A DNA stretch of 64,000 nt from NCBI GenBank assembly GCA_945897515.1, contig CAMDFO010000003.1, forward strand, positions 50,777-114,776, in the 5' to 3' direction. Below, in pieces: positions 1-64,000 of the stretch. Origin of the DNA: Rhodoplanes serenus (GTDB taxonomy: Bacteria > Pseudomonadota > Alphaproteobacteria > Rhizobiales > Xanthobacteraceae). The position numbers and the translations under genes are program-made. Each line of letters opens with the position of its first letter. Position 1 is the first letter of the stretch. Under the pieces are notes generated by a model. That model ran no database searches. It worked only from the letters and a program-made list of their open reading frames with translations, and was not told the origin of the DNA.

Positions 1-232
1 CCACGGGGCGAACGCGCGTGGCGGCGCGACCATAGAGGTTGCCGGGAGTCGGCAAAAGCGAATGTTGGTGATGGCAATGATCCGTTCCGCGCATGGCTTG
101 CTCGCGGCAAGGCTCTGGCGAAGTAGCGACCGAAGTGGTATGTGTTGTATTGCTCGAAGTGAGGATAAGCCGCCTCGCGGCAGAGCACCGATCACGGACG
201 TACCGGCTTTGGCCGGGTGTTTTCGTCTCCAA

Positions 233-253
233 ATATGCTCATATTGAGCATAT
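233..253. promoter_or_regulatory. 21-bp perfect palindrome ATATGCTCA-TAT-TGAGCATAT upstream of nadA (candidate operator)
   Basis: 9-bp perfect inverted arms with 3-nt spacer, ending 16 bp before the nadA ATG. Confidence 0.7.
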
Positions 254-269
254 AGGAAGGAAAAGTTCG

Positions 270-1376
270 ATGCCGGTCTTGGATATCCTGGGTCCTGAGG
301 TGTCGCGGCGGCCGCCAGTCCCGGCACAGAAGCCTGCCGCGGGCTCCGCGGCGCTGCGCAAATACGGCGCCCTGCCCGCACCTTCATTGGAATGGACGCC
401 GCAGGTGGAGCGCGAGACCGCGCACCTTTATGCGCGCGTTCAGAAGGTCATCCCGCCCAACGAGTGGCCGTTCTTTGCGCCTTACGTGAAGGCGATCAAC
501 GCGCTGAAGAAGCAGCGCAACGCCGTGATCCTGGCGCACAATTACCAGACGCCGGAAATCTACAATTGCGTCGCCGACTTCACCGGCGACTCGCTCCAGC
601 TTGCACGCGAGGCCACCAAGGTCGACGCCGACATCATCGTGCAGTGTGGCGTGCACTTCATGGCCGAGACCGCGAAGGTCCTCAACCCCGGCAAGACGGT
701 GCTGATCCCTGACCTCCGCGCGGGCTGCTCGCTCGCCGAAGCCATCACCGGCGAGGACGTGCGGCTATTGCGCGAACGCTTTCCGGGCGTGCCGGTCGTC
801 ACCTACGTCAACACCTCCGCCGAGGTGAAGGCGGAGAGCGACATCTGCTGCACCTCGTCGAACGCGGTGCAGGTGGTCGAGAGCCTGGGCGCTGAGCGCG
901 TCATCCTGCTGCCGGACGAATATCTGGCAAAATACGTCGCATCCCAGACCAAGGTGAAGATCATCGCCTGGAAGGGCCGCTGCGAGGTGCACGAGCGCTT
1001 CACCGCCGACGAATTGAAACAGGTCCGCGCCAACGATCCGTCGGTGCAGATCATCGCGCATCCGGAGTGTCCGCCCGACGTGATCGCCGAAGCGGACTTC
1101 ACCGGCTCGACCGCGCACATGATCGATTGGGTGCGGGCGAAGCGGCCGAAGCGCGTGGTGATGGTCACCGAATGCTCGATGGCCGACAACGTGCAGGGCG
1201 AGTTGCCTGACGTGGAATTCGTGCGGCCGTGCAATCTCTGCCCGCACATGAAGCGCATCACGTTGCCGAAAATCCTCGACAGCCTCTTGCAGATGAAAGA
1301 GGAGGTCGTGGTCGACCCCATGATCGCCGAACGAGCGCGCCGCGCGGTCGAGCGCATGATCTATCTGAAGAGTTGA
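270..1376 (+). CDS. nadA: Quinolinate synthase NadA
   Basis: Translation from ATG 270 ([11 protein letters not shown]...) with NadA motifs [51 protein letters not shown]. Confidence 0.95.
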
Positions 1377-1391
1377 GGCCGAAGGCCGAAA

Positions 1392-1425
1392 CCCCGGAAG
1401 CGCCGCGCAGCGACGCTATCCGGGG
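1392..1425. repeat. Short intergenic palindrome (CCCCGGA...TCCGGGG) between nadA and nadC
   Basis: Inverted repeat in the 73-bp intergenic gap. Confidence 0.4.
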
Positions 1426-1449
1426 CCCAGCGTAACGGAGTAAGGCGAT

Positions 1450-2349
1450 ATGCTGACACGCGCGACCGAAACCTTGATCGAGCAGTCCCTGATTTACCCG
1501 GACGGCTTCCTTTCGCCGCTGGAAATCGAAGACGCGGTGACGCGCGCGCTGGCCGAGGACCTCGGCCGCGCCGGCGACGTGACCTCGATCGCGACCATTC
1601 CGGTCGGCACCGAGAGCCGCACCGTTCTTGTGGCGCGCAAGGCCGGTACCATCGCCGGGCTGCCGCTGGTCGCAGCGACCTTGCGCCGGCTGTCGCCGGA
1701 GATCGAGCTGCTGCCGCTGGTGCGCGACGGTGCGACGGTCGCGGCCAAGACCTCGCTGATGAACATCAACGGCGACGCCCGCGCGGTGCTGGCCGGCGAG
1801 CGCGCAGCGCTCAATTTCCTCGGTCATCTGTCGGGAATCGCGACCGCCACGGCGGCGTTCGTGCGCAAGATCGGCAGCCACAAGACCCGCATCTGCTGCA
1901 CGCGCAAGACCACGCCGGGGCTGCGCGCGCTGGAAAAATATGCCATCCGCTGCGGCGGCGGCTTCAACCACCGCTTCGGCCTCGACGACGCGATCCTGAT
2001 CAAGGACAACCACATTGCAGTGGCGGGCGGCATCCGCGCCGTGCTGGAGCGGGCTCGCGCCAAGGTCGGCCACCTGGTCAAGATCGAGATCGAGGTGGAC
2101 TCGCTTGCGCAGTTGCAGGAGGTGCTCGACGTCGGTTTGGCCGACGTGGTGCTGCTCGACAATTTCGATACGGCAATGATGAAGCAAGCGGTCGCGACCG
2201 TCGCCGACCGCCTGGTGATCGAGGCCTCGGGCGGAATTACGCTCGACACGATCGCCGAGATCGCGGCCACCGGCGTCGACTACGCGTCGTCCGGAGCGTT
2301 GACGCATTCCTCGCCGAGCCTCGACGTCGCCCTGGATATCGAGATTTAA
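1450..2349 (+). CDS. nadC: Carboxylating nicotinate-nucleotide diphosphorylase NadC
   Basis: CTRKTTPGLRALEKYAIRCGGGFNHRFGLDDAILIKDNH and EASGGI motifs. Confidence 0.95.
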   Translation: MLTRATETLIEQSLIYPDGFLSPLEIEDAVTRALAEDLGRAGDVTSIATIPVGTESRTVLVARKAGTIAGLPLVAATLRRLSPEIELLPLVRDGATVAAKTSLMNINGDARAVLAGERAALNFLGHLSGIATATAAFVRKIGSHKTRICCTRKTTPGLRALEKYAIRCGGGFNHRFGLDDAILIKDNHIAVAGGIRAVLERARAKVGHLVKIEIEVDSLAQLQEVLDVGLADVVLLDNFDTAMMKQAVATVADRLVIEASGGITLDTIAEIAATGVDYASSGALTHSSPSLDVALDIEI

Positions 2350-2398
2350 CCGCATCCGGCACACGTGCTAGCCTGCTCCCGTTCAATGGGGGCAAGCC

Positions 2399-2854
2399 AT
2401 GAGATTTCCCGCTGCAATCGCGACACTGGCGCTGACAGTGTTCGCCGCGTCACCGCTCGAAGCACGCGAATATCTGAAACAGGAGCGCGCGCAATCGCGT
2501 GGCTTCTCGCCCGGCGTCGTGACCGAGGGCGGCAAGATCGTCTGGGTATCCGGGCAGACCGGGCTGGTCGACGAGCAGGGCAAGTCGATGGCCGGCGATT
2601 TCGTCGGTCAGGCGCGCGTCATCTTCCGCGCCATCGACGCCGTGGTGAAGCGCGCCGGCGGCAGCATCGACGACGTGGTCACGATCACGGTCTATCTCAC
2701 CGATCCGCGCCTGATTGATCCGCTGATGCCGATCCGCCGCGAATTCTGGACCAACGGGAATTTCCCGGCCAGCACCACGATCACGGTGCACAGCCTGCCG
2801 GCGGTGGGCATGATGCTTGAGATCTCGGCCGTCGCCGTCATTGGCGACAAGTAA
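2399..2854 (+). CDS. RidA/YjgF family protein with N-terminal signal peptide
   Basis: Hydrophobic signal MRFPAAIATLALTVFAAS, then Rid fold (GFSPGVVTEGGKIVWVSGQTG, DDVVTITVYLTDPR). Confidence 0.75.
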   Translation: MRFPAAIATLALTVFAASPLEAREYLKQERAQSRGFSPGVVTEGGKIVWVSGQTGLVDEQGKSMAGDFVGQARVIFRAIDAVVKRAGGSIDDVVTITVYLTDPRLIDPLMPIRREFWTNGNFPASTTITVHSLPAVGMMLEISAVAVIGDK

Positions 2855-2872
2855 GCCGTTCCGGAACGAAGC

Positions 2873-4309
2873 CTACAGCTTCGCGGCGCTCGCGTTCGCC
2901 ACGGTCACGCCCGGTCCCCAGATCGGCGCGTCGGCGCCGTCGCCCCAACGACGCGGGCGATAGAACGTGTGCACCCCGATCCGCGACAGCTTGCGCATGG
3001 TGCTGACCCACCACGGATGCACCCAGTAGGCGTGGTAGTGCGTGGACTTGGCGATATCGGTCAGCCACAGCCTACCGTCAAGCGTGTCGCGCGCGATCTC
3101 CTTGGCCTGCGTCCACATCTCGGGCTCGGTCACTACGTCCCTGATGCCGTCGCAGGCGAAGGTGAACTGGCAGGCGAGATGGCGGTGCGCGTTCTGGTAG
3201 ACGACGCCGCAGACGTTGTTCGGATAGAAGCCGGAGAACACCCGGTTCATCACCACCTGCGCCACCGCGATCTGGCCGCGCTTGGCTTCACCGCGCGATT
3301 CGAAATAGACCGCTTCGGCGAGACACTTCTCCGCTTTCGCACGGCTTTTGATGTCGAGCCCGAGCCGCTCGGCCGGGGTCTTGGGCCGCTTGCCGGCGCC
3401 GGTCACCTCGCCCTTGGCCGCAAGTGTCGTCGCGGGCACCGCCACAGCGCGCTGAACCTTAAGATCCTGCGGTGGTGGCATCACCAGCACCGGCTCTTCG
3501 CCCGCGGGCCATGGCTCGATCCCGCCGACAGCCTCCCCGATCGGGAGCGGGCCGAAATAAAGCCGCGCCAGCCGCACCGCCGGATTGGTGTCGTCGATCG
3601 GATCGAGCTGCGGGCTGTCCGATGCCGCTTCGACGGCTTCGAACACATCGGGTAAAGCGACCGCATCCGGTTCCGGCATGATCGCCGCCGGCAATTCGGC
3701 CGGTCCGGGCTCCGGCGCCACGACAACCGAGAAGTCAAAGTCGGGCTCCGCAGGCACAGCCTCAGGTGCAAGCGGTTCGACGCCGGACGGCGACTGCTCG
3801 GGCCGTGGAAACGCCACGGTCTTGACCCGGCCGGGCTTGAGATCGCGGGTTCCGCCCGGCTGCGACGGAGGCTGCGGCTCCGATTGCGGCTGTTGGCGAG
3901 GTAGCGGGCGCGCGACCAGAAGGTCGCCCTTGAGCCTGCGGTTGACGACCGGGAAATCCTGCGGTCTCGAGCGCGGCATCGGCACGATGCCAAAATCGCG
4001 GGGGCTGAGCTCGCCATCGTCCGGCTCGTAGGCGCTGAAACTCGCGAGGCGATATTCCGGCTGTTCCGGTATCGCGGTGCCGATGGGACGTGGAAAGTTG
4101 AAGGAGGCGGCATGCGCGGTGCCGAACGGCGATGCCGTTACGAGCGGGCGCCAACGCTGGAGCGCCTGCGACTGCTGCGCCAACGATGCGCCAATGTCCT
4201 GTTGACCGACGTACGTCGGCAGCAGGCTCAGCACCAGGACGCTGAGGCCGAAGGGGCCCGACCGGGCGCCCTTCGGCCTGTTACGCGACGCTACCATGCA
4301 CACGCTCAC
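2873..4309 (-). CDS. Cell wall hydrolase (SleB/CwlJ domain) with Pro-rich linker
   Basis: C-terminal CLAEAVYFESRGEAKRGQIAVAQVVMNRVFSGFYPNNVCGVVYQN is the SleB signature; start could be 4297. Confidence 0.85.
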   Translation of the reverse strand: MSVCMVASRNRPKGARSGPFGLSVLVLSLLPTYVGQQDIGASLAQQSQALQRWRPLVTASPFGTAHAASFNFPRPIGTAIPEQPEYRLASFSAYEPDDGELSPRDFGIVPMPRSRPQDFPVVNRRLKGDLLVARPLPRQQPQSEPQPPSQPGGTRDLKPGRVKTVAFPRPEQSPSGVEPLAPEAVPAEPDFDFSVVVAPEPGPAELPAAIMPEPDAVALPDVFEAVEAASDSPQLDPIDDTNPAVRLARLYFGPLPIGEAVGGIEPWPAGEEPVLVMPPPQDLKVQRAVAVPATTLAAKGEVTGAGKRPKTPAERLGLDIKSRAKAEKCLAEAVYFESRGEAKRGQIAVAQVVMNRVFSGFYPNNVCGVVYQNAHRHLACQFTFACDGIRDVVTEPEMWTQAKEIARDTLDGRLWLTDIAKSTHYHAYWVHPWWVSTMRKLSRIGVHTFYRPRRWGDGADAPIWGPGVTVANASAAKL

Positions 4310-4515
4310 GCGACGCTACAGGACGCAACGCTACAAGACGCAACGAAACTGAACGCAAAACCCGCTCGGCAAGAGCGCCGCTCGTGGCGCCAATGCGACA
4401 GGTTTATTTATTGTCGGATTAACGTTGCGAAGCCGTTAACTGCAGCGCGCCGCGGCAACGCGCGGGCCGCCGGTAAACAATTCGTCAATTTGGAACCGCG
4501 GCTCGCAACGGCGCA

Positions 4516-4857
4516 TCACCGGATCGGAAATACATAGACGCCGGCGAAATTCCCGGCGAGGAACAGGACGAGTCCGACAACGCACCCGGCGACCAGCGCG
4601 CGGTCGGAGATTACGTCGGGCACCGGCCGCGCCAGCAGAACGCGCAGCGCGATCAGCGCGAGCCCAACCAGGATGAAGAACACCACCAGCGGATGGACCA
4701 GCAATTCGTCGCCGAACGGCCGCTGGTCGGCAAGGATGCCGAAGCCGAACCCGCCGAGCGCCATCAGCCCATACCACCCCAACGCAAGCGAACGGCCCGA
4801 TCGAGCCGGCTTGCCTGCCGCTTGCGTCCACCTATCCCCAGTCGCCACGTGTCTCAA
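4516..4857 (-). CDS. Small integral membrane protein of unknown function
   Basis: Three hydrophobic segments in 113 aa. Confidence 0.5.
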   Translation of the reverse strand: MRHVATGDRWTQAAGKPARSGRSLALGWYGLMALGGFGFGILADQRPFGDELLVHPLVVFFILVGLALIALRVLLARPVPDVISDRALVAGCVVGLVLFLAGNFAGVYVFPIR

Positions 4858-4888
4858 ACCTCGGCCTGCCCTGGCCGGCCCTGAACGT

Positions 4889-4916
4889 ACATGGCCGGGA
4901 CAAGCCCGGCCATGAC
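4889..4916. repeat. Palindromic intergenic element CATGGCCGGGACAAGCCCGGCCATGACG
   Basis: Shares its core with elements at 10988-11106 and 38068-38149. Confidence 0.6.
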
Positions 4917-4950
4917 GTCACGCAATTTATTTGGATGTATGCCGTTTGGC

Positions 4951-5925
4951 TTACATCTTCGCGCCTTTTTCGTTGAAGTACTTGGTCGCACCAGGATGCC
5001 ACGGGATCGGCGAGTTCTTCGTGATCTGGTTTGCCAATGTGATAGCCGCGGCCTCGCCGTGGACAGCCACCAGCTCAGGCTGCTTCTCGATGAAGGTCTT
5101 GACGATGTCGTAGGCGACCTTGTCGGACATCGATGCATTGGCGACCAGGATATTCTGCACCACCGAGATCCTGTTGTCCTTGTCCTGACCCGGATAGGTC
5201 TTCGCTGGGATGACGCCGGTGGTGTAGAGATCGCCGTACTTGGCGTTCATCTTATCGACCACCTCGGTGTGATCGATCAGCTTGATCTTCACGCCGGGGC
5301 TGGCGCCGAGATCGGTGACCGCCGCGGTCGGCAGACCGCCAACCCAAAAGTACGCGTCGATCTTGCCGTCCTTGAGCGCGTTGGTGGATTCCGCAACGCC
5401 GAGACGCTCGCGCCGCATGTCCTTGTCCTTGTCGAGCCCGGCGCCCTCGATGACGCGAAACGCCATCACCTCGGTCGCGCTGCCGGGCGAACCGGTGGAG
5501 ACGCGCTTGCCCTTGAGGTCGGACATTTTCTCGATGCCTTTGCCCTCGACCGTCACCACATGCATGCGGTTCGGATAGAGCACCATCAAGGTTCGCACTT
5601 CGACCTTGTTGCCCTTGAATTTGTCTTCGCCCTTGAGCGCGTCGAGCGCGGCATCGACCATCACCAGCGCGACTTCGCTCTGCTTGGAGCCGATCAGCTT
5701 GAGGTTGTCGACCGAACCGCCGGTGACGCGCGCGGTCGCCGCCACCCCCGGTACGTACTTCGAAAGCACGTTGGCCATGCCGCCGCCGAGCGGATAGTAG
5801 ACGCCGCCGGTGCCGCCGGTGGCGATGGCGATATTAACCTGCTGCGCGAACGCCACGCCGTTGAACAGCGCCGCACCCGCGACCAGGGTCGCCCCACCAG
5901 CCAACAAGAATTCTCTGCGATTCAT
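4951..5925 (-). CDS. TAXI family TRAP transporter solute-binding protein
   Basis: NIAIATGGTGGVYYPLGGGMANVLSK, VSTGSPGSATEVMAFRVIEGAGL typical of TAXI SBPs. Confidence 0.9.
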   Translation of the reverse strand: MNRREFLLAGGATLVAGAALFNGVAFAQQVNIAIATGGTGGVYYPLGGGMANVLSKYVPGVAATARVTGGSVDNLKLIGSKQSEVALVMVDAALDALKGEDKFKGNKVEVRTLMVLYPNRMHVVTVEGKGIEKMSDLKGKRVSTGSPGSATEVMAFRVIEGAGLDKDKDMRRERLGVAESTNALKDGKIDAYFWVGGLPTAAVTDLGASPGVKIKLIDHTEVVDKMNAKYGDLYTTGVIPAKTYPGQDKDNRISVVQNILVANASMSDKVAYDIVKTFIEKQPELVAVHGEAAAITLANQITKNSPIPWHPGATKYFNEKGAKM

Positions 5926-5944
5926 CAGGTCGTTCCTCCCTGTC

Positions 5945-7987
5945 CTATGCCGGCGCTTTGGGCAGGACCGGCTGCATGCGCTGTTTTAACAGAACTCCCG
6001 CGGCGATGGCCAAGCCAAATGTCGCGGTATAGCTGATGTCACGGCCGGTCAGGGCCTCCATCAGAGCCTCCAGGAGGCTTGGGAACACCAGGAAAAGGCC
6101 GGCCAGCGTCAGCAGCAAGCGTTCGGCCGTTGTGGTGCGGCGGAGCGCCCAGCCTTGCGCAGCCGACGCCAGCGCCGCCAGTCCGAGCCCGGTCTTGGCG
6201 GTGATCAGCACGATGTCCACCCATGAGCCGCCCGCCGGCAGCTTGAGCAGCAGCCCGACGCCTTGCGGGTCGAGCACGAACACGAACGGCACCAGGAATG
6301 CCGGGATGGTGTATTTCCAGGCCTGCAGCGTGGTCTTGTATGGATCGCCGCCGGTGATCGCGGCCGCAGCGAATGGCGACAGCGCGGTCGGCGGCGAAAC
6401 CTCGGACAGCACCGAATAGTAGAAGATGAACATGTGGGCCGCGACGTCGGGTACGCCGAGCTTCATCATGGCGGGCGCCGCGATCACGGCGCAGATGATG
6501 TAGGACGCGGTGACCGGCACGGCGAGACCGACGATCCACACGATCAGCGCGGTGTAGATCGCAGTCAGCAGCAGACTGCCGCCGGCATAGCCGATCACGA
6601 TCGCGGAAAATTTCAGGCCGAGTCCGGTGAGCGTCACCACGCCGACAATGATGCCGGCGGTAGCGCAGGTGGTCGCCGCGGTGAGCGCGCTGGTCGAGCC
6701 CTCGGCAAGCGCGCGCACCAGCTTCTTGGGAACCAGCGCGTTATCGCGCGCCAGGAAACTCAGCGCGTAGGTCAGCACCGTTGCCCAGAACACCGACAGC
6801 GTCGGCGAATAGCCCCACACCATGAAGATGACGACCGAGACCAGCGAGACGAAGTGGAACCCGTAGCGCCGCGTCATTTGCCAGATCGACATGTCGTGGT
6901 CGATCGTGACGGGTTGGGCGCCGAATTTCTTGGCATCGAGCTCAACCATGAACAGCAACGACAGGTAATAGAGGCAGGTCGGGATCATCGCCATGGAGAT
7001 GACGTCGAGATAGCTGATCTTGAGAAACTCGGCGATCAGAAACGCGGCCGCGCCCAGCACCGGCGGCGAGATGATGGCGCCGAGGCCACCGGCGGCCAGC
7101 AGGCCACCGGCAGCATTCTTCTCAAAACCGGCCTTCTCCATCATCGGATAGGCGACCGCGCCGACCGTAACGGTGGTTGCGACGCCCGAACCCGAGGGCC
7201 CGCCGAGCAGGAACGACGACAGCACGACCGTGCGCCCCGCGCTGTTGGCCTTGTTGCCCATCAGCGCCATAGAAAAATCGATGAAGAATTTTCCAGCGCC
7301 CGAGTGCTGCAGGAACGCGCCGTAGATGCAGAACAGCACGATCAGGCTCGACGACACGTCGACCGGAATTCCGAAGATGCCTTCGAGGGTAATGAACAGG
7401 TGGCCGACAAGCTGGCTGATATCGAACCCGCGGTGCGTCCACGGTTGCGGCAGATATGGGCCGTAGTAGGAATAGGCGATGAACGCCAAGGCCACGACGG
7501 GCACGATCCACCCGGTGGTGCGCCGCGTCGCCTCCAGCAGCAAACCGATGAAGACCACGCCGAGGATGGTGTCGAGCTGGGTCGGGGAGGTGGCGCGGTC
7601 GGTGAAGTCCTCGCCGCCGTCGATGGCGTAAAGCAGGATCGCCGCGCCGACGATGCCGAGCACCACATCCCACCAGCGGATGCGGTTGCGGAACCGCGTA
7701 CCCATCGGAAACAGCAGAAAGCTGAGGATCAGCACGAAGGCGACATGCGCGTAACGCAGCGGCTGGGTCGAGATGATCGGGAAGTCGCTGAACGGCCAGG
7801 CGCCCCCCACGGCTGCATAGAGATGAAACAGCGACATCGCCACCGCGATGCTGGTGACCGCGTTGCCGGCCATGCCGGACAGCCGGTTGACCGCACCCTC
7901 TTCGGCTTCGATGAAGGCTTCGGCCTTTTTCAGCTTGTCGTCGGAAATGGCCGATGGCTCAGCCGCCGGCTTCAATACGTCCGCCAT
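5945..7987 (-). CDS. TRAP transporter fused permease subunit
   Basis: Multi-TM protein (MADVLKPAAEPS...), GGPSGSGVATTVTVGAVAYPMM, adjacent to the TAXI SBP. Confidence 0.9.
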   Translation of the reverse strand: MADVLKPAAEPSAISDDKLKKAEAFIEAEEGAVNRLSGMAGNAVTSIAVAMSLFHLYAAVGGAWPFSDFPIISTQPLRYAHVAFVLILSFLLFPMGTRFRNRIRWWDVVLGIVGAAILLYAIDGGEDFTDRATSPTQLDTILGVVFIGLLLEATRRTTGWIVPVVALAFIAYSYYGPYLPQPWTHRGFDISQLVGHLFITLEGIFGIPVDVSSSLIVLFCIYGAFLQHSGAGKFFIDFSMALMGNKANSAGRTVVLSSFLLGGPSGSGVATTVTVGAVAYPMMEKAGFEKNAAGGLLAAGGLGAIISPPVLGAAAFLIAEFLKISYLDVISMAMIPTCLYYLSLLFMVELDAKKFGAQPVTIDHDMSIWQMTRRYGFHFVSLVSVVIFMVWGYSPTLSVFWATVLTYALSFLARDNALVPKKLVRALAEGSTSALTAATTCATAGIIVGVVTLTGLGLKFSAIVIGYAGGSLLLTAIYTALIVWIVGLAVPVTASYIICAVIAAPAMMKLGVPDVAAHMFIFYYSVLSEVSPPTALSPFAAAAITGGDPYKTTLQAWKYTIPAFLVPFVFVLDPQGVGLLLKLPAGGSWVDIVLITAKTGLGLAALASAAQGWALRRTTTAERLLLTLAGLFLVFPSLLEALMEALTGRDISYTATFGLAIAAGVLLKQRMQPVLPKAPA

Positions 7988-8106
7988 CGTCCCCTCGCCC
8001 GCTGAAAACCGCTTCCCCCGGCGGCAGGCTAGCATGGGGATGCAGCGGGGGAATACCCGACCAAGGGCGATAGGTGCGGCTGTCGTCCCCGCGAACGAAG
8101 GACGAG

Positions 8107-10896
8107 CTACGCCTCGCCTGCGGCCTTCTTGCCGAGCGCGGCCTGGGCCGCGGCAAGCCGCGCGATCGGCACACGAAACGGCGAGCACGACACATAATCC
8201 AGGCCAACCTCGTGGCAGAATGCGACCGAGTCCGGATCGCCGCCGTGCTCGCCGCAGATCCCGACCTTGAGGCCCTTGCGCACCTTGCGGCCGCGCTCGA
8301 CGCCGATGCGTACCAACGCGCCGACGCCCTCGCGGTCGATCGACACGAACGGATCGCACGGCAGGATGCCGCGCTGGACGTAGATGCCGAGGAACGAGGC
8401 TGCATCGTCGCGGCTGATGCCGAACGCGGTCTGCGTCAGATCGTTGGTGCCGAACGAGAAGAACTCCGCACTCTCCGCGATCTCGCCGGCGATCAGGCAG
8501 GTGCGCGGCAGCTCGATCATGGTGCCGACCTGGTAGTCGAGTTTGGCGCCAGTTTCTTTCCGCACAGCGTCGGCCATCGCATCGATGCGTGCCTTGACGA
8601 TGTCGAGCTCGGCCCTGGTCGCGATCAGCGGCACCATCACCTCGGGCACCACCGGCTTGCCGGTGCGCTTGCCGGCCTCCACCGCGGCTTCGAAGATCGC
8701 GCGCGCCTGCATCTCGGCGATCTCCGGATAGGCGATGGCGATGCGGCAGCCGCGGAAGCCGAGCATCGGGTTGAACTCGGCGAGGTCCTTGGCGCGGTGT
8801 TCCAGCTTCTTCGGGTCCGCGCCCATGGCGGCGGCGACCTCGGCGATGTCGGCTGCGCCGTGCGGCAGGAATTCGTGCAGCGGCGGATCGAGCAGCCGGA
8901 TGGTCACCGGCAGGCCGCCCATGATCTCGAACAGCTCGATGAAATCGCCGCGCTGCATCGGGAGTATCTTGGCCAGCGCCGCGCGCCTTGCCTTCTCGTC
9001 GTCGGCCAGGATCATCTCGCGCACCGCCTGGATGCGCTCCTCGTCGAAGAACATGTGCTCGGTGCGGCAGAGCCCGATGCCTTCGGCGCCGAACCGCACC
9101 GCGACCCGGGCATCCGCCGGCGTGTCCGCATTGGCCCGCACGCCGAGCGAACGCACCTTATCGGCCCAGCCCATCAGGGTGCCGAATTCACCCGACATCG
9201 CGGGCTCCACCATCGGCACGCGGCCGGCGAGCACCTGACCGGTCGAGCCGTCGATCGTGATGGTCTCGCCGCGCTTGAGCACCACGTTGCCTGCGGTCAT
9301 GGTCTGCGCGTTGTAATCGACGCGCAGCAAGCCGGCGCCGGAGACGCAAGGCTTGCCCATGCCGCGCGCAACCACCGCGGCATGCGAAGTCATGCCGCCG
9401 CGAGTGGTCAGAATTCCTTCGGCGGCATGCATGCCGTGAATGTCCTCCGGCGAGGTCTCCACGCGCACCAGAATGACCTTCCGACCCTCGGCCTTCAGTT
9501 GCGCCGCTTCATCGGATGAAAACACGATCTCGCCTGACGCCGCGCCCGGCGATGCCGGCAACCCGCTGGCAATCCCCTTGCGTTCGGCTTTCGGATCGAT
9601 GGTCGGATGCAGAAGCTGGTCGAGCGAGGCAGGATCGATGCGGGCCACCGCTTCGTCCTTCGAGATCAGCTTTTCGTTGGCAAGCTCCACCGCGATGCGG
9701 AGCGCGGCCTTAGCGGTGCGCTTGCCGGATCGGGTCTGCAGCATCCAGAGCTTGCCCTGCTCGACGGTGAACTCCAGGTCCTGCATGTCGCGGTAGTGGC
9801 GTTCGAGCTTGTTGTAGATGCGCGAAAGCTCCTTGAACGCATCCGGCATCGCCGCTTCCATCGACGGCTTGTCGGAGCCGGCCTCCTTGCGCGCAACTTC
9901 AGTGATCTCCTGCGGCGTGCGGATGCCGGCGACCACATCCTCGCCCTGGGCGTTGATCAGAAATTCGCCGTACAGCCGCTTCTCTCCGGTCGAAGGATTG
10001 CGCGTGAACGCGACGCCGGTGGCCGAGGTGTCGCCCATGTTGCCGAACACCATGGCCTGCACATTCACCGCGGTGCCCCAGCTTTCGGGAATGTTGTGCA
10101 GGCGGCGGTAGGTGATGGCGCGCGCGTTCATCCACGATCCAAACACCGCGCCGACCGCGCCCCACAATTGCGCCTGCGGGTCCTGCGGGAACGGCTCGCC
10201 CTTTTCTTCCTGCACGCGCTCCTGATAGCGCGTCACGATGTCGACCCAGTCGTCGGCCGATAGCTCGGTGTCGAGCGTCAAGCCGGCCTGCGATTTATGG
10301 TCTTCGAGGATGTCCTCGAAATGATGATGCTCCACGCCCAGCACCACGTCGGAATACATCTGGATGAAGCGGCGATAGGAATCGTAGGCGAAGCGCCGGT
10401 CGCCCGAATTCTTCGCCACCGCCTCGACGGTCTCGTCGTTGAGCCCGAGGTTGAGCACGGTGTCCATCATGCCGGGCATCGACGCGCGGCCGCCCGAGCG
10501 CACCGAAACCAGCAGCGGATCGTTGCGGTCGCCGAAGCGCTTGCCGGTGATGCGCGCGACATGCGCCAAGCCGGCCTCGACCTGCGCCTTCAGCTCTTTC
10601 GGATAGCTCTGGCCGTTGGCGTAATAGTGCGTGCAGACGCCGGTGGTGATGGTGAAGCCGGGCGGCACCGGCAGACCGAGATTCGCCATCTCGGCGAGAT
10701 TGGCGCCCTTGCCGCCGAGCAGGTCGCGCATCTGGGCGGTGCCTTCGGCCTTGCCGCCGCCGAACGCGTAGACCCATTTGCCCCCGCTGGCCTTGGTGGG
10801 CGCTTTCGACGCGCCGGCACGCCGGACCGGCTTGGCCTTGCGGGCGGCCTTCACCGGGACCTTCTTCGACTTCTTCGGGGCAGGACGGCGTGCCAT
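8107..10896 (-). CDS. ppdK: Pyruvate, phosphate dikinase
   Basis: GGKGANLAEMANLGLPVPPGFTI, GGMTSHAAVVARGMGKPCV, FSFGTNDLTQTAFGISRDD; Lys-rich N-terminal extension. Confidence 0.96.
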   Translation of the reverse strand: MARRPAPKKSKKVPVKAARKAKPVRRAGASKAPTKASGGKWVYAFGGGKAEGTAQMRDLLGGKGANLAEMANLGLPVPPGFTITTGVCTHYYANGQSYPKELKAQVEAGLAHVARITGKRFGDRNDPLLVSVRSGGRASMPGMMDTVLNLGLNDETVEAVAKNSGDRRFAYDSYRRFIQMYSDVVLGVEHHHFEDILEDHKSQAGLTLDTELSADDWVDIVTRYQERVQEEKGEPFPQDPQAQLWGAVGAVFGSWMNARAITYRRLHNIPESWGTAVNVQAMVFGNMGDTSATGVAFTRNPSTGEKRLYGEFLINAQGEDVVAGIRTPQEITEVARKEAGSDKPSMEAAMPDAFKELSRIYNKLERHYRDMQDLEFTVEQGKLWMLQTRSGKRTAKAALRIAVELANEKLISKDEAVARIDPASLDQLLHPTIDPKAERKGIASGLPASPGAASGEIVFSSDEAAQLKAEGRKVILVRVETSPEDIHGMHAAEGILTTRGGMTSHAAVVARGMGKPCVSGAGLLRVDYNAQTMTAGNVVLKRGETITIDGSTGQVLAGRVPMVEPAMSGEFGTLMGWADKVRSLGVRANADTPADARVAVRFGAEGIGLCRTEHMFFDEERIQAVREMILADDEKARRAALAKILPMQRGDFIELFEIMGGLPVTIRLLDPPLHEFLPHGAADIAEVAAAMGADPKKLEHRAKDLAEFNPMLGFRGCRIAIAYPEIAEMQARAIFEAAVEAGKRTGKPVVPEVMVPLIATRAELDIVKARIDAMADAVRKETGAKLDYQVGTMIELPRTCLIAGEIAESAEFFSFGTNDLTQTAFGISRDDAASFLGIYVQRGILPCDPFVSIDREGVGALVRIGVERGRKVRKGLKVGICGEHGGDPDSVAFCHEVGLDYVSCSPFRVPIARLAAAQAALGKKAAGEA

Positions 10897-10987
10897 GGCG
10901 CTCTCGCTGTCTCTATCAGGGTTCGTTTTGACCCTTCCCCGGCGTTTCCTCAATCGGCTTTTGTGATTAGGGGCGCGCTATAACCCC

Positions 10988-11106
10988 GTCATGGCCGGGC
11001 TTGACCCGGCCATCCACGACTTTCTTCTATGCCAAGACGTGGATGCCCGGCACATAGGCGAGCGAAGCGACGCCGTCCTTCGGACGGCTATGCCCAGGGC
11101 ATGACG
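10988..11106. repeat. Bradyrhizobiaceae-type palindromic intergenic repeat (long copy)
   Basis: GTCATGGCCGGGCTTGACCCGGCCATCCACG...CGTGGATGCCCGGCACA...GGGCATGACG; second copy at 38068. Confidence 0.7.
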
Positions 11107-11122
11107 CTGCAAGACCCTCGCC

Positions 11123-13354
11123 CTACCCCTCAATCTTGGAGAAGTCCGCCACCGCGCGAGTAGCCTCCCTGATCTCGTTGAGCAGCTTCAGCCGATTCTC
11201 GCGCAACGCCTTGTCGTCGACATTGACCGTGACCTTGTCGAAGAACGCATCGACGTGCGGGCGCAGCTTCGCCATCGCGGTCATGGCGGTGGCGAAGTCT
11301 TCCTTGGCGACGGCCGCGGAGGCTTCGATCTTGGCAGTGTCGATGGCGGCTGCCAGTTGTTTTTCTTCGCCCTGGCCGAGCAACGAGGAGTCCGGCGCAC
11401 CAGTGTAGCTCTTGTTGTCCTTCCTTTCCTCGATGCGCAGGATGTTGGCCGCGCGTTTGGTACCGGCCAGCAGATTTTTACCGTCGTCGGTGTCGAGGAA
11501 TTTTCCCAGCGCTTCGACGCGGCGGACGATCAGCAGCAGGTCGTCCTGGCCTTCGAGCGCGAACACGGCATCGACGAGATCGTGACGCGCGCCCTGTTCG
11601 CGGAGTTGGACTTTGAGGCGGTCGGCGAAGAACAGCAAAAGATCAGCAACAATATCCACCCCGACTAACGAAAGTCGGTCCACCTCATCCAGGGCCTTCT
11701 TTGGATCGAGTTTTTCAAACTCCGAATAATGGCTCTTCTGTCGCTCCCAAGCAGCAAGTTCGCGGGCGTTCGGTTCGCGCGTTTGATAGTCCGGATCGCT
11801 CAAGATCAACAGGTGCTGACTTGCCGCCGCCGCGAGCGGGTGAGAGAGCGAGACGCGCAGGCCGTTATCCAGAACCAGACGGATAATGCCCAAGGCAGCT
11901 CTTCGCAGAGCGTAGGGGTCCTTGCTACCGGTCGGCTTTTCTTGAATGGCCCAGAAACCGGCGAGAATATCCGCTTTGTCCGCGAGTGCGACCGCAATTG
12001 AAACCGGATCGCTTGGGACGCGATCTCCAGGGCCGAGTGGCTTGTAGTGATCCTCAATTGCAGCGGCGACACTCTTATCCTCGCCTTGAGCCAAAGCGTA
12101 GTAGCGCCCCATCAAACCTTGTACTTCAGGAAACTCCCCAACCACTTCGGTTAGTAAATCCGCTTTGGCCAATCTCGCCGCCCGTTGGGCCTTCTCCACA
12201 TCTGCTCCGACCGATGAGGCAAGCTCGGCCGCTAGAGTTTCGATCCGGACAATACGATCTCCTTGCGTCCCAAGCTTCTCGTGAAACACGATCTGCTCGA
12301 ATTTCGGCAGCCGATCCTCAAGCTTGGTCTTCAAATCCGTTTCGTAGAAGAATTTCGCATCCGACAGCCGCGCCCGGATCACGCGCTCGTTGCCGGCGAC
12401 GATGGCCTTGCCGTCGTCGCTCGCCTCGATGTTCGCCGTCAGGATGAACCGGTTGGCGAGCTTCCCGGTCTTCGGATTGCGGACCACAAAGCATTTCTGG
12501 TTGTTGCGGATGGTCGCGCGGATCACCTCGTCGGGGATCGCGAGGAACGCCTCGTCGAAGCTCCCCATCAGCACCACCGGCCATTCGACCAGCCCGGCGA
12601 CCTCAGCGAGCAAGCCTTCGTCCTCGACCAGTTCAAATCCCTGCGCAAACGCGAGGTTCTTGGCGTCGGCCAGGATCATCTGCTGCCGCCGCGCGGCATC
12701 GACCACGACCTTGGCCTTGTCGAGCTTGGCCATGTAGTCGTCGAGCCGCTTCACCTTGATCGCGGCCGGCGCCATGAAGCGATGGCCATAGGTCGTATCG
12801 CCGGCTGTGACGCCGCCGACGTCGAACTTTACGATCTCGGGCTCCTCGGTCTCCGGACCGAACATCGCGACGATGGAGTGCAGCGGCCGAACCCAGTTCA
12901 GCGAGCCGGGCTGCGCCGACGCAGCGCCCCAGCGCATCGCCTTCGGCCAGGGGAACGCCTTCGCGACCTCGGGCACGATCTCGGCAATCACCTCGATGGT
13001 GGGCCTGCCCGGCTTTTCGATCGACGCGACGTAGAAATCGCCCTTCTTGTCGGCCTGCACCTTGGCCTGGTCGATCGACGTGAGCCCGGCCGCGCGCAGA
13101 AATCCCGCGATGGCCTGCTCGGGCGCGCCGACCTTCGGACCTTTGCGCTCGTCCTTCACGTCCGACTGCCGCACCGGCACGCCCTGCACCGCGAGCGCCA
13201 GCCGGCGCGGCGTGGCAAAAGCTTTCGCGCCCTCATAGGTCAGCCCGGCCGCGACCAGCCGGTCGGTCACCATCTTGCGCAAATCCTCCGCCGCCCGCGC
13301 CTGCATGCGCGCGGGGATTTCCTCGGAGAAGAATTCGAGCAGAAGGTCCGGCAT
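11123..13354 (-). CDS. glyS: Glycine--tRNA ligase beta subunit
   Basis: [25 protein letters not shown]..., [29 protein letters not shown]. Confidence 0.95.
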
Positions 13355-13356
13355 GG

Positions 13357-13605
13357 CTAGAGCTTCTTGTGACTCCCGTCGCACAGCGGCGGCGTGCCGG
13401 TGCGCTTGCAGGTGCAGAACCACGCCTCTTCGGTCTGCTCCGGCTTGAACTCGCGCGGCGAGAATCCCGTGCCCTTGTGCGAGCCGTCGCAGAACGGCTG
13501 CGCCTGCGAGCGGCCGCAGGCGCACCACCAATAGCTCTTGCCCGCCTCGACATTGACCGGCAGCGGCTTCCGCCCGCCGATGTTCGGCGCCGTGTCCATG
13601 CTCAT
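13357..13605 (-). CDS. CDGSH iron-sulfur domain protein (two CDGSH motifs)
   Basis: [23 protein letters not shown] and [21 protein letters not shown]; start overlaps the glyQ stop. Confidence 0.9.
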
Positions 13606-14543
13606 GTTGTTCCTCCCCCTGCGGTCGCGAGCCACGCCCCGCCGCACGCCTTCGCCAATTCGCGCACGCGCAGAATGTAGCTCTGCCGCTCGGTCACCGA
13701 GATCACGCCGCGCGCATCGAGCAGATTGAACACGTGGCTCGCCTTGATCGCCTGGTCGTAGGCCGGCAGCGCCATCAGGTGCTTCTTGTTCTCGCCGGCG
13801 GATTTTTCCCATCCGGCGTCGAGATACGTCCGGCATGCGGCTTCCGCCATCTTGAACTGCTCGAACAGCATTACGGTGTCGGAGTGCTCGAAATTGTGCC
13901 GCGAGTATTCCTGCTCGGCTTGCAGAAATACGTCGCCATAGGTCACCTTGTCGGCGCCATCGCGGCCGTTGAAATTCAAATCGTAGACGTTCTCGACGCC
14001 CTGCACGTACATCGCCAGCCGCTCGAGGCCGTAGGTGAGCTCGCCCGCCACCGGCGCGCATTCGAAGCCCGCGACCTGCTGGAAATAGGTGAACTGCGAC
14101 ACCTCCATGCCGTCGCACCAGCATTCCCAGCCGAGCCCCCAGGCGCCGAGCGTCGGGCTCTCCCAGTCGTCCTCGACGAAACGGATGTCGTGTAACCCGC
14201 TGTCGATGCCGATGGCCGCGAGTGATTTCAGATAGAGGTCCTGGAGATCCGGCGGCGATGGTTTGAGGATCACCTGGTACTGATAGTAGTGCTGCAGCCG
14301 GTTCGGGTTCTCGCCGTAGCGGCCATCCTTCGGCCGTCGCGACGGCTGCACGTAGGCCGCGTTCCAGGGCTTCGGCCCGAGGGCACGCAACGTGGTTGCC
14401 GGATGGAAAGTCCCGGCGCCGACCTCCATGTCGTAGGGCTGCAGGATGACGCAGCCCTGCTCCGCCCAGAATCGCTGGAGCGTCAGGATCAGGCCCTGGA
14501 ACGAGCGCTCCGGGCGCATGTGGGCGGGAAGATCGTCAGCCAT
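13602..14543 (-). CDS. glyQ: Glycine--tRNA ligase alpha subunit
   Basis: [43 protein letters not shown]. Confidence 0.96.
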
Positions 14544-14675
14544 AAGGAATCCAAGCGCGGTCGCGCGGCTGAGACGTAACGGCGCGCATGGGGAGGGTCA
14601 AGAAGCAGACATGGTGGTGGCCGCGCCGCCCCGGGCGCGATAGCCTGCGATCAACAAAACATCGGGGAGGACGAC

Positions 14676-15653
14676 GTGCATTCACGCCTTGCCACATTCG
14701 CGACCGCGTTGCTGCTGCTGGCCGCCGGGACGCCTGCCGTGCAGGCCCAGGACTTCCCCACCCGTCCGATCCGCATGGTGATCGCCTTCCCGCCTGGCGG
14801 CCCGACCGATTTCGTCGGTCGCCTGATCGCCGACAAGCTCAAGGACCTCTTGCCCCAGCCGGTCCTGATCGAAAACAAGGCCGGGGCCAACGGCGCGCTC
14901 GGCGCCGACTTCGTCGCCAAGGCCGAGCCGGACGGCCACACCATCTTTTTGAGCACGGTCGGCGCGATCGCGATCACACCGCATATGCGCACTGATCTGC
15001 CCTACGACGTGCTGCGCGATTTCGCACCAGTCACCCAAGTCGTCCGCAACACCACAATCCTGGTGGTGCGCGCCGACCATCCCGCCAATTCGGCCAAGGA
15101 TCTCGCAGCGCTGGCAAAAGAAAAGCCGGGGGCGATCCCGTTCGCTTCGACCGGCGTCGGCTCGACCACGCATCTGGCGATGGAGCTCTACCAGAGCGCG
15201 GCCGGCATCAAATTCGTGCACGTGCCGTATCGCGGCGCTGCCCTCGCGCTGACCGACCTGCTCGGCGGCCAAGTGCAGGCATTCTTTGCTGACGCAACCG
15301 TGCTGATGCCGCAGATCAAGGGCGGCAAGGTCAAGCCGCTTGGCGCTGCGTCGAGCCAGCGCAATCCGCTCTTGCCGAACGTACCGACGTTTATCGAACA
15401 GGGCTATGCGGGCACCGATTCAGGCAACTGGTACGGACTGCTTGCGCCGGCCAAGACGCCGCCGTCGGTGATCGCCAAACTCAACGCCGCCTTCGTCGCC
15501 GCGATCAACGATCCGGTGGTCAAAGAGAAGCTGATCCAGTCCGGCGCGGTGCCGGTGGCCAACACCCCGGCCGAGTTCGGCGCAATCCTCAAGGACGAAC
15601 TGGCGCGCTGGGGCAAGGTGGTGCGCGAAAAAGGCATCAAGGAGCCGGGCTGA
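14676..15653 (+). CDS. Bug/TctC family tripartite tricarboxylate transporter substrate-binding protein (1)
   Basis: QDFPTRPIRMVIAFPPGGPTDFVGRLIADKL...VIENKAGANGALGADFVAKAEPDGHT. Confidence 0.93.
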   Translation: MHSRLATFATALLLLAAGTPAVQAQDFPTRPIRMVIAFPPGGPTDFVGRLIADKLKDLLPQPVLIENKAGANGALGADFVAKAEPDGHTIFLSTVGAIAITPHMRTDLPYDVLRDFAPVTQVVRNTTILVVRADHPANSAKDLAALAKEKPGAIPFASTGVGSTTHLAMELYQSAAGIKFVHVPYRGAALALTDLLGGQVQAFFADATVLMPQIKGGKVKPLGAASSQRNPLLPNVPTFIEQGYAGTDSGNWYGLLAPAKTPPSVIAKLNAAFVAAINDPVVKEKLIQSGAVPVANTPAEFGAILKDELARWGKVVREKGIKEPG

Positions 15654-15702
15654 TACAAGGCCCGCCTGAAGGTTTCTCCCTGATCTGGGGCTGAAAATAC
15701 CG

Positions 15703-15736
15703 AAAAACGGCGGCTGCCAGGCCGGCTGCCGCCGTT
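15703..15736 (-). terminator. GC-rich hairpin, on the minus strand followed by TTTTT (candidate intrinsic terminator)
   Basis: AACGGCGGCTGCC-aggcc-GGCTGCCGCCGTT (one internal mismatch) preceded by AAAAA on the plus strand. Confidence 0.4.
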
Positions 15737-15773
15737 CGTCCATACGGATTAACGAGGGGCTAACCCTGCCAAC

Positions 15774-15798
15774 GGAACTCCCAGGACGTTTGGCCGTT
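15774..15798 (+). promoter_or_regulatory. EcfG-type (general stress response) promoter GGAAC-N16-CGTT
   Basis: GGAAC TCCCAGGACGTTTGGC CGTT; exact consensus and spacing, 90 bp upstream of a small ORF. Confidence 0.6.
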
Positions 15799-15888
15799 CT
15801 TTAGCAGCCACGCGGTATCGTCCGATCACTTTGAACCGAAGTGCCTGCCGGCGCGACTACAGGAAACAACCGGCCAGGGAGATTTCCG

Positions 15889-15963
15889 ATGCTTGCCTTT
15901 GAAATCGTCGGCGTGGCGCTAGCCACCCTGTTCTTCGCAGCGCTGGTGACCGGCCGCGAGTAG
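15889..15963 (+). CDS. 24-aa putative membrane peptide MLAFEIVGVALATLFFAALVTGRE
   Basis: ATG with upstream GGGAGA, one TM-like segment, TAG stop, preceded by an EcfG-type promoter. Confidence 0.45.
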   Translation: MLAFEIVGVALATLFFAALVTGRE

Positions 15964-16005
15964 CTTCCGGGCCGCTGAGGCGGTCCAGCCTATCCATCAA
16001 AACAG

Positions 16006-16194
16006 TCAGGGCCGGTAGATTCCGGTCCTCGGATCGCGCCGCAGGGTCGGCAGACGCTGGCGCTCGGGCTCCGGCGAACGCCTGACCCGATCGAGCTCGG
16101 CGTTGACGCGCTGCCATTCCTTGATCAGCAGCTTGGACAGCAGCGCGGTGCCGACCGCTCCAAGCGTCCAGACGATGGCAGGCGGAACGACCAT
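16006..16194 (-). CDS. Small protein with N-terminal TM segment, unknown function
   Basis: MVVPPAIVWTLGAVGTALLSKLLIKEWQRVNAELDRVR... Confidence 0.5.
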   Translation of the reverse strand: MVVPPAIVWTLGAVGTALLSKLLIKEWQRVNAELDRVRRSPEPERQRLPTLRRDPRTGIYRP

Positions 16195-16221
16195 GTGTGC
16201 TTCCCCTTAGGGGCCGAAATC

Positions 16222-17112
16222 CTAAAGCCCGTAACGCGACCATAGCGCGCGGGCTTCGAGCGTCGATACCGCATCCTCGACGAGGCTGGACCGGTCCCAA
16301 AGCGCGTCGAGACCACCCGCACCCAGCCCGGGAGGTCGGCGGCCGAACAGACCGCGCGCCTCGATCAGCGGTATCTTGACCTTGTCCCCGTAACGCTCGC
16401 GCAAAATGCCGCGCAGCTCCCCGATGCCGTCAACCAGGCCGAGTTCGCGCGCCCGGCTCCCGGTCCAATATTCCCCGGAGAACAAGGCAGATTCGCGGCT
16501 GTCGAGCTTGTCGCCGCGCCGCTCCTTCACCAGCGCGATGAAGCTGTCATGGATCTCGCGCTGGATCGCTTTCAGGCGCTCCACGTCCTCCGGCTTTTCC
16601 GGCAGGAATGGATCGAGCATCGCCTTGCGTTCGCCCGACGTATAAAGCCGGCGCTCGATGCCGAGCTTCTCGATCAGCTTGTGGAAGCCGAACGCGCCGC
16701 CGACCACGCCGATCGAGCCGACGATCGACGACGGGTCGCACACGATCTCGTCCGCAGCGCAGGCGATCATGTAGCCGCCGGATGCGCCTACATCCTCGAC
16801 GAAGGCGATGACTGGAATTTTCTTCTCGTCGGCGAGCGACCGGATGCGGGTGTAGATCAGGTGCGATTGTGCCGCCGAGCCGCCAGGCGAATTGATCGCG
16901 AGCGCGACCGCGCGCGCCTTTTTCATCGAGAACGCGCGATCGAGCGAACGCGCGATCGACGACAGCGTCAGGCCCGGCTTGAGCGGCGTCGAGAATCCGA
17001 TCACGCCGGTGAGTCGAACCACCGGGACGACCGGCGAGTTGAAGCCCAACCAATGCGGCAGGCGTGCACGAAAACTGTGCAGGAATCGCTGGGGTGCCAA
17101 ATCGTCGACCAT
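16222..17112 (-). CDS. S49 family peptidase (SppA/SohB-like)
   Basis: AINSPGGSAAQSHLIYTRIRSLA, AFVEDVGASGGYMIACAADEI, SSIVGSIGVVGG. Confidence 0.92.
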   Translation of the reverse strand: MVDDLAPQRFLHSFRARLPHWLGFNSPVVPVVRLTGVIGFSTPLKPGLTLSSIARSLDRAFSMKKARAVALAINSPGGSAAQSHLIYTRIRSLADEKKIPVIAFVEDVGASGGYMIACAADEIVCDPSSIVGSIGVVGGAFGFHKLIEKLGIERRLYTSGERKAMLDPFLPEKPEDVERLKAIQREIHDSFIALVKERRGDKLDSRESALFSGEYWTGSRARELGLVDGIGELRGILRERYGDKVKIPLIEARGLFGRRPPGLGAGGLDALWDRSSLVEDAVSTLEARALWSRYGL

Positions 17113-17248
17113 GCCCTACGACATAGACGCGCTTTGTCGCGGCCTCAAGTCATTCATTGTTAACCAATCCCGATCACTGATGACGTTTCTTTGAGCGAGG
17201 AACAATGCTCGGGACGTGGCATTGTCCCAGGCAATAAGGAGCGCAAAA

Positions 17249-17344
17249 ATGAAAATCCTTCTCCTGCTCCTCCTGATCGCCACCATTGTGGCGGTATCGT
17301 ATCTGTCGGTGCCTGCACAGCCGGCGGAACGCGGGGCGGACTAA
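17249..17344 (+). CDS. 31-aa hydrophobic peptide MKILLLLLLIATIVAVSYLSVPAQPAERGAD
   Basis: RBS-like AAGGAG, signal/TM-like segment, TAA stop. Confidence 0.4.
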   Translation: MKILLLLLLIATIVAVSYLSVPAQPAERGAD

Positions 17345-18369
17345 TCACCAATCATCGGCAAGGCCAGACCTTGCCGCAACACATCTTCGGCTTCCGCCGT
17401 CGGGCGGCCGTCTGAATCGTTGAGCATTAGACCGGGCAGCAGTGCCAGCGGCGCGCGACTGCCTTTGCTCGCCCGCACGAGAATACGGATCGCCGGCTGT
17501 CCGGCGCGGCCGTGCACTGGCAATACCGTGACCCCTCCGAAGCGCGGCTCGAGCGCGGCCAGCACGGAAGCCAAGCCGTCGGCGCGCCAGATCATGGTGA
17601 GCGTGCCGGCGGAGTGCAACAGCCACGACGCCGCGCCGATCCATTCCGTCAGCACGTCGTCGGAGGCTGCATGCGCCGCGCGGCGCGCCGCATCGGGCGA
17701 GACGTTCTGACGTGACGGATCGTTGAACGGCGGATTCATCAGCACATGATCGGCTCCGCCGGCCCCGAGCCCGACCGCAGCAAAGGCGTCCGACGCAGCC
17801 GTCACGTCGAGCATCGCCACCCGCACCCGCGCTTCCAATCCGTTACCGGCGATGTTGTCCGCGGCGATCGCCACCAGTTCAGGATCGATCTCGGCCAGCA
17901 CCACGGTTACGTCCGGCACCCGCACCGCCAGCGCCAGACCGGCACCCCCGACGCCCGAGCCGAGATCGACCGCCCGGTCGCCGGGCCGCGCGCCGGTCGC
18001 GGCCGCCAGCAGGATGGCATCGTGGCCGACCCGGTGGCCGCGCCGTTTCTGCTTGAGCCGCAGGCGTCCGCCGAGCACGGCATCGTCGGTGGTCTCGGGC
18101 GTCGAGCCGCCCGGCCGAAGCTCATGGCCGAGACCTGCGTCTTCCAGCAATTGCCGCGCGGCGGCGTGGTCCTCCTCGTCGACCACAATCCGTCGTGGCA
18201 ACATGCCGAGCGAGCCCTCCAGCACGCTCATGTGCTGGTCGAGAACGGCGTGTGGGATTTCAGCGCCCTTGAGCAGCGCCTCGATCGCCGTGATCAGAAC
18301 GGCGTTGTTGGTGCGGACCAGTTCGCGCAAAAAATCATGCTCCTCGCCGCCGCTCTTCGGCCGGCGCAC
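17341..18369 (-). CDS. DUF2007-like domain fused to a TrmN6-like methyltransferase
   Basis: N-terminal LVRTNNAVLITAIEALLKGAEIPHAVLDQHMSVLEGSLGMLPRRIVVDEEDHAAARQLLEDAG, then RGHRVGHDAILLAAA...VDLGSGVGGAGLALA, NPPFNDP. Confidence 0.8.
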   Translation of the reverse strand: MRRPKSGGEEHDFLRELVRTNNAVLITAIEALLKGAEIPHAVLDQHMSVLEGSLGMLPRRIVVDEEDHAAARQLLEDAGLGHELRPGGSTPETTDDAVLGGRLRLKQKRRGHRVGHDAILLAAATGARPGDRAVDLGSGVGGAGLALAVRVPDVTVVLAEIDPELVAIAADNIAGNGLEARVRVAMLDVTAASDAFAAVGLGAGGADHVLMNPPFNDPSRQNVSPDAARRAAHAASDDVLTEWIGAASWLLHSAGTLTMIWRADGLASVLAALEPRFGGVTVLPVHGRAGQPAIRILVRASKGSRAPLALLPGLMLNDSDGRPTAEAEDVLRQGLALPMIGD

Positions 18370-19315
18370 GCTGTGCGAGATAGGACAGCAGCTTGAGCTC
18401 CCGCCGCCCGCGCGTCACCGTGTCGAGCACGATTCCCACCGCGATCAAAAGGAACGCCAACAGCATCAGGCCGGTCGACAGCATCGCAGTCGGCACCCGC
18501 GGCACCAGGCCTTCGCGGAAATACGTGACGAACAGCGGAATCGCGAAGCCGACCGAGGCAATGCCGAGCGAAACACCGATGGCGCCGAAGAACGGCAGCG
18601 GCCGCTCGGAGCGATAGAGCTTGAGGATCGTCCGCAGGATACGGAAGCCGTCGCGCCAGGTGTTGAGCTTGGAGGCGGAGCCCTCCGGCCGGGCATAGTA
18701 GGGCGTGCGGAACTCGCCGACCGGCACCTCCAGTTCGAGCGCGTGCACGGTGAGCTCGGTCTCGATCTCGAACCCGCCCGACAGCGCCGGAAAAGATTTC
18801 ACGAAGCGGCGCGTAAACACGCGGTAACCCGACAGCATGTCGGTGAAAGTCTCGCCAAACACCATCGAGACGAAGCCGGTCAAGAGCCAGTTGCCGGTGC
18901 GGTGGCCGGGGCGGTAGGCCGCCTCCTCGCTGTCGACCCGGACCGCCACGACCATGTCGAGCCGGTCGCCCACCAGCCTTTCGATCATCGCACCCGCGCT
19001 CGGGGCGTCGTAGGTGGCGTCGCCGTCGACCATGACATAGATGTCGGCGTCGATGTCGGTGAACATCCGCCGGACCACGCGACCCTTGCCCTGGTGAAGT
19101 TCCCGGCGCACCACCGCGCCGGCGGCTGCAGCCATCTCCATCGTGCGGTCGGTCGAATTGTTGTCGTAGACGTAGATTTCCGCATCCGGCAGCGCGGCGC
19201 GAAAGTCCGCCACGACCTTGCCGATGGCGGCTTCCTCGTTGTAGCAGGGTATCAGCACCGCAACGCCGAGCCGGCTCGCGATCTCGGCCTCCGCGCCCGT
19301 GTCTGTCCGCAACAT
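18335..19315 (-). CDS. Family 2 glycosyltransferase (dolichol-P-sugar synthase-like) with C-terminal TM segments
   Basis: VAVLIPCYNEEAAIGKVVADFRAALPDAEIYVYDNNSTDRT, YVMVDGDATYDA. Confidence 0.9.
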   Translation of the reverse strand: MLRTDTGAEAEIASRLGVAVLIPCYNEEAAIGKVVADFRAALPDAEIYVYDNNSTDRTMEMAAAAGAVVRRELHQGKGRVVRRMFTDIDADIYVMVDGDATYDAPSAGAMIERLVGDRLDMVVAVRVDSEEAAYRPGHRTGNWLLTGFVSMVFGETFTDMLSGYRVFTRRFVKSFPALSGGFEIETELTVHALELEVPVGEFRTPYYARPEGSASKLNTWRDGFRILRTILKLYRSERPLPFFGAIGVSLGIASVGFAIPLFVTYFREGLVPRVPTAMLSTGLMLLAFLLIAVGIVLDTVTRGRRELKLLSYLAQRAPAEERRRGA

Positions 19316-19438
19316 GGGCTGTCTCCCCCTGGCTGCCCGAATATGGGTAGGGTGTCGCACCCGAGCCGCCACACTTGCCCGCTTACCACAGCGTTTCTAT
19401 CCTAGCGCGTCCTTTTTGCACCAATCCGGAGAAAGCTC

Positions 19439-20446
19439 TTGGCCGTCGTTCTTCCCTTCAACCAGGCGGATGCCACCATCGACCGCCTGGTCGGGCTCGC
19501 CGCCGCCGATATGCAGCGCGTCAATGCGGCCATCCTGGCTCGCACCGGCTCCGAAGTAACGATGATCCCCGAGGTGGCAAACCACCTGATTTCCTCCGGC
19601 GGCAAGCGGCTGCGTCCCATGCTCACCGTCGCCATGGCACAGCTCACCGGCTATTCCGGCGAAGGCCACATCAAGCTCGCCGCCGCGGTCGAGTTCATGC
19701 ACACGGCGACGCTGCTGCACGACGATGTCGTGGACGAAAGCGAGATGCGGCGCGGCCGCCAGGCCGCTCGCATGCTGTGGGGCAACGAGGCGAGCGTGCT
19801 GGTCGGCGACTTCCTGCTCGGGCAGGCGTTCAAGATGATGGTCGAGGTCGGGTCGTTGCGCGCCCTGGAAATCCTGTCGTCGGCCGCCGCCATTATCGCC
19901 GAAGGCGAGGTGATGCAGCTCGCCGCCGCCAAGAATACCGCGACCACCGAGGACGAGTATCTGGCGGTGATCCGGGCCAAGACCGCCGAGCTGTTCGGCG
20001 CCGCCTGCGAGGTCGGGCCGGTGCTATCCAATCGGCCGAAGGCCGAGACCGCAGCATGCCGGTCGTTCGGCATGAACCTCGGCATTGCATTCCAGCTCGT
20101 AGACGACGTGCTCGACTATGGCGGCAAGGCGGCAAAGCTCGGCAAAAACGTCGGCGACGATTTCCGCGAGGGCAAGATCACTTTGCCGGTGGTGCTGTCG
20201 TTCCGCCGCGGCAGCGAGAGCGAGCGCGCGTTCTGGACCCGCACGCTGGAGCAGGGCGAGGTCGCCGACGCCGATCTCGAAACTGCGATCGGGCTGATGA
20301 CCAAGCACCGCGCCCTGGAGGACACGATCAAGCGCGCGCACCACTACGGCGCCATCGCCCGCGATGCGCTCGCGCTGTTTCCGGAATCGCCGATGAAACA
20401 GGCGCTGGAAGAGGCGGTGGAGTTCTGCACCGCCAGGACGCATTAG
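19439..20446 (+). CDS. Polyprenyl (octaprenyl-type) diphosphate synthase, TTG start
   Basis: GGKRLRPMLTVAMAQ, LLHDDVVDESEMRRG, GIAFQLVDDVLDYGG. Confidence 0.92.
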   Translation: MAVVLPFNQADATIDRLVGLAAADMQRVNAAILARTGSEVTMIPEVANHLISSGGKRLRPMLTVAMAQLTGYSGEGHIKLAAAVEFMHTATLLHDDVVDESEMRRGRQAARMLWGNEASVLVGDFLLGQAFKMMVEVGSLRALEILSSAAAIIAEGEVMQLAAAKNTATTEDEYLAVIRAKTAELFGAACEVGPVLSNRPKAETAACRSFGMNLGIAFQLVDDVLDYGGKAAKLGKNVGDDFREGKITLPVVLSFRRGSESERAFWTRTLEQGEVADADLETAIGLMTKHRALEDTIKRAHHYGAIARDALALFPESPMKQALEEAVEFCTARTH

Positions 20447-20493
20447 CGCCGAGTCGTTCCGGGGGCGCCGCGAAGCGGCGCACCCGAAATGAA

Positions 20494-21474
20494 TCAGCTC
20501 TTCTGCACCAGTCCGGCTTCCCTGATCACCGGTCCCCACTTGGCGAGTTCGTCCTGGTGGAACTTGGCGAGTTCGTCTGGCGTCGAGCCCACCACCATCA
20601 TCGCCTGGTCCTGCAGCCGCTTCCGGATCACCGGATCCTCGGCCGCCGCCTTGGCCCCGGTGTACATCCTCTGGATGATGTCCTTCGGCGTCTTGGCGGG
20701 CACGAAAAGCGCGTACCAGCCGGTCACGTCGTATCCCGGCAGCGTCTCGCCAATGGTCGGCATGTCGGGGACCTGCGGCGAGCGCTTCGCCGTGGTCACC
20801 GCCAGCATGCGCAGCTTGCCGTCGTTTTGCAGCGGCAGCATCGGAGCCACATTGTTCCAGAATGAATCGATCCGTCCCGGGATCAGATCCTGGATGCCCG
20901 GCGCCGCGCCGCGATACGGCACGTTGGTCATCTTGATGTTGGCGGCGCGCACGAACAGCTCGGCGGACAGATGCGGCACCGCGCCATGGCCGGGCGATCC
21001 GTAAGTCATCTTGCCCGGGTTGGCCTTGGCGGCGGCGATGAAGTCGGCAAGCGTCTTGTGCGGCGAATTGGCGGGTATCGCCATCGCGATAGGGTACTGC
21101 ACCACCAACGACACCGGCTCGAAATCCTTCACCGCATCGTAGTTGAGACCCGGATTGAGATGATTGTTGGTGGCGTGGTGATCGCCTGCCAGGAACATGT
21201 TGTAGCCGTCCGGGGCGGAACGGGCGATGTATTGCGCCGCGAGATTGCCGCCGGCGCCCGGCTTGCTCTCGACGATGAATTGCTGGCCGAGAACTTCGGT
21301 CATTTTCTGCGCGACCAGACGCGCGATCATGTCGGCGCCGCCTCCTGGCGTGAACGGGATGGCGATGCTGACCGGGCGGTTCGGCCATGCTCCTTGCGCG
21401 ATCGCGGGACGGGCGAGACCGGGCGCGAGCGCGGCGGCTGCGGACAGCTTCATCAGGCGGCGGCGATTGATCAT
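20494..21474 (-). CDS. Bug/TctC family substrate-binding protein (2)
   Basis: AWPNRPVSIAIPFTPGGGADMIARLVAQKM...VESKPGAGGNLAAQYIARSAPDGYN. Confidence 0.93.
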   Translation of the reverse strand: MINRRRLMKLSAAAALAPGLARPAIAQGAWPNRPVSIAIPFTPGGGADMIARLVAQKMTEVLGQQFIVESKPGAGGNLAAQYIARSAPDGYNMFLAGDHHATNNHLNPGLNYDAVKDFEPVSLVVQYPIAMAIPANSPHKTLADFIAAAKANPGKMTYGSPGHGAVPHLSAELFVRAANIKMTNVPYRGAAPGIQDLIPGRIDSFWNNVAPMLPLQNDGKLRMLAVTTAKRSPQVPDMPTIGETLPGYDVTGWYALFVPAKTPKDIIQRMYTGAKAAAEDPVIRKRLQDQAMMVVGSTPDELAKFHQDELAKWGPVIREAGLVQKS

Positions 21475-21526
21475 GGCTCCCCCTAGCGACGGTTCCTCGA
21501 TGCGGGAACCTTTGTCTGCCGCGATC

Positions 21527-22450
21527 CTATCCCAGAAATGTCGAGCGCACCCACCAGCGCGGATAAGACGCAGTCAATTTTCGCGCGGCGCTTGTTGCGG
21601 CGCGGGATGACGCGAACAGCCCAAAGCAGGTCGCGCCCGACCCCGACATGCGCGCGAGCCGGCAGCCCGGCGACGATCGCAACGCCGAGAGCACCTTGCC
21701 CACCGCAGGCGCCAGCGCAATCGCCGCGGGTTCGAGGTCGTTCGCTCCACTTGCAAGAAATGCCAGCAACGCATCGTGCTCGCGGGGGATATTTCCTAGC
21801 CGGGCTCGGTGGCCGCGCTTGGGGCGCGCCGTCCGCAATTGCGCGAACACCTCGCCGGTCGGCAACGCGACACCCGGATTGACCAGCACCGCCGCAAGCT
21901 GCGGAAGCTCGATCGGGGACGACAGCCGCTCGCCGATGCCCCGCATCACGCGCGGGCGAGGATCGAGACACACCGGTACGTCCGCGCCGACCTGTCGCGC
22001 CGCCTTCAACAGCCGCGCATCGTCGAGCGCCAAGCCGTTCGCCCGCGCCAGCAACCGCAGGGCGGCTGCCGCATCGGCCGAGCCGCCGCCGAGACCGGCC
22101 GCAACCGGCAAGTTCTTGGTCAGATGGAAGCGCCCGAGCGTGAGCCCCGGGATAGCCGCCGCCGCGGCGCGGGCGGCCTTGAGCACAAGATTATCGGCGG
22201 TCGCACCGGATGCCGCAGACGTCGGCCCGCGCACGGTCAGTTCGAGTGCCTCGCCCGGGTGAAACGTCAGGCGGTCGCGCAGCCGCGCGAACGCGACCAA
22301 GCTCTCGAGCGTGTGATAGCCGTCAGCTCTGCGCCCGAGCACCGCAAGCGTGAGATTGACTTTGGCGGGCGCGTACTCGGACAGCGGAGCGCTGGGCTTC
22401 TTCGACGCTGCGCTGGGCTTCTTCGACGCTGCGCTGGGCTTGGGCGACAC
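21527..22450 (-). CDS. ispE: 4-(cytidine 5'-diphospho)-2-C-methyl-D-erythritol kinase
   Basis: APAKVNLTLAVLGRRADGYHTLESLV, NLPVAAGLGGGSADAAAALRLL. Confidence 0.93.
   Translation of the reverse strand: MSPKPSAASKKPSAASKKPSAPLSEYAPAKVNLTLAVLGRRADGYHTLESLVAFARLRDRLTFHPGEALELTVRGPTSAASGATADNLVLKAARAAAAAIPGLTLGRFHLTKNLPVAAGLGGGSADAAAALRLLARANGLALDDARLLKAARQVGADVPVCLDPRPRVMRGIGERLSSPIELPQLAAVLVNPGVALPTGEVFAQLRTARPKRGHRARLGNIPREHDALLAFLASGANDLEPAAIALAPAVGKVLSALRSSPGCRLARMSGSGATCFGLFASSRAATSAARKLTASYPRWWVRSTFLG
22389..22441. repeat. 2.5 copies of a 21-bp tandem repeat in the 5' end of ispE
   Basis: GCGCTGGGCTTCTTCGACGCT x2 plus GCGCTGGGCTT, encoding KPSAASKKPSAASKKPSA. Confidence 0.85.
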
Positions 22451-22463
22451 GGGCGGACGGGCA

Positions 22464-24347
22464 TCACCCGCCGTTGCCGGGCTTCTTGGTCTTGGCGTCG
22501 GCGGCGGAGGTTTCCTCGGGCGGAATCCCGGACTGGAGTTTCTGTTCGATCTTCACCAGTTCGTCTGGCTCAGGCTTAAGGTCCTTGGCGTGCGACCACT
22601 GGAACTTGGCCTCGATCATCCGGCCGACCTTCCAATAGCCGTCACCCAGATGATCGTTGATGGTCGGATCGTCGGGCTTCAGCTCGACCGCGCGCTCCAG
22701 GTGCTTCACCGCCTCTTCGAAATTTCCGAGCCGGTAGTAGGCCCATCCGAGCGAGTCGACAATATAGCCGTCGTCGGGTCGCTGCTCGACCGCCCGGCGG
22801 ATCATACGCATGCCCTCGTCGAGGTTCATGCCCTGGTCGATCCAGGAATAGCCGAGATAATTGAGCACGTGCGGCTGATCGGGATAGAGCTTCAGCGCCT
22901 GCTTCAGGTCTTCTTCGGCGCCCGCCCATTTCTTGGCGCGTTCGTTGCAGATACCGCGGAAATAAAAGATCAGCCAATGTACCCGCTCGGGATTGGCGAT
23001 GGTGCCGATGCCCTTGCCATAAACCTGCGCGCATTTGGCGAACAGCTTGCGGCCGCGCAAAATGTTGCCCAGCGCCATGATCGCTTCGGTGTCGTTGGGC
23101 CGCGCGCCGATCAGCTTTTCGAGCCGCGTCTTGGCTTCGTCGGTTCGATCCAGCGTGTCGAGATTGACCGCGAGCTGGATCTCGGCGTTCCGTCGAAGCG
23201 GCGTGTTCTGCGGCACGCGCTCGTAGATTCTGATGGCGAGCCGCGGATTTTTGATCTGCTCGTAGAGATCGGCGAGCGACAGCAGCGCCAGAGGCTGATT
23301 GGGCGACAGATAGAGCGCAAGTTGGAGATAGACCAGACCGAGGTCCTCGCCGCCGCGGCGTCCGAGCGCGGCGCCGAGCCCATAGAGGACCTCGGCCGCA
23401 CCGGCCTGCGGCGAGTCGACCAGCAGCGGCAGAGGCTTGTTGGTCTGAAGCGCGGTCATCGCCTCGACGATCAGCGGATGACGCGGGAGTTGGCTGTCGA
23501 AGGTGCGGAACACCTTGTTGGCTTCTTCCCGGCTGTTATTGCGCGACAGCCATGAGCCGTAAGCCTCGACCAGACGCAGCGCCGACGGGTCGAGCTTGTG
23601 GGCGCGATCGAAGCGGCGGCCGGCCTCTCGCTTCTGGCCAGCCAGATCGAGGATCATTCCGGTGTGCAGGTCTTTGAACAGCGCATACCAGTCTGCGCCC
23701 TGGAGCTTGTCGATTGCCTCGACGGCGCCCTTGGTGTCACCCGCGCCGACCATGGCCCAACCCGTGAGCAGCGTAGCCGCCAGATCGGTAATCGGTCCGC
23801 GGATCGACTGCGTCAGGTTCTGCCGCGCGACCTGATAATTCTTCTGCTTGAGCGCGCGCACGCCCAGCACGAGCCGCGCGATCCGATCGTTGCGGTCGAG
23901 CTGGACCACGCGCTCCGCCAGCTTGACCGCCTCCTCCACGTCGCCTTCCGACAGCACGGACAGGAAGGCCCGCTCCAGCAGTTCGCTGTTGCGCGGATCG
24001 GCCTTGAGAGCGGCGCGGAAATAGGCAGAGGCGGCAGCAGCGTCCCGCTGCACTCCGGCATGGCGGGCGGCGAGATAACTGCCCGACGGCGAAACCCGCG
24101 CGAGTTCGTTCGCGGAAGGCAACTGCGACGTCTGGCGGACTCGGCTCGTCCCCTGTGCGGCCAGGGTGTCCGGCAGCATGAGAAGGAAGGTGCCGAACGC
24201 GACGCCGGCAAGGCATCGAGACAGGATCGAAACGGTCACGGGTCGATGACCTCCATGGGCGGGCGCTGGCACAGCACCCCCCGAGTCGGCCGGAGAATGG
24301 CCTTTTTGCAAGCTGCCCGCAAGGATGGGTCGCGACGCGGGAGCCAT
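22464..24347 (-). CDS. Tetratricopeptide repeat protein, exported
   Basis: Multiple TPR units (e.g. PHVLNYLGYSWIDQGMNLDEGMRMIRRAVEQRPDDGYIVDSLGWAYYRLGNFEEAVKHLERAVELKPDDP). Confidence 0.85.
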   Translation of the reverse strand: MAPASRPILAGSLQKGHSPADSGGAVPAPAHGGHRPVTVSILSRCLAGVAFGTFLLMLPDTLAAQGTSRVRQTSQLPSANELARVSPSGSYLAARHAGVQRDAAAASAYFRAALKADPRNSELLERAFLSVLSEGDVEEAVKLAERVVQLDRNDRIARLVLGVRALKQKNYQVARQNLTQSIRGPITDLAATLLTGWAMVGAGDTKGAVEAIDKLQGADWYALFKDLHTGMILDLAGQKREAGRRFDRAHKLDPSALRLVEAYGSWLSRNNSREEANKVFRTFDSQLPRHPLIVEAMTALQTNKPLPLLVDSPQAGAAEVLYGLGAALGRRGGEDLGLVYLQLALYLSPNQPLALLSLADLYEQIKNPRLAIRIYERVPQNTPLRRNAEIQLAVNLDTLDRTDEAKTRLEKLIGARPNDTEAIMALGNILRGRKLFAKCAQVYGKGIGTIANPERVHWLIFYFRGICNERAKKWAGAEEDLKQALKLYPDQPHVLNYLGYSWIDQGMNLDEGMRMIRRAVEQRPDDGYIVDSLGWAYYRLGNFEEAVKHLERAVELKPDDPTINDHLGDGYWKVGRMIEAKFQWSHAKDLKPEPDELVKIEQKLQSGIPPEETSAADAKTKKPGNGG

Positions 24348-24458
24348 GTCCACCGTGTATAACTTGGTGTGGCGGTATCGTGGCCGCGGGCGGAAATGAT
24401 TGTTCACGTTTGCGAATGTGGCGGCTGGCCATCCGCTCTCGCGGCCCGAGAACGAGCG

Positions 24459-26120
24459 TCACATGTTCGGATAGTTCGGCCCACCGCCGCCCTCGGGCGG
24501 TACCCAGGTGATGTTGCGATTCGGGTCCTTGATATCGCAGGTTTTGCAGTGGACGCAGTTCTGCGCGTTGATCACGAAGCGCGGCTGACCGCCCTCCTCC
24601 ACCCACTCGTAGACGCCGGCCGGACAATAGCGCTGCGAAGGACCGGCGTAGACGTCGTGCTCGGATGCCTTTTGCAGGGCCAGGTCGGCAACCCGCAGAT
24701 GCACCGGCTGGTCCTCTTCGTGATTGGTGTTCGACAGGAACACCGAGGACAGCTTGTCGAAGGTGAGCTTGCCGTCGGCCCTCGGATAGGCGATCGGCTT
24801 GAACCCTGAGGCGGGCTTGAGGCTTTCGGCGTCGGCCTTGCCGTGGCCGAGTGTGCCAAACAACGAAAATCCCAGCGTGTTGGTCCACATGTCGAGACCA
24901 CCGGCGCCGATTCCCAGGAAGGTACCCAGCTTCGACCACAGCGGCTTGGCATTGCGGACCTTCCACAGGTCGGCGCCGATGTCGCTGTCGCGCCAGGCTT
25001 CGTCGTAGCTGCCGATCTCGTCGTTGGAGCGGCCCTCCGACAGCGCCTCGGCGACGTACTCCGCCGCCAGCATGCCGGAGAGCATCGCGTTGTGGCTGCC
25101 CTTGATGCGCGGCACGTTGACGAAACCGGCCGAGCACCCGATCAGCGCGCCGCCCGGGAACGTCAGCTTCGGCACCGATTGGTAGCCACCCTCGGTGATG
25201 GCGCGCGCACCGTAGGACAGTCGCTTACCGCCTTCGAAGGTGCCGCGAATGCTCGGATGGGTCTTGAAGCGCTGGAACTCGTCGAACGGCGAGATGTACG
25301 GGTTCGCGTAATTCAGATGCACGACGAAGCCAACCGACACCAGATTGTCGTCGAAGTGATAGAGGAACGAGCCGCCGCCGGTCGAGCCGTCGAGCGGCCA
25401 GCCGAAGCTGTGTTGCACCAGCCCCTTGTGGTGCCGGTCGGGGGCGACCTGCCAGATCTCCTTCAGCCCGATGCCGAACTTCTGCGGCTCGCGGCCGTCC
25501 GCGAGCGCGTATTTCGCGATCAGCATTTTCGACAGCGAGCCGCGCGCGCCCTCGCCGAACAGCGTGTACTTGGCGCGCAGTTCCATGCCGCGGGTGAATG
25601 AGTCCTTCGGCTGGCCGTCCTTGCCGACGCCCATGTCGCCGGTGGCGATGCCCGCGACCGCGTCGCCGTCGTACAGCACCTCGGCCGCGGCAAAGCCCGG
25701 ATAAATTTCCACCCCCAGCGCCTCCGCCTTGGTGGCGAGCCATTTGCAAACGCTGCCGAGCGAGACGATGAAATTGCCGTGGTTCGACATCAGTGGCGGC
25801 ATCAGCATGTTCGGAAGCCGCAGCGCGCCGGATTGTCCCATCCAGTAAAAGCGATCGTCGGTGACCGCGGTCTTGATCGGGGTGTCCTCGGAGCGCCAAT
25901 CGGGCAGCAGCCGGTCGAGTGCGATCGGGTCGATCACCGCGCCGGAGAGGATGTGGGCGCCGACCTCGGAGCCCTTCTCCACCACCACCACGGTGGCATC
26001 GGGCGAGACCTGCTTGAGCCGGATCGCAGCGGCCAAGCCCGCAGGCCCCGCGCCGACGATCACGACGTCGAACTCCATGGCTTCGCGGGCGGGCAGCTCG
26101 GCCGAATCTGGGGCAGCCAT
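24459..26120 (-). CDS. Electron transfer flavoprotein-ubiquinone oxidoreductase
   Basis: FDVVIVGAGPAGLAAAIRLKQ, GSEVGAHILSGAVIDP, C-terminal NCVHCKTCDIKDPNRNITWVPPEGGGGPNYPNM. Confidence 0.96.
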   Translation of the reverse strand: MAAPDSAELPAREAMEFDVVIVGAGPAGLAAAIRLKQVSPDATVVVVEKGSEVGAHILSGAVIDPIALDRLLPDWRSEDTPIKTAVTDDRFYWMGQSGALRLPNMLMPPLMSNHGNFIVSLGSVCKWLATKAEALGVEIYPGFAAAEVLYDGDAVAGIATGDMGVGKDGQPKDSFTRGMELRAKYTLFGEGARGSLSKMLIAKYALADGREPQKFGIGLKEIWQVAPDRHHKGLVQHSFGWPLDGSTGGGSFLYHFDDNLVSVGFVVHLNYANPYISPFDEFQRFKTHPSIRGTFEGGKRLSYGARAITEGGYQSVPKLTFPGGALIGCSAGFVNVPRIKGSHNAMLSGMLAAEYVAEALSEGRSNDEIGSYDEAWRDSDIGADLWKVRNAKPLWSKLGTFLGIGAGGLDMWTNTLGFSLFGTLGHGKADAESLKPASGFKPIAYPRADGKLTFDKLSSVFLSNTNHEEDQPVHLRVADLALQKASEHDVYAGPSQRYCPAGVYEWVEEGGQPRFVINAQNCVHCKTCDIKDPNRNITWVPPEGGGGPNYPNM

Positions 26121-26178
26121 GACGATCTCCTGCTGTTTGTAGTTTTTCCACGTTTGCCGAAGCGCGACAATCGCCGCC

Positions 26179-27018
26179 ATGATAAACATGGCCGCGATGC
26201 CGACCGACCGCGACAAGGCCGCCCGCGACCTGCTCGCCTTCTATTTGGAGGCGGGCGCCGATGCGCCTGTCGGCGAGACCGCGACCGACTGGCTCTCGCC
26301 CGACGCGCCCGATTTGAGCCCGGCCCGAGCCGCCACCGTGCCGCCATCCGCAGCCGCCAGGCCAGTGCTGCCGCCCAGAGCCGCGCCGATCGTTCCGGCG
26401 CAGGCCCCGCCCCCGCCGGCCGCTGAGGCCGCGGTGATGGCCGCGCGCGAGGCCGCGCGTTCCGCCGCCAGCCTCGACGAGTTGCGCACCATCCTCGAAG
26501 CGTTCGACGGCTGCGCGTTGAAGGGCACCGCCACTCAACTGGTGTTCGCCGACGGCACGCCGAACTCCCGCGTCATGTTCGTCGGCGAGGCGCCGGGCTA
26601 CGAGGAGGACAAATCCGGGCTCGCCTTCGTCGGCCGCTCCGGACAGTTACTTGACAAGATGCTGGCGGCGATCGGCCTCAACCGCTCGCAGGTCTACATC
26701 GCCAACATCGTGCCGTGGCGGCCGCCCGGCAACCGCACGCCAACGCCGGTCGAGACGCAGATCTGCCTGCCGTTCATCCAACGCCAGATCGAGCTGTCCG
26801 ATCCCGACATCCTGGTGACCATCGGGCAGCCGTCGACCGGCGCGTTGCTTAATGTGCAGGGCATTACGAAAAATCGCGGCCGCTGGCAGCCGTATCACAC
26901 CGGCACGCGCGAGATTCGCGCCATGCCGATGCTGCATCCGGCCTATCTGCTGCGCACGCCGATCGCCAAGCGCCTTGCATGGCGCGATTTCCTCGCGATC
27001 AAGAAGGCATTGGGTTAA
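26179..27018 (+). CDS. Uracil-DNA glycosylase, family 4-like
   Basis: VMFVGEAPGYEEDKSGLAFVGRSGQLLDKMLAAIGL, ANIVPWRPPGNRTP, MLHPAYLL. Confidence 0.92.
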   Translation: MINMAAMPTDRDKAARDLLAFYLEAGADAPVGETATDWLSPDAPDLSPARAATVPPSAAARPVLPPRAAPIVPAQAPPPPAAEAAVMAAREAARSAASLDELRTILEAFDGCALKGTATQLVFADGTPNSRVMFVGEAPGYEEDKSGLAFVGRSGQLLDKMLAAIGLNRSQVYIANIVPWRPPGNRTPTPVETQICLPFIQRQIELSDPDILVTIGQPSTGALLNVQGITKNRGRWQPYHTGTREIRAMPMLHPAYLLRTPIAKRLAWRDFLAIKKALG

Positions 27019-27140
27019 CGCCGCGCCCGCGAATTAACCTGAGCGGCAGAAATACCACTCTCATTAACGCGTTTCGGCGCGCCGGGATGTTAGATCATCG
27101 CAGCGGCATTCTGCATGTCGCAAGTAACCATGTTGGGGCC

Positions 27141-28382
27141 ATGCGCGGGTTTTTCTTCCATCGCATCGCAATCGTCGCCGCGATCGCCGGAACGCTGATC
27201 GGTTCGGCGACCGGCGCAAGCGCGCAGTCGTGGCAACAGCAGCGGCAGTACCAGGAATATCAGCAGCGGCTCTATCAGCAGCGGCTATACCAGCAGCAAC
27301 AGCAGCGGCAGCAGCAACGCAGGTCCGAGCCGGCGCGGCCGCAGTACACCAACCCGCAAGCCACGCAGTCCACGCGATCGGTGGCTCCGCCGCAGGTCAC
27401 TCAACAACCCGCGCCGCAGCAGCAGCCGCAACCGGTGTCGCAGCCCGCGCCGAGGGAACCACAGCCGGCGGCGCAGCCGCAGCCCGTCTCGCCCCCGGCG
27501 CCCGTTGTCGAATCCCCGCCCGCGCCTTCACCGCCCCTGCCCGTCGCAGAGCCGCCGCGGGCCGTCTCCTCACAACCAGCCCCGCCGCCGCGCGCGGCAC
27601 AGGCGCCGCAACCGGCGCCGCCCGGAAGTTCGGCCCAGAATTCGGCGCGCTGCATGAATGCCGAGCGCAATGCCGCGCCCGACCATGCCATTGCGGGGTG
27701 CAATGCCGTCATCCAGGAAACGCTGAAGAATCTCGCGGTCGCCTACTACTTCCGCGGCGTGTCGCACAGCGGCAAGGGCGACCTCGACCGCGCTATCTCG
27801 GATTTCAGCCAGGCCATCACGGTCGATCCGAGCGACGCCGAACTGCTCAACGGCCGCGCGGCGGCCTATGAGGCCAAGAACGATGTCGAGCGCGCCATCG
27901 CCGATTACACCCAGGCGATCAAGATCAACCCGCAATTTGCCAGCGCCTACAGCAACCGCGGCGCCGCGTATCAGCGCAAAGGCGATCTTGCCCGCGCCGC
28001 CGCCGACTATGGCGACGTGGTGCGCCTGCAGCCTGACAACGCGGAGGCGTGGGGAGCGCGATGCTGGGCGCGCGCCGCCGCCGGCCGCGAAATTCAGCCC
28101 GCGCTTGGCGATTGCAACCAGGCGCTCAAGCTGCGGCCCAACGCCTCCGACGTGCTCGACAGCCGCGGCTTCGTCAATCTCAAGCTCAATCAGATCGATG
28201 CCGCGCTTGCCGACTTCGAGGCCGCCTTGAAGATCGATCCGAAAATCGCAGGCTCGCTCTACGGCCGGGGCGTCGCCAAGCTGCGCAAGGGCGACCGCGT
28301 TGGCGGCAACGCCGATATCGCGGCCGCCAAGGAAATCCAGCCGAACATCGCCGAGGAATTCTCGCGCTACGGTCTGCGTTGA
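27141..28382 (+). CDS. Secreted TPR protein with Gln/Tyr-rich and Pro-rich disordered region
   Basis: Signal MRGFFFHRIAIVAAIAGTLIGSATGASA, then QQQRQYQEYQQRLYQQ..., Pro-rich region, 4-5 TPRs. Confidence 0.8.
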   Translation: MRGFFFHRIAIVAAIAGTLIGSATGASAQSWQQQRQYQEYQQRLYQQRLYQQQQQRQQQRRSEPARPQYTNPQATQSTRSVAPPQVTQQPAPQQQPQPVSQPAPREPQPAAQPQPVSPPAPVVESPPAPSPPLPVAEPPRAVSSQPAPPPRAAQAPQPAPPGSSAQNSARCMNAERNAAPDHAIAGCNAVIQETLKNLAVAYYFRGVSHSGKGDLDRAISDFSQAITVDPSDAELLNGRAAAYEAKNDVERAIADYTQAIKINPQFASAYSNRGAAYQRKGDLARAAADYGDVVRLQPDNAEAWGARCWARAAAGREIQPALGDCNQALKLRPNASDVLDSRGFVNLKLNQIDAALADFEAALKIDPKIAGSLYGRGVAKLRKGDRVGGNADIAAAKEIQPNIAEEFSRYGLR

Positions 28383-28419
28383 CTTGGACGCGAAGTATAC
28401 GGCGATACCGCTGGCAGAT

Positions 28420-29727
28420 TCACCCCACTGCGAACTTGATAGCGAACAGCACCGCGAGCACCACCACCACAGGCTTCGCCTCCGCAAAGCGCCCTGACAA
28501 TATCTTGCACAGCGCATACACGATGAAACCGAGCCCGATGCCGGTGGCGATCGAATAGGTCAGCGGCATCGTGACGGCCGCGACCACCGCAGGCGCCGTT
28601 TCCGTCAGGTCGTCCCATTCCATCTCGGCCAAGCCGCGCGCCATCACCACGGCCACATACAGCAATGCCGCGGCCGACGCGTAGGCCGGGATCATGCCCG
28701 CCAGCGGCGCGAAGAACAGCGCCAGCAGGAACAGCGCGGCCACCACCACGCCGGTCAGCCCGGTGCGCCCGCCAGCGGCGACGCCCGCCGCGCTCTCGAT
28801 GTAGCTCGTGGTGTTGGAGGTGCCGAGCCCCGCGCCGATCACCGACGCCGTGGAATCCGCGATCAGCGCCTGCCGCATGCGCGGCAGCTTGCCCTCTTTG
28901 TCGAGCAGACCGGCGCGATGCGACACGCCGATCAGCGTGCCCGCGGTGTCGAAGAAGTCGACCAGCAGCAGCGTGAAGATCACGGTCAGCGCGGTCGCCT
29001 CGAACACCCTGGAGAAATCCAGTTGCAGGAAGGTCGGCGTAAGCGACGGCGGCAGCGAGACGATGCTGGTTGCCGTCACAAGGCCGAGCGGCATTCCCAG
29101 GATCGTCACCACCAGGATGCCGATCAGGGTGGCGCCGACGATGTTGCGGCTGTTGAGCGCGGCGATCAGCACGAAGCCCGCCAGCGCAAGGATCGCCGGC
29201 CACTGCTTGAGATCGCCGAGAGTGACCAACGTCGCTGGATGATCGACCACCACCTTGGCCTGCTCCAGCGCAATGATGAACAGAAACAGCCCGATGCCGG
29301 CCGACACCGCGAGCTTGAGATTGCGCGGGATCGAATTGATGACGTATTCGCGCAGCGGCGTGAGCGAGATGATCAGCGCCAGCACGCCGGAGATGAACAC
29401 GAACGCCAGCGCCTGCTGCCAAGTGTATTTGTAGGTCAGCACCAGCGTGAAGGCGAAGAAGGCGTTGAGCCCCATGCCCGGCGCCAGCGCGATCGGGTAG
29501 TTGGCGTAGAGCGCCATGATCAGCGTCGAAATCGCCGCCGCGAGGCAGGTCGCGGTGAACACCGCACCCTGATCCATGCCGGCCTTCGACAAGATCAGCG
29601 GGTTGACGAATACGATGTAGACCATCGTGAGAAAGGTGGTGACGCCGGCGATGCACTCGGTGCGGACCGTGGTGCCGTTCTGTTTGAGACCGAAATACCG
29701 GTCGAGAAAGCCGTTGATGTCGCTCAT
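28420..29727 (-). CDS. NCS2 family nucleobase permease (AzgA-like)
   Basis: GVTTFLTMVYIVFVNPLIL, PGMGLNAFFAFT, STASVIGAGLGTSNTTSYIESAAGVAAGGRTGLT. Confidence 0.93.
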   Translation of the reverse strand: MSDINGFLDRYFGLKQNGTTVRTECIAGVTTFLTMVYIVFVNPLILSKAGMDQGAVFTATCLAAAISTLIMALYANYPIALAPGMGLNAFFAFTLVLTYKYTWQQALAFVFISGVLALIISLTPLREYVINSIPRNLKLAVSAGIGLFLFIIALEQAKVVVDHPATLVTLGDLKQWPAILALAGFVLIAALNSRNIVGATLIGILVVTILGMPLGLVTATSIVSLPPSLTPTFLQLDFSRVFEATALTVIFTLLLVDFFDTAGTLIGVSHRAGLLDKEGKLPRMRQALIADSTASVIGAGLGTSNTTSYIESAAGVAAGGRTGLTGVVVAALFLLALFFAPLAGMIPAYASAAALLYVAVVMARGLAEMEWDDLTETAPAVVAAVTMPLTYSIATGIGLGFIVYALCKILSGRFAEAKPVVVVLAVLFAIKFAVG

Positions 29728-29871
29728 CGCGGTGCCCCCTGAATGCGCGTGGGGCTAGGATAGCCGCAAGCGGCCGCGGGAACATCCGCCACCTTGCGGA
29801 ATTCAACAACCGCACCGACATTATCCACCGTAAGCGTTCGCCGAGGCTCATTGCTCCTTAGGATTTCGACG

Positions 29872-31269
29872 ATGGACTTCGATCCCGTCCTCCTGGCACG
29901 GCTGCAGTTCGCCTTCACGATCTCTTTATACATCATCTTCCCGACGTTCACGATCGGCCTGTCGGCCTATATCGCCACGCTCGGGGTGATGTCGCTGATC
30001 ACCGGCAATGAGCGCTACCAGCAGATCGCCCGGTTCTGGACCAAGATCTTCGCGGTGTCGTTCGGCATGGGCGTGGTGTCGGGGATCGTGCTGTCCTACG
30101 AGCTCGGCACCAACTGGAGCCGGTTCTCGCGCGTCACCGGCAACATCATCGGGCCGCTCGCCGGCTACGAGGTGCTGACCGCGTTCTTCCTCGAAGCCAC
30201 GTTCCTTTCGATCATGCTGTTCGGCGGCAAACTCGTGCCGCGCTGGTTGCACGCGCTGTCGGCGGTGTTCGTCGCAATTGGAACCGCGACCTCGGCGTTC
30301 TGGATCCTGTCAGCGAACTCCTGGATGCACACTCCGGTCGGCCACGAGATGCGCGACGGCGTGGCGTTCCCGCTCGACTGGTGGACCATCGTGTTCAACC
30401 CGAGCTTCTTGTACCGCCTCGCGCACATGCTCAACGCCTCATACCTCACTGCCGGCTTCGTCGTGCTGGCGGTCGGCGCGCGCTATCTGCTGGCGGGACG
30501 TCATGTCGACGAAGGCCGAACCATGATGCGCATGGCGATTGGGTTGCTTGCAATCCTTGCGCCGCTGCAACTCATCATCGGCGACCTGCACGGCCTCAAC
30601 ACACTCAAGCACCAGCCGATCAAGGTCGCGGCGATGGAGGCGCATTGGGACGGCAGCAAGCCCGGCGACTTCCACATCTTCGCCTGGCCGGACGAGCAGG
30701 GCGAGGTCAACCGCTACGCGCTATCGATTCCGCGCGGCGCTTCGCTGGTGCTCACGCACGATCCCAACGGCCTGTTCCAGGGCCTCAAGAGCGTGCCGCC
30801 GCAGGATCGCCCGCCGGTGAAAAGTGTCTTCTTCGCATTCCGTGTCATGCTCGGCATCGGCTTCTTCATGATCGCGGCGGCGCTGTTCGGTGCATTCCTA
30901 TGGTGGCGCGGCACGCTGTTCACCACGCGCTGGTATCTGCACGTCATGGCGCACACCTGGTGGATGGGCTTCGTCGCCGTGCTCGCCGGATGGATCGTGA
31001 CCGAGAGCGGACGCCAGCCGTGGATCGTGCACGGCATCTTGCGCACCGCGGATGCGACCTCGCCGGTGATCGGCAGCGTGGTGGCCGTCACGCTGGTGCT
31101 ATTTGTGCTCGTGTACGCGATCGTGTTCTCGTTCGGCATCTACTACATCAACCGGCTGATCGCGAAAGGCCCGCAGGGCAGCGCAGTCGAGCCGCCGGGC
31201 GGCCCTGGAAAGCGTCCGCTGTCGGCCGCGCACGACGCCGGCCGCCAAGCGCTCGCAGGCGGAGGCTGA
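29872..31269 (+). CDS. cydA: Cytochrome ubiquinol oxidase subunit I (CIO/bd type)
   Basis: RLQFAFTISLYIIFPTFTIGLSAYIA, GVVSGIVLSYELGTNW, GRQPWIVHGILRTADA. Confidence 0.94.
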   Translation: MDFDPVLLARLQFAFTISLYIIFPTFTIGLSAYIATLGVMSLITGNERYQQIARFWTKIFAVSFGMGVVSGIVLSYELGTNWSRFSRVTGNIIGPLAGYEVLTAFFLEATFLSIMLFGGKLVPRWLHALSAVFVAIGTATSAFWILSANSWMHTPVGHEMRDGVAFPLDWWTIVFNPSFLYRLAHMLNASYLTAGFVVLAVGARYLLAGRHVDEGRTMMRMAIGLLAILAPLQLIIGDLHGLNTLKHQPIKVAAMEAHWDGSKPGDFHIFAWPDEQGEVNRYALSIPRGASLVLTHDPNGLFQGLKSVPPQDRPPVKSVFFAFRVMLGIGFFMIAAALFGAFLWWRGTLFTTRWYLHVMAHTWWMGFVAVLAGWIVTESGRQPWIVHGILRTADATSPVIGSVVAVTLVLFVLVYAIVFSFGIYYINRLIAKGPQGSAVEPPGGPGKRPLSAAHDAGRQALAGGG

Positions 31270-31270
31270 T

Positions 31271-32275
31271 ATGGAAGCGCACCTCCCGCTGATCTGGGCC
31301 GCCATCATCGGCACAGCCGTCGCGATGTACGTCATCCTCGACGGCTTCGACCTCGGCGTCGGCATCCTGTTTCCGTTCGCCAAGGGCAACGACGAGCGCG
31401 ACCAGATGATCAACTCGATCGCGCCGTTCTGGGACGGCAACGAAACCTGGCTGGTGCTCGGCGGCGTCGGCCTGCTGGTGGCGTTCCCCCTCGCCTACGC
31501 CATCGTCATGCCGGCGATGTACCTGCCGGTGATCCTGATGCTGCTCGCGCTGGTGTTCCGCGGCGTCGCGTTCGAGTTTCGCGTGGTCAGCACCGGCACG
31601 CGATGGAATATCGCCTTCGCAGGCGGCTCGACGCTCGCCGCGTTCTGCCAGGGCGTGATCCTGGGCGGCATGATCCAGGGCATCCGCGTAGCGGACAACG
31701 GGTTCGCCGGCGGTTCGTTCGACTGGGCGACGCCTTTTGCGTTGCTATGCGGAGCCGGCGTCGTCGCGGGCTATGCGCTGCTCGGCGCAACGTGGCTGGT
31801 GATGAAGGCCGAAGGGCCGGTCGCCGACCACGCGCGCGGACAGGCGAAGCTGCTGCTGCTCGCCGTGCTGGCGTTGATGGCACTGGTGAGCCTGTGGACG
31901 CCACTGCAGATCCCGCGCATCGCCGAACGCTGGTTCTCGCTGCCGAACTTCTACTATTTGTGGCCGATGCCGCTGGTCACGGGACTGATGACGCTGTTGG
32001 CGTGGCGCGGGCTTGCGGGAGGTGGCGAGAAGACGCCGTTCTTTGCGTCGATTGCGCTGTTCTTGCTTGGCTTCCTCGGCCTGGTGATCTCGTGGTTTCC
32101 CTATCTGGTGCCGCCGTCGCTCACGATCTGGGACACTGCTGCCGCTCCGTCGAGTCAGATGTTCATGCTGGTCGGCACCGCGGGCCTGCTGCCGCTGATC
32201 TTCGGCTACACGATCTATGTGTATTGGGTGTTCCGCGGCAAGGTGAAGCCCGGCGAAAGCTATCACCATCACTAA
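31271..32275 (+). CDS. cydB: Cytochrome d ubiquinol oxidase subunit II
   Basis: DGFDLGVGILFPF, APFWDGNETWLVLGG, RGVAFEFR. Confidence 0.95.
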   Translation: MEAHLPLIWAAIIGTAVAMYVILDGFDLGVGILFPFAKGNDERDQMINSIAPFWDGNETWLVLGGVGLLVAFPLAYAIVMPAMYLPVILMLLALVFRGVAFEFRVVSTGTRWNIAFAGGSTLAAFCQGVILGGMIQGIRVADNGFAGGSFDWATPFALLCGAGVVAGYALLGATWLVMKAEGPVADHARGQAKLLLLAVLALMALVSLWTPLQIPRIAERWFSLPNFYYLWPMPLVTGLMTLLAWRGLAGGGEKTPFFASIALFLLGFLGLVISWFPYLVPPSLTIWDTAAAPSSQMFMLVGTAGLLPLIFGYTIYVYWVFRGKVKPGESYHHH

Positions 32276-32278
32276 CCT

Positions 32279-33784
32279 TCACCGCACGGGCGGCGGTCCT
32301 GCCGCGCGCGGGCGGATCACGCCCCAGCCGATCCGGACCGCGGGTCCGCCCCCGAAGCGGCGCTCGAATACGCGCGGCACCTCATTGGCCAATCCGGGAA
32401 AGCGCTCGCGGATCGCGGCCGGCGGCGCTCCGCGCGTGTCCGTCGTCGGCCAGACTACGAGCGCGCCGTTCTCCGCTATATCCTGGCGCGTCACCCAGGG
32501 GGTACGTTCGGGCGCCGCGTCGAGGAACAGACTCGGCCGGCTCGGCGCTGCGATCGCGATGAGCGCTGCGGTGCGCGGCTCACCCGCCACGATCGACAGC
32601 GGCCGGCCGGTGCGGCGCGCGAAGTCTTCGCCGAAAAAACGTCCCATCTCCGCCGCCGGCCAGCCAACGGCCAGGTCCACGCCGAAGGTCCGCGGCATCA
32701 GCACGACGGCCGCGGTCAACAGCGGCGGCAGCGCCAGCAGGCCGATCCAGGCGTAGCGCATAAGGCCGTGATGAGTGAGCCGAATGCGGTCTCCGGCGGC
32801 CACGACCACCGCGACACCCGACAGCACCACCAGCGGCTGAGCCACGAAAGCATCCGGTCGGCTGATGAACGGTGCCAGAGCAAGCACCGCGAGCGCGGGG
32901 GCCAGCGCGAAGACATAAACGAAGCGGCGCGCCTCCGGATCGACCGCGGCACGCTCGAGCTGCGGCACCGGACGGCGCCGCCGGAACGGCACGCCGTAGG
33001 CCAGCGCCACCAGCACGGCGAGGCCAGCGTGACCGGCAACCAGCACCGCGATCATGCGGGCCCAGGCCCGGACGTTGTCGTCAATGGAGGCGAAGCTTTC
33101 GAAGCTCACGCCGCCGGTCTGATCGAGCCAGATCAGGGACGGAAAAAATATCAGCACCGCGACGACGCCGCCGATCCACGGCTCGATATGGGTCAACTGG
33201 GCGCGGCCGCGCTCGCTTGAAAGCGTGAACGCCAGCAGCAGAGCGAACAGGACCAGCCCGGTGGTGGTCGTGAACAGAAGCAGCCCAATCGCAGCGCCAA
33301 GCGCAATCCAGGATGTCCGGCGCTGCTCGAACATCGCGCGCCCATAGAGCAGCAGCGCCAGCGCCCACAGCGCCATCGCAAGCACGCCGGGGCCGAAGTC
33401 GGGCGTCGGCACGGTGAACGCGGCTATGCCCGCCATCAACAACACGGCGATCGCAGCGTGGCTGTCGCCGACAATGCGGCGGCCCAGCGCGAACACCGCC
33501 AGATAGGTGGTAACGACGCAGGCTTGCGACAGCAGATAGACCCCGAACAGACCGCCGATGCGAAACGCCAGCTCGGCAAGCCACTGCGCCAGAGGTGGCC
33601 CGAGATCGCCGCCGAGCTGGAATTCGCGGCCGAACGCGAGGACTTCAGCCAGCGCCGGCGGCGGCGCCGAATAAAACAGCACCGGCACGAGCGTCCACAG
33701 CGCGGCCTGCGCCAGCGCGGCCGCGGCCACCAGCAGCGCCGGGCGGGTGCGCAGCAATTCGACGAACAGAGGGACCGTGAGCAT
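32279..33784 (-). CDS. GT39-like (ArnT-type) membrane glycosyltransferase
   Basis: Multi-TM protein with an N-terminal EFQLGGDLGPPLAQWLAELAFRIGG motif. Confidence 0.65.
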   Translation of the reverse strand: MLTVPLFVELLRTRPALLVAAAALAQAALWTLVPVLFYSAPPPALAEVLAFGREFQLGGDLGPPLAQWLAELAFRIGGLFGVYLLSQACVVTTYLAVFALGRRIVGDSHAAIAVLLMAGIAAFTVPTPDFGPGVLAMALWALALLLYGRAMFEQRRTSWIALGAAIGLLLFTTTTGLVLFALLLAFTLSSERGRAQLTHIEPWIGGVVAVLIFFPSLIWLDQTGGVSFESFASIDDNVRAWARMIAVLVAGHAGLAVLVALAYGVPFRRRRPVPQLERAAVDPEARRFVYVFALAPALAVLALAPFISRPDAFVAQPLVVLSGVAVVVAAGDRIRLTHHGLMRYAWIGLLALPPLLTAAVVLMPRTFGVDLAVGWPAAEMGRFFGEDFARRTGRPLSIVAGEPRTAALIAIAAPSRPSLFLDAAPERTPWVTRQDIAENGALVVWPTTDTRGAPPAAIRERFPGLANEVPRVFERRFGGGPAVRIGWGVIRPRAAGPPPVR

Positions 33785-33888
33785 GGGTACCGAACAACCT
33801 TGCCGTCACGCGGGACGCGACCCCGCGGATTTTATCAGGGATGGTGCTGAAGGGTGCGCAGCCGCCACGCGGCCATGACGGGAAGAAG

Positions 33889-34614
33889 CTAAGCGCGGGC
33901 TCGCGCCAGAGGCAAGCTCGTTTCCAGCGGCTCGGCGACCACGACGTTACTATAGCAGGCCGCCACCGGCGCAAACGAGCGGCGATGATGGATGGTCGGG
34001 CCGAGGCGGGTCAGAGCGGCCTGGTGTTCCGGCACGCTGTAGCCCATGTGGCGCTCGAAACCGTAGCCCGGATGCGCAAGCCCCAGCCGCATCATCAGCC
34101 GGTCGCGCGTCACCTTGGCAACGATCGAGGCGGCGGCGATCGACAGCACCAGCGCGTCGCCGGAAATCACCGCCTCGCAGTCGCAGCCGGCGTCGATGCG
34201 GTCGCGACCGTCGACGAAAACCAGCTTGGGCCGCACCGGCAGCGCCCGCACCGCACGCGCCAGCGCCCACAGCGATGCGCGGAGAATGTTGTCGCGATCA
34301 ATGCGTGCGGTCGAGCCGAACGCGACCGCGACTTCGGCCGTGGCGCAGATTTTCAGATAGAGCTTCTCACGCTCCTCGCGGTCGAGCTTCTTGGAGTCGT
34401 TCAGTCCGCGCGGGATGCGATTGGGATCGAGAATGACGGCAGCGGCGACCACGGGACCCGCGAGCGGGCCGCGGCCGGCTTCGTCGCAGCCGGCGACCGG
34501 CCATATCCCCTTGTTCAGGGCGCGCCGTTCGCGCCGGAACGTCGGGCGAATGTCGGCGTCATCCAGCGGCAGGCGGCCGGTTCGGATGACGACTTTGCTT
34601 GGCGTGCGACTCAT
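33889..34614 (-). CDS. rnhB: Ribonuclease HII
   Basis: [41 protein letters not shown]. Confidence 0.95.
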
Positions 34615-34689
34615 GGGCCGCGATCCTGCGCGGCGAGGCGCTCAAGTCAATGTTCCAGAAAAGCGGCTTGAGAATGCCGGGGACAACCG

Positions 34690-35127
34690 TCATTCCGGCA
34701 GGATCAGCCGGCCATCGTCGGTGAAGGCGAAGCCGGGGGCCGTTACGACCTCCCAGGCATGGCCGTCGGGATCGGCGAAATAGCCGCGATAGCCGCCGTA
34801 ATCTGTCGGTCCGGGCGACAGCAGCGGCGTACCGCCCGCCGCCAGCCCGCGGGCATAGGCGGCGTCGACCTCCTCCGGCGTCTTGCAGTTCCACGCCAGG
34901 GTCGATCCGCGGAAGGCTTGCGGCCGCGGCTCGGACGGCACGGCCGCATCGGCGGCGAGCTTGTCCCAGCCCCACAATGCAATGACAACGCCGCCGGCGT
35001 CGAAAAATGCGATCTCGTCGCCGGTCGCACGCACCTTGCGGACGAAACCGAGCGCCTCGTAGAAGCGCGCGCTGACACCAACGTCACGCACGCCGAGCGT
35101 CACGACTGTGAGGCGGGGCTCGCTCAT
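34690..35127 (-). CDS. VOC (glyoxalase) family protein
   Basis: LGVRDVGVSARFYEALGFVRK... GYRGYFADPDGHAWEVVTAPGF. Confidence 0.88.
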   Translation of the reverse strand: MSEPRLTVVTLGVRDVGVSARFYEALGFVRKVRATGDEIAFFDAGGVVIALWGWDKLAADAAVPSEPRPQAFRGSTLAWNCKTPEEVDAAYARGLAAGGTPLLSPGPTDYGGYRGYFADPDGHAWEVVTAPGFAFTDDGRLILPE

Positions 35128-36287
35128 CCGAACAGGCTGAGCTGTTCGGCGCGTGGGCGCGGCGAGACGAAATGCTCGGTGGTGAGCGAAGCCCGGTTCG
35201 TGTTGAGCCCCAGCTTCGCGCAGGCGGTCTCGAACCGGCGGCCGAGCATCCAGGCATAGGGGCCTGCGCCGGTCATGCGCTTGCCCCATTCGGAATCGTA
35301 GTCCTTGCCGCCGCGCATATCGCGAATGAGCTTCATGACGTGGCTGGCGCGGTCGGGATAATTCGCCTTCAGCCATTCGACGAACAGATCGCGCACCTCC
35401 AGCGGCAGCCGCAGCAGGACGTACCCCGCGCTCTGCACGCCCGCCAGCGCAGCGGCGTCGAGAATGCGCTCGATGTCCATGTCGTTGATCGCCGGAATGA
35501 CCGGCGCGACCATCACCGACGTGGGTATGCCTGCGGCGGACAGTTGCCGCAGCGCCTCCAGCCGGCGGCCCGGCGTCGCCGCGCGAGGCTCCATTGTGCG
35601 TGCCAGCTTGGGATCGAGCGTCGTCACCGAAATGGCGACCTTGGCGAGGTTGCGCTCCGCCATGCGGGCCAGGATGTCCATGTCGCGCAGGATCAGCGCC
35701 GACTTGGTGACGATGCCGACCGGATGGCCGGCGCGCTCCAGCACTTCGAGGATGCCGCGCATCACCTGGTATTTGCGCTCGATCGGCTGATAGGGATCGG
35801 TGTTGGTGCCGATTGCGATGGTGCGCGGCTGATAGCCGGGCGCCGACAATTCCTTTTCAAGGAGCGCTGGAGCCTCAGGCTTCACGAACAGCTTGGCTTC
35901 GAAATCAAGCCCCGGCGACAGGCCAAGATAGGCGTGGGTCGGCCGCGCGAAGCAATAGACGCAGCCGTGCTCGCAGCCGCGATACGGATTGATCGAGCGG
36001 TCGAAGGAAATATCCGGCGACTCGTTTCGGGTGATGATCTTGCGCGTGGAATCGACCGAGACCGTGGTGGCGAACGGGGGCAGCTCTTCCAGGCTCTGCC
36101 AGCCGTCGTCGAAGGCGATGCGGGCGATTGGCTCGTACCGCCCGGAGGCGTTGGAAAGCGTCCCCCGGCCCCGGCGGCGCTCGCTGCCAACGCGGGTCCC
36201 GAGAAGGCCGGTCCCAAAATAATCCCCCGCCGGCACGGAGGGCACCAATGCCGACGGGGTTCGGAGGGCTGCGGAAGGACGGGTCAT
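35124..36287 (-). CDS. Radical SAM protein (SPL-like, PA0069 family)
   Basis: INPYRGCEHGCVYCFARPTHAYLGLSPGLDFE, 4-bp overlap with the VOC gene. Confidence 0.92.
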   Translation of the reverse strand: MTRPSAALRTPSALVPSVPAGDYFGTGLLGTRVGSERRRGRGTLSNASGRYEPIARIAFDDGWQSLEELPPFATTVSVDSTRKIITRNESPDISFDRSINPYRGCEHGCVYCFARPTHAYLGLSPGLDFEAKLFVKPEAPALLEKELSAPGYQPRTIAIGTNTDPYQPIERKYQVMRGILEVLERAGHPVGIVTKSALILRDMDILARMAERNLAKVAISVTTLDPKLARTMEPRAATPGRRLEALRQLSAAGIPTSVMVAPVIPAINDMDIERILDAAALAGVQSAGYVLLRLPLEVRDLFVEWLKANYPDRASHVMKLIRDMRGGKDYDSEWGKRMTGAGPYAWMLGRRFETACAKLGLNTNRASLTTEHFVSPRPRAEQLSLFG

Positions 36288-36441
36288 GGGGCGGACCGTA
36301 GCCTATGATTTAGAACAAAACAAGAACGATTCTACGCCTCACGCATTTATGTGAACAGGTGCGAATACAACGCCCACTATCGGCGTTGGTTTCCCAGGAG
36401 CGATGGCCGAGCCGCAAGGCTGGCGGCATGGAGGCGATGTC

Positions 36442-36723
36442 ATGAAAGCAATGTTGATGGCCGGTGCGTTGGCGCTGGCGACCGCGATGGGAAATGCCCA
36501 ACCGGTACAGGCCCAGTTTGCCCAGGTCGAAGGCCCTTGGTGCGCCAGCATCATGGTCGGCGACGACAGCATGGTGCAACGCTGCGACATGCGCTCGTTC
36601 GAGATGTGCCGGCAGGAAGTCATGGGCCAGGGCTCGAGCTACTGCAGCCAAAATCCCTATTACCGCGGCGCGGCCGGGAGGGAGCCGATCAAGGAACCGC
36701 GGCGTCGAGCAAGGACCCAGTAA
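36442..36723 (+). CDS. DUF3551-like small secreted Cys-rich protein (1)
   Basis: Signal peptide, then GPWCASIMVGDDSMVQRCDMRSFEMCRQEVMGQGSSYCSQNPYY. Confidence 0.75.
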   Translation: MKAMLMAGALALATAMGNAQPVQAQFAQVEGPWCASIMVGDDSMVQRCDMRSFEMCRQEVMGQGSSYCSQNPYYRGAAGREPIKEPRRRARTQ

Positions 36724-36754
36724 AAGCCCGAGAAACGATAGGGGAGAAAAGCGA

Positions 36755-37021
36755 ATGAAACGCCTCGTATTGGCAGCCGGCATGCTCCTCGCCGCTGCGC
36801 TCCTCGGAGCACAGCCAAGCTTCGCCCGTTACGAGGGGCCGTGGTGTGCGCATATGAGTCTCGGCCGCGGCTTCGTCGACAATCGCTGCGACATGCGCTC
36901 GTTCGCGATGTGCCGGGCTGAAATTGCGGGTATCCCCGGCGCCTGGTGCAATCACAATCCCTACTTTTACGCCTCGGTCGAAGAACCGCGGAGCCGCAAG
37001 GCCAAGCGCCGGGTTCGATAG
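36755..37021 (+). CDS. DUF3551-like small secreted Cys-rich protein (2)
   Basis: Signal peptide, then GPWCAHMSLGRGFVDNRCDMRSFAMCRAEIAGIPGAWCNHNPYF. Confidence 0.75.
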   Translation: MKRLVLAAGMLLAAALLGAQPSFARYEGPWCAHMSLGRGFVDNRCDMRSFAMCRAEIAGIPGAWCNHNPYFYASVEEPRSRKAKRRVR

Positions 37022-37052
37022 CAGCGAACACTTGCCGGTGCGGCCCGCCGGC

Positions 37053-37075
37053 GATACTTGACTCAGTCAAGTATC
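37053..37075. promoter_or_regulatory. 23-bp perfect palindrome GATACTTGAC-TCA-GTCAAGTATC (candidate MarR operator)
   Basis: 10-bp arms, 17 bp upstream of the MarR-GNAT start codon. Confidence 0.7.
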
Positions 37076-37092
37076 TCTCCGATCCTGCCCTC

Positions 37093-38031
37093 ATGTCAGC
37101 GCAGGCCGGCCATGAACTGGAGCAGCGCGTCGCCGCGGTGCGCCGCTTCAACCGCTTCTACACCCAGCACATCGGCGTGCTGGGCGACGGCTGGCTGGAC
37201 AGCAGCTTCTCGCTGACCGAAGCGCGTGTGCTCTACGAAATCACGCAACGGGAAGCCGCCACCGCCAGCGACATCACGCGCGAGCTTGGCCTCGACCCCG
37301 GCTATCTCAGCCGCATCCTCCGCCGCTTCGAAAAACGCGGGCTGATCCGCAGGCAGGTCTCGCCGGCCGATGCACGGCAGAGCTTCCTGTCGATCACGGC
37401 CGCAGGACGGAAGGCGTTCGCACCGCTGGAGGCGCGCACCAGAGAGCAAGTCGGTGCGGTGCTGGGCCGGCTCGACCCGCCGCAACAAGACCGCCTGGTC
37501 GATGCCTTGCAAACCGTCGAGGCGCTGCTCGATGCAGCACCGAATTCCAAAGCCACCATCGTGCTGCGCCAGCCGCGGCCCGGCGACTTCGGCTGGATCG
37601 TCGCGCGCCACGCTGTCCTCTACGCGCAAGAATACCAGTGGGCCGGCACATTCGAGGGGCTATGCGCGCAGATCGTCGCCGACTTCGTCAACAACTACGA
37701 CCCGCAGCGCGAACGCTGTTGGATCGCCGAGGTCGACGGCCGGAATGCCGGATCGGTGTTTCTGGTGAAGGATTCCGACGAGGTCGCCCGCCTGCGCCTG
37801 CTCCTGGTCGAGCCCTCGGCGCGCGGTCTCGGCATCGGCATGCGGCTGACCGACGAATGCGTGAGCTTCGCGCGCGCCTGCGGCTATCGCAGGATCACAC
37901 TATGGACCCACGGCGTGCTCACCGCCGCCCGCCACGTCTATCGCAAGGCCGGGTTCTCCCTCACGTCGAGCGAACCGAAGCATAGCTTCGGCCAGGACGT
38001 CGTCAGTGAACATTGGGATTTGACGCTGTAG
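37093..38031 (+). CDS. MarR-type HTH / GNAT acetyltransferase fusion
   Basis: N-terminal LTEARVLYEITQREAATASDITRELGLDPGYLSRILRRFEKRGLI; C-terminal LRLLLVEPSARGLGIGMRLTDECVSFARACGYRRITLWT. Confidence 0.92.
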   Translation: MSAQAGHELEQRVAAVRRFNRFYTQHIGVLGDGWLDSSFSLTEARVLYEITQREAATASDITRELGLDPGYLSRILRRFEKRGLIRRQVSPADARQSFLSITAAGRKAFAPLEARTREQVGAVLGRLDPPQQDRLVDALQTVEALLDAAPNSKATIVLRQPRPGDFGWIVARHAVLYAQEYQWAGTFEGLCAQIVADFVNNYDPQRERCWIAEVDGRNAGSVFLVKDSDEVARLRLLLVEPSARGLGIGMRLTDECVSFARACGYRRITLWTHGVLTAARHVYRKAGFSLTSSEPKHSFGQDVVSEHWDLTL

Positions 38032-38067
38032 TTCGATCTCTCTCCGAGAAGAACCATGCTCTATCCC

Positions 38068-38149
38068 CGTCATGGCCGGGCTTGTCCCGGCCATCTACGT
38101 CTTCCTTGCAGCCAAGACGTGGATGCCCGGCACAAGGCCGGGCATGACG
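38068..38149. repeat. Bradyrhizobiaceae-type palindromic intergenic repeat (canonical copy)
   Basis: CGTCATGGCCGGGCTTGTCCCGGCCAT...ATGCCCGGCACAAGGCCGGGCATGACG. Confidence 0.75.
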
Positions 38150-38178
38150 CCTCCCGATTGGTACAACGTTGCGGAATC

Positions 38179-38742
38179 CTAAGCCGTCGCGCCCTGGGCC
38201 TTCGGCCGCCGCAGGTGCTCGTCGAGCCGGGGCATCAACTCGACGAAGTTGCATGGCCTGAAGCGATAATCGAGCTGGTTCACCAGGATTTCGTCCCAGG
38301 CGTCACGGCAGGCGCCTGGCGAACCCGGCACGCAGAAGATGAAGGTCGAGTTAGCGACGCCCGCGGTGGCGCGCGACTGGATCGTCGACGAGCCGATCTT
38401 CGGATAGCTCACCATGTGAAACGCAGTCGAAAAGCCGTCCATGCGCTTTTCAAACAGCGGCTCGGCGGCTTCCGGCGTCACGTCGCGGCCGGTGAAGCCG
38501 GTACCGCCGGTCGAGATGACGACGTCGATCGCCGGATCGGCGATCCAGGCGCGGAGCTGGGCGCGGATTTTCTCGACGTCGTCCGGGACGATGGCGCGGC
38601 CGGCGACGGCGTGGCCGGCTTTTTCGATGCGCTCGGCGAGCGTCGAGCCGGACTTGTCGTCGGCCAGGCTGCGCGTGTCGGAAACCGTGAGCACCGCGAT
38701 CTTGAGCGGAATGAATTGTCGGTTCTGGTCGATGCCGGGCAT
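38179..38742 (-). CDS. moaB: Molybdenum cofactor biosynthesis protein B
   Basis: IAVLTVSDTRSLADDKSG, DVVISTGGTGFTGRDVTPEA. Confidence 0.92.
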   Translation of the reverse strand: MPGIDQNRQFIPLKIAVLTVSDTRSLADDKSGSTLAERIEKAGHAVAGRAIVPDDVEKIRAQLRAWIADPAIDVVISTGGTGFTGRDVTPEAAEPLFEKRMDGFSTAFHMVSYPKIGSSTIQSRATAGVANSTFIFCVPGSPGACRDAWDEILVNQLDYRFRPCNFVELMPRLDEHLRRPKAQGATA

Positions 38743-38753
38743 AATTCAATCTA

Positions 38754-38868
38754 CGTCATTCCGGGGCGTGGGCGAAGCCCGCGAACCCGGAATCCAGAAC
38801 GAGGCGGCGCACTCTCTCGAATTCTTGTCTGGATTCCGGGCCCGCGCTTCGCGCGTCCCGGAATGACG
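38754..38868. repeat. Second family of intergenic palindromic repeat (CGTCATTCCGGGG...CCCGGAATGACG)
   Basis: Long imperfect inverted repeat with internal GGAATCCAGA/TCTGGATTCC. Confidence 0.7.
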
Positions 38869-38875
38869 GCAAGGG

Positions 38876-39808
38876 TTAAACCTGCCCGGCCGAGAACGTG
38901 TTGCAGGCCGCGACCCGCCCTTCCTTGTAACCGACCGTGAACCAGCGCTTGCGCTGCTCCGAGGAGCCGTGGGTGAAGCTGTCGGGCACGACGCGGCCCT
39001 GCGAGCGGCGTTGCAGCATGTCGTCGCCGATCGCCGAGGCGGTCTGCAACGCGGCGTCGATATCGCCCGGCTCGATCACCTTCCACTTCTGCTCGGCGTG
39101 ATGCGCCCAGACGCCGGCGAAGCAGTCGGCTTGCAGCTCGACCCGGACCTGGATGCGGTTGGCCTGAACCTTGTCGCCGGCGGCGCGCTGCGCCTGCTGC
39201 GCCTTCGGCAGGATGCCGAGCAGGTTCTGCACGTGATGGCCGACCTCGTGGGTGATGACATAGGCCTGGGCGAACTCGCAGGCCTTGCCGGTGCAGCCGC
39301 GGAAGCGCCGCTCCAGATCCTGGAAGAACGAGGTATCCAGATAAATCTCGCGGCTCGGCGGGCAGTAGAACGGACCCATCGCGCTCTGGGCGAAGCCGCA
39401 GGCCGATTGGGTCGAGCCTGCAAACATCACCAGCCGTGGTGCACGATAGGTCTGCCGTTCGCGCTCGAAGATCACCTTCCAGGTGGCGTCGCCGCTGCCG
39501 AGCACCGCGGCGATGAACTGCCCGGTTCGGTCCGTCGGTGCTCCGGTACGCCGCGGCTCCTGGCGGTGCGTCTCGCGATAGGGCTGTTGCTGTTGCGAAG
39601 AGCCGCCGCCTGTGAGGATTTCCGCCCCGCCGATCAGCAAACGGGGGTCGATGCCGAGCGCCCAGCCGACAAGACCGAGCACGACGACGGTTCCGATACC
39701 GAGTCCGCCGCCGCCCATGGGGAATCCGCCGCCACCACCTCCCCCGCCGCCGTCATCGCCACGCCGGTCGTCGATATTGTCGCTGCGAGGCAGCTCATCC
39801 CAGCGCAT
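38876..39808 (-). CDS. Neutral zinc metallopeptidase (YpfJ-like)
   Basis: QAYVITHEVGHHVQNLLGI, CGFAQSAMGPFYCPPSREIYLDTSFF, ELQADCFAGVWAHHAE. Confidence 0.93.
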   Translation of the reverse strand: MRWDELPRSDNIDDRRGDDGGGGGGGGGFPMGGGGLGIGTVVVLGLVGWALGIDPRLLIGGAEILTGGGSSQQQQPYRETHRQEPRRTGAPTDRTGQFIAAVLGSGDATWKVIFERERQTYRAPRLVMFAGSTQSACGFAQSAMGPFYCPPSREIYLDTSFFQDLERRFRGCTGKACEFAQAYVITHEVGHHVQNLLGILPKAQQAQRAAGDKVQANRIQVRVELQADCFAGVWAHHAEQKWKVIEPGDIDAALQTASAIGDDMLQRRSQGRVVPDSFTHGSSEQRKRWFTVGYKEGRVAACNTFSAGQV

Positions 39809-39961
39809 TGATTCTCTCCGTCGCTCGCACCCGGCAAATGTTGCCCAGTGGAAACACGTAAGTCCATCGACCAACCTGCCCGACCACACATGAACAGCGC
39901 CGAAACGGCTTGGTTCCATATGGTTTGCAACGTGTTAGCGCGCAAAAGGGCGCTTTCCTCA

Positions 39962-39977
39962 TTAACCGCATATTAAC
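39962..39977. promoter_or_regulatory. CtrA full site TTAA-CCGCATA-TTAAC upstream of ccrM
   Basis: Exact TTAA-N7-TTAAC match 82 bp upstream of the ccrM ATG. Confidence 0.7.
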
Positions 39978-40053
39978 CTTGGAAAGGCATCCTCCTGCTT
40001 GTCGGTTTGTAGGTCCCGCGTCGCCGGCCGCGTCGCCTGAGTATCAGAGTTCT

Positions 40054-41841
<1,788 letters not shown>

Positions 41842-41845
<4 letters not shown>

Positions 41846-42861
41846 CCGCCCTTCACGCCCTGGGTATTCACGTACAGCGAATAAACCGAGTGGCTCGCCG
41901 CCATGAACAGGCGGTTGCGCTTGACGCCGCCGAAACAGACGTTGGCGCAGCGCTCGGGCAGCGCGATGAAGCCGATCGGCTTGCCGGTCGGATCGAAAAT
42001 CTTCACGCCGTCCTGCTGCGCATTGCCCATGCCCCAGCCGCACCACAGGTTGCCGTCGACATCGACGCGGAAGCCGTCCGGCGTGCCGCCCGGTTCGGCG
42101 TTGATGAACGCCCGTTTGTTGGCAAGCTTGGTGCCGTTGTCTGTGACATCAAAAACCTGGATGACGCGCGGATTGAGCGCGGCCTCGACCACGTAGAGCT
42201 TCGACTCGTCGGGCGAGAACGCCAGCCCGTTCGGCCGATTGATATCGCCGGTCGCGACCGTCAACTGTCCATTCTTGTCGAGCCGATAAACGTTGGTCGG
42301 CAATTCCGGCGTGGCGGTGTGTCCCTCGTAGTTGCCGAGGATGCCGAACGGCGGATCGGTGAACCAGATCGAGTCGTCGGACTTCACCACCACGTCGTTC
42401 GGCGAATTCAGCGGCTTGCCCTCAAACTTGTCGGCCAGCACGGTGATCGTGCCGTCGTACTCGGTGCGCGTCAGGCGCCGCGTGTCATGCTCGCAGGTGA
42501 CGAGGCGGCCCTGGCGGTCGCGGGTGTTGCCGTTGGCGTTGTTCGAGGGCTTGCGGAATACGCTCACGCGGCCGGTCTCCTCGTCCCAGCGCAGGATGCG
42601 GTTGTTCGGAATGTCGCTCCACAGCAGGTAACGCCCGTCGCCGAAATAGACCGGACCCTCGTTCCATCGCGTGCCGGTGGCGATCCGCTCCACGCCCGCA
42701 AGCCCGAGGCGGTACTTGTTGAAGCTCGGATCGAGCACCTGAACGGAGGGATCGGGATAACGCTCGCTCGGCTCCCAACGGCCGAACGCCGATTGGGTCA
42801 TGGTGATCGCGGCCGCGGCTGCGGTCGCGCCGGTCAGCATGTCGCGCTTGGTGATTGGCAT
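41842..42861 (-). CDS. SMP-30/gluconolactonase family protein with signal sequence
   Basis: [57 protein letters not shown]. Confidence 0.92.
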
Positions 42862-42937
42862 GATGTCGCTCCCCAGTGATACGCGGGCCGTTGGCCGGCC
42901 GCGTTTGCTTGAGATTAGCATTTCCGGGGAGCGGAAA

Positions 42938-43891
42938 TCAGCCGCCCAACGTCGCGCCTTGGGTGTTCACATACAGCGCGTAGATCGAGTGGCTCGCCGT
43001 CATGAACAGCCGGTTGCGCTTGGGTCCGCCGAAGCAGACGTTGGCGGCGCGCTCGGGCAGGCTGATGTGACCGATCGGCTGGCCCTGCGGATTGAAGATA
43101 CGCACGCCGTCGAGCTCGGCCGAACCCATGCCCCAGCCGCACCACAGGTTGCCGTCGATATCGACGCGGAAGCCGTCCGGCACCTCGTCTTTCTCGCACT
43201 TCACCAGCATGCGGCCGTTGGCCAGCGTGGCGCCGTCGCCGGTCACGTCGAACGCATAGATCGCGCGCAGACCGGGCTGGCTCTCGATGACGTAGAGGAT
43301 TTTCTCGTCGGGCGAGAACGCCAGGCCGTTGGGACGCGTGACCGTCCCCTCGTTGACCACGGTTGCCTTCCCGGTCTTGCCGTCGAGGCGATAGACCCGT
43401 TGCGGAAGCTCCTGCTCGGCGATTTCACCGTTCCAGTTGCCGGCGATGCCGGCGGTCATGTCGGTGAACCAGATCGAGTCGTCGGATTTCACCACCACGT
43501 CGTTGGGTGAACTCAGCCGCTTGCCGTCGAATTTGTCGATCAGCACGGTGATCGTGCCGTTGTACTCGGTGCGGGTGACGCGCCGGCCGTGCTCGGCGGT
43601 GACCAGCCGGCCCTGGCGGTCGCGGGTGTTGCCGTTGGCGTAGTTCGAGGGCTTGCGGAAGATCGTGGTCTGCCCTGTCTCCTCGTCCCAGCGCAGGATG
43701 CGGTTGTTGGGGATGTCGCTCCACAGCAGGCAGCGCGCGTCGCCGAAATAGACCGGCCCCTCCGCCCAGGCGTAGCCCTGCGACAGCCGCTCGACGCTCG
43801 CCAGCACCAGGCGATACTTTTCGAAGCTGGGATCGAGGATTTTCACCGCCGGATCGGGCAGGCGCTCGTTCAGTACCAAAGGCTCGGTCAT
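42938..43891 (-). CDS. SMP-30/gluconolactonase family protein, no signal sequence (paralogue)
   Basis: [57 protein letters not shown]. Confidence 0.92.
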
Positions 43892-44025
43892 GGTTTCTCC
43901 CCCGCGCGGCTTCGATGGGCCGCTGTCGGGGCGGAGCATAGCAGGGCTGCGGGCCTACGCACCGACCGTGCGCGCATCCCTGGCTATGCTATAGTGCCGG
44001 TCGAAACCTTTCGGGAACGCCCACC

Positions 44026-44946
44026 ATGCAGCAGCAAACCTTCGATCGCGCCGCCGAAGACCTCGGCAACTCGATCCACCTTGAGCACGTCAACGTCACG
44101 ATCCCGGACCAGCGCATCGCGTCGCTGTTCTACGGCGCAGGCCTCGGGCTGACGCGCGATCCCTTCATGATGGCGGCCGACACCAATATGTGGATGAACG
44201 CGGGCCGCAGTCAGTTCCATCTGCCAAGCGGCGATCCGCAGGTGCTGCGCGGCCATACTGGCTTGGTGATCCCCGGCCGTGGGGCTCTGCTTAATCGCCT
44301 TTCGGGCGTGCAGAAGCGGCTTGAAGGCACCAAGTTCGGATTCAGTGAGCACAACGACCACGTCGAAGCGATGTGCCCCTGGGGCAATCGCTATCGCGTC
44401 TACGAGCCGGACGCCGCGCGCTTCGGGCGGATCAATCTCGGCATCCCGTATGTCGAGTTCGACGTCCCGGTCGGCACCGCCAAGGGCATCGTTAATTTCT
44501 ATCGGCAGATGATCGACGTACCGGCGACCGTGATGAACGGCGACGGCACCACGGCGCGCGTAACCGTCGGCAAGCAGCAATACATGCAGTTCCGCGAAAC
44601 CGACAAGCCGCAGCCCGAGTACGACGATCACCACGTGCAGATCTACGTCGTGAACTTCTCTGGGCCCTACAAGCGACTCGGCGAGCGCGGCCTCGTCAGC
44701 AAAGAGGACAACCAGTACCAATACCGTTTCCGGGACCTAATCGATCCCGATACCGGCAAGCACCTGTTCACCATCGAGCATGAGGTGCGAAGCCTCACGC
44801 ATCCGATGTGCCTGCGCCAGCTCGTCAACCGCAATCCGGCCGTCACCAACCGCAACTACGCGGCGGGCTACGACCAGATGCATTGGGCGATGGACCCGGA
44901 GCAGTACGACAGCCAGCCGGACCGCCGCGCCAATCCGATGAACTGA
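44026..44946 (+). CDS. VOC-superfamily (dioxygenase-like) protein, unknown substrate
   Basis: LEHVNVTIPDQRIASLFYGAGLGLTRDPFMM and a second half YVEFDVPVGTAKGIVNFYRQMIDVPAT. Confidence 0.65.
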   Translation: MQQQTFDRAAEDLGNSIHLEHVNVTIPDQRIASLFYGAGLGLTRDPFMMAADTNMWMNAGRSQFHLPSGDPQVLRGHTGLVIPGRGALLNRLSGVQKRLEGTKFGFSEHNDHVEAMCPWGNRYRVYEPDAARFGRINLGIPYVEFDVPVGTAKGIVNFYRQMIDVPATVMNGDGTTARVTVGKQQYMQFRETDKPQPEYDDHHVQIYVVNFSGPYKRLGERGLVSKEDNQYQYRFRDLIDPDTGKHLFTIEHEVRSLTHPMCLRQLVNRNPAVTNRNYAAGYDQMHWAMDPEQYDSQPDRRANPMN

Positions 44947-45116
44947 GCCGGCCGTGGCGGCGGCAAAAGCGAACTGACCAAGGTCTCGAATTGTTAAGTT
45001 GATCGGTTTCTATCGCACCGCCGGCAAGGCAAACTAACGCGACAGACTTCCGCGCGGGACCTGTGGCGGCCGCGATCCCGCAGTCGGGGGTTGCGCGCCT
45101 CATCTCGAGGATACCG

Positions 45117-45737
45117 ATGATCGATTGCTACACTTGGACGACGGACAACGGCTACAAGCCGCGCATGATGCTTGAGGAGGCGGGACTTCCGCACAAAATT
45201 ATCCCGGTCAATATCCGGGAGAAGGCGCAGATGTCGCCGGAGTTCCTAAAGATCAGTCCGGGACACAAGATACCGGCGATCGTCGATCACGACGGTCCGG
45301 GAGGCGCGACCGTCTCGATCTGTGAATCTGGCGCAATCTTCAAGTATCTCGGGGAGAAATCCGGCAAATTCTATCCGAGCGATCCGGTCACTCGCGTCAA
45401 AGTCGATCAATGGCTGTTCTACGGCTCCGCGACCTTTACGACGCTATCGCAGCAGTTCGGCCATTGGGTGGTGCGCAATCCGGAGAAGGTGCCGCCCGCG
45501 CAAAAGCACTATGACGCGGTCCTGCGCGACATGCTGAGCACGCTCGACCGGCATCTCGCTTCAAACGAATATTTCGCGGGCGCTTACTCGATCGCCGACA
45601 TGACGATGTATTCGGACGTACACCTCCATGGCGTGAAAGACATCGGCCTTTCCGCTTATCCCAACCTGAAACGCTGGCATGACGCGATCGAAGCGCGCCC
45701 CGCGATTCAGCGCGCCTGGGGACCTTTTCCAAGCTGA
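45117..45737 (+). CDS. Glutathione S-transferase (YfcG/Ure2-like)
   Basis: MIDCYTWTTDNGYKPRMMLEEAGLPHKIIPVNI, SICESGAIFKYLGEK, YSIADMTMY. Confidence 0.9.
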   Translation: MIDCYTWTTDNGYKPRMMLEEAGLPHKIIPVNIREKAQMSPEFLKISPGHKIPAIVDHDGPGGATVSICESGAIFKYLGEKSGKFYPSDPVTRVKVDQWLFYGSATFTTLSQQFGHWVVRNPEKVPPAQKHYDAVLRDMLSTLDRHLASNEYFAGAYSIADMTMYSDVHLHGVKDIGLSAYPNLKRWHDAIEARPAIQRAWGPFPS

Positions 45738-45749
45738 CGCGCGGCAGCG

Positions 45750-46100
45750 CTACTGCGCCGCCGTCACCTGAATCTCGATCATCTTCGCCGGCGATTGCAG
45801 CCGCGCCTCGATGCACGCGCGCGCCGGACACGAGCCTGCCACCACCCAGGCGTCCCACACCTTGTTGAACTCGTCGACCACGCGGATGTCCTGCAGCCAG
45901 ATCACCGCCTGCAACAGCTTCGACTTGTCGGTGCCGCCCTGCTTGAGCAGTGCGTCGATCCGGTCGAGGATTTCCTGGGTCTGCTCGCCCACGCTCTTGC
46001 CCACATTCTTCTCGGCGGTCAGCCCCGCAAGATAGACCGTGTCGCCGTGCACCACGACGCGGCTCATGCGCGGACCGTTCTCGAAGCGTTGGATCGTCAT
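45750..46100 (-). CDS. RidA/YjgF family protein
   Basis: RFENGPRMSRVVVHGDTVYLAGLTAEKNVGKSVGEQTQEILDRIDALL, CPARACIEARL. Confidence 0.93.
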   Translation of the reverse strand: MTIQRFENGPRMSRVVVHGDTVYLAGLTAEKNVGKSVGEQTQEILDRIDALLKQGGTDKSKLLQAVIWLQDIRVVDEFNKVWDAWVVAGSCPARACIEARLQSPAKMIEIQVTAAQ

Positions 46101-46195
46101 GTCATTTCCTCCCGATTGATTTCATTGCGGAGCCTGCGGCGCGGCGTAGGATGATGATTGAAGCGTGCCCCACCCATTACGAGGCGGGCGCGCAG

Positions 46196-46231
46196 GAATA
46201 TTCAAGAGAATATTCAAGAGCGAATTCAAGG
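46196..46231. repeat. 12-bp tandem repeat, 3 units (GAATATTCAAGA x2 + GCGAATTCAAGG)
   Basis: Directly visible 14 bp upstream of the Bug SBP GTG start. Confidence 0.8.
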
Positions 46232-46244
46232 GAGGAATTGCTCC

Positions 46245-47210
46245 GTGACGAAAATGCTAGGTGTCCTGGTCGCGCTTGTGCTCGGCTTCGTGGCGGTCGG
46301 GACTGCGGGCGCGCAAACCTTCCCTAACCGACCGCTCCGCATCGTCATGGGTTTCGGGCCCGGCGGCTTCGCCGACATCACCATGCGACTCCTGGGGCAA
46401 AAGCTCACCGAGATCACCGGCCAGCAGGTGGTGATCGAGAACCGGCCGAGCGCCGGCGGCATGATCGCCGCGGCCGCGGTCTCGTCCACGGCGCCGGACG
46501 GCTACACCCTGTTCGTGCTGTCCAGCGCCGTCACCATCGCTCAATCGCTTTTGAAAACCATGCCGTTCGATCCCAGGACCGCGTTTGCGCCGGTGTCGAC
46601 TGCGGCCTATTTCGATCTCCTTATCCTCACCAAGGGCGACTCGCCGCTCCGCAGCATCGAAGACGTATTGGCGCTGGCGCGGACCGACCCCGCCAAGTTC
46701 AACATCGGCACCGTGGTTCCAGGCAGCACACAGAACGTCACCGCGGAACTACTTCGCTCCGTGACCAGCATTCCGATGACCATCGTCCCCTATCGCAGCA
46801 CGCCCGAGGTGATGACCGCGCTCATTCGCGGCGACATCCAGATCGCGGTGGACTCCTACGCCGCGCTCAAGGCGCCGATCGACGCCGGGCAGGTCCGCGC
46901 CGTCGCCGGCACCGGCGATGTCCGCTCGCCCCGGCTACCGGACGTGCCGACCTTGAAGGAAAAGGGCATCAACGCCGAAGTGGTCGGATGGAACGCGCTG
47001 GTGGTGCCGGCGGCGACGCCGCCCGAGACCGTCGCGCTGCTCAACCGGCACATCAACACGGCGGTGGCGACGCCGGAATTCCGCCAGCGCATGCTCGATT
47101 TCGGCACTCTCGCCAAGGGCAGCACGCCTGAGGAGATGCGCGCGCGGATCGTGGCCGACATCGACAAATGGGCCGCCGTTATCAAGCAAGCCGGCATCGA
47201 ACCGCGCTGA
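46245..47210 (+). CDS. Bug/TctC family substrate-binding protein (3)
   Basis: TFPNRPLRIVMGFGPGGFADITMRLLGQKLTEITGQQVVIENRPSAGGMIAA; GGAGG before GTG. Confidence 0.92.
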   Translation: MTKMLGVLVALVLGFVAVGTAGAQTFPNRPLRIVMGFGPGGFADITMRLLGQKLTEITGQQVVIENRPSAGGMIAAAAVSSTAPDGYTLFVLSSAVTIAQSLLKTMPFDPRTAFAPVSTAAYFDLLILTKGDSPLRSIEDVLALARTDPAKFNIGTVVPGSTQNVTAELLRSVTSIPMTIVPYRSTPEVMTALIRGDIQIAVDSYAALKAPIDAGQVRAVAGTGDVRSPRLPDVPTLKEKGINAEVVGWNALVVPAATPPETVALLNRHINTAVATPEFRQRMLDFGTLAKGSTPEEMRARIVADIDKWAAVIKQAGIEPR

Positions 47211-47229
47211 CCTGGAACGACCGGACCAC

Positions 47230-48042
47230 ATGCCCGCTCCGATGATCATCGACGCACACGTTCATGTCTTTACGCAAGACATGCCGCTGATCGACAACCC
47301 GCGCCACGCGCCGAAATACGGCTTCACCCACGAGCAGCTCATCGCCACCATGGACGCGCATGGCGTCGAGCGCGCCGTCATCGCCGCGGCAAGTCCGTGG
47401 GGCGACTACAACGACTACACCATCGAAGCGCTGCGCCAGCAGCCGCGGCGGCTGCGCGGCACCATCATCTGCAAGCCGACGATCGAGCGCGTCGTGCTCG
47501 AAACCATGAGCCAGGACGGCGTCGTTGGCGTGCGCCTGCCCTTCATCAGCATGAAGCAACTGCCCGACATCACGACCTTCGAATACCGCAGCTTCTTCCG
47601 CCGCCTTGCCGATCTCGACTGGCACGTGCACCTGCACACCGAAGGCGAGAACCTGCCGTTCTTCATCCCGAAGATCGAGGACTCCGGCGTCAAGCTGGTC
47701 ATCGACCATCTCGGCCGACCCGATCCAAAGACCGGCGTCAACGGCGACGGCTTCAAGGCCATGCTGCGCTCGGTCGAAAAGGGCCGCACCTGGGTGAAGA
47801 TGTCCGCCGGCTACCGGCTCGGCGCCGCAGCACCTGACTATGCGCGCGAACTGGTGCGCAGCGCCGGACCCGAGCGGCTGGTATGGGCCAGCGATTGTCC
47901 GTTCGTCGGACATGAAAACCAGTTCAGCTATCAATCGACCATCGACTGGCTCAATGATGCCGTGCCCGACGAGACAACGCGCGCCGCGATCTTTGGCCGG
48001 ACCGCACTGCAATTGTACTTTGGCGAGGAGCCGCAATCATGA
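47230..48042 (+). CDS. Amidohydrolase 2 family metal-dependent hydrolase
   Basis: MIIDAHVHVFTQDMP, LHTEGENLPFF, LVIDHLGRPDP, ERLVWASDCPFVGHE. Confidence 0.9.
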   Translation: MPAPMIIDAHVHVFTQDMPLIDNPRHAPKYGFTHEQLIATMDAHGVERAVIAAASPWGDYNDYTIEALRQQPRRLRGTIICKPTIERVVLETMSQDGVVGVRLPFISMKQLPDITTFEYRSFFRRLADLDWHVHLHTEGENLPFFIPKIEDSGVKLVIDHLGRPDPKTGVNGDGFKAMLRSVEKGRTWVKMSAGYRLGAAAPDYARELVRSAGPERLVWASDCPFVGHENQFSYQSTIDWLNDAVPDETTRAAIFGRTALQLYFGEEPQS

Positions 48043-49016
48043 CATCCGCAATGAAATGCATGGGACTCATTTTGGCTGCGCTCGGTCTCGTCGTCGCAAG
48101 CGGCGGCACGAGCTTCGCGCAATATCCCGACCGTCCGATCCGGCTGATCCTGCCGTTCCCGGCGGGCGGCACCGTCGATCTGGTGGCGCGGCTGGTCACG
48201 GCGAAAATGTCGGAGGACCTCGGCCGCTCGTTCATCATTGACAACCGCTCCGGCGCCGGCGGCGTGCTCGCGGCGGACGCCACCGCCAAGGCTGCGCCCG
48301 ACGGCTACACCATCCTGCTGACCACGCCGAACCACACCATCGGCGCCGCGATCAACCCCAAGCTGCCGTACGACACCGAGAAGGATTTTGCGCCGGTCTC
48401 GATCGTGGCCGCGGTGCCCGAGCTTCTGGTGAGCCATCCGGGCGCGCCGTTCGCCGACTTTCGCAGCTTCGTCGACTACGCCAAGAAGAATCCCGGCAAG
48501 CTGAACTATTCCTCGGCCGGCATCGGCACGCTGCCGCATGTCACCACCGAAATGATGCTGCGCGGGCTCGGCATCCAGGTCGCGCACATTCCCTATCGCG
48601 GCGCGGCGCCGGCGATGACCGACCTGCTGTCCGGCGTGGTGCAGCTCAAGATGGACACCTACGCCACCGGCAATCCCCACGTCGTCGCCGGCAAGCTGCG
48701 CGCGCTGGCCTATGCCAACCTCTCCCGCTCCCCGCTGATGCCGGACGTTCCCACGGTCGCGGAAATGGGCCTGCCCGGTTACGAGGGCATCCTCTGGATT
48801 GGCATGATCGCGCCGGCCGGAACGCCGAAGGCCATCGTCGACCGGCTCGCCGCCGCATCCGCCCGCGCCGTCGCCACGCCGGAGCTGCGCGCGCGCTTCT
48901 TGAAGGACGGCATCGATCCGGTCGGGAACACGCCGGAGGAGTTCTCCGCAAAGATTGCCCGCGAATTGGTGCAGTGGCGCGAACTGGTGAAGGCTTCCAA
49001 CATCAAGCCGGAGTAA
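48039..49016 (+). CDS. Bug/TctC family substrate-binding protein (4)
   Basis: QYPDRPIRLILPFPAGGTVDLVARLVTAKM...DNRSGAGGVLAADATAKAAPDGYT; ATGA overlap with the preceding hydrolase. Confidence 0.93.
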   Translation: MTSAMKCMGLILAALGLVVASGGTSFAQYPDRPIRLILPFPAGGTVDLVARLVTAKMSEDLGRSFIIDNRSGAGGVLAADATAKAAPDGYTILLTTPNHTIGAAINPKLPYDTEKDFAPVSIVAAVPELLVSHPGAPFADFRSFVDYAKKNPGKLNYSSAGIGTLPHVTTEMMLRGLGIQVAHIPYRGAAPAMTDLLSGVVQLKMDTYATGNPHVVAGKLRALAYANLSRSPLMPDVPTVAEMGLPGYEGILWIGMIAPAGTPKAIVDRLAAASARAVATPELRARFLKDGIDPVGNTPEEFSAKIARELVQWRELVKASNIKPE

Positions 49017-49057
49017 TCCGAGCTACGTTTCGCAAATCCCAACGAAAGAACTGCCGC

Positions 49058-49921
49058 ATGCCAAAGCTCACGACCACGGCCAACGCCAATGCCAAAAAGC
49101 CCAAGCTCGCCGTGCCGCCGGGCGCCTGCGACACCCACATCCATCTGTTCGGACCGGGCGGGAAATACCCGTGGGCGCCCGACAGCCCCTACAGCGCGCA
49201 CGACGCCCCGCCGGAGATGCTGTTCGATCTCCAGAAAATTCTGGGATTGAGCACCGCCGTCATTGTCAGCCCCGGCGGCTACGGCCGCGACTACACCATG
49301 CTCGCCGACGTGCTGACGAAATACCCGAAGCGCTTTCGCGGGATCGCGTTGGTGAAGGACGATATTCCGACATCGGAGTTGGCGCGGCTGACCAAGCTCG
49401 GCGTCAAAGGCATGCGAATGATGAGCACGAAACGCGGCAGCCACGTGCCGAATTTCGATCCCGGCATCGCCGCGCGCGTTCACGAGCACGGCTGGCACAT
49501 CCAGTTCTATCCGCACGGCACCGACATCACCGAATATGCCGACAAGCTGCTGTCCTTGAAGAACGACATCGTGCTCGACCACTTCGCCAGCATTCCGGCC
49601 GCCGGGGGCGTCGATCAGCCGGCGATGAAGGCGATGATGAAGATGCTCGACACCGGCCGGGTCTGGCTCAAGCTGTCGGGCCCGATGCGCTGCACGCTGG
49701 AGAACGTGCCGTATCCATCCGTGACGCCGATGGCGCACGCCTTCGTCAAGCACGCGCCGGAGCGGATGGTGTGGGGTTCGGACTGGCCGCACGTCAATCT
49801 CGACGGCCGCGAGATGCCCGACGACGGCGACCTGCTCGACCTGATGAGCGAGTGGGTGCCGGACGAAAAGACGCGCAACCGCATCCTGGTCGACAACGCC
49901 AACAAGCTTTACGGATTCTAG
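49058..49921 (+). CDS. Amidohydrolase family protein (pyrone dicarboxylate lactonase-like)
   Basis: GACDTHIHLFGPGGKYPWAPDSPYSAHDAP, VLDHFASIPAAGG, VWGSDWPHVN. Confidence 0.88.
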   Translation: MPKLTTTANANAKKPKLAVPPGACDTHIHLFGPGGKYPWAPDSPYSAHDAPPEMLFDLQKILGLSTAVIVSPGGYGRDYTMLADVLTKYPKRFRGIALVKDDIPTSELARLTKLGVKGMRMMSTKRGSHVPNFDPGIAARVHEHGWHIQFYPHGTDITEYADKLLSLKNDIVLDHFASIPAAGGVDQPAMKAMMKMLDTGRVWLKLSGPMRCTLENVPYPSVTPMAHAFVKHAPERMVWGSDWPHVNLDGREMPDDGDLLDLMSEWVPDEKTRNRILVDNANKLYGF

Positions 49922-51036
49922 GGTCGGTCGCGGCGCAACTCGATGCCGGCATGCGCGATCACCTTGCGCATGACGTTGGGCAACGCCTCGCCATGAAGCT
50001 CCGCGAGCGGCACCCATCGCATACCGGCGGGGGCGTTCGCGCTCGCCGGCATCATTGCGACATACACCGACTGCTCCAGCGGGAAATGCGTGAACCCGTG
50101 CTCCACCACGCCCGATACGCGCCGCCATTTTGCCTTGAGCGGCGCTTGGTCGAGCGCACGCGTCTCGTCGAAGTCCTGTGTCCAGGCCGTGCTCGGGACC
50201 TCGGTCATGCCGCCGAGCAAGCCCTTGCTCGGCCGGCTGCGCACCAGCACGTGGCCGTCGGCGCGGATTACGACGAACGATGCACCGCGGCGTAGTTTTC
50301 CTTCGACCTTCGCGGCCTTGCGCGGGAATGTCTCCGCATCGCCGCGCCGGCGCGCTTCGCACGGATCGAACCACGGACACAGCGAACACGCCGGCTTCTT
50401 CGGCGTGCAGATGGTGGCGCCGAGGTCCATCATCGCCTGCGTGAAGTCGCCGGGACGGCTTTCGGGCACCAGCGTCTTGGCGAAGCGTCGGATTTCGGTT
50501 TTCGCGGCCGGCAGCGGCATCTCCACTGCGAACAGCCGCGCAACCACGCGCTCGATATTGCCGTCGATCGCTACCGCACGCCGGTCGAACGCGATGGCGG
50601 CGATCGCCGCAGCCGTATAGGCCCCGACGCCGGGCAGCGTGCGCAACGCGTCCTCGGTTACGGGAAATCGCCCACCATGCTCGGCCACGACGGCTCCCGC
50701 GCAGGCGTGCAGATTGCGGGCGCGGGCGTAGTAGCCGAGCCCGGCCCAGGCCCGCAGCACGTCGTCGAGCGGCGCCGCGGCGAGTTCATCCACGTTCGGC
50801 CAGCGTTGCAGGAAGCGCACGTAATACGGCGCGACCGCTTTCACGGTGGTCTGCTGCAGCATGATTTCCGACAGCCACACGCGATAGGCATCCGCCGTCT
50901 CGCCGGGCATGGCGCGCCACGGCAATACCCGGCGATGGCGGTCGTACCAGGCGAGCAGCGCCGCGGGATCGGGCGCGTCAGCCGCCGTCTCCTTGACTGT
51001 CGGCTTTTTTCGCTGCGCCGCGCCTGCTACCCTCAT
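49918..51036 (-). CDS. mutY: A/G-specific adenine glycosylase
   Basis: VLPWRAMPGETADAYRVWLSEIMLQQTTVKAV, LPGVGAYTAAAIAAIAFDRRAVAIDGNIERV, CSLCPWFDPCEA. Confidence 0.95.
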   Translation of the reverse strand: MRVAGAAQRKKPTVKETAADAPDPAALLAWYDRHRRVLPWRAMPGETADAYRVWLSEIMLQQTTVKAVAPYYVRFLQRWPNVDELAAAPLDDVLRAWAGLGYYARARNLHACAGAVVAEHGGRFPVTEDALRTLPGVGAYTAAAIAAIAFDRRAVAIDGNIERVVARLFAVEMPLPAAKTEIRRFAKTLVPESRPGDFTQAMMDLGATICTPKKPACSLCPWFDPCEARRRGDAETFPRKAAKVEGKLRRGASFVVIRADGHVLVRSRPSKGLLGGMTEVPSTAWTQDFDETRALDQAPLKAKWRRVSGVVEHGFTHFPLEQSVYVAMMPASANAPAGMRWVPLAELHGEALPNVMRKVIAHAGIELRRDRP

Positions 51037-51063
51037 GCGACCGATGTGACAGAGGCGCACGCC

Positions 51064-51534
51064 GTGAACAAGCCCCGTCCGCCCCGCGCCTTGTCCGTTC
51101 TCGCCAACGAATTCCTGGCGGACACGTTCAAGAAGCAGGGCTTTGCCTCCACCGAACTGGTGACGCGCTGGCCGGATATCGTCGGCGGGGAGATCGCGGC
51201 CCACGCCCAGCCGATCAAGATCCAGTGGCAGCGCGCGCACGACGGCGAGCCGACCGAGCCGGCGACGCTGGTTCTGCGCGTCGAGGGCCCGGCGGCGATC
51301 GAAATTCAGCATCAGTCCAGCGTCATTCTCGAACGCATCAACCGCTTTTTCGGCTGGCAGGCGGTCGGACGGCTGGCGCTCCGCCAGGCGCCGCTGAAGC
51401 GGCACGCCCGCCCGGCGCGGCCGCAGATCGATCCGGCCGCGACCGCCCGCGTCGCCGCCACACTGGATGCCGTCGTTGACGAGGACCTGCGCATGGCGCT
51501 GGCCCGGCTCGGCGCCGCGGTGAAGAAGGGTTGA
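51064..51534 (+). CDS. DUF721 (DciA-like) domain protein
   Basis: LANEFLADTFKKQGFASTELVTRWPDIVGGEIAAHAQPIKI, EIQHQSSVILERINRFFGWQAV; GTG start. Confidence 0.82.
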   Translation: MNKPRPPRALSVLANEFLADTFKKQGFASTELVTRWPDIVGGEIAAHAQPIKIQWQRAHDGEPTEPATLVLRVEGPAAIEIQHQSSVILERINRFFGWQAVGRLALRQAPLKRHARPARPQIDPAATARVAATLDAVVDEDLRMALARLGAAVKKG

Positions 51535-51694
51535 GCGGCTGAAAGACCGCCAAATCCTGCAATTTTCACGAGTTTACCGCGATCAAACGAACGTGACCGG
51601 GCGGCCGCCGCGGCCCTTGGCGAACCGGCCCGCGAATGCCACATTCCGGCCCAATAGGACCGTGGCCGGATCGGCCATTGCACGGAGCTTCCCA

Positions 51695-52348
51695 GTGATC
51701 ACACGACGGAAATTCATAGCGGGCACAAGCTCGCTCGCCATCGCTGCCGCGTTGATGTCGGTCGCGGATCTCGTCCTTGCGCCGGCCGCCTGGGCGCAGG
51801 AGGTCAGCGTCGCCGAGCTGATGCAGCCCGGCCCGCTCGACGAGATGTCGATCGGCAAGAACGACGCGCCGGTCACCATCATCGAATACGCGTCGATGAC
51901 CTGCAGCCATTGCGCGGCGTTCCACAACCGCAGCTATCCGGAGATGAAGAAGCGCTGGATCGACACCGGCAAGGCCCGCTACATCCTGCGCGAGTTCCCG
52001 CTCGACCCGCTGTCGGCAGGCGCCTTCATGCTGGCGCGCTGCGCCGGCAAGGACCGCTACTTCCCGCTGGTCGAGACGCTGTTCAACCAGCAGAATACCT
52101 GGGTGGTGCAGCGACCGATCGAGCCGCTGCTCGCTATCGCCCGCCAGGCCGGCTTCACCCAGCAGACCTTCGACGCCTGCCTGAAGGACCAGAAGATGCT
52201 CGAGGGCATCGAGGCGGTGCGCAACCGCGGCGCCGAGAAGCTCGGGGTCAATTCGACGCCGACCTTCTTCATCAACGGCAAGAAGTACAACGGCGTGCTC
52301 ACGGTCGAGGACCTGGAAAAGGCGATCGAGCCGCTGCTCAAGAGCTGA
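51695..52348 (+). CDS. DsbA-family thioredoxin-fold protein, exported
   Basis: TRRKFIAGTSS signal, ITIIEYASMTCSHCAAFHNRSYPEMKKRWIDTGK (CSHC), GVNSTPTFFINGKKYNG. Confidence 0.92.
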   Translation: MITRRKFIAGTSSLAIAAALMSVADLVLAPAAWAQEVSVAELMQPGPLDEMSIGKNDAPVTIIEYASMTCSHCAAFHNRSYPEMKKRWIDTGKARYILREFPLDPLSAGAFMLARCAGKDRYFPLVETLFNQQNTWVVQRPIEPLLAIARQAGFTQQTFDACLKDQKMLEGIEAVRNRGAEKLGVNSTPTFFINGKKYNGVLTVEDLEKAIEPLLKS

Positions 52349-52572
52349 GCGACCCACCGCAGCGAATCAGTTAAACGACGCAGCGTCGACGCGGCAATTC
52401 CAACCGCGCCGCGCTGCCATGTCGTCACGCAACCCGAGGCCGTGGGAAGTTTTCCCCTATTCCTTTGAAGTTCCGTGCATTTTCGCGCCAAGCCGCGAAC
52501 AAAGATCGGGATAAGTGACACCTGCGGTTGCCCCGGCGGTCGGGGCGATTCATTGTCGCCCGCGATACGGAT

Positions 52573-52590
52573 GGGCCCCGAGCGGGGCCC
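52573..52590. promoter_or_regulatory. 18-bp perfect palindrome GGGCCCCG-AG-CGGGGCCC just upstream of smc
   Basis: 8-bp arms with 2-nt spacer, 19 bp before the smc ATG. Confidence 0.5.
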
Positions 52591-52609
52591 CAATTGGAAT
52601 GATGCCGGC

Positions 52610-55600
52610 ATGAAGCTCACGCGACTGCGCCTGATCGGATTCAAGTCCTTCGTCGAACCGACCGATTTTCTGATCGAGCCGGGCCTGACCGGCGTGGTCG
52701 GGCCGAACGGCTGCGGCAAGTCCAACCTGGTCGAAGCGCTGCGCTGGGTCATGGGCGAGACCTCGTTCAAGTCGATGCGCGCCTCCGAGATGGACGACGT
52801 GATCTTCTCCGGCACCAACAACCGGCCGGCGCGCAACACCGCCGAGGTCGCGATCCGGATCGACAATTCCAAGCACGCGGCGCCGACCCAGTTCAACGAG
52901 CACGAGACCATCGATATCTCGCGGCGGATCGAGCGCGAAAAGGGTTCGCTCTATCGCATCAACGGCAGCGACGTGCGCGCGCGCGACGTCATGACATTGT
53001 TTGCCGACGCTTCGACCGGCTCGCGATCGCCGGCGCTGGTGCATCAGGGCCGCATCGGCGAGATCATCCAGGCCAAGCCCGAGCAACGCCGCCGGGTGCT
53101 CGAAGAAGCCGCCGGCATTTCCGGCCTGCACGCGCGCCGCCATGAGGCCGAACTGCGGCTCAAGGCGGCCGAGAGCAATCTGCTGCGCGTCGAGGACGTG
53201 GTGCGCCAGCTCTCCAGCCAGATCGATGCGTTGAAGCGCCAAGCCCGCCAAGCGGTGCGCTACAAGGCGGTCGCAGCCGACATCCGCAAGGCGGAATCGA
53301 CGCTCTATCATCTGCGTTGGATCGGGGCGAACGCCGAAGTCGCCGAGGCCGAGCGGGCCAAGGATTTGAGCGTCCGCGCCGTCGCGGAAGCCACCATCGC
53401 CCAGACCGAGGCCGGCAGGGGCCGCGAGGAAGCCCAGGCCGCGGTGCCGCCGCTGCGCGAAGCCGAGGCCCGCGCCGCCGCCGCATTGCAGCGCCTGATC
53501 AACGCCCGCGATGCGCTCGACGCCGAAGAGACCCGCGCCCGCGAGCGCATGGCCGAGCTCGACCGCAGGCTCGCGCAGTTGCAGGAAGACCTGGCGCGCG
53601 AGCGCGCGCTTGCCGCCGACGCCCAGTCGACGCTGGAACGGCTCGACGCCGAGGAAGCCACCCTCAAGCAGGAGGTGGCCGGCATCGTGCAGCTTCGCAC
53701 CGGCGTCGACGAGCGCGTCGCCACTGCCGAAGACGTGCTGCAAGCCGCCGAAAAGACCTTCAGCGAATTGACCGGCGCACTCGCCGACCTGACCGCGAAG
53801 CGCAACCAGCTCACCAACGCGTCCGCCGAACAGGCCGGACGCACCGCCCGCATCGAAAGCGAAATCGCCAACATCGAAGCCGGGCTTGCGGCCGCCGCGG
53901 AAAGCCGGCCCGATCTCGGCGCACTCGCCGCCACGCTCGATGAGGCGCAAGCCGCCGTCGCCGAGGCCGAACAGGCCGCGACCCTGGCCGAAGCCGCGCA
54001 TGTCGCGGCTCGCAAGGAACTGGAAGCTGCGCGAGCTCCGCTGACCGACGCCGAACGCGCGACGCAGCGGCTGGAGACCGAAGCCAAGACCCTGATGAAG
54101 CTGCTTGCCGTCGAGAGCCAGAATCTCTGGCCGCCGGTGATGGACAACATCCAGGTCGGCAAGGGCTACGAGAAGGCGCTGGGCGCAGCGCTCGGCGACG
54201 ATCTTGACGCGCCGGCCGATCCGTCGTCGCCGATGCGCTGGTCGGGCGCAACGCTCGATCCCGCCGATCCAGCACTGCCCGAGGGTGTAACGGCGCTGTC
54301 GCAGCACGTCACCGCGCCGCCCGAATTGGCCCGCCGCCTCGCCCAGATCGGCGTGATCGCGCGCGCCGACGGCCCGCGTCTGATCGCGCTGCTCAAGCCG
54401 GGCCAGCGGCTGGTTTCGCTCGAAGGCGACCTGTGGCGGTGGGACGGCTTCGCGGCCGATGCCCATGCGCCGACCGGCGCGGCGCGGCGGCTGGCCGAGC
54501 GCGGCCGGCTCGCGGATATCGACGGCGAACTGGTCACCGCGCGCGCCGAACTGGAAACGCGTCGCGCTCACGTGGAGAAGACGACGGCGGAACTCGCCGC
54601 CGCGGCGGCCGCCGAGAGCGCCGCGCGCGAGCGCAGGCGTACGACGCAGCGCGAGGCCGATGCCGCGCGCGAGCTGCATGGCGCGGCCGAGCGTGAAATC
54701 GCGCGCAATGCCGCGCGGGTGTCGGCGCTGACCGAGGCCAAGACCCGGCTGATCGCCGGCCGCGACGAGGCGCAGGCCGCCCGCCAGGATGCCGAGACCG
54801 CGCTGGCCGCCCTGCCCCCGTCGGCCGAGCTGGAAGAAAAACTTGCCGCCGTCCGCAGCGATATCGAAGGCAAGCGCATCGCCGCAGCCGACGTGCGCGC
54901 CGAGGCGCAGGCGCTGGCGCGCGAGGCCGAACTGGCCGACCGCCGTCTCAACGCCATCGGCGCCGACCGTACGCAGTGGAGCGAGCGCCGCGACAGTGCG
55001 AGCGCGCAAATCGGCACGCTGGAAACGCGTAACAGCGAGACCAACGAGGAGCGCGCCGCGCTCGCTGGCGCGCCAGCAGCCTTTGCCGAAAAGCGCCAGG
55101 TGCTGATCGGCGAGATCGAAGGCGCCGAAGGCACGCGCCGCGAGGCCGCCGACCGGCTGGCCGAAGCCGAGACCGTGCTGAACACCTTCGATCGCGCGGT
55201 GCGCGCCGCGCTCGAAGCGCTCGGCGCCGCCCGCGAGGAAGCGGCGCGCGCCGAAGAGCGCGTCGACGGCGCGCGGCGGCGGCTCACCGACATCGCCCAC
55301 GAGATCAAGGAAATTCTCGAGGTCGAGCCCGACGGCGTCGCGGCGCTGGCAGGCATCGAGTCCGACGCCACGCTGCCCGACGTCGCCAGCATCGAGGCCG
55401 ACCTGGAAAAGCTGCGGCGCGATCGCGAGCGGCTCGGCGCGGTCAACCTGCGCGCCGAGGAAGAGCTGGGCGAGATCGAAACCCAGCACACCACCCTCAC
55501 CGCTGAGCGCGACGATCTGGTCGAAGCCATCAAGCGGCTGCGCCAGGGCATCCAGAGCCTCAACAAGGAGGCGCGGGAGCGGCTCTTGACCTCGTTCGCC

Positions 55601-56059
55601 GTGGTCAACGGCCATTTCCAGCGGCTGTTTGCCGAGCTGTTCGGCGGCGGCACCGCGGAACTGCAACTGATCGAGAGCGACGATCCGCTGGAGGCCGGCC
55701 TCGAAATTTTGGCGAAGCCGCCCGGCAAGAAGCCGGCGACGCTGTCGCTGCTGTCCGGCGGCGAGCAGGCGCTGACCGCGCTGGCGCTGATCTTCGCCGT
55801 GTTCCTCACCAACCCGGCGCCGATCTGCGTGCTGGACGAAGTGGACGCGCCGCTCGACGACCACAATGTGGAGCGGTTCTGCGACCTTTTGGACGAGATG
55901 ATCCGCTCGACCGACACGCGCTTCGTCATCATCACCCACAACCCGATCACCATGGCGCGAATGAACCGGCTGTTCGGCGTGACCATGGCGGAACGCGGCG
56001 TCTCGCAGCTCGTTTCGGTCGATCTGGAGGCCGCGGTGAAGATCAGGGAAGCGGTCTGA
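52610..56059 (+). CDS. smc: Chromosome segregation protein SMC
   Basis: MKLTRLRLIGFKSFVEPTDFLIEPGLTGVVGPNGCGKSNLVEALRWVMGE, coiled coils, LLSGGEQALTALALIFAVFLTNPAPICVLDEVDAPLDDHNVERF. Confidence 0.97.
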   Translation: MKLTRLRLIGFKSFVEPTDFLIEPGLTGVVGPNGCGKSNLVEALRWVMGETSFKSMRASEMDDVIFSGTNNRPARNTAEVAIRIDNSKHAAPTQFNEHETIDISRRIEREKGSLYRINGSDVRARDVMTLFADASTGSRSPALVHQGRIGEIIQAKPEQRRRVLEEAAGISGLHARRHEAELRLKAAESNLLRVEDVVRQLSSQIDALKRQARQAVRYKAVAADIRKAESTLYHLRWIGANAEVAEAERAKDLSVRAVAEATIAQTEAGRGREEAQAAVPPLREAEARAAAALQRLINARDALDAEETRARERMAELDRRLAQLQEDLARERALAADAQSTLERLDAEEATLKQEVAGIVQLRTGVDERVATAEDVLQAAEKTFSELTGALADLTAKRNQLTNASAEQAGRTARIESEIANIEAGLAAAAESRPDLGALAATLDEAQAAVAEAEQAATLAEAAHVAARKELEAARAPLTDAERATQRLETEAKTLMKLLAVESQNLWPPVMDNIQVGKGYEKALGAALGDDLDAPADPSSPMRWSGATLDPADPALPEGVTALSQHVTAPPELARRLAQIGVIARADGPRLIALLKPGQRLVSLEGDLWRWDGFAADAHAPTGAARRLAERGRLADIDGELVTARAELETRRAHVEKTTAELAAAAAAESAARERRRTTQREADAARELHGAAEREIARNAARVSALTEAKTRLIAGRDEAQAARQDAETALAALPPSAELEEKLAAVRSDIEGKRIAAADVRAEAQALAREAELADRRLNAIGADRTQWSERRDSASAQIGTLETRNSETNEERAALAGAPAAFAEKRQVLIGEIEGAEGTRREAADRLAEAETVLNTFDRAVRAALEALGAAREEAARAEERVDGARRRLTDIAHEIKEILEVEPDGVAALAGIESDATLPDVASIEADLEKLRRDRERLGAVNLRAEEELGEIETQHTTLTAERDDLVEAIKRLRQGIQSLNKEARERLLTSFAVVNGHFQRLFAELFGGGTAELQLIESDDPLEAGLEILAKPPGKKPATLSLLSGGEQALTALALIFAVFLTNPAPICVLDEVDAPLDDHNVERFCDLLDEMIRSTDTRFVIITHNPITMARMNRLFGVTMAERGVSQLVSVDLEAAVKIREAV

Positions 56060-56139
56060 CGATCAAACGGCCCTCCCGGTTCTGAGGAACCATCGTCCGC
56101 GATAGCGATTTTCCTCCATAGGCATAGGAGGACAAATCC

Positions 56140-56448
56140 ATGACCCTTGATGACGATCGGACCCCGAATCCGCGCCGCGTACCAATCGAGTCCCCGAACG
56201 ACAATTCCCGCACGATGTGGATCGTGAGCGCCGTTGCCGCGATGCTGGTGCTCGGCATTCTGGTTTACGGCCTGAGCAGCACCTCGACCGACACCGCCTC
56301 CAACAACCAGCCCGCAACATCGAGCTCGGGCATGAGCAACAACGCCCGCGAGATGCCTGCTACCACGGGCTCGGCGGCGTCACCGGGCCGCACCGCGACT
56401 GAGTCCGCGCCCGCACCGGCCGCGCCGCCGGCACCCGCTCCTCGCTAG
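56140..56448 (+). CDS. Small single-TM protein with Ser/Thr/Ala/Pro-rich C-terminus
   Basis: NSRTMWIVSAVAAMLVLGILVYGLSS TM segment; RBS TAGGAGGAC. Confidence 0.6.
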   Translation: MTLDDDRTPNPRRVPIESPNDNSRTMWIVSAVAAMLVLGILVYGLSSTSTDTASNNQPATSSSGMSNNAREMPATTGSAASPGRTATESAPAPAAPPAPAPR

Positions 56449-56477
56449 TCCTTCAAAGGACGAAAGCACATGACGAC

Positions 56478-56504
56478 CCCCGGACGCCGTCGAGGCGTCC
56501 GGGG
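56478..56504. terminator. Perfect 11-bp GC hairpin (CCCCGGACGCC-gtcga-GGCGTCCGGGG), possible terminator
   Basis: Perfect inverted repeat after the 56140 gene; no U-tract. Confidence 0.4.
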
Positions 56505-56608
56505 TAGCGTATCGTTGCGGGCTTCGCCGCACGGCGCTCGGCCCGACACATCTTGTCGGGTCCGCCGAAAGCGCTCATCCTCCCGACCAAACAAGAGGGA
56601 GGAAGGCA

Positions 56609-57598
56609 ATGATCTCGCTTCGCATGTTATGCTTGGCCGTTGCGGGCGCGTGGCTCGCGGCCAGCGGTTCGGCAGCTTTGTCGCAGACGTCATCGCAGAC
56701 TTGGCCGACACGGACGGTCCAGGTCGTCAGCCCGTTCACCGCGGGCAACGCCAGCGACCTGATCGGCCGCATCACGCTCGAACAGGTGGCCAAGCAGGTC
56801 GGCCAGCCGTTCGTGGTCGAGAACCGGCCAGGCGGCGGCGGGACCATCGGCGTGGGCGCGGTCGCCAAGGCCGAACCCGACGGCTACACCGTGCTGCTGC
56901 ACTCGTCGTCGTTCAGTTCGGCTCTGGTGCACCACAAGTCCCTGCCCTACGACACCCTGAAGGATTTCGCTCCGGTGATCCCGATCGGTATCCAGCCGGT
57001 GGTGCTGATCACCGCGCCATCGAAGGGGTTCAAGACCGTCGCCGAGCTGGTGGCGGCCGCCAAGGCCAAGCCCGGCGCGATGAACTACGCTTCCGCCGGG
57101 ATCGGCTCGACCTCGCACATGGCGGGCGCGCGGTTCCAGCACGCCGCCGGCTTCCAGGCCCAGCACATCCCGTTCCGCGGACCGGCCGAGGCGTTCACCG
57201 AGGTGCTCTCGGGGCGCATCGATTTCTATTTCCTGCCGCTGGCGCCCGCGCTGTCGCTGGTCCAGCAGGGCAAGGTGGTGGCGCTCGCGGTCGGCGCGGA
57301 CAAGCGCTCGCCCGACCTGCCGAACGTCCCGACCATGGCCGAAGCCGGCCTGCCGAACGCCGCCTACCACTTCTGGGGCGGGCTGTTCATGCCGGCCAAG
57401 ACGCCGCCCGCGATCATCAAGCGGCTGCACGAGGAGGCCGCCAAGGCCCTGGCCGAGCCGTCGGTGCGGGAGCGGCTGGCCAAGACCGCCACCTCGCCGA
57501 TGCCGATGACCCCGGAGCAATTCACGAAATACTTCCACGACGACGTGGCCTCCACGGTAAAACTGGCCAAGGAGACCGGGATGGCGCCGTCGAACTGA
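56609..57598 (+). CDS. Bug/TctC family substrate-binding protein (5)
   Basis: TWPTRTVQVVSPFTAGNASDLIGRITLEQVAKQVGQPFVVENRPGGGGTIGVGAVAKAEPDGYT. Confidence 0.92.
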   Translation: MISLRMLCLAVAGAWLAASGSAALSQTSSQTWPTRTVQVVSPFTAGNASDLIGRITLEQVAKQVGQPFVVENRPGGGGTIGVGAVAKAEPDGYTVLLHSSSFSSALVHHKSLPYDTLKDFAPVIPIGIQPVVLITAPSKGFKTVAELVAAAKAKPGAMNYASAGIGSTSHMAGARFQHAAGFQAQHIPFRGPAEAFTEVLSGRIDFYFLPLAPALSLVQQGKVVALAVGADKRSPDLPNVPTMAEAGLPNAAYHFWGGLFMPAKTPPAIIKRLHEEAAKALAEPSVRERLAKTATSPMPMTPEQFTKYFHDDVASTVKLAKETGMAPSN

Positions 57599-57663
57599 TC
57601 CATTCCGGCCTCGGCCGCTACCTGGATACCGCGTAAAAACTTTCGGAGGGCGCAACAAAGTTC

Positions 57664-57688
57664 GGAACCAAACACGGGAAGCTGCGTT
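57664..57688 (+). promoter_or_regulatory. EcfG-type promoter GGAAC-N16-CGTT upstream of candidate sRNA
   Basis: GGAAC CAAACACGGGAAGCTG CGTT; exact consensus. Confidence 0.75.
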
Positions 57689-57695
57689 GAACCCC

Positions 57696-57778
57696 GTAAC
57701 CGTCGGGCGGCTCCCCCCTTACCCCCCGAACAGCCGTTCGACGAACCGACCCCAGGCTTCGGCCTGGGGTCTTTTTTT
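57696..57778 (+). ncRNA. Candidate stress-induced sRNA, GsrN-like architecture
   Basis: Stem GTCGGGCGGCT (57702-57712) / AGCCGTTCGAC (57732-57742) enclosing loop CCCCCCTTACCCCCCGAAC; followed by an intrinsic terminator; 5' end inferred from the promoter. Confidence 0.65.
57749..57778 (+). terminator. Intrinsic terminator ACCCCAGGC-TTCG-GCCTGGGGT-CTTTTTTT
   Basis: 9-bp stem, TTCG tetraloop, 7-T tract. Confidence 0.92.
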
Positions 57779-57864
57779 GCCGAACCCACAAACACCTGTG
57801 CAGGGCCGATCCCACCCGGGCGGTTTCTGCTAGGCTGTACGTCCCGTCCCCAGGAGCCAGTTCC

Positions 57865-58428
57865 ATGTCCACAACCGGCTGGATCGTTCTCGGAGTGATC
57901 GTCGTTCTCGTCGCCTGGATCGTCATGATCTACAACCAGCTCGTCGCCATGCGGCAGCGGGTCGGTCAGGCGTTCGCCGACGTGGATGTGCAGCTCAAGC
58001 AGCGGCACGATCTGATTCCCAATCTGGTCGAGACGGTGAAGGGCTACGCCGCGCACGAGCGCAGCACGCTCGAAGAGGTCGTCAAGCTGCGCAACACCGC
58101 CATGGCCGCCCAGGGTCCGGCCCAGCAGGCGGCGGCGGAGAACATGCTGTCCGGCGCGCTGCGGCAATTGTTCGCGCTTTCGGAGGCCTATCCGGACCTC
58201 AAGGCCAACGCGAACTTCCAGCAGCTCCAGGCCGAATTGAGCGACATCGAAAACAAGCTCGCCGCGGCGCGGCGGTTCTTCAACAACGCGGTCCAGGAAT
58301 ACAACACCGGCATCCAGCAGTTCCCGGCCGCGCTGTTCGCCCGGACGCTGGGCTTTGGCGAGCGCGAGTTCTTCGACGTCGGCACCGACCGGCCGACCTT
58401 GGAGAAGACACCGCAGGTCAAGTTCTAG
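57865..58428 (+). CDS. LemA family protein
   Basis: YNQLVAMRQRVGQAFADVDVQLKQRHDLIPNLVETVKGYAAHE, YNTGIQQFPAALFA. Confidence 0.95.
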   Translation: MSTTGWIVLGVIVVLVAWIVMIYNQLVAMRQRVGQAFADVDVQLKQRHDLIPNLVETVKGYAAHERSTLEEVVKLRNTAMAAQGPAQQAAAENMLSGALRQLFALSEAYPDLKANANFQQLQAELSDIENKLAAARRFFNNAVQEYNTGIQQFPAALFARTLGFGEREFFDVGTDRPTLEKTPQVKF

Positions 58429-58492
58429 GCGTCAGCCGAGGGCCGGCCGGAAGCGGCCCAAAACGCCCCAGAGAACGCACCAGGAGCGGACC

Positions 58493-59650
58493 ATGGCGGC
58501 CGCCTTCGGTCTCTACACCCACATCCAGTCGAACCGGCGGCGCTCGATTGCGCTGCTGCTCGGGCTGTTCTTCCTGGTCTATGTGATGGTGTTCGCCGGC
58601 GCCCTGGCGGCCGAGGCGCTGATGGGCGACGCCTCGCTGGAATGGCTTTTTCGCGCGGCATTTGCGAATTTCCTGATCGCGATGCCGTTCGCGACCGCCG
58701 CGACGCTGCTCTGGATGCTGATCGCCTACAAATTCCACCAGAAGATGATCGACGCCGTAACCGGCGGCCGCGAGGTCACCCGGACAGAGCAGCCGAGACT
58801 CTACAATCTGCTGGAAAACCTCTGCATTTCGCGCGGCATCCCGATGCCGAAGCTCAAGGTGATGGATGACGCCGCGCTCAACGCCTTCGCCACCGGGCTG
58901 AATTCGAAGCAATATTCCATCACCGTGACCTCCGGCCTGCTCGACCATCTCGACGACGCCGAGGTCGAGGCGGTGCTCGCCCACGAGCTCACCCATATCC
59001 GCAACGGCGACGTGCGGATGATGGTGGTGGCGGTGATCATCGCGGGCGTCGTCGGCTTTTTCGCCGAACTGGTGTTCCAGATGCTGTTCCAGGGCGGCTT
59101 CCGATGGAGATCGCGTGACAACGGCGGTAGCAGCGGCAGCGGCGAGCGCGGCAAGGGCGGCGCCGGTCTTGCAATCGTCATCGCCATCGCGCTGATCGCG
59201 CTGGCGTGGCTGCTTTCGATCGTGATCCGCTTTGCGCTGTCGCGGCGGCGGGAATACCTCGCCGACGCCGGGTCGGTCGAGCTCACCAAGAATCCGGACG
59301 CCATGATCTCGGCACTCCGCAAGATCGAAAACCGTGGCGAGCTGGAAGGCGCGACATCGGCCGTCATGGAGATGTGCATCGACAACCCGCGTTCGGGTTT
59401 TGCGGATCTGTTCGCGACCCACCCGGCGGTCGACAAGCGCGTCGCCGCGCTGGTGCAATTCGCCGGCGGCCGCGATCCCGGACCGCTGGCCCTGCCCTCG
59501 CCAGCCGCCCCGGAACAAACCGCCGATGCGGCCCCCGCGCCAGACTCCGATGGCGAGCCGAAGCCGTTCCTGCCCGGCGAGCCGCCGGTCCAGTTGGACG
59601 GCCCTCCCGGCCCCGCCTCGGGACCATGGGGGCCGCACGGCCGCAACTGA
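58493..59650 (+). CDS. M48 family metalloprotease (HtpX-like)
   Basis: TM segments and VEAVLAHELTHIRNGDVRMM, REYLADAGSVELTKNPDAMISALRKI. Confidence 0.93.
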   Translation: MAAAFGLYTHIQSNRRRSIALLLGLFFLVYVMVFAGALAAEALMGDASLEWLFRAAFANFLIAMPFATAATLLWMLIAYKFHQKMIDAVTGGREVTRTEQPRLYNLLENLCISRGIPMPKLKVMDDAALNAFATGLNSKQYSITVTSGLLDHLDDAEVEAVLAHELTHIRNGDVRMMVVAVIIAGVVGFFAELVFQMLFQGGFRWRSRDNGGSSGSGERGKGGAGLAIVIAIALIALAWLLSIVIRFALSRRREYLADAGSVELTKNPDAMISALRKIENRGELEGATSAVMEMCIDNPRSGFADLFATHPAVDKRVAALVQFAGGRDPGPLALPSPAAPEQTADAAPAPDSDGEPKPFLPGEPPVQLDGPPGPASGPWGPHGRN

Positions 59651-59796
59651 CCGCAATGGTCGCTGGCGCACCCATAAGTGCGATGGGGAAATGTCCCCGG
59701 CGCAGGGGACGGACGAATTTCAATTCGCTTGGCGTTCTGCCATGTTCCTGACGCAGGGGTGCGCGAGGACCTCCTCGTGACCCCGAAGGATATCTT

Positions 59797-60555
59797 ATGG
59801 CCAAGCCGGCAGTGATCCTGGTGGGCGCGGACAAGGGCGGCGTCGGCAAGACGACCGTCTCGCGGACGCTGCTCGACTATCTGGTTGCGCATAACCTGCC
59901 GGTCCGCGCTTTCGACACCGAGTCGCCTAAGGGCACCTTGCGGCGCTTTCATCCCGACATCACCGACGTGGTCGACATCACCTCGACCTCCGACCAGATG
60001 AAGATTTTCGACACGCTGTCGAGCACGGACTCGCAGATCACGGTAATCGATGTCCGCGCCGGCCTGCTGTCGACCACGCTCCGCGCCTTGCGCGACATCG
60101 GATTCCTGGAAGCCGCCAAGAAGAACCAGCTCACGCTCGCGGTATTTCATATCCTCGGGCCGTCGGTCGCCTCGCTGGACGAGATCGCCGAGACCGCGGG
60201 CTTCATGACCGACGCCAGCTATTTCCTGGTCAAGAACTTCATCAACAACACCACGTTCTTCGAGTGGGATCCGGCGACCTACAATTCCTATTTCAAGAAA
60301 ATCAAAGACGCCAACGAGATCACCATCCCGAAGCTCAACGAGATGGCCTGCGAACAGGTCGAGCTGGCCTCGGTGCCGTTCGTGTCGTTCGTCGCCAACA
60401 AGGGCCAGGATGGCCAGCCGGTGTCGTATTCGTTCGTGCTGCGCGGCTATGTCCGGCACTGGCTCGGCAACGTGTGGGCCGAGTTCGATTGCGTCAAGCT
60501 GGTCGACATCGTCGCCCCCGAAGCGCAACGCAAGGGCGCGGCGCGCCAAGCCTGA
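59797..60555 (+). CDS. ParA-like P-loop ATPase, unknown function
   Basis: VILVGADKGGVGKTTVSRTLLDYLVAHNLPVRAFDTESPKGTLRRF. Confidence 0.75.
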   Translation: MAKPAVILVGADKGGVGKTTVSRTLLDYLVAHNLPVRAFDTESPKGTLRRFHPDITDVVDITSTSDQMKIFDTLSSTDSQITVIDVRAGLLSTTLRALRDIGFLEAAKKNQLTLAVFHILGPSVASLDEIAETAGFMTDASYFLVKNFINNTTFFEWDPATYNSYFKKIKDANEITIPKLNEMACEQVELASVPFVSFVANKGQDGQPVSYSFVLRGYVRHWLGNVWAEFDCVKLVDIVAPEAQRKGAARQA

Positions 60556-60558
60556 GCG

Positions 60559-60602
60559 GCATGATCCGGAAAAGTGGAAACCGGTTTCCGAAAAAATCAT
60601 GC
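60559..60602. repeat. Intergenic palindromic repeat GCATGATCCGGAAAAGTGGAAACCGGTTTCCGAAAAAATCATGC
   Basis: 44-bp imperfect palindrome; resembles an interspersed repeat seen in Rhizobiales genomes. Confidence 0.75.
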
Positions 60603-60667
60603 CCAAACAAAAGAAAAGCGGGCAGCGCGTGATTCAGTATCCACGGATCGGGCTCTAGCGGCCGCGC

Positions 60668-61378
60668 ATGGAACGACGAACGCCGGTGTTCATCATCTGC
60701 TCGCCACGACCGCGCGTCGGCAAGACGCTGCTGGCGCGTGCGTGTGCCGAGTTCTTCCGCTCCGAGAAACGTCCGGTAACGGCGTTCGACGTCAATCCCG
60801 ACCAGTTCGCACTGGTCGATTACCTGCCGGCCTATACCGCCGTCGCCAGCATCGGCGACATCCGCGGCCAGATGGCGCTGTTCGACCAGCTCATCGCCGG
60901 CGACCACGTGCCGAAGATCGTCGATCTCGGCCACGGCCTGTTCGATCCGTTCTTCACGCTGGTGCAAGAGCTCGATTTCGTGCGCGAAGCGCGGCGCAAC
61001 GCGGTAGCGCCGATGGTGCTGTTCCTGGCGGATCCGGACCGGCGCACGCGCCAGGGCTACGACATGCTGCGGAATCGCTTTCCCGACCTGGCGCTGGTCC
61101 CGGTGCTGAACTAGGCGGTGCCTGTGGTCGAGCGCTACCGCGACGACTTCCCGCCGACCGCAAGCGGCGGCCCGCCGGTGAGCATTCCCGCGCTCGCTGC
61201 GGTCATCCGCAACGTGCTCGAACGGCCGGGATTTTCCTTCGCCGCATATATCGCCAAAACCGCCGATCCTACCTCGGAGCTGTACGGCTGGACCCGGAAG
61301 GTGTTTCTGGAATTTCGCGAGCTGGAGTTGCGGCTGCTGTTGCAGGCGCTCAGGCCGGCGCTGAAATTTTCCGCCTAA
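60668..61378 (+). pseudogene. ParA-like ATPase interrupted by a single in-frame TAG (61112-61114)
   Basis: 60668-61114 (IICSPRPRVGKTLLARACAEFF...LVPVLN*) and 61118-61378 (MPVVERYRDDFPPTASGGPPVSIPAL...) share a frame with no other stop. Confidence 0.6.
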
Positions 61379-61381
61379 TCG

Positions 61382-61403
61382 AAAGGGCCCCGAAGGGCCC
61401 TTT
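61382..61403. terminator. Hairpin AAAGGGCCC-CGAA-GGGCCCTTT between convergent genes (bidirectional terminator)
   Basis: 9-bp perfect stem, 4-nt loop, short T/A tracts at both ends. Confidence 0.75.
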
Positions 61404-61412
61404 GTCTCGTCG

Positions 61413-62294
61413 TCAGGTCTTGTATTCGGTCGGCGGACGCGGCGTGAGGTCCTCCGGGTGCAGCTCGACCTGTTTCCAGACCTTCTTCTTGGTGAAGTAC
61501 ATCAAGCCCGCGAAGATCAGCAGGAAGATCATGACCTGGAAGCCCATGCGCTTGCGCGCTTCCAGGTGCGGCTCGGCGGCCCACGCCAGGAACGCCGAAA
61601 CGTCCTTGGAATATTGCGCAAGCGTCTGCGGCGAGCCGTCCTCATAAGTGACGCGGCCGTCTTCCATCGGCTTCGGCATCGCGATGGCGTGACCGGGGAA
61701 ATACTTGTTGTACGCCAGCCCCTGCGGAATGTTGACGCCCTGCGGGGGCTTGTCCTCGTAGCCCTGCATCAGCGCCGAGATGTAGTCGACGCCGTGCTCC
61801 TGGTACTGCGTGAACATGTCGAGCACGAACCAGGGGAAGCCGCGCTCGTAGGTGCGCGCCTTGGCGATTACCGAGAAGTCCGGCGGCACCGCGTTGTAGC
61901 GCGAGCGCGCTTCGTTGTCGTTCTTGTACGGGGCGGGGAAACGGTCACCGGCACGGCCGTTGCGCTCGAACATTTCGCCGGCGTCGTTCGGTCCATCCTG
62001 GACCTTGTATTCGGCCGCAAGGGTCCGGACCTGCGCGACCGAGAACTCCGGTCCGCCCGGCTCGCTGAGATTGCGGAACGACAGCAGGGTCATGCCGTGA
62101 CAGACTTGGCAGACCTCGCGATAGACCTTGAACCCGCGCTGAAGCTGCCCGCGATCGAATTTTCCGAATGGGCCGGAGAACGACCATTTCTCGCGCGGCG
62201 GCGGCGGTGTGCCTTCGGCAGCGGCGGCGGGCGCAGCCGCTGCAAGAGCCGCAACCGAACCGGCCAGAGCGAGGGCAAGGAACTGTCGGACCAT
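61413..62294 (-). CDS. petC: Cytochrome c1
   Basis: Signal peptide, VYREVCQVCHGMTLLSFRNLSE (CXXCH), C-terminal MGFQVMIFLLIFAGLMYFTKKKVW anchor. Confidence 0.94.
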   Translation of the reverse strand: MVRQFLALALAGSVAALAAAAPAAAAEGTPPPPREKWSFSGPFGKFDRGQLQRGFKVYREVCQVCHGMTLLSFRNLSEPGGPEFSVAQVRTLAAEYKVQDGPNDAGEMFERNGRAGDRFPAPYKNDNEARSRYNAVPPDFSVIAKARTYERGFPWFVLDMFTQYQEHGVDYISALMQGYEDKPPQGVNIPQGLAYNKYFPGHAIAMPKPMEDGRVTYEDGSPQTLAQYSKDVSAFLAWAAEPHLEARKRMGFQVMIFLLIFAGLMYFTKKKVWKQVELHPEDLTPRPPTEYKT

Positions 62295-62305
62295 CGATCC
62301 CTCCC

Positions 62306-63574
62306 CTAGGCCTTGTTCACGGTGGGCGCCGGGCCCGACGCGCCGATCGGCACACCCTTTTGCAGGATGGCTTCGGCAATCGAGTTCGGCAGCGGCTTCG
62401 GCTTCTCGATCCAGCCGAGCAGCGGCAGGATCACGATGAAGTGCGCGAAGTAGTAGAACGTCAGGATGCGCGCGGCGATGACATAGCCGCCTTCGGCCGG
62501 CTTGGCGCCGAGCCAGCCGAGCCCGATGCAGACGATGACAAAGATCCAGAAAAACTGGCGATACAGCGGCCGGTAGGTCGCCGAACGCACCTTCGAGGTG
62601 TCGAGCCACGGCAGGAAGGCGAGGATCACGATCGAGCCGACCAGCGCGATCACGCCCATCAGCTTGTCCGGGATGGCGCGCAGGATCGCGTAGAACGGCA
62701 GGTAATACCATTCCGGCACGATGTGGGTCGGCGTCACCGACGGATTGGCCGGGATGTAGTTGTCGGCATGGCCGAGATAGTTTGGCACATAGAACACGAA
62801 CCAGGCGAACACGATGCAGAAGCACACCATCATGAAACTGTCCTTGATGGTGGCATAGGGCGTGAACGCAACCACGTCCTTGTCGGTCTTCGGCTCGATG
62901 CCGGTCGGATTGTTCTGCCCGACCATGTGCAGCGCCCAGATGTGCAGCACCACGACACCGGCGATCACGAACGGCAGCAGGTAGTGCAGCGAGAAGAAGC
63001 GCTGCAGCGTCGGGTTGCCGATCGCATAGCCGCCCCACAGCCAGGTCACGACCGACTCACCGACGATCGGAATAGCCGAGAAGAAGTTGGTGATGACGGT
63101 GGCGCCCCAGAAGCTCATCTGGCCCCATGGCAGCGTGTAGCCCAGGAAGCCGGTCGCCATCATCAGCAGATAGAGGATGACGCCGAGGATCCACAGCACC
63201 TCGCGCGGCTCCTTGTAGGAGCCGTAGTACATGCCGCGGAACATGTGGATGTAGACCGCGACGAAGAACATCGAGGCGCCGTTGGAGTGCAGGTAGCGGA
63301 TCAGCCAGCCGTAGTTCACGTCGCGCATGATGTGCTCGACGGAATTGAACGCCATGTCGGCGTGCGGCGTGTAGTGCATCACCAAAATGATGCCGGTGAT
63401 GATCTGGACGCCAAGCAGGAACGACAGGATGCCGCCGAACGTCCACCAGTAGTTCAGATTGCGCGGCGTCGGGTAGACCACGAACGAGGAATGGATCAGC
63501 CCGGCAATCGGCAGCCGGCGCTCCATCCACTTCATGAATGAGCTTTGCGGCTGGTAGGTCGGATGTCCGCTCAT
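62306..63574 (-). CDS. petB: Cytochrome b of the bc1 complex
   Basis: [61 protein letters not shown]. Confidence 0.96.
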
Positions 63575-63605
63575 GAGTCAACCTGCAGGAAAAATTCGAG
63601 GCCCG

Positions 63606-64000
63606 TCAGCCGATCCGGATTTTGGTGTCGGAGATGAATTCGTAAGGCGGCAGCGGGAGATTGGTCGGCGCGGGGCCGCTCCGGATGCGGCCGGAGGTGT
63701 CGTACTGCGAACCGTGGCACGGACAGAAGTAGCCATTGTAGGTGCCCGAATGGGCAAGCGGAATGCAGCCGAGGTGCGTGCAGATGCCGACCAGAACCTG
63801 CCACTGGTCCTTGCCCTGCTTGACGCGCTTCTCGTCGGGCTCCGGGTCGGGCAGGCTCGCGAGCTGGACCTTGCGCGCCTCCTCGATCTCCTTCGGCGTC
63901 CGGTGATTGATGAAGATCGGCTTGCCGCGCCAGAACACCTTGATGACCTGACCGGCGGTGATCGGGGTGAGATCGACCTCGATCGGAGCGCCGGCGGCGA
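63606..64000 (-). CDS. petA: Rieske iron-sulfur subunit of the bc1 complex (5' part runs past the window edge)
   Basis: [49 protein letters not shown]. Confidence 0.95.

Follow-up and report, generated by a model that had tools for sequence, protein, structure and literature searches.

What is encoded directly upstream of lemA in the window, the whole 64,000-nt stretch of DNA analysed here? The original prediction, made from the letters alone, read this interval as an unannotated small RNA (sRNA) gene with an EcfG promoter and a cytosine-rich loop, and likened it to GsrN. Our analysis establishes that a conserved, previously undescribed small RNA gene lies there. Its promoter, its loop, its conservation and its covariation all bear out that reading, whereas descent from GsrN does not follow.

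Structure of the sRNA gene

The promoter GGAAC-N16-CGTT, the C-loop stem with its two G-U pairs and the terminator with its seven T's are all present in the sequence exactly where the prediction had placed them (Table 1). In the first hairpin, the stem GTCGGGCGGCT/AGCCGTTCGAC (57702-57712/57732-57742) is lengthened in the fold by an added C-G pair (57701/57743), and the loop, CCCCCCTTACCCCCCGAAC, holds two C6 runs. The terminator hairpin (57748-57771) is followed by T7 (57772-57778); its TTCG loop had been read correctly, but its stem, claimed to be 9 bp, has 10 bp in the fold. The RNA fold of the transcript reaches -42.6 kcal/mol (z = -5.7), which none of 200 shuffles equals, with nothing competing between the two hairpins and an ensemble energy near the minimum. 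Because ATG, GTG and TTG are all absent from 57695-57776, the sRNA contains no ORF, in agreement with the claim that no convincing one exists.

Table 1. Features of the sRNA locus and its downstream neighbour, in window positions
Feature	Position	Strand	Basis
-35 element GGAAC, EcfG-type promoter	57664..57668	+	sequence; present in 33/33 relatives examined
-10 element CGTT, EcfG-type promoter, 16-nt spacer	57685..57688	+	sequence; all 33 relatives examined have NGTT, 20 of them CGTT
Predicted sRNA transcript, about 80-84 nt	57695..57778	+	model R1 and its matches; start inferred ~7 nt past CGTT
Target-display hairpin, 12 bp, 19-nt loop	57701..57743	+	RNA fold; covariation
C-rich loop CCCCCCUUACCCCCCGAAC, proposed pairing seed	57713..57731	+	near-invariant among close relatives
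Intrinsic terminator: 10-bp stem, UUCG loop, U7	57748..57778	+	fold; covariation
lemA, downstream neighbour, linked but outside the RNA	57865..58428	+	Pfam PF04011, E 1.5e-58

Conservation and covariation

BLASTN finds the element in the same genus, with matches alignable over the whole length from promoter through terminator. A covariance model, R1, was built on six transcripts with the promoter left out, and it matched at E <= 0.001 in 134 of the 399 genomes of the window's family. Many of the weak matches look terminator-driven; the long, strong ones (55-97 bits) fall in the window's genus, in genus g58, which is most likely Pseudolabrys, and in a few other genera. The strong relatives that R1 finds are thus confined to the family, chiefly to the window's genus and Pseudolabrys. 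When the class as a whole was sampled, matches at E <= 1e-6 came from just three other genomes; these matches (37-38 bits) were terminator-driven and had no EcfG-type promoter. We set aside as terminator-driven noise the matches below about 40 bits that had no promoter (L131, L141-L144, L228-L230), and three matches of 41-50 bits with neither lemA nor promoter (L135, L137, L139) may represent something other than this sRNA.

A GTDB-wide scan for the promoter together with a C-loop returned 40 stretches, of which about 29 were alphaproteobacterial and 16 had lemA alongside, many of these lemA-linked records being Pseudolabrys. A class-wide scan for the promoter plus CCCCCCGA matched 12 of 387 genomes, about as many as its reversed control, so there was no clear enrichment. 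No Rfam family exceeded its threshold anywhere in the window; BcKCsr7, with 6C RNA the best sub-threshold match, reached 24.8 of 59 bits and was rejected as driven by the terminator or the C run. Our literature search found no paper describing this lemA-linked RNA.

Do the two helices show the marks of selection on structure? Over 34 distinct sequences, in an alignment fitted to the structure, which flatters pairing, 96.2% of cells were paired and 15 of the 21 pairs had changed on both sides. Such both-side changes occupied 84 cells, against a shuffled mean of 24.8 (0 of 500 shuffles as high), and sliding the partner by 1-3 columns left 1-17 cells, so that most of the signal was gone. The helix of the C-loop hairpin was 93.5% paired over the same 34 sequences, with both-side changes in 6 of its 11 modelled pairs; in the terminator, 9 of 10 pairs had changed in this way. 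A six-sequence MAFFT alignment agrees in direction with the structure-fitted result. The original prediction had staked itself on covariation in related genomes, and both helices do covary. The terminator sequence is highly variable through compensatory change and the C-loop is almost fixed, taking the form CCCCCCUUACCCCCCGAAU in most of g58.

The promoter and its sigma factor

Motifs of the GGAAC-N16/17-CGTT type fit the established EcfG consensus. The consensus of the corresponding SigT promoter has been described (PMC5869019). On its own, the motif is weak evidence: our genome holds 129 such sites, compared with 72 for the reversed control. Its conservation carries more. GGAAC-N16/17-NGTT, with a background rate of 1.8e-4 per position, stands 31-46 nt upstream in all 30 best R1 matches and in three lower-scoring matches that were picked for lemA linkage, and because R1 does not contain the promoter, this is independent evidence for the gene. 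Among these 33 relatives, the -10 element reads CGTT in 20, TGTT in 6, GGTT in 5 and AGTT in 2, and the spacer is 16 nt in 31 and 17 nt in 2.

Neither ecfG, nepR nor phyR was found in the window's own genome, an 88.9%-complete metagenome-assembled genome (MAG); NepR is present in 8 of 10 sister genomes of the same genus. An ECF sigma factor on another contig (G000:C32) was considered as EcfG and rejected: its identity is 39% and its neighbours differ (ORFs that by eye look fabI-like and anti-sigma-like), so it is not the primary EcfG. The predicted EcfG dependence is borne out as regards a conserved EcfG-type promoter, from which we infer that EcfG itself controls the lemA-linked sRNA.

Upstream of the promoter, some relatives carry an exact DnaA box, TTATCCACA, present as its reverse complement TGTGGATAA. 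Among 41 distinct upstream regions, 11 (loci L095, L097, L099, L108, L111, L134, L174, L184, L198, L203 and L204) have it 33-45 nt before the start of GGAAC, six of these at -34, a placement for which composition shuffles gave 0.01; these partly overlapping loci, 214.6 kb together, hold just 14 occurrences in total. The upstream region of the window's own sRNA has no TGTGGATAA. It is conceivable, if rather doubtful, that the sRNA takes two inputs, with EcfG transcribing it, DnaA or another TGTGGATAA-recognising protein modulating the same promoter from an upstream box whose distance hardly varies, and the two C6 tracts able to engage two G-rich sites. If so, replication state would be coupled to the general stress response.

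The lemA neighbourhood

The window carries smc (52475-56059), then a small ORF and a gene for a TctC-type receptor (56609-57598), and after these the sRNA, lemA and an M48 peptidase gene. lemA lies downstream in 28 of the 30 top relatives, and the remaining two are at contig ends. At L138 (genome G157), the sRNA comes straight after what seems to be the end of smc; the TctC-type gene may therefore be an insertion in the window's lineage.

A further C-loop RNA in the genus

The window's own genome encodes a second RNA of related design, here called type B (G000:C59:22961-23080, equivalent to L125:4962-5081), in which GGAAC-N16-CGTT precedes a hairpin with the loop CACCCCCCUCCCCCCGACAG beside otsB and otsA. 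A model of it, R2, finds type B in 14 genomes, 7 within the genus and 7 elsewhere in the family, with an EcfG-type promoter at 12 of the 14 matches; in three genomes, G001, G005 and G009, phyR-nepR-ecfG is about 1-6 kb distant from it. It shares with the window RNA the promoter type, the loop CCCCCCUCCCCCCGACAG and a similar stem, GGGCGG/CCGUCCGG. It differs in an extra 5' hairpin, in that the C-loop hairpin itself stands before the U-run in several genomes, and in its place, beside otsBA and near the GSR locus in sister genomes rather than at lemA. R1 detects it weakly (24-39 bits). Type B, which did not appear in the literature searched, is the positional equivalent of GsrN in this genus.

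In several genera, GSR loci have other C-loop RNAs nearby, again behind such promoters. In G003:C41 (L233:2482 onward), a further GGAAC-type site, about 1 kb downstream from type B, is followed by CCCCCTCCCC and may mark a third C-loop RNA. Two other stretches, in Mesorhizobium sp. L-8-3 (L197:7372-7490) and in a member of the Rhizobiaceae (L181:5340-5453), combine an EcfG-type promoter, a hairpin whose C-rich loop includes CCCCCCTTACCCCC and a terminator; neither lemA nor GSR genes were found in the stretches examined.

Is the window RNA GsrN?

GsrN is CCNA_R0081 of Caulobacter crescentus (Tien et al. 2018, PMC5869019); it needs SigT, and its six-C loop pairs with G-rich leaders (PMC5869019). 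GsrN is further characterised by being processed to a stable 5' isoform and by an influence of Hfq. Outside the Caulobacteraceae, GsrN has been recognised by nearness to the GSR locus, phyR-nepR-ecfG (PMC5869019). The window RNA has the EcfG/SigT-type promoter directly upstream and an exposed C6 run in a 5' loop, and in the sister genomes the NepR locus and the sRNA lie on different contigs or, in the single-contig G004, megabases apart.

From the GsrN target list we deduced a loop like CGCCCCCCGACUUGA, and a pattern made from it matched in one of 295 genomes, that of the alphaproteobacterium G701. The match (G701:C7:148336-148395; L257/L258) has a promoter, a terminator and the loop GACGCCCCCCCGACTTGA, with phyR about 0.5 kb away and phyR-nepR-ecfG adjoining. 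Because these GSR neighbours were not in the search pattern, this RNA is probably a real GsrN. Its C tract sits with an inner hairpin within one long stem. Neither R1 nor R2 matches at this site, a reference that is itself a putative GsrN, recognised by a loop complementary to published GsrN targets and by its place beside phyR-nepR-ecfG; a nearby R1 match (L258:9869-9927) was discarded as a terminator beside phyR.

Function of the sRNA

We consider that the gene probably encodes a stand-alone stress sRNA, transcribed with EcfG and acting in trans through its C tracts. RNA polymerase with EcfG would transcribe about 82 nt, from GGAAC-N16-CGTT to the U7 terminator; the first hairpin would keep the two C6 tracts single-stranded within its loop; and during the general stress response these tracts, chiefly UUACCCCCCGAA, would pair with G-rich stretches of mRNAs, altering their translation or stability. 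The general-stress promoter together with the cytosine-rich loop suggests that the sRNA tunes mRNAs in stress in a GsrN-like manner.

Which mRNAs might these be? The original prediction named katG mRNA as a target of GsrN, and in this genus katG was not upheld as a target of the sRNA: the katG leaders with a clear start (G000, G003, G008 and G009, several further genomes having less certain starts) have no G-run longer than 3, and their predicted pairing is weak. Pairing energies between lemA leaders and the loop scatter around those of shuffles, the single strong case (L097) not being shared, and lemA was likewise rejected. With katG leaders devoid of a G-tract and lemA leaders pairing no better than shuffles, we identified no target, and the lemA link looks positional.

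We considered that the RNA might instead be the 5' leader of lemA, acting in cis; the terminator would then attenuate conditionally, and the C-loop hairpin would be the sensor or anti-terminator. The recurrence of lemA downstream, which in the window begins 87 nt past the terminator, would fit such an arrangement, as would a simple scan of the stretch from terminator to lemA, in which no sigma-70-like promoter was found. An attenuator is nonetheless unlikely here. First, the terminator stem is strong and covaries throughout. Second, no competing inter-hairpin structure appears in the fold, whose ensemble energy is near the minimum. Third, the lemA leaders hold no conserved complementarity to the loop. 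Fourth, there is no lemA at the related type B RNA, which has the same promoter type and lies next to otsB, not far from the GSR locus.

A true GsrN orthologue, relocated from the GSR locus like gsrN of C. crescentus, also has features in its favour. gsrN is known to occupy different positions, the EcfG-type promoter, C6 loop and terminator are all present, and the C tract has a 3' flank, CCCCCCGA(A/C)C, similar to the target-deduced GsrN loop CGCCCCCCGACUU. We nevertheless judge orthology quite improbable: both covariance models miss the probable GsrN of G701, whose structure differs, and the GSR-neighbouring place in this genus is taken by a separate C-loop RNA.

The loop could also bind a protein or sponge another RNA, a reading compatible with the failure to find an mRNA target and with the conservation of the entire loop, including UUA and GAA, among close relatives; we give it little credence, in that GsrN, the C-loop sRNA of closest known architecture, pairs with mRNAs (PMC5869019). 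Finally, a chance arrangement with no gene, to which the commonness of the promoter consensus (129 genomic sites) might point, is virtually impossible to reconcile with promoter, hairpins and synteny conserved in dozens of genomes, with covariation.

What is known beyond the Caulobacteraceae about post-transcriptional control in the general stress response of Alphaproteobacteria has come mainly from where genes lie and from a small number of transcriptomes (PMC5869019). The sRNA described here adds a covarying, promoter-linked family with a searchable covariance model, present in Pseudolabrys. One genus can, moreover, carry two EcfG-promoter C-loop RNAs, and target sharing between them therefore becomes a testable question.

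Comparison with known C-loop RNAs

Two known RNAs invite comparison. The 6C RNA (Rfam RF01066) is actinobacterial. Like the window RNA, it shows a C6 run in the loop of one hairpin and has a second hairpin, resembling a terminator, after it; it differs in belonging to another phylum and in having no EcfG, and we rejected it as a family for the window RNA, whose score of 22.8 bits falls short of the gathering score of 47 and is driven by the C run or the terminator. With regard to GsrN, the window RNA differs in that both its C6 tracts share one simple hairpin, which has no inner hairpin, in its linkage to lemA, in sharing its genus with a GSR-neighbouring C-loop RNA and in the absence of the katG target site. 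The "GsrN-like" label is thus apt for architecture and probably for mechanism, whereas the lemA locus and the lack of a covariance-model match to the probable GsrN leave family membership, and hence identity with GsrN, unsupported. In architecture, both RNAs combine the promoter of a general-stress sigma factor, a C6 tract left unpaired within a structure at the 5' end, an intrinsic terminator and a similar seed, CCCCCCGA.
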